This document shows, piece after piece, positions 1-36,210 of a stretch of DNA of 36,210 bases. How positions within the stretch are numbered: position 1 is the first letter of the stretch; each line of letters opens with the position of its first letter. Position numbers and translations under genes: made by a program. The notes beneath the pieces were generated by a model. That model was given only the letters and a program-made list of their open reading frames with translations, was not told the DNA's origin and did not search any database. Source of the DNA: a virus; IMG/VR virus record IMGVR_UViG_3300042563_001725, positions 1 to 36,210 of that record. The stretch is one strand, 5' to 3'.

Positions 1-190
1 TGCTCAACCAAGTAGTCGACAAGTCCAGCAAACTCGTCGCCTGCGTCCCGGTCAGGCTTTGGCCGGTCAGGGTTTGGGCAAGGAACGTCGGCGCGTCCGT
101 TTGGCCTAGGCCGATGGCGGATCTGATTCCTGCGTCGTTGTCGGCACGGAGCATCGAATCGACATCGGCTTTTACGGTGTAGTCAGGCAT
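1..190 (-). CDS. Phage structural/fibre-like protein, N-terminal part (cut by window edge)
   Basis: The start codon is at 190 and the frame stays open to base 1, giving 63 codons. The visible protein begins MPDYTVKADVD and continues with a Gly/Thr/Leu-rich stretch (GLGQTDAPTFLAQTLTGQ) of a kind I associate with short phage fibre or tail-surface proteins; this is recall, not a search. It lies 4 bases downstream of the 61-aa gene in the late operon. The leftover base at position 1 and the two leftover bases at 36210 make one codon (Asn) if the ends are joined, giving an 86-aa protein that ends in the partial gene at 36140-36210. Function unknown; a small virion protein is likely from position. 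Confidence 0.6.
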   Translation of the reverse strand, partial: MPDYTVKADVDSMLRADNDAGIRSAIGLGQTDAPTFLAQTLTGQSLTGTQATSLLDLSTTWLS

Positions 191-194
191 AAAA

Positions 195-380
195 TTATGG
201 GATCAGGTAAAGGGATGAACCGTCGGGCTGGTAAAAGTTGGTACCGTCAGACTGGATGTAGGTGGAGGAGGAAGGCGGGGGCGGAGGACTTCCACCCGCT
301 ATCCTATTCACAGCCCCTGATAGAATATCGACAATCACAGCGACCAGAACCGGCTGGATGATGGAAGACTCGGCTGGCAT
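195..380 (-). CDS. Small structural-operon protein with poly-Pro linker
   Basis: This 61-aa protein has a hydrophobic, amphipathic N-terminal half (about residues 8-27), a run of five prolines (about 33-37), and a polar tail rich in Ser, Asp, Gly and Tyr. Its ATG overlaps the stop of the upstream gene by one base (TAATG), so translation is probably coupled. I do not recognise the family. The position between head-tail connector genes and tail genes suggests a minor virion or fibre-anchoring component, but this is inference only. Confidence 0.55.
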   Translation of the reverse strand: MPAESSIIQPVLVAVIVDILSGAVNRIAGGSPPPPPSSSTYIQSDGTNFYQPDGSSLYLIP

Positions 381-652
381 TATGGAGTGACGGTTACCTC
401 AAAATTGACAGAAGTGCTGGCCGTCCCGCCGATCAGCTCACCTTTGATCTTGGTCCCTGGCATGGCGGAAATGGCCCTCGCGGTGGCAGTGTCCCAAGTG
501 GTCAGCGGGGCAAAGACCGTATCAGCGCCGGCCAATGCATAGAAGATGTTAAGCGAGGCCCCAGCAAAGACGCCAGAGCAGGCAATCTTGCCGGGCTTGG
601 CATCAGTCACAGTGACGGTGGCAGTTCGGGAAGCGGTGGTGAGAGTGTCCAT
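380..652 (-). CDS. Small beta-rich phage protein, unknown
   Basis: This 90-aa protein is rich in Thr, Ala and Val with alternating hydrophobic residues, which suggests an all-beta, immunoglobulin-like or decoration-like fold. It has no cysteine pair or catalytic motif. It follows the head-tail adaptor gene by 3 bases and overlaps the next start by one base, so it is co-translated with structural genes. A head decoration or tail-surface role is possible; no family is recognised. Confidence 0.6.
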   Translation of the reverse strand: MDTLTTASRTATVTVTDAKPGKIACSGVFAGASLNIFYALAGADTVFAPLTTWDTATARAISAMPGTKIKGELIGGTASTSVNFEVTVTP

Positions 653-655
653 GGA

Positions 656-991
656 TTAGGCTTTGCGGCGGGCGGTGATTTGGATGGTGTCAGGTCGCCC
701 CTCCGGCATCGGCAGGGCGGAAAGAATATCGTAGTTGATGCCATCCCGTTGGATGCGGCATCCGGCAGAGAAGCTGGCCAGCGTGGATTGGTAGCGCACC
801 GTGAAGCGGTATTCCTGCACCGGAGTGCGTTCGTTCCCGTTGGTCGTCTCGGTGGCGCTGATGGTTTCGATCTTGGCCCACACCGTCGCAGTGGTCGCCC
901 ATGTCTGCGTGGTGCTGCCTTGGTCGTCCACCGCATCAGTGGGCGTCTGCAGCGCGATCCTCGTATCAAAGCGGCCGATGTGCGTAATCAT
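656..991 (-). CDS. Head-tail adaptor (phage H-T joining family)
   Basis: I place the start at 991 (MITHIGRFDTRIAL), where ATGA overlaps the stop of the upstream connector gene and a GGAGGGGG sequence sits just ahead; an in-frame ATG at 1009 would add six residues. The 111-aa product has the head-tail joining pattern: an N-terminal 'GRFDTRIALQ' strand, a central W-x-K-I-E strand, and a C-terminal R-x-D-x-I-x-Y block ending in a basic tail. Such proteins form the stopper ring below the portal and connector. Size and position, directly after the gp6/gp8-like connector, agree. Confidence 0.8.
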   Translation of the reverse strand: MITHIGRFDTRIALQTPTDAVDDQGSTTQTWATTATVWAKIETISATETTNGNERTPVQEYRFTVRYQSTLASFSAGCRIQRDGINYDILSALPMPEGRPDTIQITARRKA

Positions 992-1602
992 TTCACCGCC
1001 CCCTCCCAAGGCACCCGGAAAGAATCGATCAGCCAGTCGAGTGATTTCGGAATCTCCGTCACCGTCGCTCCAGAGATCACCATCTCCCGCCGCTCAAATA
1101 GATGGGCCGTCAGCAGCAGAATAGCATGGCGCAGCGGCCCCGGAACATCCGTGGCCAGCGATCCATACCCGCTCCAATAACTCGCCCGCCAGACAGCATC
1201 CTGCGGGCTGCGCGGGGTATCGATGTTGCTCGGGTAGGAGGTCAGCCAGAGCAGCGCCGGTTCTCTGGCAGGCTGCTGGGCAGTGTTTGCCCATGCCGTC
1301 CAAGTGCCAGCGTCGTTCCGGTATTCCAACAAAAAGGTCTCCGCTGCCATCAGTCTGGCGCGGGGTAGTTCCACAGTCACCCCCTCGGCGAAATCGCCCG
1401 CGATGTAGGCAATCCACTTCTGCCGGACAAAAGCCCTCCGGCATTCATTTTCGATCCGATCCCGTGCCGCCGTGATGCAAAGCGCAATCAGCGAATCCTC
1501 ATCGCTGCCATCCACCCGCAAGTGCTCCTTCGCTTGGGCCAAGGTAATCGGCTCAATCGCAGGTGCAGTCACCAACTGGGAGATGGCAGCAGAAGGAATC
1601 AT
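988..1602 (-). CDS. Head-tail connector, phiE125 gp8 / HK97 gp6-like
   Basis: This 204-aa protein has the family hallmark near residues 18-50: EPITLAQAKEHLRVD, then a helix with DSLIALCITAARDRIENECRRAF. This is the N-terminal helical region of the HK97 gp6-like connector, which forms the ring docking on the portal. The longer length, with a C-terminal helical segment ending in a Trp-rich tail, fits the phiE125 gp8 subgroup. It overlaps the upstream 61-aa gene by four bases and the downstream adaptor by four bases (ATGA), as expected for a tightly coupled head-completion module. Confidence 0.82.
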   Translation of the reverse strand: MIPSAAISQLVTAPAIEPITLAQAKEHLRVDGSDEDSLIALCITAARDRIENECRRAFVRQKWIAYIAGDFAEGVTVELPRARLMAAETFLLEYRNDAGTWTAWANTAQQPAREPALLWLTSYPSNIDTPRSPQDAVWRASYWSGYGSLATDVPGPLRHAILLLTAHLFERREMVISGATVTEIPKSLDWLIDSFRVPWEGAVK

Positions 1603-1784
1603 TTTTTCGTAGGCTTGGCTGCTTTGGCAGACTCTTCGATTGGCGCGGCGTAATCCTCAGGAACCACCCGACCGCGGTTTGCCAGCATCAGCTCCACGGC
1701 TACGTCATCGGCCACGGTCACCACAGTGCCCTCGGCGATATGCTGACCACCAATCAGGCAGTCAGAGTTGATCAGGAATTTCAT
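1599..1784 (-). CDS. Small head-module protein, unknown
   Basis: This 61-aa protein starts MKFLINSDCLIGG, has a short beta region with 'EGTVVTVADDVAVELMLANRGRVV', and ends with a Lys/Ala-rich tail. Short proteins of this pattern (a 'hide in the capsid operon' type with an A-x-x-L-x-x-x-GR-x-x core) are common between capsid and connector genes in phages. It overlaps the connector gene by four bases. Function unknown. It follows the hairpin after the capsid gene. Confidence 0.65.
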   Translation of the reverse strand: MKFLINSDCLIGGQHIAEGTVVTVADDVAVELMLANRGRVVPEDYAAPIEESAKAAKPTKK

Positions 1785-1801
1785 AACAAAGAAAGAGAAG
1801 C

Positions 1802-1831
1802 GCCGGGGCGGTGACGTATCCCCGCCCCGGC
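1802..1831 (-). terminator. Strong hairpin after the capsid gene
   Basis: A perfect 10-bp GC stem (gccggggcgg with ccgccccggc) has a 10-base loop. On the minus strand it lies 23 bases after the capsid stop and is followed by a pyrimidine-rich but broken tract (GCTTCTCTTTCTTTG), not a clean T run. It is therefore likely a partial terminator or an mRNA-stabilising hairpin that keeps capsid mRNA more abundant than downstream messages. Confidence 0.6.
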
Positions 1832-1854
1832 TTTATCATATGGCACCAACAAAA

Positions 1855-3258
1855 TCAGGCAGTCAGCGCATCGAGCATCGCCGCGAACGATCCAGCCCGG
1901 AGCACCGCGTTATCACCAAAGGCGGCCGCAGTGATGCGGACCAGTCCGGTGGTGTCGAGGCTGTAAGGATTGACCTGAACGTCAAGACCACCCCACTGAG
2001 CGATAACCAAGTCAGCAAAGTTGCCGAAGATGATCGCAGAGCAAACCCCGGAGGAGCTGCCCTTGGTCAGGGTGGAAGAGACACAGTTGGAGACCCCGGT
2101 CACGTAGCCGTTGAGCGGGAGTTCAGGGGTGGTGCGGCTCCAGATTTTCTCGGCATTGGTGCTGGCCTCGATGCTGATCTTCTTCAGGGAGCCGCGCACC
2201 TTGGAGTTGGTCAGGTAAGCCAGGTTTCCGGTAGCCGCATCAGCGTTGGCCAGTGCGGTTTCGAGGTCCACGATGTTCGCCCAGGTTGGAGCCAGACCAT
2301 TAGTGCCACCAGCCACAGAGCCGATGCCGGCCGTGGCCACGATCCCAGTCGGCTGACTGCCAGAGCCAGTGCCGTGGATGACAGCCTTTTCCCAGATGAT
2401 GGCGATCTCCTGCAGCAGGTTATTGCGAACCCATGCCTCAATGCTCGGATCGGTCTGGAGGAGCAGTTGCTTGGAAAGCTCCACATGGGCAGGGATGCGC
2501 TTAGGCGAGAGGGTGATCAGGCTGCTGGTTGGGGTGATCTCGGTGGATGCACCATTCTCAGCGGCAAACGCTGGCTTGGTGCTATCCCGTCCCATTTTCG
2601 GGAAGGGAATATTGCCCTGTAAGCCGCTAAGGAACTGAGCGCCCAAGGTGCGGGTGACCATGTTCTCGTAAAACGGATCGACGATCCCGCGCAAAGGCTC
2701 ACGAGTCAGGGTTTCCAGACCAGTGCCAGTGCCGCCAGCGGTCAGGTCGTTACGGAAACGATTGGCGAACATGGTGGCAAGCACGGCGCGGGGAACATGG
2801 CTCCCTTGGCTGGCCAGCTGCACTGCGTCCTTGGCACCCTGCTGCACCATCTCAGCCTCAGCACCGGAGAGCTTGCCGCCAGCCAGCTGACCCACGATCA
2901 AGCGGCGGAAGGAAAAGCGCTCCGCGTCAGAGGCATCTTGATTGGAAAGGCCAGAGGCATCAAGGATCACCTTGCGCTTCTCGCTGTCAGGCACGCTATC
3001 AAGGTAGGCACCAAGCTGGCTCTGGGTCTCAAGGGCTTTGGCGGTAGCCTTGAGGCCATCCACCATCCCATGGTATTCTTTGACCTTGGCCAGGTCAGAC
3101 TCGCTCAGGCCATCTTTGGCTCCGGCCAGGATTTTGTCGGCATCAGCGGCCACGGCCTTGATCTTGGCATGGACGGCATCCAGCGGGCTGGCATCCATGG
3201 TCAGGAAGGTGAGGGAGAATGCCAAGACTGGCAGGACGATCAACGGTTTTTTATTCAT
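1855..3258 (-). CDS. Major capsid protein, HK97 fold
   Basis: This 467-aa protein fits the HK97 major capsid family: a helical, coiled-coil-prone N-terminal delta-like region (about residues 25-90), then the shell domain with features such as 'LEIAIIWEKAVIHGTGSG' type sequence, a T-x-x-L-x-x-AL-x-x-A helix, and a C-terminal 'ALVRI-x-AA-x-FGD-x-A-x-x' end. The prohead protease and portal genes lie directly upstream. The first 20 residues (MNKKPLIVLPVLAFSLTFLT) look like a signal or membrane segment, odd for a capsid protein; Met21 (MDASPLDAVHAK) is the conventional-looking alternative start. The A/C-rich leader TAATAACATG favours the upstream start. The delta-like region is probably removed by the ClpP-like protease. 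Confidence 0.88.
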   Translation of the reverse strand: MNKKPLIVLPVLAFSLTFLTMDASPLDAVHAKIKAVAADADKILAGAKDGLSESDLAKVKEYHGMVDGLKATAKALETQSQLGAYLDSVPDSEKRKVILDASGLSNQDASDAERFSFRRLIVGQLAGGKLSGAEAEMVQQGAKDAVQLASQGSHVPRAVLATMFANRFRNDLTAGGTGTGLETLTREPLRGIVDPFYENMVTRTLGAQFLSGLQGNIPFPKMGRDSTKPAFAAENGASTEITPTSSLITLSPKRIPAHVELSKQLLLQTDPSIEAWVRNNLLQEIAIIWEKAVIHGTGSGSQPTGIVATAGIGSVAGGTNGLAPTWANIVDLETALANADAATGNLAYLTNSKVRGSLKKISIEASTNAEKIWSRTTPELPLNGYVTGVSNCVSSTLTKGSSSGVCSAIIFGNFADLVIAQWGGLDVQVNPYSLDTTGLVRITAAAFGDNAVLRAGSFAAMLDALTA

Positions 3259-3279
3259 GTTATTAGGTGTTTGTTGTTA

Positions 3280-4044
3280 TCAGTTTGCGGCGTGTGCGGT
3301 GACTGTCGGACGGCCCATCTGAGCCACCAGCAGCCGGGCGGCTGCCAGACGCGCCACGGATTGGTTGTCTGGGGTCTCCGGGTCTTTCGGCTCCGGCTTC
3401 CCCTTCAAAGTTTCAGATTCGTCAGCGAATCCACGTTCCACGGATTCCGCTGCGGTCATGTAAGTCTCAGCATCCAGCCATCCCTTCAGGTCTTCCGGCG
3501 TCTGCCTGGTCCTGGCCTCGTAAGTATCTACGATGAGCTTGTCGATGCTGTCGAGAGTCGCAGCGGTGCTCAGGTGGTCAGCGGCATTCCCCATCGTAAT
3601 GGTCGAGGCCCGATGAATCATCATCATCGCATTGCCGCCGATCACGATCTCATCTCCAGCCATCGCAATCACCGAAGCAATCGATGCCGCCAGTGCATCA
3701 ATCCTGACCGTGATCTTGCGGCCATCCTGCTCCCGCTGCCATGCCACCAAAGCGTTGTAGATGCCGACGCCTTCAAAGACATCACCGCCCGGAGAGTTGA
3801 TCCGCACCGTGATCGCAGAATTGCTCGGCTCCAATCCAGCCAGCCAGTCGGTTACGGATTGATGAGTGATCCCGCCGCCGGTAAAGTAGTCAGCGCCGAT
3901 CCGGTCATAAATCAGAAGCTCATGGGAAAGGGCCTGCGGTTTCTGAATCTTGGCAGCATTTTCCCACACCGTCTTCAGCCGCGCCGGGCCTTCGGTGCGG
4001 GTGCTGTCAGTCAGATTAGTGATCTCGTTGCGCTTCTGTTTCAT
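3280..4044 (-). CDS. ClpP-like prohead protease
   Basis: This 254-aa protein is a ClpP/S49-type serine protease used for head maturation. Visible motifs are the oxyanion and strand segment NSPGGDVFEG (83-92), the nucleophile region DALAASIAS (Ser121 the likely nucleophile), the histidine in MMMIHRAS (His144), and the family C-terminal block ETYMTAAESVERGFAD (193-208). The start overlaps the portal stop by four bases (ATGA). The Gln/Pro-rich and Ala-rich tail after residue 210 is variable in the family. It probably trims the capsid delta region and may itself be autoprocessed. Confidence 0.9.
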   Translation of the reverse strand: MKQKRNEITNLTDSTRTEGPARLKTVWENAAKIQKPQALSHELLIYDRIGADYFTGGGITHQSVTDWLAGLEPSNSAITVRINSPGGDVFEGVGIYNALVAWQREQDGRKITVRIDALAASIASVIAMAGDEIVIGGNAMMMIHRASTITMGNAADHLSTAATLDSIDKLIVDTYEARTRQTPEDLKGWLDAETYMTAAESVERGFADESETLKGKPEPKDPETPDNQSVARLAAARLLVAQMGRPTVTAHAAN

Positions 4045-5315
4045 ACTGCCGTTTCCATTCTTGCCGGTGCGGCGGCGGTTGCTAAGATGTCTGCCATGTT
4101 GAGCTGGCGAACGTGCGTGTCGCCGCCCTCGATCGGGTCGAGGTCTTCATAGCCCCGCACCTCATTGATGCTGTAGATGCCGTTTTGCAGGCCCGTGCTG
4201 TAGGCAGAGAATCTGGCAGCAGCATCGCCGCGCAGCAGGCCGTTGAGATTGTGTTTCCAGTAGTGGTTATCCAGCTCCCCCGGCAGTAGTAGAGCACCCG
4301 CGAAAGCCTCCTCCCACCGCTTGCACCAAGGCAGGAACAAGTCCTGCACCGCCTGAATCTGCTGCTGCTCGATGTTGCTAAAGGTCGCGTTATCCAGAAT
4401 GCCGACCTTGTGCGGAGGCACCCCGAACACTTGGCAGATTTGCTGATGCGTCCGCTTGGCGATCTCATCGAACTGGCTGCTATCATTTGCCGTCCGCGTC
4501 ATCTCCATCTTACCGCCACCTTCCAAGACCATCGTGCGGAAAAAGTTATCCACCCCCTGATAAGCAGAGTTAAGCTGATCCTTCAGTGCATTCCGCTGCT
4601 GCTCCGTCAGGTTGACGCCAGGGGCGGCGGTATAGACCATCCCCGGCCGCGATCCGTTGGAGAAAAACCGGCTGGCATTCTCCTCCAGCGCCTGCGCCAA
4701 TCCAATCAGATTGGCAGAAAGACTGATCGGCCCCTGACCCTTCAATCCATCCGGCGACATCCCGCGTAGGTGCAGCATCTTATCAAAGCCAATCACCTTG
4801 CTGCCGCTATCACTGGTGACGGTGTAGCGCGGGAAATTCCCCACCATATCCATCGACACATTCCTCGTCCGCAGCGGGTAAATCTCCGCGATCCGGCCCG
4901 ACCGATCGAAGACCAGCTGGGCATAAGCGTTATGATGCAGCGCCTGATTGAAGGCCAGCGCATACCGCACATCACTGCTCACCATGATCGGGTTCGGCCG
5001 CGTCCGCATCACCCGCCGGGCAGGATGCCCCACGGCCGGCGTCCGGCTGTCCCCATTCTGCACATACAGTTCCAGCGGCAGCGTGCTGACGATCTGGGCT
5101 ATGTAGTGGACGCAGGCATAGACCGTCGAGACCCCCAGCGCCGTCAGCTCATTCACCTTCGCCCCCAGCGGCCCCGTGCTGCCCATCAGAGCCGCCAGAA
5201 ATTCACTCCCCGGATTCGTCAGCGGGCTTTCATTCCGCATCGGCGCAAAGCGGGGGCGTATCCCAGTCTGGGAAACGCCTGCCTCACGCAGAGTCATGAA
5301 TGTTCGGTCGCTCAT
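4041..5315 (-). CDS. Portal protein, HK97 family
   Basis: This 424-aa protein matches the usual length of HK97-type portals. It has the family's N-terminal 'STVYACVHYIAQIVSTLPLEL' region (about 63-83), 'HNAYAQLVFDRSGRI-x-E-x-x-PL', the 'HLRGMSPDGLKGQGPIS' block around residues 183-200, and the C-terminal 'QICQVFGVPPHKVG' and 'FLPWCKRWEEAF' segments. It forms the dodecameric DNA entry ring. It overlaps the upstream coiled-coil membrane gene and the downstream protease gene. Unusually, the terminase genes are not upstream on the same strand but on the opposite strand at 7563-10835. Confidence 0.92.
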   Translation of the reverse strand: MSDRTFMTLREAGVSQTGIRPRFAPMRNESPLTNPGSEFLAALMGSTGPLGAKVNELTALGVSTVYACVHYIAQIVSTLPLELYVQNGDSRTPAVGHPARRVMRTRPNPIMVSSDVRYALAFNQALHHNAYAQLVFDRSGRIAEIYPLRTRNVSMDMVGNFPRYTVTSDSGSKVIGFDKMLHLRGMSPDGLKGQGPISLSANLIGLAQALEENASRFFSNGSRPGMVYTAAPGVNLTEQQRNALKDQLNSAYQGVDNFFRTMVLEGGGKMEMTRTANDSSQFDEIAKRTHQQICQVFGVPPHKVGILDNATFSNIEQQQIQAVQDLFLPWCKRWEEAFAGALLLPGELDNHYWKHNLNGLLRGDAAARFSAYSTGLQNGIYSINEVRGYEDLDPIEGGDTHVRQLNMADILATAAAPARMETAV

Positions 5316-5596
5316 TGATTCAGTTTCTGGTCGATCCGGTCGAGTATTTTCAAAATGTTAGCCAGCTTCTCGTTGTTGGCGCTCTCCCTCAGCTCCAGCT
5401 CCCGGATGCGCGGCTGCACTGCCGCAGTCGTCCGGGTGTTTTCGTTGACGGCGATCTGGATCGCCGCCACCCACACCCCCATGGCAAAGGCCCCTGCCAA
5501 AAGCGCCCAGCCCAGCTTCACCACGATGTCTAGGCTTTTGAGCCGATTGGATAGGTCGGTCGTTTGTTGACTGCTCATGGTAGGGGTTGCGGTCAT
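5312..5596 (-). CDS. Single-pass membrane protein with C-terminal coiled coil
   Basis: This 94-aa protein has one clear membrane helix (about residues 26-50, LGWALLAGAFAMGVWVAAIQIA) and a charged C-terminal helix with heptad-like pattern (about 63-94). The start is coupled to the endolysin stop by ATGA. Its size, topology and place next to the endolysin resemble inner-membrane spanin or holin-like lysis proteins. With the lipoprotein at 6335-6619 it could form an i-spanin/o-spanin pair, but this is inferred from topology. Confidence 0.65.
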   Translation of the reverse strand: MTATPTMSSQQTTDLSNRLKSLDIVVKLGWALLAGAFAMGVWVAAIQIAVNENTRTTAAVQPRIRELELRESANNEKLANILKILDRIDQKLNQ

Positions 5597-6114
5597 GGCG
5601 GCAGCAGTCGGATGAATTTCCGGGACTCTTTGAAGCTGCGGTTCTTATCCCACACTCCGTCCCCCTCACGGCCACCACCGGCCCCAGTGTTTCCCTCGAT
5701 ACTTTTAATAACTCCTCTAGCATCATCAGCGACAAGGCCCGTATGGCTCATGTCAAAAGTCACGATGTCCCCCGTCCGCAGCGATGGAATATCATCAGCG
5801 AACAAAACCTGCAGCCCACGTTTTTTCGCCCAGTCTTCCAGGCCAAACGCCGCCGCCGTCTTCGGTCTCCATTTCTCAAATCCGGCCGGCGTCAGCTTCA
5901 GTGCTGCCAACACCTCCTTGTCCTGACCCCATTGCTGGATGCACCAGCAGACAAAAGCCGCACACCATGGCCACCCAGTCGGTTGGTCCTTAGCCAGATC
6001 ACAAGCCGCCTGATATTCCCTCACCCTCTTCCCGCTATTCCGCCCCACTTCACGCACCCCCACCTCGCGGCGGGCGATCTCGATCAGCTTCTGGCGGACG
6101 GGGAGAGTGCTCAT
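5593..6114 (-). CDS. Endolysin, CHAP/NlpC-like peptidase or amidase
   Basis: This 173-aa protein carries a papain-like peptidase core of the type common in phage lysins: Cys51 in GWPWCAAFVCW, His124 in DMSHTGLV, and a polar third residue near EGNT (140-143). The N-terminal helix 'VRQKLIEIARREVGVREVG' is typical of lysins of the TIGR02594 type. There is no signal peptide, so release would need a holin. It sits among several small membrane and lipoprotein genes of the lysis module, overlapping both neighbours by four bases. Confidence 0.85.
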   Translation of the reverse strand: MSTLPVRQKLIEIARREVGVREVGRNSGKRVREYQAACDLAKDQPTGWPWCAAFVCWCIQQWGQDKEVLAALKLTPAGFEKWRPKTAAAFGLEDWAKKRGLQVLFADDIPSLRTGDIVTFDMSHTGLVADDARGVIKSIEGNTGAGGGREGDGVWDKNRSFKESRKFIRLLPP

Positions 6115-6338
6115 GATTTGCGAACCCAGGCCAGCAAAAGGTGAATGATAGTATCGACCATCCAGCCCGCCTTCCCGGTCAGGTAGGACAAAGCCGCCAC
6201 GCGCACGAACTGGAATTTCTCCGGTCCCTTTTCAAAGCGGTTATCCGCCGACTTGATCGCCGACACGATCAGGTTGATCACATCCTTGTTATTATCCGCC
6301 AACCAAGTGGCAAGGTATTTCAGCAGATAGGTTTTCAT
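6111..6338 (-). CDS. Small helical protein of the lysis module
   Basis: This 75-aa protein is helical with two moderately hydrophobic segments, a charged middle (RFEKGPEKFQ) and a hydrophobic C-terminal stretch ending in WVRKS. Family not recognised. Its position between the spanin-like lipoprotein and the endolysin, with ATGA overlaps at both ends, suggests a lysis accessory or holin-related role. That is inference. Confidence 0.55.
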   Translation of the reverse strand: MKTYLLKYLATWLADNNKDVINLIVSAIKSADNRFEKGPEKFQFVRVAALSYLTGKAGWMVDTIIHLLLAWVRKS

Positions 6339-6619
6339 GGATTAAAGCGCAGGCTTTTCAGGATTTGCAGGGCGGTATCTTCTTCAGCAGCTTGTCGTTC
6401 CAGCTCCGTCTCAGTGCGGGGGATCAGTGGCGTGTATTGCAGAGGATCTGGGTGGATCGGCTTGGCCGGGGTTTGGATTGGATAGGCTTTGAGGATTTGC
6501 GCTGCTTCCCGATGTCCCGCGCAGCTAGTCAGACTCACCGAAAAGATTAACGCTGCCCTTAGTAACCATCCGCAGGCCGACCTGCAGAATCCCTGCAGCC
6601 ATAAGCACCAAGTCCGCAT
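6335..6619 (-). CDS. Pro-rich lipoprotein, o-spanin (Rz1)-like, overlapping the holin-like gene
   Basis: The frame is open from 6739, but most of the upstream part is a shadow of the holin-like gene. I choose the ATG at 6619. The 94-aa product then has a hydrophobic segment (LLRAALIFSVSL) followed by the lipobox L-T-S-C, and a short mature region rich in proline and charge (TPAKPIHPDPLQYTPLIP). Small Pro-rich lipoproteins of this kind encoded partly inside another lysis gene are characteristic of Rz1-type outer-membrane spanins. The N-terminal extension before the hydrophobic part is long and Cys/Trp-rich, so the exact start is unsure. Confidence 0.5.
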   Translation of the reverse strand: MRTWCLWLQGFCRSACGWLLRAALIFSVSLTSCAGHREAAQILKAYPIQTPAKPIHPDPLQYTPLIPRTETELERQAAEEDTALQILKSLRFNP

Positions 6620-6758
6620 GGGCCGCGATCCAAGGCGCGAGGCCGGGAGCAAAGGAACCAACCGCACCGGCCACGGTAACCAAGACCCCAGCGAAAGCGG
6701 TCTTGGATTTGAAAATGGATTTGGAGCGGTTGATTTCATTCATGACAGGAAAGTTCAT
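6525..6758 (-). CDS. Holin-like protein with two membrane segments
   Basis: This 77-aa protein has a short charged N-terminus and two hydrophobic segments (about 21-43, AFAGVLVTVAGAVGSFAPGL, and 49-63, LVLMAAGILQVGL) joined by a short turn, then a short polar tail. Size and topology fit a class II holin or a pinholin-like protein. The start overlaps the upstream lipoprotein stop (ATGA). Its 3' end overlaps the spanin-like lipoprotein gene in another frame. Confidence 0.6.
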   Translation of the reverse strand: MNFPVMNEINRSKSIFKSKTAFAGVLVTVAGAVGSFAPGLAPWIAAHADLVLMAAGILQVGLRMVTKGSVNLFGESD

Positions 6759-7153
6759 GGGGTCACCGGCACCGCCTCCTCGACGGGGTTAAGAATCTTC
6801 AGCTTCTCCACATCAGCCGCCGATGAAGTAGCGGCCCGCGAGGTTTCCTCTTTAGCCAGAATGCGGGTCGTGCTCTCGCTAGTGCGGAACATTGAGGTTG
6901 CCGCCTCCGTCACCGCCTTCACTCCATAGTAGTTGGCGATCTTGCCGGGGATCACCGTTTCATCCTTGCCGGTATCAGAATAACTCAGCGTCCCCAACGG
7001 CCCGGAATAGCTGGCAGTCTCCCCGGCAGACTTCGTAAAGATCGATCCCCCCAGCGAAACCACCGAATCGCCAGAGCTAATCAGCGGCCGCACCGTGCAA
7101 GCTGCACACGCCAGCGCCGTGAAGGCGGATAGGGCGGCGATTGCTCGGAGCAT
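6755..7153 (-). CDS. Putative phage lipoprotein, first gene of the late operon
   Basis: The frame is open from 7393, but the first 80 codons encode an unlikely sequence across the control region. Starting at 7153 gives 132 aa with a signal sequence (MLRAIAALSAFTALACAAC) ending at a possible lipidation cysteine, followed by a Ser/Thr-rich soluble part. No family is recognised. As the first gene of the leftward late operon in the lysis module, it may take part in outer-membrane disruption or surface exclusion; both are inference. Confidence 0.55.
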   Translation of the reverse strand: MLRAIAALSAFTALACAACTVRPLISSGDSVVSLGGSIFTKSAGETASYSGPLGTLSYSDTGKDETVIPGKIANYYGVKAVTEAATSMFRTSESTTRILAKEETSRAATSSAADVEKLKILNPVEEAVPVTP

Positions 7154-7217
7154 GGCGGACCTATCGCTTGTTGTGATCCTTCCCACAAGACTGGATTTCT
7201 GTCGGATCAGAAATAAA

Positions 7218-7270
7218 GGAACATTCGGAACATTAGGCACATTAAGAACTTGCGGCACATTGGGAACCCC
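7218..7270. repeat. 9-bp tandem repeats (GGAACATTN type) in the divergent control region
   Basis: Five consecutive 9-base units start at 7218, 7227, 7236, 7245 and 7254 (ggaacattc, ggaacatta, ggcacatta, agaacttgc, ggcacattg), then a partial unit (ggaac). They occupy the gap between the leftward late operon (start 7153) and the rightward HTH gene (start 7284). The likely role is an operator array for a phage regulator, perhaps the HTH protein encoded next door. No clear -10/-35 pair could be fixed by eye. Confidence 0.55.
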
Positions 7271-7283
7271 ATACTTTTCACCC

Positions 7284-7439
7284 ATGGCAAAACTCAGCAC
7301 GTCCCAAGCTGCCAAAAAGCTCAACATCAGCCGCCAGCACGTCGTCCGGCTATGCAAGGCCGGGGTGCTCACCGGCTCCCGCCTCCATGACAAAAGCTGG
7401 TGGCAAGTCGAGCTGCCAAAAAAGGAGGCAGACCCATGA
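7284..7439 (+). CDS. Small HTH DNA-binding protein (excisionase/MerR-type)
   Basis: This 51-aa protein has the winged-helix pattern of excisionase-like proteins: 'LSTSQAAKKLNISRQHVVRLC' followed by 'AGVLTGSRLHDKSWWQV', so a recognition helix then a beta wing with the paired Trp. The start at 7284 follows the 9-bp repeat array by 13 bases, and its stop overlaps the next start (ATGA). It could autoregulate through the array or control the late divergence. It is the first gene of the terminase operon. Confidence 0.7.
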   Translation: MAKLSTSQAAKKLNISRQHVVRLCKAGVLTGSRLHDKSWWQVELPKKEADP

Positions 7440-7588
7440 GACTCCTCAACGCCCTGATAAACCTCGGCCTCCAGAGCATCGCCGCCATCCTCGCTATCCT
7501 CGCCATCCCGCCTGCCATCATCGCCTCCGTCCTGCTCTTACTAGCCACCACCATCTCCCATCATGCAGACCACCAAGTCCCACGATAG
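7436..7588 (+). CDS. Small membrane protein
   Basis: This 50-aa protein is almost entirely hydrophobic between residues 8 and 41 (two possible short segments split by PP), with a His-rich polar tail. The start overlaps the HTH stop, and the end overlaps the small terminase by 26 bases. It is not recognised. A membrane peptide in a terminase operon could be a toxin-like or superinfection-related protein, but nothing in the sequence proves this. Confidence 0.5.
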   Translation: MRLLNALINLGLQSIAAILAILAIPPAIIASVLLLLATTISHHADHQVPR

Positions 7589-8039
7589 CCTCGGCCGCAC
7601 CCGCCGCGTCAGCCAGGGTGGCGCAGGCCCCAAGCCCCTGCCCAGCAAAGATGCCCCCAAGGCTGGAGAGTTTGACCCCCACCCCCCTGACCACCTTGAA
7701 GCCCACGGTCTGCGGTTCTGGGACGACGCCGTCCAGTGCCTGCTCCTTATGGGCTTCATTGATGCCGCTGACAGGATATTCCTCATTCACGCCGCCGAAT
7801 CCTTCCAGCTTTACAAGGAATGCCGCGACTCCATCCAGCTAGATGGCCGCACGGTCTGCGATAACCAAGGCAACGTAAAAGCCCATCCCCTCATGAACAC
7901 CATGCTGAAGTCAGGAAAGGACTGCTTCAGCTACCTCTCCAGCCTCGGCCTCACCCCATCCGCCCGCGCCAAGTTCGGCGGGAATGTAAAAGAGGAAGAC
8001 CCCTTCGCCGAACTCCTCAAAGCCCAGCGGGGTAACTGA
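7563..8039 (+). CDS. Terminase small subunit, P27 family
   Basis: This 158-aa protein has the P27-type layout: a basic, Gly/Pro-rich N-terminus, the helix 'HGLRFWDDAVQCLLLMGFIDAADRIFLIHAAESF', a central 'KECRD-x-I' helix, 'KAHPLMNTMLKSGKD' and the C-terminal 'LSSLGLTPSARAKFGG' block. It recognises the packaging site and stimulates the large subunit. It is followed immediately by an HNH nuclease gene, as in phages that need HNH protein for cos cleavage, and by the large terminase after the methyltransferase. Confidence 0.85.
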   Translation: MQTTKSHDSLGRTRRVSQGGAGPKPLPSKDAPKAGEFDPHPPDHLEAHGLRFWDDAVQCLLLMGFIDAADRIFLIHAAESFQLYKECRDSIQLDGRTVCDNQGNVKAHPLMNTMLKSGKDCFSYLSSLGLTPSARAKFGGNVKEEDPFAELLKAQRGN

Positions 8040-8384
8040 ATGCCCACCAAGCCGCCCCAACACAGCCTGCCCAAGTTCACCGCGCCCTCCCACTCCCGGC
8101 AGGTATACGACAGGCAGACCCGGCGGATGACCAGCGGCCTTCGGATCGCCTCCGATCTCCGCAATTCCAATTTCTGGAAGCGCGTCCGCCTGACTTACAT
8201 CTCAAGGAATCCCATCTGCGAAAACCCCCACGGCTGGCACGGAGAGTTCCCCCCACCCGCGCAGGAGGTCCACCACAAGCAAAGCCTCCAGACCGCCCCG
8301 CACCTCGCCTACACCCACTCCAATCTGATGGCCCTCTGCGTCAAGTGTCACGCCAAATACAGTCAGGAGGAACGAAATGCGTGA
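8040..8384 (+). CDS. HNH endonuclease, terminase-associated
   Basis: This 114-aa protein has the HNH signature: a first metal Cys in NPICENPHG, the catalytic histidines in EVHHKQSL, Asn in HSNLMALC, and CVKCH closing the zinc site. It starts right after the small terminase stop (the ATG begins at the base after TGA). In HK97-like phages this partner cuts cos DNA together with the terminase. Its 3' end overlaps the methyltransferase start by 8 bases. Confidence 0.88.
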   Translation: MPTKPPQHSLPKFTAPSHSRQVYDRQTRRMTSGLRIASDLRNSNFWKRVRLTYISRNPICENPHGWHGEFPPPAQEVHHKQSLQTAPHLAYTHSNLMALCVKCHAKYSQEERNA

Positions 8385-9114
8385 GCTTGCTTTATTCGCA
8401 GGCACTGGTGGCGGCATCCTCGGTGGCCACCTCCTCGGTTGGCAGTGCGTCTGCGCCGTGGAGAAAGACCCCTTCGCCAGATTACTCCTCAACCAAAGGC
8501 AGATCGATGGACACCTGCCACCATTCCCAATCCATGAAGACGTTACCACATTCGACGGAAACCAATGGCGTGGAAAAGTGGACATTATCAGCGGAGGATT
8601 TCCCTGCCAAGACATCAGTGAGGCGGGGCAAATCAACGGGAAACGGGAAGGGATCGACGGCATCCGCTCCGGCCTTGTGCGGGAAATGCTACGCATCATC
8701 GGCGAAGTCAGGCCGCACTACGTCATCGCAGAAAACTCCAAACGACTGCGGAAGCGTGGCCTTGCTTTTATCCTCTCAGAACTTGCCGGAATGGGGTATG
8801 ATGCGAGGTGGGGAGTTATCGCCGCTTCCGACGCCGGAGGGAATCACAACCGGCCGCGTATGTGGATTGTGGCCAACGATCCTGGCCAGCGATCACCGCT
8901 ACCGCAGGAAGTCAGCGAACTGGCGCGGCGGGGACATCGTCAGCCGGATGAATGCAGGCCGCGACCGGTTCGGCCTGACTGGTGGAGTGCCGAACCCGGA
9001 CTGGCTAGAATGGATGATGGGTCTACCCATCGGGTGGACCGCACCCGGTGCATTGGCAACGGACAGGTTCCAGGCGTGGTGCCGCTTGCATGGCATCACC
9101 TCGGCCCTCACTGA
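8377..9114 (+). CDS. DNA cytosine-5 methyltransferase
   Basis: This 245-aa enzyme contains the C5-methyltransferase motifs in order: I (LFAGTGGG, 6-13), IV with catalytic Cys77 (GGFPCQDIS), VI (AENS, 118-121, Ser in place of the usual Val), VIII (HNRPRMWIVA, about 157-166), and IX/X (RCIGNGQVP-x-VVPLAW near the C-terminus). It is shorter than cellular enzymes, so the target-recognition region is compact. It probably modifies phage DNA against host restriction. No partner restriction enzyme is present. Its last ~300 bases are shared with a second open frame (8798-9118). Confidence 0.9.
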   Translation: MRELALFAGTGGGILGGHLLGWQCVCAVEKDPFARLLLNQRQIDGHLPPFPIHEDVTTFDGNQWRGKVDIISGGFPCQDISEAGQINGKREGIDGIRSGLVREMLRIIGEVRPHYVIAENSKRLRKRGLAFILSELAGMGYDARWGVIAASDAGGNHNRPRMWIVANDPGQRSPLPQEVSELARRGHRQPDECRPRPVRPDWWSAEPGLARMDDGSTHRVDRTRCIGNGQVPGVVPLAWHHLGPH

Positions 9115-9118
9115 TTGA
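8798..9118 (+). CDS. Overlapping frame inside the methyltransferase gene (dual-coding candidate)
   Basis: In the +1 frame relative to the methyltransferase, an ORF of 106 codons runs from a double ATG at 8798 to 9118 and is open even further upstream (from 8345). It encodes a protein-like sequence with LPTPEG, WPTILASDHRYRRK and PNPDWLEWMMGLPIGWT, then a C-terminal DRFQAWCRLHG. This composition is not what a random shadow frame gives, and I recall similar 'NPxWxEWxMGxPIGWT' sequences in phage methyltransferase-associated proteins. The methyltransferase frame is also intact over this stretch. No SD is evident. Function unknown. Confidence 0.45.
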   Translation: MMRGGELSPLPTPEGITTGRVCGLWPTILASDHRYRRKSANWRGGDIVSRMNAGRDRFGLTGGVPNPDWLEWMMGLPIGWTAPGALATDRFQAWCRLHGITSALTD

Positions 9119-9122
9119 CCCC

Positions 9123-10835
9123 ATGCCAGCCAAGCGCCACACCTCCCCGGCAGAAGACCCCGCCACCGCCTATGCGCGATCCGTCCTATCCGGTGACACT
9201 CCCGCCGGGAAGCTGGTCAAGCTAGCCTGCCAGCGGCACTTGAATGATCTGGACCGGCAGGGCACCGCCGATTTCCCCTACCTCTGGGAGCCTGACCGTG
9301 GCGGAAACCTTGATGCCTTCTGCCTCCTCCTGCGCCAATACACCGGCGAGTGGGCAGGCCAGCCCCTCAGCCTCGCCCCCTTCCAGCAGTTCGTCGCCTA
9401 TTCCATTTTCTCCTGGGTGTATGCTGACAGCGGGATGCGCCGATTCAAGACCGCCGTCATGAGAGTGCCCAGGAAGAACGGCAAAACCTGTTTCGCCGCC
9501 GCCATCGCCCTTTATCTGCTGGCCCTTGATGATGAACCGGGTGCCCAAATCTTCGCCGCCGCCACCAAGCGGGATCAGGCCCGCCTCGTCTTCCGGGATT
9601 CCTGCACCATGCTGCGGAAGGCCCACCAGAAAGTCCGCGCCCGGTTCGTGGAAAAGGTCAGCGTCTTGGAGTTCCCGTCCACCAATTCCCGTTTTGAACC
9701 CCTCTCTGCCGACTCCGATAAACTTGATGGCCTCAACCCCCACGCCGCCATCTGCGATGAAACCCACGCTTGGCCCTCCCGTGATCTGTGGGACGTCCTC
9801 CAGTCCGGCATGGGTGCCCGCCGCCAGCCCCTCATGCTAGACATCTCCACCGCCGGGAATAACACCCACTCCTTCGCTTACGAAACCCACAAGCGTGCGG
9901 AGGATGTCCTAAACGGAACGCTGCACGACGAAGCATTCTTCGCCTACATCGCCATGGCCGACCCCGAAGACATCGATCACTGGGACGATCCGGCAGTCTG
10001 GCAAAAAGCAAACCCCGGCTACCTGACGATCAAGCCCAAGCACTATTTCGAGACAGAGGTTTCCAAAGTCCGCGCCACCCCTTCCGCCCTCCCAGACTTC
10101 TTGACAAAACAGCTCAACATCTGGGCGAACGTGGCAGAGCGGTGGCTTGATCCCGACGACTGGAAAAAAGGCGGCTGCGAAGGCCTTGCCGAAAAGCTGA
10201 AGGGCCGGAAATGCCACGGTGCCCTCGATCTCGCCAAGGTCAGCGACCTTTCCGCCTTCGCCCTCGTCTTCCGGCCTGACGAGGTCTTCCGCGCCATCGG
10301 CGTCCGCAAGCACGCATTGCTCGTCTGGCACTGGTGCCCCGGTGATGACATCGCCACCCGCACCCGCGAGCACCGGGTGCCCTACGAGTCATGGAAAAAG
10401 GCCGGCTGGATCAATGCCACCGCTGGCAACACCACCGACTTCGTGGCTCTGCGGCATGGCATCCAACGGATCTGCGCTGACTACGAAGTCACCGACGTAG
10501 CCTTCGACAGATGGGGATCGCTCGAAACCGTCCAGCACCTGCAGGAAGACGGAATGCAGGTCTTTGAATTTGGGCAGGGTTACAAGTCCATGGGTGCCCC
10601 CACCTCGGAGTTTGAGCGCCTCGTCAAAGGCGGCAACCTGCTGCACGACGGAAGCCCGCTCCTCGCTTGGGAGGCCGGCAACGTCGCCTGTGAGATGGAC
10701 CCCAGCGGAGCCATCAAGCCCAACAAAAAGCGCAGCCGCGAAAAGATCGACGGCATTGTCGCCGCAGTAATGGCCTTGGGCAGGGCGATGGCCCAAGAGG
10801 AAGTAGTCGCCGCCCCCGCCGTCTGGGTCGCCTAG
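9123..10835 (+). CDS. Terminase large subunit
   Basis: I take ATG 9123 (MPAKRHTSPAEDPATAYAR) rather than the upstream in-frame ATG at 9048, which lies in the methyltransferase gene. The 570-aa protein has the ATPase Walker A (VPRKNGKT, 115-122), Walker B (AICDETHAW, 209-217), the coupling motif TAGNN (243-247), and the RNase H-like nuclease domain beginning near GALDLAKVSDLSA (Asp369). It packages DNA through the portal. It lies just downstream of the small subunit, HNH nuclease and methyltransferase. Confidence 0.93.
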   Translation: MPAKRHTSPAEDPATAYARSVLSGDTPAGKLVKLACQRHLNDLDRQGTADFPYLWEPDRGGNLDAFCLLLRQYTGEWAGQPLSLAPFQQFVAYSIFSWVYADSGMRRFKTAVMRVPRKNGKTCFAAAIALYLLALDDEPGAQIFAAATKRDQARLVFRDSCTMLRKAHQKVRARFVEKVSVLEFPSTNSRFEPLSADSDKLDGLNPHAAICDETHAWPSRDLWDVLQSGMGARRQPLMLDISTAGNNTHSFAYETHKRAEDVLNGTLHDEAFFAYIAMADPEDIDHWDDPAVWQKANPGYLTIKPKHYFETEVSKVRATPSALPDFLTKQLNIWANVAERWLDPDDWKKGGCEGLAEKLKGRKCHGALDLAKVSDLSAFALVFRPDEVFRAIGVRKHALLVWHWCPGDDIATRTREHRVPYESWKKAGWINATAGNTTDFVALRHGIQRICADYEVTDVAFDRWGSLETVQHLQEDGMQVFEFGQGYKSMGAPTSEFERLVKGGNLLHDGSPLLAWEAGNVACEMDPSGAIKPNKKRSREKIDGIVAAVMALGRAMAQEEVVAAPAVWVA

Positions 10836-10836
10836 A

Positions 10837-11025
10837 TCAAGTCCCCACCCGGTGCGCCTTCTCAAACCGGGCAATCGCCCCCTCCTGCATCAACATCTTC
10901 GGCACCTTAGTCCCAGTCTCCCATTTCTCCAGCGCCGACTTGCTGATCCCCAGCAGCTCCGCAGCTTTAGCTTGGGTCAGGTTTAATAGTTGCCGCTGGG
11001 CGACGAGATGTTCAGAGAATGTCAT
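10837..11025 (-). CDS. Cro/C1-type HTH regulator
   Basis: Starting at 11025, the 62-aa protein is a compact XRE-family HTH: 'RQLLNLTQAKAAELLGISKSALEKWETGTKVP' contains the two helices of the motif with the W-E-x-G-x-x-x-P ending. The frame is open upstream, but that part is in the neighbouring gene. It ends one base after the convergent terminase gene. It is the last gene of the leftward cluster whose operator-like repeats lie at 11516-11563, so it is a candidate repressor or Cro. Confidence 0.78.
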   Translation of the reverse strand: MTFSEHLVAQRQLLNLTQAKAAELLGISKSALEKWETGTKVPKMLMQEGAIARFEKAHRVGT

Positions 11026-11225
11026 TTGCCGGTTGCGGTTTGGTGGATCACAACGGCATGAGGGGCGACGCCGACAGCGGTCTCCATGACTTCGCAATAG
11101 GCTCCTCCGGCTTTGTGTTCCTCTGCCGTCTTGATGGCTTCGCGGCGGGAGGAGAACGGAGCCGCTACCTCGGTGCGGCTTCCGTCATGGATGTTGATCT
11201 GTCGGACGGTGTAGATTGATTTCAT
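11022..11225 (-). CDS. Small phage protein, unknown
   Basis: Starting at 11225 (MKSIYTVRQINIHDG), this 67-aa protein shows an alternating strand pattern, then a helix with 'SRREAIKTAEEHKAGG' and a C-terminal strand ending HQTATGK. The start is preceded by an A/C-rich leader (AACCAGAACCAATCCAATG) with no SD. The stop overlaps the HTH gene start (ATGA). Unknown; it may be a small DNA-metabolism or anti-host protein. Confidence 0.6.
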   Translation of the reverse strand: MKSIYTVRQINIHDGSRTEVAAPFSSRREAIKTAEEHKAGGAYCEVMETAVGVAPHAVVIHQTATGK

Positions 11226-11265
11226 TGGATTGGTTCTGGTTGGTGGTTTTTGGGGGAAGGTCATT

Positions 11266-11466
11266 TTAGCCAATGGCGAGCAAATCACTAAGGGTGTTAG
11301 AGTCGCAGTCGGGGTGCCCGGCGTGAAGGCCGTGGCACACAGTGGCGTATTCTTCGCCGACCCTGTTTTTTGGCCATTCTCCAGCTGCCTCCAGGACTTT
11401 GACCTGCTTGGGGGTAAGGTTGATCGTCCCGCCGCGAGTGTCTTGATAAGTGATAACTTTGTTCAT
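11266..11466 (-). CDS. Small phage protein, unknown
   Basis: This 66-aa protein begins MNKVITYQDTRGGTINLTPKQVK, with a basic first half and a helix 'LTPKQVKVLEAAGEWP', and ends with an acidic tail containing a Cys. No family is recognised. It is the first gene downstream of the operator-like repeats at 11516-11563 and could be an early regulator or antirepressor; this is position-based inference. Confidence 0.55.
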   Translation of the reverse strand: MNKVITYQDTRGGTINLTPKQVKVLEAAGEWPKNRVGEEYATVCHGLHAGHPDCDSNTLSDLLAIG

Positions 11467-11515
11467 TTTCTTGATTTGGTTGCCTTCGGGCTGATCCCCT
11501 CCGGTGTTTGCACTG

Positions 11516-11563
11516 TCGCACCTTTTACGACACAGTCAACACTTATCATCGCACTTTTTACGA
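11516..11563. promoter_or_regulatory. Paired 15-bp operator-like repeats
   Basis: Two near-identical 15-mers, TCGCACCTTTTACGA (11516-11530) and TCGCACTTTTTACGA (11549-11563), lie 33 bases apart, that is three helical turns, in the 109-base gap before the 11466 gene. Their outer TCG/CGA bases are palindromic. On the minus strand a TTGACT sequence (11533-11538) lies between them and could be a -35 box, although no good -10 is seen. They are probably repressor sites. Confidence 0.5.
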
Positions 11564-11575
11564 TTTCTTTTCCGA

Positions 11576-11749
11576 TCAATGATCCAGCATCCTCTTCACC
11601 ATCTCCACCATCTCCCACCGGCTACAGGTCGTCCGCCCCTCCAGCCTGACAATAATCTGGGCAATCAACCGCAGCAGGCCCGCGTCCGTCATCCCGGCAG
11701 CGTGCGCGGCCCGGATCGTTTTCTCGGCGTTGGCTTGGAGTGTGGTCAT
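11576..11749 (-). CDS. Small helical protein, unknown
   Basis: This 57-aa protein is too short for many gene callers. It begins MTTLQANAEKTIRAAHAAG and is helical, with a Leu/Ile-rich middle and a charged Met-rich C-terminal helix. The start overlaps the upstream gene stop (ATGA), which supports it as real. The composition (Ala, Arg, Met) fits a small DNA- or protein-binding helical protein. Confidence 0.5.
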   Translation of the reverse strand: MTTLQANAEKTIRAAHAAGMTDAGLLRLIAQIIVRLEGRTTCSRWEMVEMVKRMLDH

Positions 11750-11982
11750 CCGGCAATTTGAGTTGCTGTCTTTTGCTCATCTGTTAGTTCATTCCACTCA
11801 TCAACGGCCCGAAAGAATTTCACCCCTTGCCTGGCGGCTGGGTCGCCGTTTTTTTTAATCTTGCATGGCCCCCCGAAAAAAGGATGGAACTCAAAGGTGA
11901 ATCCCTTGTATCGGTAGACGTTGGCCACACTCACGATCGTATGGCATCGGCCTCTCGCGTCTCGCAGGAAATGGTCGCTCAT
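11746..11982 (-). CDS. Small phage protein, unknown
   Basis: This 78-aa protein has 'FLRDARGRCHTIVSVANVYRYKGFTFEFHPFFGGP' as a beta-rich block, then a basic loop and the helix 'FRAVDEWNELTDEQKTATQ'. The leader CCAAAACCAAAACCATG is typical of this genome and has no SD. I recognise no family. It sits in the early leftward cluster below the replication genes. Confidence 0.6.
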   Translation of the reverse strand: MSDHFLRDARGRCHTIVSVANVYRYKGFTFEFHPFFGGPCKIKKNGDPAARQGVKFFRAVDEWNELTDEQKTATQIAG

Positions 11983-12242
11983 GGTTTTGGTTTTGGGCTG
12001 CTTGTAATAAATCCCTTCAATGCTTTTCTGGTCAGCTTCTCCACGTGATGCGGATCAAGGCATCGACCGCCGTCAAATGTTGCCCATGTATGGATGATTT
12101 GCAGAGCCGTAATTGCTGCCTCAAACTCCTTTGCGTGAGCGATCCATCCGCCCGATTTTAGAAGCCTGACTTGCTCGGAGAGGAAGCCGGAATGGATTGG
12201 CTTTTGTGGTTTTGCCTTCATGGTTTTGGTTGGTGGGTTCAT
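11979..12242 (-). CDS. Small phage protein, unknown
   Basis: This 87-aa protein has a basic N-terminus and a helical core 'SEQVRLLKSGGWIAHAKEFEAAITALQIIH', then a Lys-rich C-terminus. Two starts compete: 12242, overlapping the DnaC-like stop by ATGA, and 12221, which has the recurring ACCAAAACCATG leader and would give 80 aa. I keep 12242 for coupling. Unknown function. Confidence 0.6.
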   Translation of the reverse strand: MNPPTKTMKAKPQKPIHSGFLSEQVRLLKSGGWIAHAKEFEAAITALQIIHTWATFDGGRCLDPHHVEKLTRKALKGFITSSPKPKP

Positions 12243-12949
12243 CCCTCAAAAATAACGGAGTGCTGCACCAGCCGCCGCTCGATGGCGTCAGCCGTCCCCT
12301 GATCCACTCCCTTCCCCGCCGCGATCTTCGCCGCCAATCTCCCCGGCCCATGCTGCGCCGTCCAGCAGGTCAAATGCAGGGATGTATTCCGGTGCTCCAG
12401 CAGCTCAAAAAGTTTCTCCGCGAAGGCCTCCGTGAACTTCACCTCAGCCAGATCATCGATCACCAGCAGCGGCACATTCCGCAGACTGGCCAGAGTTTTC
12501 CGCGCATCATCCCGGTCTGCCCCATCCAGCATGGCCGCATTGAGCGCCAGAGCGCGCAGGGCGGCTCCGGTGAGCCATCTGAAGGGGATTGCCGCAGACA
12601 GCACCATCAACGCCATACAGTGCGTTTTCCCGCAGCCAGACGGCCCATGGATTCCTAGTCCCGTTTGCCCCACTTTCGGTAGCCAGACAGCGGCTTGCCG
12701 GAGCCGGATCGAAACGGATTCGATTTGGGCGGCTTGGTAGGCTGGCGGGACGATCTTTTCCCAGGCGTCCCGAAAGCTCCGCGCGGCCTTCGCAGTCGCC
12801 TCCTCAAGTGCACGTTTATCGTCGCAGGCCTGGCACAGGCAGGCAAGGCCCGCTAGCAGCTCACGGCCCAGAAAGATCACCGCCTCGCGGGTCACGGCAA
12901 CGCCGCAGATCGGACAGGGTGCGGTGCGGGTCATGCTTTGAGTTTCCAT
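12239..12949 (-). CDS. DnaC-like helicase loader (AAA+ ATPase with zinc-binding N-terminus)
   Basis: This 236-aa protein has an N-terminal Cys pair (C12-x-x-C15) and a second pair (C39-x-x-C42), then an AAA+ core: Walker A GPSGCGKT (102-109), Walker B LLVIDDLAE (161-169), and the IERR basic motif near the C-terminus (AIERRLVQ). This is the arrangement of phage DnaC/IstB-type loaders. It overlaps the O-like gene by 19 bases and follows it in the operon, as the lambda O-P order would predict. It should load host DnaB at the origin in the neighbouring gene. Confidence 0.85.
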   Translation of the reverse strand: METQSMTRTAPCPICGVAVTREAVIFLGRELLAGLACLCQACDDKRALEEATAKAARSFRDAWEKIVPPAYQAAQIESVSIRLRQAAVWLPKVGQTGLGIHGPSGCGKTHCMALMVLSAAIPFRWLTGAALRALALNAAMLDGADRDDARKTLASLRNVPLLVIDDLAEVKFTEAFAEKLFELLEHRNTSLHLTCWTAQHGPGRLAAKIAAGKGVDQGTADAIERRLVQHSVIFEG

Positions 12950-13665
12950 TTATCGGGTTGGAGTGGTCCGTATTGATTTTCGATGGATGCGGCAGTGGCC
13001 GGCTTGGTGAATGGCGCATACCCCAGCGTATGCCAGGAGCGCACTGTGGCTTTCCAGTCCTTGATGGTCTTGCCCGCGTTCTGCCAGCCGTTGCCCTGCC
13101 ACTTCCAGAAAGCCGCGGTGCCCTGCGATGGAGCGCATCCGATGGAGATGGCGAATGCCTCCACCTCCTCCGGCGTGGATGCCTTGGCGATGTGGGTTGG
13201 TGGGGTGGCATCGCCACACTCCTTCCCTTCCATGTTCCCTTCCTTTCCATGTTCCTTTCCTTTCCTTTCCTTATGGCACGCGTGGTCATCGCGTGGGTCA
13301 CGCGTGGGGCACGCGTTGGAATCCTTATCCAGTATAGGCTCCGGCAGTTCTGAGGCCCTCTCCTTGTTATTTACGATTTGATGCCGGGAGAACCCCGGAA
13401 TCCACCCAAATTCACCCGTCTCTGTCGCGTATTTCATAACAAAACCACGCGTGGCCAACGCGTGGAGCACGCGTGAAAAGTCCAGTTTATCGTAGGGCAG
13501 AATCTGCACCCCAAGGCGGCGAGGCTCCCACTTAAAGCGGCCCTCCCGGTCAGCCGCACACCATAGCCCAGCAAAGGCAATACGCAGTGGCAGCTTGTGT
13601 TCCACCTCGGCCTCAAAGAGCCGGTCATGAGTAAAAAACTCAGGCTTGATGGTTCGGATTCTCAT
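12931..13665 (-). CDS. O-like / replisome-organiser initiator
   Basis: This 244-aa protein has a winged-helix N-terminal domain: 'MRIRTIKPEFFTHDRL', 'LPLRIAFAGLWCAADREGRF', 'RGFVMKY', 'GWIPGFSRHQ', typical of phage O/DnaD-like initiators. A low-complexity Lys/Glu/Gly linker lies between about residues 130 and 150. The C-terminal half has a Trp-rich part (SIGCAPSQGTAAFWKWQGNGW). Two iteron clusters lie inside the coding sequence (13276-13319 and 13445-13476). It is followed by the DnaC-like loader. Confidence 0.8.
   Translation of the reverse strand: MRIRTIKPEFFTHDRLFEAEVEHKLPLRIAFAGLWCAADREGRFKWEPRRLGVQILPYDKLDFSRVLHALATRGFVMKYATETGEFGWIPGFSRHQIVNNKERASELPEPILDKDSNACPTRDPRDDHACHKERKGKEHGKEGNMEGKECGDATPPTHIAKASTPEEVEAFAISIGCAPSQGTAAFWKWQGNGWQNAGKTIKDWKATVRSWHTLGYAPFTKPATAASIENQYGPLQPDKWKLKA
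13276..13476. other. Candidate replication origin: iterons inside the initiator gene
   Basis: Seven 11-bp units of the type NCACGCGTGGN occur in two arrays, four with core ACGCGT starting at 13278, 13289 (TCGCGT), 13300 and 13311, and three at 13447, 13458 and 13469. The period is exactly 11 in each array. Eleven is not a multiple of three, so the repeats do not arise from repeated amino acids. A pyrimidine-rich TTTCC tract (13220-13272) adjoins the first array. This matches origins such as lambda ori inside gene O. Confidence 0.65.
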
Positions 13666-15863
13666 AGCAGCAAAAGCTGGGATGTGGCATTGGCCAAGTT
13701 CTGGCTAGCCTGGTTGAAATAGGACTCCTTCAGCTCCGACCCCACAAAGCGCCGCCCCATCTGCAGGCTCTTGTATCCCTCCGATCCGATCCCCGTGAAC
13801 GGGCTGTAAACCAGCTCCCCGGGATTCGACCACAGCGCCACCGCCCGCTCGATCACATCGAGCTGCAGCGGGCAGATGTGCCGCTCATCGTTGTTATCCC
13901 GCGCCCCGTCCCGGTTCAGCACATTACCTTGGTCCACCGTCATCCACACCGGGCTGGCCGCTTCCTGCCACCAGTCGATCGGGTAGCTGGATTTATCCTT
14001 CGTCACCGGCACCGGATTATCCCCCGGCGTCTTAAAGATCAGCAGGTAGTCCGCGCACCCCACCCGGCTATTCGTGCTGTCAGAGCACAGCGTCTTGTAG
14101 AGCAGGCCATGCGCCTTCGTCCGCTGCATCTCCGTCACCGGGCTTTTCCAGATACAGATCCGGCTGTGGAACAGGAAGCCATGCCGCCAAAAGGCCCGGA
14201 TCAGCTCCCCGCTGAAGTCCTGAAACTCAATCCGCCCCGTCTTCCACTTCGTGCTCAGGAGGTCCACACAATGAACCGCCACCTCCCGCCCCGGCATCAT
14301 GATCCGCTTCATCTCCGCGATCAGGATTTCAAAGTGCCTCGTAAACTCTGACAAGTCCGCGCAGTTCCCCATATCCTGCAGGTCATCCGAATAGGTAAAC
14401 AAGTCAGCAAACGGCGGCGAGAACACTGAAAAGTGGATCGATCCATCCGGGATCGTCTTGGCCACCCGCACACAGTCCCCGTGGTGCACCGTCCAGCCCT
14501 CGCCCGTCTTGGTTTCGATTTCCGTTTTCATCGTCAGCTTTTTGGTAGTGTTTTCCTTGAAGGCTTTGGCCGCTTGTTTCATGCTGGTTTGCATCTCTTG
14601 GTGTTGAGTGATTTTGCGTTGGATGGATTGGAGGATCGCTCCCTCCGTCGAGGCCTGCACGATCAGCGCCCGCACCGGGTGCACCTGCCCGAAGCGGTAG
14701 CACCGCCGCAGCGCCTGATAGAAGTCCTCGAAAGAATAGGACAGCCCCACAAAAGCGACATTCCGGCAGTGCTGGAAATTCAGGCCATAGCCAAAGATGC
14801 CCGCCTTGCTGATCAGCACCCGCGTCCCTCCGCTGATAAAGTCCAGCGGAGCGCGTTCCTTGTGGCGCGGGTTATCGCTCCCCTTCACCTCCACCGCGTC
14901 AGGGATCGCCAGTTTCAGCTCCTCGCTCTCCTCGTTCGTATTGCACCACACCATCCACTGGTCCGTGCTCCCGTTCACCGCATCCGCCAGTGCCGCCACC
15001 CGCTCCGTCATCGTCATCCGCAGCTCCCGGTGCATCGTCGTAGCCGACAGCGTAGCGTGCCGGAATAGCTGATCCTCCTCCGCCCCCTCCGCCTCATCCA
15101 CCTCCACGATCCGCGTCTCCAGATTCAGCCCCGGCAGATCATATCCCGCATCCTCAAAGCCAATATCCGAAGGCTTGGAAATGCACGCCGCCCAGCTCGC
15201 CAGCCACTTCCAGAACTCCCCCTCCGCGTGCTTCTTCAGCCGCCAGTCCCCCGTGTTGAAGGTGTCATTGATAAAGTAAGTAGCCAGCATCTGCATCGGT
15301 GAGCAAATCCCCAGAAAGTCCGCGTGCTGCCCCAGCTCCGTGTAGTCATTCGGTGATGGCGTAGCCGTGCAGCACAGCCGGTAAGGCGTATCCTTGAATC
15401 GCTCCGTCAGCGCCTTCCGCGTCTTCCCCTGAAAGGACTTCAGGATACTGCTCTCATCCAGCACCACGCCCGCAAACTCGATCCCCTCGAAGTGCTCCAG
15501 CTTCTCGTAGTTCGTGATAAACACCCCGGCCCGATCCACATCATCCCCACTGCCCACCACCTCCGCCGCAATGCCGAACTTCCGCGCCTCCGCCTCCGTC
15601 TGCCTCGCCACCGAAAGCGGCGTCAGGATCAGCACGCATCCCCCGGTATGCTGTGCCACCTGATGCGCCCACTCCAGCTGCTGGATAGTCTTCCCCAGCC
15701 CGCAGTCCTCAAAGAGCGCCGCCCTCCCCTGCCGGATCGCCCAGCCGATCACGTGTTCCTGCCATGGAAAAAGCGGCGCAGTAAACGCCCGCGGTTCAAA
15801 CCCGCACTCCGCCAAAAGGCGTGATTTTGATTGAATAAATTCGTCGTAGTTCAGGTGTTTCAT
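13662..15863 (-). CDS. SNF2-type helicase fused to a beta-class DNA methyltransferase
   Basis: Starting at 15863 (MKHLNYDEFIQSK), this 733-aa protein is a fusion. Residues 1-430 are a superfamily 2 helicase: WQEH (34-37), Walker A CGLGKT (54-59), LDESS (135-139), TATP (166-169), and QALRRCYRFGQ (383-393). Residues 450-733 are an amino-methyltransferase with SPPF (482-485, motif IV) and, near the C-terminus, FTGIGSEG (689-696, motif I). This order suggests the beta class. An internal Met445 with an A/C-rich leader could yield the methyltransferase alone. It could modify or repel host DNA systems. The 110-aa nuclease and zinc-ribbon genes lie upstream. Confidence 0.85.
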   Translation of the reverse strand: MKHLNYDEFIQSKSRLLAECGFEPRAFTAPLFPWQEHVIGWAIRQGRAALFEDCGLGKTIQQLEWAHQVAQHTGGCVLILTPLSVARQTEAEARKFGIAAEVVGSGDDVDRAGVFITNYEKLEHFEGIEFAGVVLDESSILKSFQGKTRKALTERFKDTPYRLCCTATPSPNDYTELGQHADFLGICSPMQMLATYFINDTFNTGDWRLKKHAEGEFWKWLASWAACISKPSDIGFEDAGYDLPGLNLETRIVEVDEAEGAEEDQLFRHATLSATTMHRELRMTMTERVAALADAVNGSTDQWMVWCNTNEESEELKLAIPDAVEVKGSDNPRHKERAPLDFISGGTRVLISKAGIFGYGLNFQHCRNVAFVGLSYSFEDFYQALRRCYRFGQVHPVRALIVQASTEGAILQSIQRKITQHQEMQTSMKQAAKAFKENTTKKLTMKTEIETKTGEGWTVHHGDCVRVAKTIPDGSIHFSVFSPPFADLFTYSDDLQDMGNCADLSEFTRHFEILIAEMKRIMMPGREVAVHCVDLLSTKWKTGRIEFQDFSGELIRAFWRHGFLFHSRICIWKSPVTEMQRTKAHGLLYKTLCSDSTNSRVGCADYLLIFKTPGDNPVPVTKDKSSYPIDWWQEAASPVWMTVDQGNVLNRDGARDNNDERHICPLQLDVIERAVALWSNPGELVYSPFTGIGSEGYKSLQMGRRFVGSELKESYFNQASQNLANATSQLLLL

Positions 15864-15980
15864 TGTTGTGTTGGTGGTGTGATAAGTCAGAAAATAAACC
15901 TGCTCCGTGGATAGGAACCGACGCAGGTGGATCGGCATTCAGAGGGCCAGTGTCCTCACCCTTCCCATCGCTCTCACGGT

Positions 15981-16313
15981 TTACGAAGTTGGTTCATGCG
16001 TCAGGCTCAATGCAGCCCGGATCGCATTAATGGTTGCCAGCTTGCAGCAGTCCCTCGGCTGGCACCGCAGCACCCGCCAGCCTTGGGTTGCGGCCGCGTT
16101 CTCCTTTTCCCAGCTTTTCAACATCTCGCGTGCCCTCGTATGCCGACCCCCGCACCAGATGCCGCCATCCACTTCCAGGAATACCTTGTTGTCAGGCCAT
16201 GCGAAGTCCATGCGCCACTTACGGATCGGATGAAATTTGAACTCAGCAACCGGCGCAGGAATCCCAGCTTGAGCCAGAGCGGCCAAAAAGATACGGTCTT
16301 GGATTGGTGTCAT
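15981..16313 (-). CDS. PD-(D/E)XK nuclease (Vsr/DUF559-like)
   Basis: This 110-aa protein has the minimal nuclease core 'WRMDFAWPDNKVFLEVDGGIWCGGRHTR' (about residues 33-60), with Asp36, Glu47 and a following D-G-G, then 'EKENAAATQGWRVLRCQP'. This pattern fits the Vsr or DUF559 families of small single-domain endonucleases used in phages for recombination or mismatch-like nicking. The start overlaps the zinc-ribbon gene stop by four bases. It lies one gene upstream of the helicase-methyltransferase fusion, so a functional link is possible. Confidence 0.75.
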   Translation of the reverse strand: MTPIQDRIFLAALAQAGIPAPVAEFKFHPIRKWRMDFAWPDNKVFLEVDGGIWCGGRHTRAREMLKSWEKENAAATQGWRVLRCQPRDCCKLATINAIRAALSLTHEPTS

Positions 16314-16741
16314 TGTTGGAATGCTTCTATTTCGTCCCGTGTCAGGCCGGTGACCTCAAAGACCTCGGCCCACTTTGCAAAAGTCTTTCGCATGGCTAGT
16401 GCTGTCTTCATCGCGGGACTAATATCGACAGGCTCCGGGGCGGGTGGCTTGGGCGCTACCGGCTCTGCAATCTCCCGATGCCGCCTTGGTCCTGATGCAA
16501 TCCGGGTCAGCGGGTTGAGTCGGGTAATAGCCTTCAAGCTGATCGTATCCCCAGCACTGCACCCGCAGGATTTGGAGCGCCCAGAATGGAGATTCGCCGC
16601 CTTGCATAACTTGATGGTCCCGCAGACGCATTGCACCTGCCAATGGTTGTTACCACCGATGGGGATTGGGCCGACGCCGGTCGTGACATAGAAACCAAAG
16701 CGGGTTCCTTTTGGAGTGTATTTTACTGGTCTGCCGCCCAT
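16310..16741 (-). CDS. Zinc-ribbon protein
   Basis: This 143-aa protein has a four-Cys zinc-ribbon (CVCGTIK ... SCGCS, about residues 38-61) of the type seen next to phage HNH and transcription-factor-like proteins, then a Pro/Ala-rich linker and a helical C-terminus ending EIEAFQQ. The leader CAACCAAAACCATG has no SD. It probably binds DNA or RNA; exact role unknown. It overlaps the next gene (nuclease) by four bases and the upstream coiled-coil gene by 19 bases. Confidence 0.65.
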   Translation of the reverse strand: MGGRPVKYTPKGTRFGFYVTTGVGPIPIGGNNHWQVQCVCGTIKLCKAANLHSGRSKSCGCSAGDTISLKAITRLNPLTRIASGPRRHREIAEPVAPKPPAPEPVDISPAMKTALAMRKTFAKWAEVFEVTGLTRDEIEAFQQ

Positions 16742-17142
16742 GGTTTTGGTTGTTCAGTTTCCCACTCGCTTAGTCGGTCGCAAATGCCTTGGATTAGTGC
16801 GCTGTCTTCAAACTCGTCGCCATACTGTAGATGGTCTTGATATTGCTCCATCAGATCGCGCACGTCTTTTCGGGCTTCGTCACGTTCGCGCCTTAGGACG
16901 CAGATCGGTCTGGCGCAGGCGTTGTGGCATGAGTGAATTTCGCGTGCCCACATTAGCGCATCCACTTCCTTTTCGTGAGCGATGATCATTCTGGTATGGT
17001 GCTCGACGAGTGCGTCTAGTTTTGCCTCGGCTTGCGCGGCCATCTCGACGGCGGACTGCCATTTATTCTGCCATTCCTTTTCGTGGCAGGCGCATCCGTA
17101 GTAGTGCGGGGTTTCGCATTGGGTTTCTGGGGTGTTGGTCAT
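16723..17142 (-). CDS. Coiled-coil accessory protein, unknown
   Basis: This 139-aa protein begins MTNTPETQCETPHYYG, has Cys/His-rich segments and a long helical, coiled-coil-like part (about residues 20-120) rich in Glu, Ala and Arg. The opening 'PETxxxTP' resembles that of the neighbour at 17139-17480 (MSDTPETD), suggesting paralogous accessory proteins. Family not recognised. A/C-rich leader (CCCAAACAACCATG). Confidence 0.55.
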   Translation of the reverse strand: MTNTPETQCETPHYYGCACHEKEWQNKWQSAVEMAAQAEAKLDALVEHHTRMIIAHEKEVDALMWAREIHSCHNACARPICVLRRERDEARKDVRDLMEQYQDHLQYGDEFEDSALIQGICDRLSEWETEQPKPWAADQ

Positions 17143-17480
17143 GGTTGTTTGGGTATCACGTTGTTAGGCCAAAGGGCAGACTGCACACTTGAAGGCAGTT
17201 GTCCCGGTGCAGCCCTTGCAAAGTCAGAGAGGATTGTCACCCTCGCCGCCAGTTCGTTTAGCATATCCATAGCATCCGCCCCGTCGCGGCACCACAGGGT
17301 GTCTTCTGGCTCTCCAAGGTAACATTGCCATCCACCGGGGCCGACAAGTGATCGGAAGTCTGGCTCCCCATCGTCGTTGCTCCCTAGAGTAAAAGAGGGC
17401 CGAACAAGGGCACTGCACACAACACCTATGGCGTCGGTGTCCTGCGTGTTTTCAATATCTGTTTCTGGGGTGTCGCTCAT
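17139..17480 (-). CDS. Small accessory protein, unknown
   Basis: Starting at 17480 (MSDTPETDIENTQ) the protein is 113 aa. The upstream part of the open frame (to 17546) is unlikely coding. It has 'GPGGWQCYLGEPEDTLWCRDGADAMDMLNELAARV', an acidic Gly-rich core followed by a helix. The N-terminus shares the PET motif of its neighbour. Function unknown; position in the accessory run suggests an early phage protein acting on the host. Confidence 0.55.
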   Translation of the reverse strand: MSDTPETDIENTQDTDAIGVVCSALVRPSFTLGSNDDGEPDFRSLVGPGGWQCYLGEPEDTLWCRDGADAMDMLNELAARVTILSDFARAAPGQLPSSVQSALWPNNVIPKQP

Positions 17481-17677
17481 GGTTTGGGGCAGTGTCTGGT
17501 TTGGTCCTCGGCGGCAACGTAAAGGTCTTTCCGCAACACAAACCATTGTCCCGGCATTTTACCGTCTGGTCGGAAGGAAAAGTAAGGCGACTTAACACTG
17601 ATCGATGGCTGCATAGTCCCGGTCATGCCGTAACTGACTGCGGAAAGCCCTTTACCGACATAGATGGCTCGTCTCAT
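17477..17677 (-). CDS. Small protein, unknown
   Basis: This 66-aa protein begins MRRAIYVGKGLSAVSYGMTG and is beta-rich with aromatic residues and a basic C-terminus. It overlaps both neighbours by four bases, which supports expression in the same operon. No family recognised. Confidence 0.5.
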   Translation of the reverse strand: MRRAIYVGKGLSAVSYGMTGTMQPSISVKSPYFSFRPDGKMPGQWFVLRKDLYVAAEDQTRHCPKP

Positions 17678-17880
17678 TTTGGCTCCTCCAGTTGATCAAC
17701 CAAGTCATCAAAATGACCCTGCCCTGTTAAGGTTTTGCGGTTCAGTTCCGCATACTGTGATGCGTTAAGTAGTCGCAATTTCTCGTAACGGATGTAGCCA
17801 AGGGCCAGCACTTTGATGTCGAGTATTGAAGCGATCCTGTGGATGTCGGCCCTTAGTTTTGCTCGTTGTTCCGGGGTCAT
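17674..17880 (-). CDS. Small protein, unknown
   Basis: This 68-aa protein is helical: 'MTPEQRAKLRADIHRIASILDIKVLALGY', then a Leu/Asn-rich helix and an acidic C-terminus ending QLEEPK. It overlaps its neighbours by four bases. No family recognised. Confidence 0.55.
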   Translation of the reverse strand: MTPEQRAKLRADIHRIASILDIKVLALGYIRYEKLRLLNASQYAELNRKTLTGQGHFDDLVDQLEEPK

Positions 17881-18224
17881 TTCGCGGCCTCCGATTTAAG
17901 TTGATGACATTCCTTATCATGCCAGCAAACTCCGCAAAATTCATCGTCCCCAAAGTACTCGGGACAGATCGGAGGGATCACCCGGTGACGGAAATCCCCT
18001 GCATCACATTGGCATTTTTGGTCTGCCTTCCACGCCTTGAGGACTTTGCCGGATGCTTGGAATATGGCTTCAGCGATGGTTGCTTCCCTTTCCGCCTTTT
18101 CCGATCCCCAGCAACTCCAGCAGTTCGGTTCTTGGCATCCCTCCTCTCCGCAGTTGATTACTCTGGTGACGACGTAGCCCAAGATGTTATCCAAGGCTTG
18201 CGCCAGTTCGGTTGCGGTGATCAT
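17877..18224 (-). CDS. Cys-rich accessory protein, unknown
   Basis: Starting at 18224 (MITATELAQALDNIL), this 115-aa protein has an N-terminal helix, then several Cys-rich clusters (CGEEGC, CWSC, CQC, CGVCWHDKEC) likely to bind one or more zinc ions. The upstream part of the frame (to 18350) is non-coding-like. It may be a small zinc-binding regulator or anti-restriction protein. Function unknown. Confidence 0.6.
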   Translation of the reverse strand: MITATELAQALDNILGYVVTRVINCGEEGCQEPNCWSCWGSEKAEREATIAEAIFQASGKVLKAWKADQKCQCDAGDFRHRVIPPICPEYFGDDEFCGVCWHDKECHQLKSEAAK

Positions 18225-18228
18225 ATGG

Positions 18229-18459
18229 TTATGCTTTTTGATTGTTGGCGATGCACCAAAGTTTGAATGCCGCCTTGTCCTCGGCAGATTCGTCCCACAC
18301 CTCCCTGACGGATTCCACAGGCTCCCATCCAGATTGTTTGTGGGTGCCAAGTTCCTGTTTCCCCTCCTTGGTTCCGATCACCCGGTTGATTGAGTGGTTC
18401 CGGCGTTTGTGTTTTTTTGGCGCGGCAGGCTTAGGCTTGGAGAATTTCGGAGGGGTCAT
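18229..18459 (-). CDS. Basic accessory protein, unknown
   Basis: Starting at 18459 (MTPPKFSKPKPAAPKKHKRR), with ATGA overlap to the upstream gene and an A/C-rich leader, the 76-aa protein has a very basic N-terminus rich in Pro and Lys, then an acidic helix with 'SVREVWDESAEDKAAFKLW'. Such basic tails suit nucleic-acid binding. No family recognised. Confidence 0.55.
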   Translation of the reverse strand: MTPPKFSKPKPAAPKKHKRRNHSINRVIGTKEGKQELGTHKQSGWEPVESVREVWDESAEDKAAFKLWCIANNQKA

Positions 18460-18674
18460 GGCTTGCGTTTGTTTGTAACGGTTTTCCACCCAGCCAGTGC
18501 GGCTGCATATTCAGCGTCCGGCACGGTGTAACTCAGGTGGCAGTTCCTGCATTGGATCGTGGTCGATCCGGGTTGATACTTGGCATAGGCCCCGACCGTC
18601 CCGCATCGGCAGGTCTTGTAGTCCAGCTTCAGCTGCAGGACGGTCAGGGCGCGTTCTTCCATTGTTATCTGCAT
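18456..18674 (-). CDS. Zinc-ribbon protein, possibly Lar-like
   Basis: This 72-aa protein has a C-x-C-G ... C-x-x-C ribbon (CRCG and CRNC, about residues 22-46), then a conserved-looking tail with A-x-W-K and basic end. This resembles the Lar family of small restriction-alleviation proteins, which have paired Cys knuckles followed by a W-N-x-R end; here the residue after Trp is Lys, so the assignment is tentative. It lies immediately downstream of the SSB-like gene. Confidence 0.55.
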   Translation of the reverse strand: MQITMEERALTVLQLKLDYKTCRCGTVGAYAKYQPGSTTIQCRNCHLSYTVPDAEYAAALAGWKTVTNKRKP

Positions 18675-18677
18675 GGG

Positions 18678-19130
18678 CTAAAAGGGAATCTCGTCGTCGC
18701 TGGCCAAAGCCGCGGCATTGACTGCGATCCTTGTAGCAGGAGCACCGGCCACGGTCCCCTCGGGTTTCGGGCAGTAGTAGTTGACCACATTCTTCGGATC
18801 GTAACCATCCTTGGCAGGCTGCACCTTGATGCAGACCCAGCCCTGTCGACCTTCACAGTCAGCAGCTTCCAGCTCCCCTGCCTCGTATTTGGCCTGTAAT
18901 CCGGTAAACGTGCAGAACTGATTCAGCCGCTGCTGGTTGCTGGCCATCAGATACTCAAAGACCGTCGTCACGCGCTCGCCTTCGCCGTAGACCTTGAGCT
19001 GGAGCGCCAGCATCTCATTGCCGGATTTGCTGACTTTGTCCTCGGACTTGATCACCTCGAAAGGATATTTTCCAGCTGGAAACAGTCCGTCGAGGGCGAG
19101 TTCTTCTGATGATTTGGGTGCGAATTTCAT
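18678..19130 (-). CDS. SSB-like protein (ends in the SSB-type acidic tip)
   Basis: Starting at 19130 (MKFAPKSSEELAL), the 150-aa protein shows the DUF669-type core: 'GLFPAGKYPFEVIKSEDKVSKSGNEMLALQLKV', then 'VFEYLMAS-x-Q' and 'QGWVCIKVQPAKDGYDPKN', and finishes with SDDEIPF. That tip matches the C-terminal acidic peptide by which bacterial SSB recruits partner proteins. The gene follows the Sak4-like gene, and Sak4-type recombinases are known to need SSB. It probably binds single-stranded phage DNA. Confidence 0.75.
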   Translation of the reverse strand: MKFAPKSSEELALDGLFPAGKYPFEVIKSEDKVSKSGNEMLALQLKVYGEGERVTTVFEYLMASNQQRLNQFCTFTGLQAKYEAGELEAADCEGRQGWVCIKVQPAKDGYDPKNVVNYYCPKPEGTVAGAPATRIAVNAAALASDDEIPF

Positions 19131-19134
19131 ATTG

Positions 19135-20022
19135 TTATTTAGTTGGGGTTGGGAGTTTCTTCCGCAGAGCGGTGATGATTGCGTTGGCTTGGGTTTCGTT
19201 GACTTCAGGGAGGGTTTCGGCAGAGAACTTTTTGAGACATTTGTCGATGAAGTCCTCATCCACCCTGACGGTTTCCAGCAGGTTGGCGATCTCTGCCAGT
19301 TGCTCGGCGGTGGCCAGGCTGATGGGCTTGGCGTCCGCCTCAATGAAGTCCTTTCCGTAGCGGCCGGCGAAGTCGGTAAACTCCAAGCTAAATGACTCCC
19401 CTTCAGGGAATCCCGTCAGGCGGGACTTCCGCACCACCGCCACCCGCTGCGGCCCGCGCTTCGCGCAGTGAAGGCCCAGGTCGATTTCATACATCAGCTT
19501 GTCCCAGACATCAGGCCCCTTGCCGGTCTCAGCCCGCTGGCCGTTCACCAAGCCCCATTCAGAAGCCTCATGAGCGATCAGAACCACGTTCATGTCGAGC
19601 TTGTCGATCCAAGCCACTAGACGCCGCATAAACGCAATCGCTGGCTTCTTGCTGGCTCCGAATGCATCCTTGTCCCCCAGCTTCTCCGCCTCACTTGAGA
19701 TGGCAGTCTGGTAGAGCTTCGTGATGCTGTCGATGATCAGCGTCTTGTAGCCATGCTGCTCCGTGGCCAGCGTCTGGATTTCTGCCAGCACAGTGGAGAA
19801 GTCCAGCGTTCCGTCGCTCGGCCCCATATACACGCCACCGGCTTCCTTGAGACGCGCCTGATAGTGCTTCAGGTCAGCCCCGCCTTCGGTGTCCATGTAA
19901 TACGGTTTCGGGAAAGACAGTCCGAACCAAGTTTTCCCAACCCCGGAAGGGCCGAAGATGATCATTTTTGAGTGGCCTGGTTGAACCTCTTCAGGCTCAC
20001 GGGCTTTGAGTTTGCTGGGCAT
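19135..20022 (-). CDS. Sak4-like RecA-fold recombinase/ATPase
   Basis: This 295-aa protein is an AAA_24-type phage nucleotide-binding protein: Walker A GPSGVGKT (24-31), Walker B LIID (95-98), 'YMDTEGGADL', and a 'VVLIAHE' strand with a following polar loop, as in Sak4-type single-strand annealing or strand-exchange proteins. It ends with a helical C-terminal region. It starts right after the A/C-rich leader AACACAAACCACACAAAC. Together with the SSB-like product it forms a recombination pair. Confidence 0.85.
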   Translation of the reverse strand: MPSKLKAREPEEVQPGHSKMIIFGPSGVGKTWFGLSFPKPYYMDTEGGADLKHYQARLKEAGGVYMGPSDGTLDFSTVLAEIQTLATEQHGYKTLIIDSITKLYQTAISSEAEKLGDKDAFGASKKPAIAFMRRLVAWIDKLDMNVVLIAHEASEWGLVNGQRAETGKGPDVWDKLMYEIDLGLHCAKRGPQRVAVVRKSRLTGFPEGESFSLEFTDFAGRYGKDFIEADAKPISLATAEQLAEIANLLETVRVDEDFIDKCLKKFSAETLPEVNETQANAIITALRKKLPTPTK

Positions 20023-20046
20023 TTTGTTTGTGTGGTTTGTGTTGGG

Positions 20047-20247
20047 TTATTCTGCGGGGATTCCTGTCTTTAATGCAGACTCAATAGCCAAAATCTCTGT
20101 GAATTTGTATCGGATGCAGCTCACCCCAAGTCTGTAGGCCTTCAATTTATTGGACCGCCTCATGCGATGAAGAAACATTGTGCTCACACTCCACCGGTTA
20201 CAGAGTTGTTTGTGAGTAAGAAAAACGGGGTCTTGGTCGGTTGTCAT
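20047..20247 (-). CDS. HTH DNA-binding protein (excisionase/MerR-type)
   Basis: This 66-aa protein has the pattern 'LTHKQLCNRWSVSTMFLHRMRRSNKLKAYRLGVSCIRYK', a short winged-HTH of the excisionase or MerR class. The start follows an A/C-rich leader (CACACAAAACACACACC). It could be an early regulator of the replication block or the Xis protein; it is about 4 kb from the integrase, so Xis is uncertain. Confidence 0.65.
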   Translation of the reverse strand: MTTDQDPVFLTHKQLCNRWSVSTMFLHRMRRSNKLKAYRLGVSCIRYKFTEILAIESALKTGIPAE

Positions 20248-20372
20248 GGTGTGTGTTTTGTGTGGTTTGTGTATTCAGTTAAGAAAGCTGTGCCCCCGGT
20301 CGCCTTAGACTTTTCCGAAGAGAAGACGGCCAAGGGGCATTCCGCCTGAAACAGTCAGGTCGGAAATTTGAT

Positions 20373-20432
20373 CCAGAACCACCGCGCCCATACGCCACCC
20401 CCCGGTATTGTTTGGTTATGCGGCGGTTCTGG
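20373..20432. repeat. Inverted repeat in the 193-base gap (20248-20440)
   Basis: The arms ccagaaccaccgc (20373-20385) and gcggcggttctgg (20420-20432) pair in 12 of 13 positions, with a 34-base loop. The gap otherwise holds a possible 28-codon leader-like ORF on the minus strand starting near 20390 (MGAVVLDQISDL...), which is not strong enough to call. A cis-acting leader or operator upstream of the HTH gene is likely. Confidence 0.35.
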
Positions 20433-20440
20433 AAATTGGT

Positions 20441-20782
20441 TTAGACCGCAACGTGGGTCGAGAGTTTATCTGGCTCCTGCCATTTGCCGATGGTCCGAAG
20501 AAAGGCTTCAGCCTTCTGCGCGGCGGTAGCAAATACCGGCGCTTCGCATTCGGGATTCATGAACAGCAGATTCCGATACTGCCCCCGCTGATCCCAAATC
20601 AGGACAGTCTCTGCGTGATGCATCTCATTGAGATCGTCATGATACCAAGGCACTGCGGCTTTGCGGTAATCTTGGCCGGCTGAATTAGGACGGTTGCCCC
20701 AAATCCTCGCCCCTTCACCGACCTTGATGTCGGACCACCCCAGATGCTCTGCGATGGCGATGTCCATTGCTTCAAAGGTCAT
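20441..20782 (-). CDS. Small phage protein, possible DUF2591-like/ABA-sandwich
   Basis: This 113-aa protein has 'AIAEHLGW', 'GARIWGNRPNSAGQDYR', 'VPWYHDDLNEMHHAE', and a C-terminal 'AQKAEAFLRTIGKW'. The overall pattern (helix, then two strand-helix units with 'A-x-x-x-A-F-L-x-x-x-G-x-W' ending) resembles small phage 'ABA sandwich' proteins that annotate as DUF2591-like. This is recall, not search. TAATG overlap with the following gene. Function unknown. Confidence 0.55.
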   Translation of the reverse strand: MTFEAMDIAIAEHLGWSDIKVGEGARIWGNRPNSAGQDYRKAAVPWYHDDLNEMHHAETVLIWDQRGQYRNLLFMNPECEAPVFATAAQKAEAFLRTIGKWQEPDKLSTHVAV

Positions 20783-20979
20783 TAGTTATTCCCCCTCAGG
20801 TTAAGCCTGCGCCACTCGCGGCGGATCTGTTGGCGGTTTTGCTTTTCAAGCTGGCGGCGTGTATGGCTGATATGCCAGATGCACAGCAGGCCCAGACTGC
20901 CCAGAGTGACGTAAAGAGCGCCAAGGATCATGTCCACTTCGGCCATCTCGCGGATTAGTTGGATTTGATGGATGGTCAT
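20782..20979 (-). CDS. Small membrane protein
   Basis: Starting at 20979 (MTIHQIQLIREMAEV), this 65-aa protein has one hydrophobic helix (about residues 18-36, LGALYVTLGSLGLLCIW) followed by a strongly basic C-terminus. It overlaps both neighbours by one base (TAATG). Likely an inner-membrane protein with its basic tail in the cytoplasm; role unknown. Confidence 0.55.
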   Translation of the reverse strand: MTIHQIQLIREMAEVDMILGALYVTLGSLGLLCIWHISHTRRQLEKQNRQQIRREWRRLNLRGNN

Positions 20980-21182
20980 TAGTTGCCCCTCCGTTCCATG
21001 ATTGCCGTTACGTCCTCGCCCTTGTCCACGTGCATAGTCAGGACTCCGGGCCTTGAATGGTAAAAGATTGTTGAGCAAAGGAAGATGCCGAAGGAAAGTC
21101 CGACCTCCGTGCATGGCGGGAATTGCATGAACCTAAGGACTTCCTGCGTCCAGATAGTGTGGGCTTTGATATTTGAGTGCAT
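20979..21182 (-). CDS. Small protein, unknown
   Basis: This 67-aa protein begins MHSNIKAHTIWTQEVLRF and includes a Cys, several aromatic residues and 'PGVLTMHVDKGEDVTAIMERRGN' at the end. Its stop overlaps the next start by one base. It follows the palindrome at 21208-21224 by about 25 bases. No family recognised. Confidence 0.5.
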   Translation of the reverse strand: MHSNIKAHTIWTQEVLRFMQFPPCTEVGLSFGIFLCSTIFYHSRPGVLTMHVDKGEDVTAIMERRGN

Positions 21183-21207
21183 AATTCGATCTTTGAGTGT
21201 TGGTTTT

Positions 21208-21224
21208 TGACCCGATCCGGGTCA
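21208..21224. promoter_or_regulatory. 17-bp palindrome before the 21182 gene
   Basis: TGACCCG and CGGGTCA form a perfect 7-bp inverted repeat around a 3-base centre (atc). On the minus strand it is followed by A-runs, not T-runs, so it is unlikely to be a terminator. It fits an operator for a dimeric regulator, in the 48-base gap between the 21231 HTH-type gene and the 21182 gene. Confidence 0.45.
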
Positions 21225-21230
21225 GTTAAG

Positions 21231-21440
21231 TCATCGGCTGATCAGGCGCTTCCTGGCCTGCATCACCCCGATAAACTTGGCGGCGAGTTGTCCGTTGATC
21301 CTGATCCCGACGCCGCTCATTTTCTCAGTGGCTTTGTTAAGGCGGCAAGTCCCGGCGCGGATGTGACGGTCGATCTGAGAGACGCTAATCCCGCAGGTTT
21401 CTGCCAGCGTGTGGCGGGAGTAGTATTCGCGGACGTTCAT
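21231..21440 (-). CDS. Small HTH-like DNA-binding protein
   Basis: This 69-aa protein begins MNVREYYSRHTLAETCGISVSQIDRHIRAG, a helix-turn-helix pattern with the recognition helix around 'SVSQIDRHIRAG', then a beta-wing-like segment and a basic C-terminus. It lies between the ParB-like gene and the palindrome at 21208-21224, which could be its target. Confidence 0.55.
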   Translation of the reverse strand: MNVREYYSRHTLAETCGISVSQIDRHIRAGTCRLNKATEKMSGVGIRINGQLAAKFIGVMQARKRLISR

Positions 21441-21449
21441 GGTGTGAGG

Positions 21450-22238
21450 TTACTTCTTGTTTCTTCCGCCAAACTCCCGCTCCTTGGCCGCCTGATCCGC
21501 GAGGAACCGCAAAGGGATAGGTGATCTCGCGTTCTTGTTGTAGATGCCCGCGATGATGTCGGTAAATTCCGGGATCGTGCTGCGGTTCTCTAGTTCGCCT
21601 GGGTGAGTTGCCAGCTTTTTAGCAAAGGCCGCGCAGTCAAACTGAGGAACAAAGAGGCACCGGGAAAGAGCCTTGATGAAGTTGACGGTTCTGATGATTT
21701 TGTTGTTTGGGAACTTCGTCAAGACCGCCGCGATTTTATCAGCGTTTTCTGTGGTCTTGACCTTGAAGTCCCCCGTCTTGACGCGCTTCATGTAGTTGGC
21801 GGAGATGGCAGATTCGCCGGACAACAGAGAGCTTGCGGCAGAGACAGACATTCCCAGCTTCACGTATTCCATCATCTGGATATAGTCAGGATTCCCCCGG
21901 CGAACCTCCAGCGCCACCGTCTCTCCGATCTTCCAAGTGGCCCAGTTCTCAGCCTTGATCAGGTCGATGCTTTCCTCCTTGGTGACATCCTGCATCTCGG
22001 CGGCATAGCCACTGCACTTCAGCGCCAGGCAGGCTTCGCGCCGGTGGTGGCCCCAGATAATGATCTTCTTGCCGTTGTAGACAAAATAGACAATCGGATG
22101 GGATTTCCAAAATCCGTTCTCGCGGATGCTGTCCATGTATTGCTTCACCTTGATGGCTTGGATGATCCGCTGGAAAGGATGCACGTGCAGCGCCTTCAAT
22201 TCTTCCTGCGTGATGATCTTGACGTTTGATAATTTCAT
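21450..22238 (-). CDS. ParB/Srx-fold nuclease-like protein 1
   Basis: This 262-aa protein has an N-terminal ParB-like domain: 'FQRIIQAIKVKQYMDSIRENGFWKSHPIVYFVYNGKKIIIWGHHRREACLALKC'. The GHHRREA motif matches the G-x-x-R-x-x-A signature (positions about 63-69). The middle and C-terminal helices include 'GETVALEVRRGNP' and a long helical region. ParB-fold proteins in phages act as nucleases or DNA-binding regulators. It lies next to a second ParB-like gene, probably co-transcribed. Confidence 0.72.
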   Translation of the reverse strand: MKLSNVKIITQEELKALHVHPFQRIIQAIKVKQYMDSIRENGFWKSHPIVYFVYNGKKIIIWGHHRREACLALKCSGYAAEMQDVTKEESIDLIKAENWATWKIGETVALEVRRGNPDYIQMMEYVKLGMSVSAASSLLSGESAISANYMKRVKTGDFKVKTTENADKIAAVLTKFPNNKIIRTVNFIKALSRCLFVPQFDCAAFAKKLATHPGELENRSTIPEFTDIIAGIYNKNARSPIPLRFLADQAAKEREFGGRNKK

Positions 22239-22269
22239 CGTATTTATTCTTGTGGATTTGGCTTAGTTG

Positions 22270-23067
22270 TTATTTCCCATTAAGGGCCAGCCTTTCGTTG
22301 CAGTGGTCGATTACGGCGCGATAGGCTGGCTCCAATTCTTTGTCGTCGTCTCCGATTCGTTGGAGAGTAGTGATGGCCATGATGGAAATCTCACGGCCAA
22401 GGGCGGGCCGGTAGTTGTTCCTTGGCTTCTTGGCCTCCTTCTCCGGTGGAGCCACGTATTCAAAATCAGGCTTCGGACATGGCGCAGGCTTCCTCGCATC
22501 CTTGATGACAGACGCCGCCTTGTGAACAGAAACCTCACCGGCCCTGACTTGCTCCAGTAGTTCCTTGGGGGCCTCGCCTGACGCGACCGCGTCGAGGATT
22601 ACTTTGCCTTCGTCATATTTCTTTTCTCCGACTCCGGCATCTTTAGCGGATTCGGCGCGGGTGTTGATTGAATTTGCTTCCGGCGATTTCGCCAAAAGCA
22701 ACCCGCCTTGCCCGCCCTGCTGCCGCTCTTTGGCTTGAGCCGCGATGATGACTGACTTCCTAGCGGCAATTCCAATCCGGTCAATGTCAGCTAGGTTCCG
22801 CCGCCCGCCTTGGTTGTCGAGCATCCAGAGCATTACGGCGTTCCGGTCTGGATAGTCAGCCGTGACGATGTGGTTGATCTGATACCCGATCTTGTTCCGG
22901 GTGCAGATGTCGAAACGGTTGTGACCGTCTGCTATCAATCCTTGCCACAGGATGATGGGCGTAGTGCAGCCGTCCTTGAGGATGTTGGCTTCGAGTTTGG
23001 CAAACTCATCAGCGGCCAATGGTGGCAGCAGGTCGCGGAACTCCGGGTCGATGATTGGGATAGACAT
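22270..23067 (-). CDS. ParB/Srx-fold nuclease-like protein 2
   Basis: This 265-aa protein begins MSIPIIDPEFRDLLPPL, with a ParB-like core: 'LEANILKDGCTTPIILWQGLIADGHNRFDICTRNKIG'. The DGHNRFDIC motif corresponds to the G-H-x-R of ParB. A helical, Gln/Gly-rich middle (RQQGGQGG) and a Lys/Pro-rich linker are followed by a C-terminal helix ending NGK. It is divergent from ParB 1 and not a close copy. The leader has no SD. Confidence 0.72.
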   Translation of the reverse strand: MSIPIIDPEFRDLLPPLAADEFAKLEANILKDGCTTPIILWQGLIADGHNRFDICTRNKIGYQINHIVTADYPDRNAVMLWMLDNQGGRRNLADIDRIGIAARKSVIIAAQAKERQQGGQGGLLLAKSPEANSINTRAESAKDAGVGEKKYDEGKVILDAVASGEAPKELLEQVRAGEVSVHKAASVIKDARKPAPCPKPDFEYVAPPEKEAKKPRNNYRPALGREISIMAITTLQRIGDDDKELEPAYRAVIDHCNERLALNGK

Positions 23068-23087
23068 AGTGGTGGTGTAGTATGATT

Positions 23088-23113
23088 CAATATTGCGCCG
23101 TAATATTCTGCGG
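23088..23113. promoter_or_regulatory. AATATT operator-like repeats upstream of the ParB-like gene
   Basis: Two direct repeats, caatattgcgccg (23088-23100) and taatattctgcgg (23101-23113), share AATATT and a GC-rich tail. They lie in the gap between the RHH gene (stop 23128) and the ParB-like 2 gene (start 23067). The same AATATT core recurs in the divergent region at 23331-23405, so both may be sites for one of the RHH proteins. Confidence 0.45.
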
Positions 23114-23127
23114 CAAAAAAATCAGCC

Positions 23128-23328
23128 TCATGGCGCAAGGCGACGACGGCGGATGATTTCCTTGGTCAGAATCCGTTGGAGCACTTGGGATTTGTTGATC
23201 CCGTCTTCTGCGGCAATCCTGCTGAGTTCGATCTCCAGACCCGGCTTGAGACTGGCGCTGATTCTGACTCTGCCTGTCCCAATCCTCTTCAGGTCGCTTG
23301 GCATTTTTGGTTTATTGGCTTTCCGCAT
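23128..23328 (-). CDS. Ribbon-helix-helix (RHH) protein
   Basis: This 66-aa protein has the RHH pattern: 'GRVRISASLKPGLEIELSRIAAEDGINKSQVLQRILTKEI', a beta strand followed by two helices, with a basic tail. RHH proteins bind operators as dimers. The start lies 87 bases from the divergent RHH gene at 23416, with AATATT palindromes between. It is a likely regulator of the early leftward block. Confidence 0.75.
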   Translation of the reverse strand: MRKANKPKMPSDLKRIGTGRVRISASLKPGLEIELSRIAAEDGINKSQVLQRILTKEIIRRRRLAP

Positions 23329-23330
23329 GA

Positions 23331-23402
23331 CGGGATATTACGGCATAATATTATGGGGTCAACACCCCATTTGATTTTTTTTTATCGCACCATAATATTC
23401 CG
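23331..23402. promoter_or_regulatory. AATATT palindrome cluster between two RHH genes
   Basis: The 88-base divergent gap holds cgggatattacgg (23331-23343), the perfect palindrome CATAATATTATG (23344-23355) and ccataatattccg (23390-23402). All share the AATATT or ATATT core. RHH proteins bind such short palindromes. Promoters for both divergent RHH genes should lie in or next to these sites; no confident -35/-10 pair is assigned. Confidence 0.5.
23353..23383 (+). terminator. Hairpin with T9 tract upstream of the + strand RHH gene
   Basis: The arms ATGGGGT (23353-23359) and ACCCCAT (23364-23370) form a 7-bp stem around CAAC, followed by TTGA and T9 (23375-23383). This is a rho-independent terminator shape on the plus strand, located in the leader of the 23416 gene, so it could act as an attenuator. 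It overlaps the 3' half of the AATATT palindrome. Confidence 0.5.
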
Positions 23403-23415
23403 TCGCACGTAACCC

Positions 23416-23643
23416 ATGACCACCCCCACCAGCATGAAACCAAAAGACAAGCCCAGCCGGTCCCCGAAACCCCGCTCCCCCGAAAACACCTCAACGTCCT
23501 TCAGCATCACCCGAAAATTGTTGGAAGAGGCCCGGCAATGGGCCAAGGAAGAAAAGCGGCCGCTGAGTAATTTACTCGCCGTGATCCTTGAGCGAGAGAT
23601 TCTGGAACGTAAGCGCCAGCGGGATGCAACCAAAGAGGGCTGA
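23416..23643 (+). CDS. RHH-type DNA-binding protein
   Basis: This 75-aa protein has a Pro/Lys/Ser-rich flexible N-terminus (about residues 1-26) and an RHH-like C-terminal half: 'STSFSITRKLLEEARQWAKEEKRPLSNLLAVILEREI'. The start at ATG 23416 matches the leader. It is divergent from the RHH gene at 23128-23328 and shares operator-like AATATT sites. Two RHH proteins facing a shared control region suggest a bistable or cross-regulating switch. Confidence 0.7.
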   Translation: MTTPTSMKPKDKPSRSPKPRSPENTSTSFSITRKLLEEARQWAKEEKRPLSNLLAVILEREILERKRQRDATKEG

Positions 23644-23693
23644 ACCCCCAAGCACGGGATCATCCTTGCCTCCCCCGCGCTTCTGTTAGCGGC

Positions 23694-23708
23694 GGGGGGG
23701 GGGGGGGG
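23694..23708 (+). repeat. Poly-G tract (G15)
   Basis: Fifteen guanines follow an imperfect hairpin-like stretch (cccccgc ... gcggcggggg). It lies 51 bases after the RHH gene stop. Such long G tracts are hotspots for slippage, either as a phase-variable element or as a sequencing/assembly error. The remaining 260-base gap (23644-23903) holds no other gene that I can see; an AT-rich stretch (23778-23797) precedes the membrane-protein gene. Confidence 0.55.
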
Positions 23709-23903
23709 ATGTTAGGATTCCACAGAGTATCACCCCACCTCTAATCCCAGCCAAGACTCGACCTTTCCCTCCTTCCAAAATTAATTATTTTTTTAGTTTG
23801 TAACGCTTGGGGAAAAAATCCGTTTGGTGCCGCCGGGTGCGTAGCACGGCCATGCGCATCGTTTTGGCTTGTCGGTTGGCATGAGGCATGATAGACCGCC
23901 CGC

Positions 23904-24281
23904 ATGACCGCCCCGCCCATAATCACCTGCCATGCCTGCCACACCCCCGGCATGGCAATAAAGAGCATGGCCAAATATAGTGGCTGTCTCCAAGTGCTGG
24001 GCATCCCGTTGCTTTTGTTTGGGGTGGTCAATGTGCTCTTCGCCCTGTTCCTTGGCATGATGTCGCTTGCCAGTGGGAACAGGTACGAGCGAAAGGTCGA
24101 GACCGCCGAGCAAGTCCAGTCACGCAAAGCCTCCGAGGTTGTTTCAGGATTCACCAAAGCCTGGGGAGTAACCGCAGGAGCGGCCGGCGTCTTGGGCTTG
24201 ATCGCCGGAGGATCACTGACCCTCACCAAGCGCACCGTCTGGCACTGCAATGCCTGCGGCTCCCAAACTGCCCGCACCTAA
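23904..24281 (+). CDS. Membrane protein with N- and C-terminal zinc-ribbon halves
   Basis: This 125-aa protein has a Cys pair near the N-terminus (CHAC, 9-12), a hydrophobic helix (about 31-57, LGIPLLLFGVVNVLFALFLG), a second hydrophobic stretch (88-105, GVTAGAAGVLGLIAGG) and a second Cys pair at the C-terminus (CNAC). The four cysteines could form one zinc site if both termini lie on the same side of the membrane. It lies immediately upstream of attP and integrase, a common location for lysogenic conversion or superinfection-exclusion genes; function unknown. Confidence 0.6.
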   Translation: MTAPPIITCHACHTPGMAIKSMAKYSGCLQVLGIPLLLFGVVNVLFALFLGMMSLASGNRYERKVETAEQVQSRKASEVVSGFTKAWGVTAGAAGVLGLIAGGSLTLTKRTVWHCNACGSQTART

Positions 24282-24556
24282 TTGCCCCAAATCCCTGCCC
24301 CACGATTGCCCCAAGGCCCCGTAAAACCCTGATCCTCAACGCCAAAAATCCACTGGCAGCGGTTTGGTATCCCGCCTTTCCCCGTAGGATCAGTGGTTGA
24401 TTCTACGGGGAGCCCTCGAAACTAAAAGTCGCATAAAGGCTTGATACTACGCGCATAGTCCGCATAGACTCCGCGTATTATGAGCACCGAATCAGCACGC
24501 GATAAACAGAGTATTGCCCCACGATTGCCCCACGATTGCCCCAAATCATTGCCCCA
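24281..24556 (+). other. attP: Candidate attP: core inverted repeat with arm-type repeats on both sides
   Basis: The ATTGCCCCA motif occurs at 24281, 24294 (cctgcccca), 24305, 24513, 24524, 24535 and 24548, mostly 11 or 13 bases apart. Between the groups, ccccgtaggatca (24380-24392) and tgattctacgggg (24398-24410) pair in 12 of 13 positions around the 5-base gtggt. This is the arrangement expected for a lambda-type attP: a core with inverted integrase sites and direct arm repeats. It stands directly upstream of the integrase. The 24461-24480 region also has a GCATAG direct repeat that could be an Xis site. Confidence 0.6.
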
Positions 24557-24560
24557 GAGC

Positions 24561-25637
24561 ATGAAATGGGAGGGCCGAATCATCCCATTGGAGATGCATG
24601 GTGGAGGCTGGAGAGCCAGGTGCAGGACCAAGGCATTCTCCTGTAACATCAGCACAGGGACGGCATCCTTGCCGGAGGCCAAGCGGATCGTGAAGGCTGC
24701 GCTCGATGACCAGAAAGCGGCCAGTCCGATTGTTCAGCAGGATACCAAGAGCCTGCAATTCCTCGCCGACGCCTACCTCGCCGCCCCGAAACGATCCAGC
24801 GACAGCATCGCCAAGCGGAACGTGTGCAGGCTAAAGTCGGTGGTGCGGGATGGCGCCGGGACCGACTTAGCCGGATTCCAGATTGCCAACCTCCCTGCCC
24901 TCTGGCCTGCCTATGTTGCCAAGCGGCAAGGACTGGATCGTCCAGACTATGCGACCCGGCGCGGCATCAATCGAGGCATCAACTCAGCCATGAGACAAGC
25001 GGCCTGCCTGCTGACCAAGGCCATGGAGCCGCATTACCTGCGCGAGGGGATCATCCTCCCGCCCCACGCCGGCCGAATTTTACTGGCGGCTGAGTCGCCG
25101 AAAGTTCCAGCCGAGGCAGACGATCCGGCATTGATCGAAGCATGGCATGGCCTGCGGGAAGTCGACCTTCCGATGTGGCTGACGGTCGGACTGGCCCGAT
25201 TCGCTGGCCTGCGGCAGTCGGAGATTCTGGCGTTCCGGGGAAAATGGATCGTCAGAAAAGGTGATGCCACCTACGTCCGGTTGCAAGATCGGCCTGAGGA
25301 TGGATTTCAGACCAAGACCGGGATTCCGTATTCGGCCTTGGTGATGGAGCCGGGACTGGCTGAATATCTGCGGGAGATGGACGCGGAGGCCGGAGCGGTG
25401 GCCCTAGTCAACACCATCAAGTGGATCGGGCGGAAGCCTCAAGCCTGGTTGAAGCCGTTCACTGGCGCGGCCCTCTCGCCCCTGCACAGGCTCAGGGGCC
25501 TTTACGCCGACCACGTCAAACGCGAGACCGAGCAGGCCATCCTCGCCCGTCAGGCAGGGATCAAAGCCGCATCCGAGGCGCTGGGCCATACGACGATCGG
25601 CACCACCGTGGATCACTATTTGGATGCGGATTCCTGA
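24561..25637 (+). CDS. int: Tyrosine integrase
   Basis: I prefer the ATG at 24561 (MKWEGRIIPLEMHGG, 358 aa) because the longer frame from 24480 would run through the four arm-type repeats and encode an odd Pro/Cys segment. The catalytic residues are visible: Arg in FAGLRQSEI (218), Lys in QTKTG (about 252), H-x-x-R in LHRLRG (309-312), His in LGHTT (343), and nucleophile Tyr in DHYLD (353). The N-terminal half has an arm-binding/core-binding layout. It is orphan on the plus strand next to attP, so the phage is probably temperate. Confidence 0.92.
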   Translation: MKWEGRIIPLEMHGGGWRARCRTKAFSCNISTGTASLPEAKRIVKAALDDQKAASPIVQQDTKSLQFLADAYLAAPKRSSDSIAKRNVCRLKSVVRDGAGTDLAGFQIANLPALWPAYVAKRQGLDRPDYATRRGINRGINSAMRQAACLLTKAMEPHYLREGIILPPHAGRILLAAESPKVPAEADDPALIEAWHGLREVDLPMWLTVGLARFAGLRQSEILAFRGKWIVRKGDATYVRLQDRPEDGFQTKTGIPYSALVMEPGLAEYLREMDAEAGAVALVNTIKWIGRKPQAWLKPFTGAALSPLHRLRGLYADHVKRETEQAILARQAGIKAASEALGHTTIGTTVDHYLDADS

Positions 25638-25786
25638 GCCAGCAAATCAAGAGCCGCACTGGGATTCACCCCCAGCCACTCACGGGTGGCTGGGAGGATG
25701 CGGAGGGTGAGGCGGACTTTTTGGTCTCCCTTGGGTCGGCCTCCGGTCCCTTTTTGGGGGCCGGGTTTTTTCTTTTGTGAGGTCAT
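25616..25786 (-). CDS. Small basic protein convergent with the integrase
   Basis: This 56-aa ORF, missed by length filters, runs from 25786 (MTSQKKKPGPQKGTGGRPKG) to 25616 and overlaps the integrase 3' end by 22 bases. The sequence is Lys/Gly/Pro-rich then 'VRLTLRILPATREWLGVNPSAALDLLA', like a short RHH-type strand-helix unit. The A/C-rich leader (CCCCAACCCCATG) resembles others here. It could regulate integrase expression by convergence or by binding att DNA. Confidence 0.5.
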   Translation of the reverse strand: MTSQKKKPGPQKGTGGRPKGDQKVRLTLRILPATREWLGVNPSAALDLLAQESASK

Positions 25787-25798
25787 GGGGTTGGGGTT

Positions 25799-26059
25799 TT
25801 AGTCTTCGATCTCAATGCAGTGGATGTGATCGGCGTCCCAAGGGTATTGGTCCGCCTCTTCTGCACTGGCTTCTTGGGCGGTAAACAGGTAAAAAACGGT
25901 GGCTTCCTTTCCGTCGATGACTCCACGCTCTGACCATTCCTGAGGGTCAAAAGCTGAGTCGGCCCCCTGAATAAGTCTGCCAGTAGCGGATGCTCCGGCG
26001 GGGGACGGGTTGAATTTTTGAAAAGCGGTTTTGATGTCTGAGGCAGAGGTGATTTTCAT
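25799..26059 (-). CDS. Small acidic protein, unknown
   Basis: Starting at 26059 (MKITSASDIKTAFQKFNPSP), this 86-aa protein is acidic, with a helical N-terminus, a central 'EATVFYLFTAQEASAEEADQYPWD' part and a C-terminus ending HCIEIED. The leader CCCAGCCCACACCATG is A/C-rich. The gene is co-oriented with the 25786 gene and ends 12 bases upstream of it. No family recognised. Confidence 0.6.
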   Translation of the reverse strand: MKITSASDIKTAFQKFNPSPAGASATGRLIQGADSAFDPQEWSERGVIDGKEATVFYLFTAQEASAEEADQYPWDADHIHCIEIED

Positions 26060-26341
26060 GGTGTGGGCTGGGTTGGGTTGGTGCCGGTTGTTTCCGACGC
26101 CCCACCTTAACGCAGGACTTCCGTACGTCAATAAGTCTTTTCTCTTTTTGGAAGATTATTTTTTAGGGAGGTTCCTTTTCTGTCTCTACAGAAATCCAAG
26201 AAGGCCTTGGATTCTCAAAGCTGTCTGTGCATACGCGAAACTTCCAGCAGCGGTGTTACCCGTTGAACCTGTGGGGATTAGACCCGCCCTACCCCTCCTT
26301 ACGCTAGGGCATGACGGTGCATTTATTGCAAACCGATTACC
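26060..26341. other. Non-coding gap (282 bases) at the end of the late operon
   Basis: No convincing gene was found here. It contains a possible minus-strand promoter for the 26059 gene (TTGACG at 26126-26131 and TAAGGT 16 bases away), an AT-rich stretch (26135-26165) and two adjacent inverted repeats (26177-26213). It separates the leftward tail operon from the leftward small genes and may hold transcription stops and early promoters. Confidence 0.4.
26177..26213 (-). terminator. Tandem hairpins after the tail-tip gene
   Basis: Two adjacent stems lie 129 bases beyond the tail-tip stop: tttctgt/acagaaa (7 bp, 26177-26194) and aatccaag/cttggatt (8 bp, 26193-26213), which share two bases. On the minus strand there is no T run after them, so they may work as a weak or structure-only terminator, or protect the 3' end of the late mRNA. 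Confidence 0.4.
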
Positions 26342-27967
26342 TTATGGCAGCGACGTAGTCTTCAGCGGACCATCCAGATACCCCGGACGAAACGCGCGGG
26401 AGTATAGCGTAGGCGTCCCGGTGTAGATCACCGGCTCAGTGTATTCAGTGCCACCCGCTGAGGTCTTAGGGTCAGCCGTCAGGCTATACCTGATCCCTGC
26501 ACCAAGCGTCGTGCAGCTAATCGTGAACGTCTTAGGTGGCCCGGTGAACAAGGTAACCGTGGTGTTGCCCGTCTGCGGCGGATCAATACTCAGCGCCAGC
26601 GGGTCATTGATCGGCCTCTCCTGCGCCACATCCCACGCCCAGATGTCAGCATTCGCCTCCATCAGGGTCAAGGTAATCCCCGGAGCGCCATCATTCCCCG
26701 CGCTCCACCTCCACTCCATCACCTTGTAAACCTCCCCATCAAAGTATCGCGGCAGAGTCAGCATAACATTACTCCCCACCTTCACTGGCATGGCCTTGAG
26801 GTTGCACGCCAGCTGCACCGTCTTCCCTCTCCTCACCTGCCTCAGCTGGATGTTCGCCAGCCGCTGCGCCTGCGATCCACTATCCACCAAAGCAAACCCA
26901 ACATCACTGATCACCTCCTGCCCATCCATCGCCACCGCCGCTGCATCCGTGATCGAGGGAAAATCAAACTGCTGCCATGCGTTAGCCTCGCTCTGGAACG
27001 TCCCCTTGATGATATTCGCCCGCGCCGTCCTCGGCTGCAGAGATGAAAACACAATCCCACCCGCCAGCATATCCTCATCGATCGTGAAAGTCGGCACCTG
27101 ATACTCCCCCGCATTGATCACAAAGCTCCCGCCCTGCTGTATCATGTCCCCCGCCATCGCCTGCACGAATCGCCTCGCGTTATCCTCCACCGTCTCGCTG
27201 GAATCAATCACCCCTTGGCAAGTGTATCGCGGCTCAGTCCCCGCGATCGTCGTCGTCGCCACCACCTCATCACACACATCCGCCGCATGGGCCAGCGCGT
27301 CAGCATCGAGGTCGCTGTAAGCGATCCCCGGCCCCGTCAGCGGCGTCGTCAGATAGTCCGCCAGGCACAACGCCGGGTTCCTGCTATACCCACTCGTCCC
27401 CGTCCTCGGGTCATAAATATCCGCCTTCCCCTTCACCACCGCGGTTATCTCCGGTATCCCCGTGAAGACCTGCAGATTGATCGTCAGCTTAACATAAAGA
27501 TACGCGATCCCCGTCAGCTTGTGGTCCGCCGTCCAGATCGCCGATGCCCCCTCCAAAGTAGGATCAACCACCTGCCCCGCCGTCCCCAGATACTTCTTCA
27601 CCACCGCCGCCCCCGCATACTTCCCCGTCACATTCCCCGATATATCAAACGCCACCTCCTCCCCATCAAAATACACCTTCTCGATCGAATCAATCGGCCC
27701 CTCACACAGCACCTGCACCAGATGCAGCACCTCATTACTCGTCCCCGTCGTCTCCGCATAGGCAGAGATCGTCCCCAGCAAAGCCCTGCCATAGACCGTC
27801 CTCCGGCTCACCGCGCTATTGGTTATCGTGTCCGTGATCCCCCGTTCCGCCCCCGTCCATTTCGGATCACTCGCCCGGTAGACCCTGCCAAAATAAATGC
27901 GCGACTGCGCCAGCTGCGAAGCCCTCAGTCGCTGCGCCGCCGTCCCTGTCGAAAGTGTGGTGTTCAT
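26342..27967 (-). CDS. Tail-tip/central fibre protein (gpJ-like) with chitobiase-type C-terminal domain
   Basis: Starting at 27967 (MNTTLSTGTAAQRLRASQ), the 541-aa protein has the phage tail-tip pattern: 'LVQVLCEGPIDSIEKVYFDGEEVAF', 'YAYLYVKLTI' type strand, 'GYSRNPALCLADYLT' and 'RYTCQGVIDSSE', as in J/gp38-like receptor and hub proteins. Its last ~70 residues (GAGIRYSLTADPKTSAGGTEY ... GYLDG) match a chitobiase/beta-hexosaminidase C-terminal-like beta domain that adds host-surface binding. It ends the late operon. Confidence 0.82.
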   Translation of the reverse strand: MNTTLSTGTAAQRLRASQLAQSRIYFGRVYRASDPKWTGAERGITDTITNSAVSRRTVYGRALLGTISAYAETTGTSNEVLHLVQVLCEGPIDSIEKVYFDGEEVAFDISGNVTGKYAGAAVVKKYLGTAGQVVDPTLEGASAIWTADHKLTGIAYLYVKLTINLQVFTGIPEITAVVKGKADIYDPRTGTSGYSRNPALCLADYLTTPLTGPGIAYSDLDADALAHAADVCDEVVATTTIAGTEPRYTCQGVIDSSETVEDNARRFVQAMAGDMIQQGGSFVINAGEYQVPTFTIDEDMLAGGIVFSSLQPRTARANIIKGTFQSEANAWQQFDFPSITDAAAVAMDGQEVISDVGFALVDSGSQAQRLANIQLRQVRRGKTVQLACNLKAMPVKVGSNVMLTLPRYFDGEVYKVMEWRWSAGNDGAPGITLTLMEANADIWAWDVAQERPINDPLALSIDPPQTGNTTVTLFTGPPKTFTISCTTLGAGIRYSLTADPKTSAGGTEYTEPVIYTGTPTLYSRAFRPGYLDGPLKTTSLP

Positions 27968-27972
27968 AATTG

Positions 27973-28542
27973 TTAAGCCTGCCCCCATCTGATCTGGATA
28001 TTCTGCAGCGCCGCCACAAACTCCAGCCCCTTGTCCCCCACCGCCGGATAGAGCGTCTGCTGGTCCTCGTGAGTATAGCGGAAAGCCCGCGCCTTCAGTT
28101 GATCAGACAGCGACGACTCGATCCTGATCGTCACCGCCACCTGCTGCCCATCATCATTCACCGTATCCTGATCCATCAGCCCCCGGAAAAGGCTCACCGG
28201 ATCACCGATCACCGCCATGTCAGCATCAAAAACCACCAGCGCCACCTCCGCCGTGCGATTCTGGTAGTTCCCCAGGGTCGCACTCGTAAACAACGCAGAA
28301 GGAATCCCCGAAAGCCGCACCGCGATCCCCTGCTGCGCACTATCAGTCGTCTCCGTAATGTCTTCCACCGCCAGCAGCGCCCCCGCCCCCTCCCAGCTAT
28401 ACCCCGCCGCATACAGCGGCCCCTCCCCGCTCCAAATCCGCACCGTCAGGTCCGGGAAATCAGCATAAACCAGCAGCGCCGGCCGGATCAGATTCTCGGC
28501 AAACGCCGCTTTAGTGTCTGGGTGAAGGGATCGTTCGCTCAT
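27973..28542 (-). CDS. Tail protein, DUF2163-like
   Basis: This 189-aa protein has the conserved tail-module pattern 'RPALLVYADFPDLTVRIWSGEGPLYAAGYSWEGAGALLAVEDI', then 'GIAVRLSGIPSALF', 'FDADMAVIGDPVSLFRGLMDQ', and ends with 'FRYTHEDQQTLYPAVGDKGLEFVAALQN'. I know this from distal tail/hub-associated proteins with DUF2163-like architecture; a precise family needs a search. It overlaps the upstream tail gene by four bases and precedes the tail-tip gene by 5 bases. Confidence 0.75.
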   Translation of the reverse strand: MSERSLHPDTKAAFAENLIRPALLVYADFPDLTVRIWSGEGPLYAAGYSWEGAGALLAVEDITETTDSAQQGIAVRLSGIPSALFTSATLGNYQNRTAEVALVVFDADMAVIGDPVSLFRGLMDQDTVNDDGQQVAVTIRIESSLSDQLKARAFRYTHEDQQTLYPAVGDKGLEFVAALQNIQIRWGQA

Positions 28543-29144
28543 GGCAGAATAACTTCAGTCGCAGAAAATTGAAAGCCCTCCTGCAATCGGCTAGCGTTCC
28601 AAGTAAAAGCCGGAACAGAGCTGGCCCGGAATACCCCCTTCGGATTCAGCCACACCACCTCCATCCCATCCGTCAGTCCCCGCGCCTGCGGCCAAAACCG
28701 GATCAGCGCCTTCCCGTCAGCATCACTATTCGCCACCTCCGTCACCATCCGCATCCGCCCCGCTATCTCAATATGCTGCCCCTTCGTTAGCACATTGGCC
28801 ATGTTCGGCGTCCACCCTCTCGTCGGCACCGCCACCCCTCCGGCGAAGTTCCCATCCACCTCCGGCGCCCCATACCCCACCCCTGCCACCTGTAGGAAAG
28901 CCGCATCCCCCACATAAAACGTCCCACCCATCCCATTGATCTCCGCGAAGAAAGCCTGCCACTCCCGCGCCGCCTCCACGCCCATCGTCGGCAGAGACAT
29001 CACCACACTCCAGCGCTGTCCGGGCCAAGCATACACCTGCTCCGTCAGGGAAAACGGCGACACAGAGCGAGCCACAGCACTCTCCAAAATCCATGAAATC
29101 TCACGGTTTCCGGGGCTGGCGGGTAGAGGGAGAGGAGTTTCCAT
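28539..29144 (-). CDS. Distal tail protein-like (DUF2460-like)
   Basis: This 201-aa protein has 'VYAWPGQRWSVVMSLPTMGVEAAREWQAFFAEINGMGGTFYVGD' and, further on, 'RGWTPNMANVLTKGQHIEIAGRMRMVTEVANSDADGKALIRFWPQAR', typical of the distal tail (Dit-like) family that joins tube and tip. It sits between the fibre-like 521-aa gene and the DUF2163-like gene. TGA/ATG overlap is four bases with the next gene. Confidence 0.78.
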   Translation of the reverse strand: METPLPLPASPGNREISWILESAVARSVSPFSLTEQVYAWPGQRWSVVMSLPTMGVEAAREWQAFFAEINGMGGTFYVGDAAFLQVAGVGYGAPEVDGNFAGGVAVPTRGWTPNMANVLTKGQHIEIAGRMRMVTEVANSDADGKALIRFWPQARGLTDGMEVVWLNPKGVFRASSVPAFTWNASRLQEGFQFSATEVILP

Positions 29145-30710
29145 TTACGAGAGTTGGTAATATTCAGTCAGGGAATCCAAAACCGCCCGCGCCTGATCAG
29201 GATTCAATCCGACCCGATAGACCTGAGTCCTGGCGATCGTGCAGGCCAGCCATTTCGTCGCCGCATCCTTCGACCCCAAGATCGCCGTATTCCCTGACGT
29301 AGCCGTAGGGGTGAATGATCCCACTTGGCCTCCTCCGGTGGCGTCAGTAGTCAGCACATAAGCCCCCGCGCCCCCCGGCCGGATCACCGCCACAAAAGCC
29401 ACCGGAGCCGCACTATAGCTCGTCGAGATTCGCAGACCCTCCCCAGTCAGGGCACCGTAGGGCTGCAGCCGCACCCCATCCGTATCAGTCACGATCTGGA
29501 TGCCCAGGGCGGAGCTGGAAAACAACACATTCTGCGCCGTCGATGCCGTCGCTGTAAAGACCATCGCCACCGTCATCCCCTGCGCCACCACCGGGGCCTC
29601 CATGGCCATCGAGTGCGAGCTGTTCGTCCCATTGTAGGTCACGCCCTTAAAAACGCTCCCCGCCATCGCCGCATACCCCGGCGTGCCGATCGTCCCCAGC
29701 ATCGTCCGCCCCGTCCGGTCAGCCACAAAATTCGTTCCGTTATGCAGCGGGGCCTCTGCCTGCCAGTCGTAGATCGACGGCGGCAAGGCAGGCTGCCGGA
29801 ATCGGCTCACGTGAACGCTCGTCCCATCGTATAGCAAATGAAACCTGTCGTAAGTTTCCCCCGTCGCCGGATGCCATGACTTCTTGGCAAACCCCGCAGC
29901 CCCTGTTCCGTTAGTGATCGTGAATGGAGGAAAGGCAAAGATCGCATCCCAGTGCGCCACGTAGCCCTGCTGTAGTAAAAGAGTATGGGATGCACCCACC
30001 GCCAGCCCTGGGGGCGGCAGATAGATCGCAGTGTTTGCCCCCACCGTCACGGTTGATACCCGCGCCTCATTACCCAGGATCGTTCCTGCCGATGAAGGAG
30101 ATGGCGCACCCGTCAGAGCTTGAGTCCCCCCGGCCGGCCCCGTATTGTGCGCCGTCCTCGTGAGCAGCTTCGTCGCGTTGGACATCCCCGCATCTCTAAA
30201 GGCCCCCTTGAAGTCATACAGCGCGTCAGCCTCACCCTTTGTGTAGGCTGTCGGCGGTGCGGGAGACGCTGGCGTGCTTGTCGTCAGGTTTGCCACCGTC
30301 ACCCCCTCGATCAGCCCGTTGGCAAACATCGCATCCCCTAGCCCGCCCTCGTTAGACCACACCTCCATCGTGAAAAAACCAGCAGGCAGCGTCCCGGTGT
30401 TTGCCCCCGTGATGCTCAGTCTTGCCAGCGCCGCTGTCCCATTTCGCCACTGCGCTGCCGTCATCGCCGGATTCAGGTCCGTATTCGCCACGATGGTTTG
30501 CAGCACCAGCACCGCCGCAGAGTTGTAAAACTTCAGCGTCAGCGTCGTCACCTCAGATTTCAGCAGCATCCGCCCCGCCGAAAACAGCGCCATCTCGATG
30601 ATCAAATCCTCCCCCCGGTGGATAAACGCCCCCTGCCCCGTCCTCAGGTCCGTCAGGTATCCCCCACGCCGCGTCCGTTGCTCTGCTTCTATTCTGATTG
30701 TTCTGGCCAT
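29145..30710 (-). CDS. Tail fibre / receptor-binding protein with concanavalin-like C-terminus
   Basis: This 521-aa protein has an N-terminal beta region (about 1-140, MARTIRIEAEQRTRRGGYLT) like an upper-baseplate or fibre-anchoring domain, a short 'YTKGEADALYDFKGAF' helix near residue 155, a middle Gly/Thr-rich part and a C-terminal LamG/concanavalin-like beta sandwich (about 330-521). It sits between the tape measure and the distal tail gene. The sequence is variable in composition and is likely the host-recognition protein. A/C-rich, SD-less leader. Confidence 0.75.
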   Translation of the reverse strand: MARTIRIEAEQRTRRGGYLTDLRTGQGAFIHRGEDLIIEMALFSAGRMLLKSEVTTLTLKFYNSAAVLVLQTIVANTDLNPAMTAAQWRNGTAALARLSITGANTGTLPAGFFTMEVWSNEGGLGDAMFANGLIEGVTVANLTTSTPASPAPPTAYTKGEADALYDFKGAFRDAGMSNATKLLTRTAHNTGPAGGTQALTGAPSPSSAGTILGNEARVSTVTVGANTAIYLPPPGLAVGASHTLLLQQGYVAHWDAIFAFPPFTITNGTGAAGFAKKSWHPATGETYDRFHLLYDGTSVHVSRFRQPALPPSIYDWQAEAPLHNGTNFVADRTGRTMLGTIGTPGYAAMAGSVFKGVTYNGTNSSHSMAMEAPVVAQGMTVAMVFTATASTAQNVLFSSSALGIQIVTDTDGVRLQPYGALTGEGLRISTSYSAAPVAFVAVIRPGGAGAYVLTTDATGGGQVGSFTPTATSGNTAILGSKDAATKWLACTIARTQVYRVGLNPDQARAVLDSLTEYYQLS

Positions 30711-30730
30711 ATATTTTAGTGTGTTATTTG

Positions 30731-32629
30731 TTAAGCTTGCAGGGCATTACGGAAGCCCCCACCATTGGAAACTGCATTCAGCACCGCCCCCAGCGTCGCA
30801 TCCTTCAGCTCATCCATACTTCCTGCCAGTTCCGCCCTCGTCACCCCACTGGAAAAGCTCTGGTTGATCGTCACCGCCCCCAGCGTCCCGCCCGCCGCCG
30901 CCGTATTCATCCGGGGCGATCTCATGGCCCCGCCCCCAAAGAAAGAAGGAGCCTGCCCACTCATCCCCGGCGTAGTGAACGATCCATCAAACGATCCAAT
31001 CTTCATCCCCCCGCCGATCCCAGCTTGTCTAGCCGCACTCTTCGCCGCACTGTCGGCCCGGTTGGCAGATACCCTTGCCGCCTCTCGCGCTTGGCTAGCC
31101 TCGCGGGATGCCGCACTCTTGGCCATCGCCGCCTCAGCTGGGGATAGCTCCACCTTGTTCGTCCTCATGCTGTCCAGTGTCGCCTGCCCATCCGCCTCCC
31201 CAATCTCTTTTTTAGAGCCCAGGCTTTGCAGTAGCTGGTTTGCTTTTGTCCACCAGTCCGAAGCGCTGGTGTATTGGATGTTGCTCATCAGATTGCCCAC
31301 TGCAAGAAAATTTGTCACCATCATCTCCACCCAGTTTATAGTAAGGGTTTTGAGTGAATCTGTAGTGCCGGTGTATTCTTTCACCACCTCCTCCAGGGAA
31401 GCCTTCACCCTGCCTGGGATTCCCTGCCATATCGCATCAAACGATTGGCTGAAGTCATTGGTTGCCACCTTATTTGCCGCCATCTGCACCTCGTAGGCCC
31501 GCGTCATTTCCTCCGTAGTATCGCCAAAGTTATTGGCGATTTTCTTATCATTTTCCATCTTCTCATTGGCCGCATTCCGCTCCGCGATAGCTGCCCGCTC
31601 CGCCGCCGCCGTCCGCTCCTCGTAGGTGCGCCTGATCACATTGCCCGCCGTCTCCGTCGTGATCAGTATCTTCGTCAGCTCATCATTAGCCGCCTTCGTC
31701 GCATTCTGATACATCGTGATCGGATTTGCCGACCAAATATCAGCATCAGCGATAGCCCCCATCACCCGGAATGTATTACTGATCGTCTCAAAAACGTCTG
31801 CCGTAAAAGCCGCCACCTCCACCAAGGAACTAGCCCACCCCTCAAACACCTTCGCCACCCCACCGGACTGCTCCGCTATTTTGATGATGCTCTCCGTGAT
31901 CCCCAGCAAGGCCGGAGCCACCCCCACCGCGATCTGGTCCTTGATGAATCCCCACCCCTCCTTCAGCGTCTCTATATCCCCCTGCGCCATCGTCGCCATC
32001 GCCCGCTGGGCATCCGTCAGGTGCCCGCCAAAAAGTTCCGCCGTCCGGGCTATCTCGGCCATCCCCTCCTTCCCGCCATTGATCACATTCAGGATGTCTA
32101 CCCCACCCTTGCCGAAGATAGACTTCGTCAGGTCGATCTTATCCCCCGTATTCTTGATCTCAGACAGCTTCTGGGAGATTTCCGCGAATTGCTTCTCCGG
32201 GGCCAGCTGCCGTAAGTAATCAGCACTCAGTCCCAGCTTCTGCAGCGCCTCGTTGGCACTCCCGCTGGCCAGATTCCCCTGCATCTTAGCCAGCGCAGAC
32301 ACCATCCCCTCAAAGCTCGCCCCCGTCGTCACCGCCGCCATCTTCAGGTCTTGCAGCGCATTGTAGCTGATCCCGATCTTCGTCGCCGCCTCATCCAGTG
32401 CATCAATCCGGTCCAGCCCTTCAAAGGCCATGCCCACCACCTTCTTCACCCCCGCCATCGCGGCCCCCAGTCCCGCCACCACACTCACGCCGATAGCCGT
32501 CCCCAGCGCGATCGCTCCAATGCTGCTGGACTTCTCCGCCCCCTTCATCCCACGATTAATGTCAGACGACAGCTTGTCCGCCGTCGCACGGATCGCAATA
32601 TTCAGGTCAGCAATAGAGTCTTTAGCCAT
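30731..32629 (-). CDS. Tape measure protein
   Basis: This 632-aa protein is helical throughout, with a Gly/Ala-rich hydrophobic region (about 36-68: IGAIALGTAIGVSVVAGLGAA), coiled-coil-prone segments with Ala/Glu/Lys (AERAAIAERNAANEK), a Pro/Gly-rich linker near the C-terminus and a terminal helix 'GAVLNAVSNGGGFRN'. It is placed after the assembly chaperones and gp10-like protein and before the tail-tip genes, as expected. Tape-measure length sets tail length; by the usual 1.5 A per residue, the tail would be near 95 nm. Confidence 0.88.
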   Translation of the reverse strand: MAKDSIADLNIAIRATADKLSSDINRGMKGAEKSSSIGAIALGTAIGVSVVAGLGAAMAGVKKVVGMAFEGLDRIDALDEAATKIGISYNALQDLKMAAVTTGASFEGMVSALAKMQGNLASGSANEALQKLGLSADYLRQLAPEKQFAEISQKLSEIKNTGDKIDLTKSIFGKGGVDILNVINGGKEGMAEIARTAELFGGHLTDAQRAMATMAQGDIETLKEGWGFIKDQIAVGVAPALLGITESIIKIAEQSGGVAKVFEGWASSLVEVAAFTADVFETISNTFRVMGAIADADIWSANPITMYQNATKAANDELTKILITTETAGNVIRRTYEERTAAAERAAIAERNAANEKMENDKKIANNFGDTTEEMTRAYEVQMAANKVATNDFSQSFDAIWQGIPGRVKASLEEVVKEYTGTTDSLKTLTINWVEMMVTNFLAVGNLMSNIQYTSASDWWTKANQLLQSLGSKKEIGEADGQATLDSMRTNKVELSPAEAAMAKSAASREASQAREAARVSANRADSAAKSAARQAGIGGGMKIGSFDGSFTTPGMSGQAPSFFGGGAMRSPRMNTAAAGGTLGAVTINQSFSSGVTRAELAGSMDELKDATLGAVLNAVSNGGGFRNALQA

Positions 32630-32633
32630 AGTG

Positions 32634-33152
32634 TTATCGTCGTTTAGCTTTCAGTCTGGCCTGCTTGGCGGCTGATTTGTCGATCGCGGCACCCAGCAGC
32701 TTGCCGTATTGCGCGTGCGTGGCCACCTTCGTCTGCTCATAGCCGGGGCGGATAAATGGACGCGGCGGATTGCCGCCTGACGCCTTTTCACCCTTCCGGC
32801 CATAGCTCCCGCGTGAGGCAGTGCCAAACTCCACCAAATGCGCGTAGTTCGCTGGCCTGACAGGAGTGATATTCCCGTTGCCAAAGCGGTCGATCCACAT
32901 CTCCACCCGGCGGGATGAGCCAATGTAGACCGTCACCATCTTTTTCTTTTTATTCGTGTGCAGCTTCTGCTTGATGCTCTTTTTCAGCATTCCTGTCGTC
33001 CCCACCGGGGCCAGCCGCTTCACCCGTGCCGTCATGGGTCGCGCCGCCTTCGTCAGGGATTCACGCATCCCTCCGCGCTCTATCTTATCCGCCAGCTCCT
33101 GCATGGATTTTACGGCAGCGGTAAAGCCAGAGACCTTGGTGTGGAATTTCAT
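32634..33152 (-). CDS. HK97 gp10-like tail-completion protein
   Basis: This 172-aa protein has the gp10-like signature: 'ESLTKAARPMTARVKRLAPVGTTGMLKKSIKQKL', 'YAHLVEFGTASRG', and 'NPPRPFIRPGYEQTK', with a basic C-terminus. It should join the tail to the head connector. Its position after the chaperones, instead of before the tail tube, is unusual among HK97-type phages. It overlaps the T-like frame by four bases. Confidence 0.85.
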   Translation of the reverse strand: MKFHTKVSGFTAAVKSMQELADKIERGGMRESLTKAARPMTARVKRLAPVGTTGMLKKSIKQKLHTNKKKKMVTVYIGSSRRVEMWIDRFGNGNITPVRPANYAHLVEFGTASRGSYGRKGEKASGGNPPRPFIRPGYEQTKVATHAQYGKLLGAAIDKSAAKQARLKAKRR

Positions 33153-33460
33153 GAGTTGATCTGTGCCAGCACCCCCATCGCCATCGTCACCTTTTGGGCC
33201 ACTACTTCAGCGGGGATTTCGGGTTTTGCGGTTTGGATTTGCGGCAGGAAGTCGTCAGGGGTGAATGGCTCAGGATGCGCTTTAGGATCGCGGTGGCAGT
33301 TGTAAAGGCAGGCGCACACCATCGCCGCGTTATAGCTGGCAGCTCTCGCCTTATCCCGCCATTCGCCGATCGCCTCCCCCACGATCCCATCCACCTCCGC
33401 CGGGGTAAGCCCCCAAAAAAGATCGCCAGAGAGGGACGCGACCCTTTGAGCACGGGCCAC
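33149..33460 (-). CDS. Tail assembly chaperone, downstream (T-like) frame
   Basis: The frame shows 'GLTPAEVDGIVGEAIGEWRDKARAASYNAAMVCACLYNCHRD' and 'PFTPDDFLPQ', like gpGT-type extensions. A GTG at 33460 is the nearest in-frame start but has only GGGAG a base ahead. The frame is open back to 33517, and a +1 shift from the G-like gene at AAAA (33518-33521) would give a 216-aa fusion. This is the usual organisation of tail assembly chaperones G and GT. A perfect 13-bp inverted repeat lies within the overlap (33425-33499). Confidence 0.75.
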   Translation of the reverse strand: MARAQRVASLSGDLFWGLTPAEVDGIVGEAIGEWRDKARAASYNAAMVCACLYNCHRDPKAHPEPFTPDDFLPQIQTAKPEIPAEVVAQKVTMAMGVLAQINS

Positions 33461-33499
33461 ACTCCCGGCCCAGTAGGCCGCAGACTGTCCCTCTCTGGC
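33425..33499 (-). promoter_or_regulatory. 13-bp stem-loop near the G/T frame overlap (candidate frameshift stimulator)
   Basis: gccagagagggac (33425-33437) and gtccctctctggc (33487-33499) are perfectly complementary with 49 bases between. In the mRNA the stem starts 18 bases after the slippery AAAA (33518-33521, Lys94 codon) and 10 bases after the G-like stop. A +1 slip of Lys-tRNA from AAA to the next AAA would pair perfectly and leads into the T-like frame. Confidence 0.55.
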
Positions 33500-33509
33500 A
33501 GATTGGTTA

Positions 33510-33800
33510 TCATTCGCTTTTGCCCGTCTCAGCGGCCTTCGCGGTCGCCTCCCGGATAGAGGCTGGCACCAGGTCCCGGCGGATCGCCTCCGTCAGCAGC
33601 TCTATGTGCTCCCCCGGGGTCAGATCATCGCACGCCTCCGCCACCTTCGCAGCGTCCGCGTCCGGCATCCCGCCCATCGTGATCTTCTTCCGGCTCTCAG
33701 AGTCCGTGATCGCATCGCCTGACAGCTTCATCAGGTCTATCCCGTGGCATTCAAAAAGCTGCCGCACAGCGCGGGTCGTAAAGCGTGGTTTCAGTTCCAT
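33510..33800 (-). CDS. Tail assembly chaperone, upstream (G-like) frame
   Basis: This 96-aa protein begins MELKPRFTTRAVRQLFECHG and has two Asp/Glu-rich helices ending in ATAKAAETGKSE. Size and position between tail tube and tape measure match gpG-type chaperones. The stop TGA overlaps an ATG in another frame, but the real continuation is the T-like frame via a shift at AAAA. The leader (ACCACACAACCAAATCCACACAC) is A/C-rich without SD. Confidence 0.8.
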   Translation of the reverse strand: MELKPRFTTRAVRQLFECHGIDLMKLSGDAITDSESRKKITMGGMPDADAAKVAEACDDLTPGEHIELLTEAIRRDLVPASIREATAKAAETGKSE

Positions 33801-33838
33801 GTGTGTGGATTTGGTTGTGTGGTTTTAGGAAATCAGGT

Positions 33839-34276
33839 TCAGACAAACTTCGTGTAAACAGGCTTGCCGGTCACCTTCAGCGTCATCGAGGCCCCCACCT
33901 TATCCTTCACTGGGAAGGAAAGGCCCACCTTCGTAAAGATGCCAGCAAAGGCCAGGTAGCCACCCGCCGCCGTGCTTACCCATCCGGGGAACTTAACATA
34001 GAAGTTATGCCTCACCCGGCCGGACACTGCGTTATACAGCGTTTCATGTGCGGCGGAATTAGGGTCAAAGATCAGATCGAAACTCACCTCCCCGCCGTCT
34101 GCCATCCCGGCCAGAAACTCGTTGAAGTTATTGGCACTGTCATGAGTCGTCACATCGATCGTCTCGACGGAAATTTCAGGGCCGGAGAAATCCCCCACCG
34201 ATGCGATGTCGAGGTATGATCCGGTCTGTGCGTATTGGACGGCGAGCTTGGAGCCGTATGCTGCTGTTTTAGCCAT
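33839..34276 (-). CDS. Tail tube protein, short paralogue
   Basis: This 145-aa protein has the core 'GPEISVETIDVTTHDSANNFNEFLAGMADGGEVSFDLIFDP' and 'GIFTKVGLSFPVKDKVGASMTLKVTGKP', as in long-tail tube proteins that stack into hexameric rings. It is a paralogue of the upstream 272-aa gene, which has the same two blocks plus an insertion. The leader ACCTAACCTAATACAACACAATG has no SD. It is the more likely main tube protein. Confidence 0.82.
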   Translation of the reverse strand: MAKTAAYGSKLAVQYAQTGSYLDIASVGDFSGPEISVETIDVTTHDSANNFNEFLAGMADGGEVSFDLIFDPNSAAHETLYNAVSGRVRHNFYVKFPGWVSTAAGGYLAFAGIFTKVGLSFPVKDKVGASMTLKVTGKPVYTKFV

Positions 34277-34290
34277 TGTGTTGTATTAGG

Positions 34291-35109
34291 TTAGGTTGGA
34301 GGTGATGCTGTGAAAAATGGTTTGCCGCTGACCTTGATGGCCACCGATGCCTTCAGGGCGTCCTTCACCGGAAAGGCCAGTCCACACTTCGTCAGGGTGC
34401 CCAGGAAGTCCCAGTGCCCCTGCGTGCGCGGCCCCGGCCCCATCAGAGAAATAGAAGTCAGATGCGCCTCACGGTAGCCACTCCCCGCCGGAATGACGAA
34501 ATCCAGCTCCCCCGTAGGGTATGCCGCCACAAAGGTAATCGTCTGCGTGCCGCCTTCCGCCGGGTTCAGTTGCCCCACCGTCTCGGAGTTGTATTTCACC
34601 AGCAGCACACTGCCCACGCCAGGGCTTACGAAAACCACCGTCAGCTTGTAGGTCTCGCCGATCGTCAGAGTGTTTGGGCTGGTCCGCAGGTAGTCCGTCC
34701 CGGTAGGGTTCGTGTATTCGTATTCCGCCACCCCTGACACGATATACCAGTTCGGCGTCGCCGTCCACGTCGTCCCACCCGTCAGGCTCGGATTCGTCAG
34801 CCGCTCCTGGTCAGGCTGCGGCAGGATCAGGGAAAAGCTTAGATTATACCGCGCATCCACCAGCTCCAGCATCCGCCGATGGCCCACCCTGTTGGGATCG
34901 AACATCAGGTCGAAAGTCACCTCGCCGCTATCCGCACTGCCGGCCACAAATTCCGCGAACTGATCCGCACTATCATGCGTCGTCACATCCACCGTTTCCA
35001 CCATCACCTCCGGCCCCGTGATGTCCGCCACGTAGTGGATGCGTTCTTGCTCCCCACTATCGGGGTCCATATAGGTGAGCCATGTTCCAAAAGCAGAAAT
35101 TTTAGCCAT
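34291..35109 (-). CDS. Tail tube paralogue with inserted jelly-roll-like domain
   Basis: Residues 1-100 and 230-272 align with the 145-aa paralogue ('GPEVMVETVDVTTHDSADQFAEF', 'LTKCGLAFPVKDALKASVAIKVSGKP'), but residues about 103-229 are a beta-rich insertion (NPSLTGGTTW ... EAHLTSISL) resembling a carbohydrate-binding jelly-roll fold, which ends in 'HLTSISLMG'. Loops of tail tubes commonly carry surface decorations. It precedes the 145-aa tube gene by 14 bases. The two may mix in the tube, or the long form may cap or decorate it. Confidence 0.78.
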   Translation of the reverse strand: MAKISAFGTWLTYMDPDSGEQERIHYVADITGPEVMVETVDVTTHDSADQFAEFVAGSADSGEVTFDLMFDPNRVGHRRMLELVDARYNLSFSLILPQPDQERLTNPSLTGGTTWTATPNWYIVSGVAEYEYTNPTGTDYLRTSPNTLTIGETYKLTVVFVSPGVGSVLLVKYNSETVGQLNPAEGGTQTITFVAAYPTGELDFVIPAGSGYREAHLTSISLMGPGPRTQGHWDFLGTLTKCGLAFPVKDALKASVAIKVSGKPFFTASPPT

Positions 35110-35127
35110 AAAGGTAAGTTCAAAAAG

Positions 35128-35586
35128 TTATGCGTCCCGCCACATCAGGCGGTAATCCACTGACAGCCGGTGCGCCTCCGTCACCCCATCCCCTGTCTGG
35201 TAGTCCATCGCCTGGGCAAATCCCCCAGACTCGCGGAAGGCCGCTTGGATGTCAGCCACCCCCACCGCAGGCTTCGCCCCATTCAGCGCCTCGCTGATCG
35301 CATCCGCCACCGCCCGGCACCCAGACAAAGTGCGCCCCTCCACATCAAATTGCACGATGCTATCCTCTATCCCCGGATCGCTCGTCGTCGCGCTATCATG
35401 CGTATGCTCCGGCGTGCTGGTAATCTCATGCCAGATCACCCTCGGCAGAGCACTTCCCTGCGCCGCCCTGCCACTATACAGTCGGCAGGCTGTCCCCACC
35501 CCGATCAATGCCGTCAGCGCACCATGGGCCTTCAGCGCCACCATCAGTGACGTTGCCATTTTTACGCTGTGATTGACGGCAGGCAT
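35128..35586 (-). CDS. Tail completion/terminator protein, DUF3168-like
   Basis: This 152-aa protein has the DUF3168-like pattern: 'VALKAHGALTALIGVGTACRLYSG', 'LPRVIWHEITSTPEH', 'SIVQFDVEGRTLSGCRAVADAISEALNG', and a C-terminal 'HRLSVDYRLMWRD'. Such proteins cap the tail and join it to the head connector. Met10 (MATSLMVALKAHG) is an alternative start. It lies before the tail-tube genes. Confidence 0.8.
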   Translation of the reverse strand: MPAVNHSVKMATSLMVALKAHGALTALIGVGTACRLYSGRAAQGSALPRVIWHEITSTPEHTHDSATTSDPGIEDSIVQFDVEGRTLSGCRAVADAISEALNGAKPAVGVADIQAAFRESGGFAQAMDYQTGDGVTEAHRLSVDYRLMWRDA

Positions 35587-35590
35587 GACG

Positions 35591-35929
35591 TTATTTTGTA
35601 GGCTGTACTAGCTCTAATGCCGCAGCCTCCTTAACCGCCTGATAAGCAATCAGATCCGGCAAGCACAAAGCCACCGCAGCAAAAGCATCCGCAGCGGAAG
35701 GAATCAAATTCACGGCCTCCCAAAACGGAAGCCTCACCTCCCGCCGATCCGAAAGAAGCCGGTCGCCAGTAGCCTGGTCAAATGGGACATACTCAACATA
35801 GATGCTGTCCTGCGCTCCCATAGACCGCGCACTGATGGCAAGGTCCATGATGTAGATTTCGTTGTAAACTTTCGACGGAACCTCAGGACGTTCTGCCGGA
35901 GTATCAAGTGGGATGGTAATAGTAGCCAT
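35591..35929 (-). CDS. Small tail-module protein, unknown
   Basis: This 112-aa protein begins MATITIPLDTPAERPEVPSKVYNEIYIMDL, with a beta-rich N-terminal half, 'PFDQATGDRLLSDRREVRLPFWEAVNL' and a helical Ala-rich C-terminus ('AVKEAAALELVQPTK'). The start has no SD and an A/T-rich leader (CTAATAACAT). No family is recognised. Located between connector-side genes and the tail completion gene, it is likely a minor structural or assembly protein. Confidence 0.6.
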   Translation of the reverse strand: MATITIPLDTPAERPEVPSKVYNEIYIMDLAISARSMGAQDSIYVEYVPFDQATGDRLLSDRREVRLPFWEAVNLIPSAADAFAAVALCLPDLIAYQAVKEAAALELVQPTK

Positions 35930-35935
35930 ATGTTA

Positions 35936-36127
35936 TTAGGTAGTGGGTTGTGATTCAGCCTTGGCCTTCTCGGCTTCGGCTTGATCGATCTGAGTCAGGA
36001 TGGCAATCGCGCCTTTGAGCTGCGTCTCTTCGGATTCCAACTGCTTCAGCCGCTCCCGCAGATCATGCTGCTCTGCAAGATTAGCGTTGCGACTGGTGAC
36101 TAGGTTTTGTTTGTAGGTTGGGGTCAT
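35936..36127 (-). CDS. Small coiled-coil protein, unknown
   Basis: This 63-aa protein is almost entirely helical and charged, with heptad-like Leu/Glu/Lys pattern (about 10-60). It could be a scaffold-like or fibre-trimer coiled coil in the structural operon. It lies 12 bases beyond the small structural gene at the window end. No family recognised. Confidence 0.55.
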   Translation of the reverse strand: MTPTYKQNLVTSRNANLAEQHDLRERLKQLESEETQLKGAIAILTQIDQAEAEKAKAESQPTT

Positions 36128-36139
36128 GTGTGGGAATTG

Positions 36140-36210
36140 TTATGCGACCACCATAGTCCCGGAGCGGACTGTGCCGTCTGATCCTTTGAACTTAAAGGTC
36201 AGCAGGGTGT
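36140..36210 (-). CDS. Small structural/fibre-like protein, C-terminal part (cut by window edge)
   Basis: The frame on the minus strand is open from 36210 to a TAA at 36140-36142, giving 22 residues (TLLTFKFKGSDGTVRSGTMV..). If the window is circular, the 5' part is the gene at 1-190: the two leftover bases here (AC) and the one leftover base there complete an in-frame Asn codon. The full protein would then be 86 aa, ending in a beta-rich 'FKFKGSDGT' segment. Confidence 0.55.
   Translation of the reverse strand, partial: TLLTFKFKGSDGTVRSGTMVVA

Follow-up and report, generated by a model that had tools for sequence, protein, structure and literature searches.

It has been previously reported that in the attP of mycobacteriophages Pixie and L5, which lies 5' of int, direct arm-type sites flank the core, with two arms on the left and three on the right in Pixie (PMC3203893). 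In ICEMlSymR7A, a symbiosis ICE of Mesorhizobium, a 283-bp attP with five P/arm sites sits directly upstream of the integrase gene, intS, and the integrase represses its own promoter (PMC11963761). Autoregulation of intS has also been demonstrated in the KplE1 prophage, where the integrase promoter overlaps the recombination site in the attL-intS region (PMC2951348). HE-PICIs, satellites aimed at prophage late genes, carry co-oriented doubled motifs at -81 and +132 bp from the attP centre (PMC10111431). For streptococci, a 75-bp att block has been published for GBSInt4 prophages at the HU gene (PMC7487436), and a second published prophage att (PMC11357604) contains the arm word described below, which led us to the cultured phages LF1 (MH853355) and SMP (EF116926).

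Here we analysed the virus record IMGVR_UViG_3300042563_001725 over its whole length of 36,210 bases, numbered from 1 (hereafter, the window; Table 1). The stretch 24281-24556 shares with Pixie and L5 direct arm-type sites that flank a core position 5' of int, with ICEMlSymR7A a location directly upstream of the integrase gene, and with KplE1 a candidate integrase promoter that overlaps the recombination site. It is distinguished from Pixie and L5 by their other arm consensus and known tRNA attB, and from Pixie also by an extra, oppositely oriented site; the arm consensus of ICEMlSymR7A is TGKTGGTATC, KplE1 combines a TAAA-containing arm motif with an argW tRNA core, and the HE-PICI motif is TGTATTGC. 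We conclude that this stretch is very probably the attP of a temperate phage, belonging to an ordinary lambda-type attP/int module with an arm-site set that is unusually large for such an attP. Attachment sites of this kind are already known, and the interesting part is the recurrence of the arm word.

Table 1. Positions of the candidate attachment site and of neighbouring elements in the window
Feature	Position	Strand	Basis or remark
Membrane-protein-like ORF, 125 aa	23904-24281		Stop TAA 24279-24281; upstream of the arrays
Left arm array, putative integrase arm-type (P) sites, 3 direct repeats	24281-24313	+	Repeat inspection and comparison
Imperfect 13-bp inverted repeat with 5-bp spacer, putative core-type sites and crossover region	24380-24410	.	
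Candidate promoter of int within attP, sigma-70-like match (TTGATA-18-TAGACT)	24441-24470	+	Weak
TACGCG...CGCGTA inverted repeat and CGCATA repeats across the putative int -10	24449-24478	.	Sequence inspection
Right arm array, putative arm-type (P') sites, 4 exact ATTGCCCCA direct repeats	24513-24556	+	
Tyrosine integrase gene, 385 aa from ATG 24480 or 358 aa from ATG 24561	24480-25637	+	phrog_1 and aligned residues
Terminator-like hairpin with T-run, about 100 bp past int	25742-25765	+	
HTH_17 protein, candidate directionality factor, distant from int	20047-20247	-	Weak excisionase match

The repeats all read on the plus strand, starting at 24281, 24294 and 24305 in the left array (spacing 13 and 11 bp) and at 24513, 24524, 24535 and 24548 in the right array (11, 11 and 13 bp), and the inner sites are 208 bp apart with the core position between the arrays. 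Six of the seven sites carry ATTGCCCCA exactly, and the one at 24294, CCTGCCCCA, is a 7/9 copy. An earlier note on this DNA, made from the letters alone, had described these seven sites, three before and four after the core, at 11- and 13-base spacing, and every position was confirmed, with all sites on one strand. It had also taken the symmetric spacing of the two arms as what an arm-binding integrase would give; the spacings are real, but near-symmetry by itself is not diagnostic. No further exact copy of ATTGCCCCA occurs on either strand of the 36,210 bases, where about 0.0014 exact copies would be expected in 276 bp, and its six copies within 285 bp make up a stronger local cluster than any other 9-mer forms in the window.

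Could the repeats have arisen by chance or as repeats of a coding sequence? The longer int ORF reads through the right array in frame (SIAPRLPHDCPKSLPQS), and IMG/VR does contain coding repeats of the word. However, the top 9-mer in 200 Markov-1 simulations reached two or three copies in 285 bp and never more than three, and the left array, whose first repeat starts on the last base of the upstream ORF (24281), runs past the stop codon of that gene, so that we give this explanation almost no weight. We also consider it quite improbable that the repeats are repressor operators, possibly autoregulatory, that serve int and the upstream gene and have no role in recombination: although the two arrays enclose a promoter-like site and the right one overlaps the int start, the left array is placed at the 3' end of the upstream gene, where no promoter is evident, and two co-oriented arrays about 208 bp apart around a core position are the architecture of an attP.

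The gene just downstream of the sites encodes a tyrosine integrase, as the earlier note had proposed. It matches phrog_1 (E 6.7e-6, residues 41-382), and alignment with tyrosine recombinases places the catalytic residues at R245, H345-V-K-R348, H370 and Y380, which supply the R, H-x-x-R, H/W and Y of this enzyme class in the adjacent gene. Searches of Pfam and NCBIfam returned no match for this protein. Its structure model was poor overall (pLDDT 43) and could not serve as a query for a structure-based search. For a putative N-terminal arm-binding domain, no domain match was obtained; within residues 38-81 the model places three strands plus one helix (local pLDDT 55-71). The earlier note had further argued that the overlap of the longer ORF with the arm sites favours the ATG at 24561. 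This argument proved weak and not decisive, because arm sites overlap the integrase coding sequence in five of the comparison loci described below (L067, L069, L074, L087 and L096). Third-position G+C is 0.56 in codons 1-27 versus about 0.74 thereafter, which mildly favours 24561, though the repeats themselves constrain this value. With either start the region at residues 38-81 would be kept, since the modelled strands begin at residue 38. No evident Shine-Dalgarno sequence was seen in any gene checked, including those with start codons at 19135-23328 on the minus strand, so that none helped to choose the int start. Several leaders are A/C-rich (for example, ACACAAACCACACAAAACACACACC-ATG), and together with the missing Shine-Dalgarno sequences they may point to a host clade that initiates translation without them.

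Two promoter-like matches were found in the region versus 0.3 expected. The inverted repeat across the putative int -10 is possibly an operator, for a repressor, or an Xis site. The candidate directionality factor matches HTH_17 with an E-value of 1.5e-5, below the cut-off, and phrog_66 with an E-value of 1.4e-4.

We then scanned IMG/VR for pairs of ATTGCCCCA 11-13 bp apart and recovered 42 contigs. In six of these (L067, L069, L074, L082, L087 and L096) the pair lies at the end of a tyrosine-integrase gene, at a distance of 0-209 bp from the gene end; they represent five independent integrases, L069 and L087 being relatives. A scrambled control word of the same composition had an integrase alongside in none of 47 contigs under the same integrase model, which was seeded partly from these same integrases. 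Among the remaining 36 contigs, many carry copies of a single coding repeat, and the word alone is not diagnostic, because most of the pair matches in IMG/VR are coding repeats or clonal copies. Pfam Phage_integrase was matched (E 1e-10 to 1e-21) by L067, L074, L082, L087 and L096, and by L119 from a second scan; of the six, the Pfam scan covered these five, and L069 is nearly identical to L087 in alignment. Two of the six loci place the word beside a tRNA: L087 has a partial tRNA enclosed by two arm pairs, and the pair of L067 is found 63 bp past a tRNA-Val gene, between the tRNA 3' end and int. Most of what the second scan, for triple arrays, returned was coding repeats, and it also yielded a true att, L119, where the array separates the 3' end of a tRNA-Met gene from that of int, an arrangement like the attL of a prophage. 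A further match of that scan, L113, is a phage tRNA cluster with no integrase at the array. The integrases compared share only 15-22% identity with that of the window. Pseudomonas and E. coli relatives of the L119 integrase (about 37%) have no such arrays at the int end, and thus arm specificity changes between relatives.

The cultured streptococcal phages, with an attP of the HU-gene (GBSInt4) type, provide a close comparison. LF1 and SMP, like the window, carry direct TGCCCCA-type pairs 11 bp apart on both sides of attP, with one TGACCCA and one CGCCCCA among the LF1 sites; related pairs on both sides were found in Str03 (CGCCCCA) and in a Paenibacillus phage (GTCCCCA). The 75-bp block of the GBSInt4 prophages maps to L171:1620-1694 in phage LF1, wholly between the arm pairs. 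In LF1 and SMP the hup 3'-end block is separated from the inner arms by 69-87 bp on the left and 117-135 bp on the right. The corresponding distances for the centre of the window's inverted repeat, 86 and 122 bp, fall within this core range with the same polarity, and the -86/+122 geometry of the window is similar to the -81/+132 of HE-PICI. The two phages differ from the window in having two arms per side rather than three and four, in the placement of int to the left, where its 3' end runs into the left arms, in a core that is the 3' end of hup, and in an unrelated integrase. Separately, we noted that the 28-bp 'att' given for S. agalactiae HU-site prophages (PMC11357604) corresponds to the right arm pair (L171:1801-1828 in LF1) and not to the 75-bp core block; it is probably an arm site mistaken for the crossover.

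Taken together, these results support the earlier note's reading of the stretch as an attP with arm sites: the repeats are beyond chance and unique in the window, and the same word with the same tandem spacing flanks the att sites or integrase genes of unrelated phages, the cultured LF1 and SMP among them, in a recurring geometry. As in a lambda-Int-type attP, clusters of arm-type repeats stand on both sides of the putative core (three and four). Such an attP is also expected to have inverted core-type sites with a 5-8 bp overlap, for which the inverted repeat, at the expected position, is a candidate with a putative crossover. We found no report in the literature of the ATTGCCCCA word as a shared arm class.

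The inverted repeat itself, CCCCGTAGGATCA-GTGGT-TGATTCTACGGGG, was correctly described in the earlier note as 13-bp halves five bases apart between the two arrays: the halves (24380-24392 and 24398-24410) pair at 12 of 13 positions with one mismatch. An equally good reading has 12-bp arms and a 7-bp spacer, AGTGGTT, and the repeat can be extended to 14 nt at 93%. Just one other inverted repeat in the window is of comparable quality. No tRNA or other RNA was found in the core, and the 17-mers of the core half-sites had two chance matches in IMG/VR, both in unrelated coding genes. The proposal that this repeat is the core fits the arm-core distances of LF1, SMP and HE-PICI, by which it is placed at the core position, and this position is its only support; the crossover is likewise placed by position because host, attB and junctions were not found. 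On these comparisons, we regard the inverted repeat as probably the core.

A less probable explanation keeps these arms for the attP but places the core elsewhere in 24314-24512, with the inverted repeat acting as an insulating hairpin or as an operator bound by Xis or a repressor. Terminator hairpins lie between arm and core in LF1, SMP, L087 and L096, and cluster K phage CrimD likewise has a hairpin between arm and core (PMC3203893). As RNA, the inverted repeat would also fold into a strong hairpin (-28.1 kcal/mol over a 71-nt stretch, z -3) that could serve the upstream gene ending at 24281. On the other side, neither strand has a U-tract and no terminator was called here, and the centre of the repeat falls at the core position predicted from LF1 and SMP. 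A canonical intrinsic terminator, with a GC-rich hairpin and a U-tract, was rejected for this repeat.

The late genes of the window and a 97% relative (G006, spanning window position 26253 round to 22380) make it evident that the genome is permuted. The record therefore seems to represent phage DNA that is free or excised, and such a form should carry an intact attP. None of the sister contigs (TerL 97-99%) spans the int region, G006 and G007 both ending in or before it (22380-26253), and thus no attP was found in near relatives. A more distant relative (G009, TerL 63%) has a different, unrelated integrase beside terL (L061:16003-17241, minus strand) and lacks these arms, which indicates that members of this phage group have swapped integration modules. 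No close relative of the window integrase was found in IMG/VR, GTDB species genomes, or phage or plasmid records, and none of 84,980 species genomes contained kin of it. TerL kin in genomes reach 44% at most: those at 43-44% come from proteobacterial MAGs, chiefly alphaproteobacterial ones, and one Clostridium MAG has a relative at 29%; the arm pair was absent from 385 genomes of one class with TerL kin. The inter-arm region had no match among phages and plasmids, and BLAST of the arm array in phages gave a chance match only. As a separate observation, about three dozen IMG/VR contigs that otherwise have little in common with the window share its 758-aa helicase/methyltransferase-like protein (13662-15938, minus strand), at identities of about 66-74%.

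The short direct repeats at about helical spacing, with two ParB-like genes near by (21450-23067), could also be viewed as iterons of a replication origin or as sites of a ParB-like protein in a phage that persists as a plasmid. We consider this highly improbable: no replication initiator or ParA was found among the window proteins scanned, the ParB-like proteins match nuclease/partition-like phage families, unrelated phages carry this word on the flanks of integrases and of tRNA or hup cores, and the integrase begins inside the array.

For the attP, a mechanism can be proposed by analogy with lambda-type integrases. The integrase would use its N-terminal domain to contact the tandem ATTGCCCCA arm sites, three on the left and four on the right, and the mostly 11-bp spacing, about one helical turn, would place neighbouring protomers on one face of the DNA. 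The C-terminal domain would bind both halves of the inverted repeat, so that N-domains on the arms and C-domains on the repeat may together build an intasome, with strand exchange with the host attB predicted within the spacer of 5-7 bp. Integration would leave the left arms and the small membrane-protein gene at one end of the prophage, and the right arms and int at the other. Bound integrase would probably repress its own gene, as in KplE1 and ICEMlSymR7A, since both the putative promoter and the right arms are situated between int and the core.

We lean towards the view that tandem copies of (A)TTGCCCCA, about 11 bp apart, form a widespread class of arm sites for tyrosine integrases with little shared sequence, so that a single short arm word marks the attachment sites of unrelated integrases. 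If this is true, arm-binding specificity has been conserved or repeatedly acquired, and the word could locate attP, attL and attR in sequence data when neither the host nor attB is known. It could also help to delimit prophages and prevent arm pairs from being taken as the crossover. For the phage itself, which represents an uncultivated temperate family with an integrase that Pfam misses, the analysis points to the probable insertion site and offers the arms, core and promoter as exact targets.
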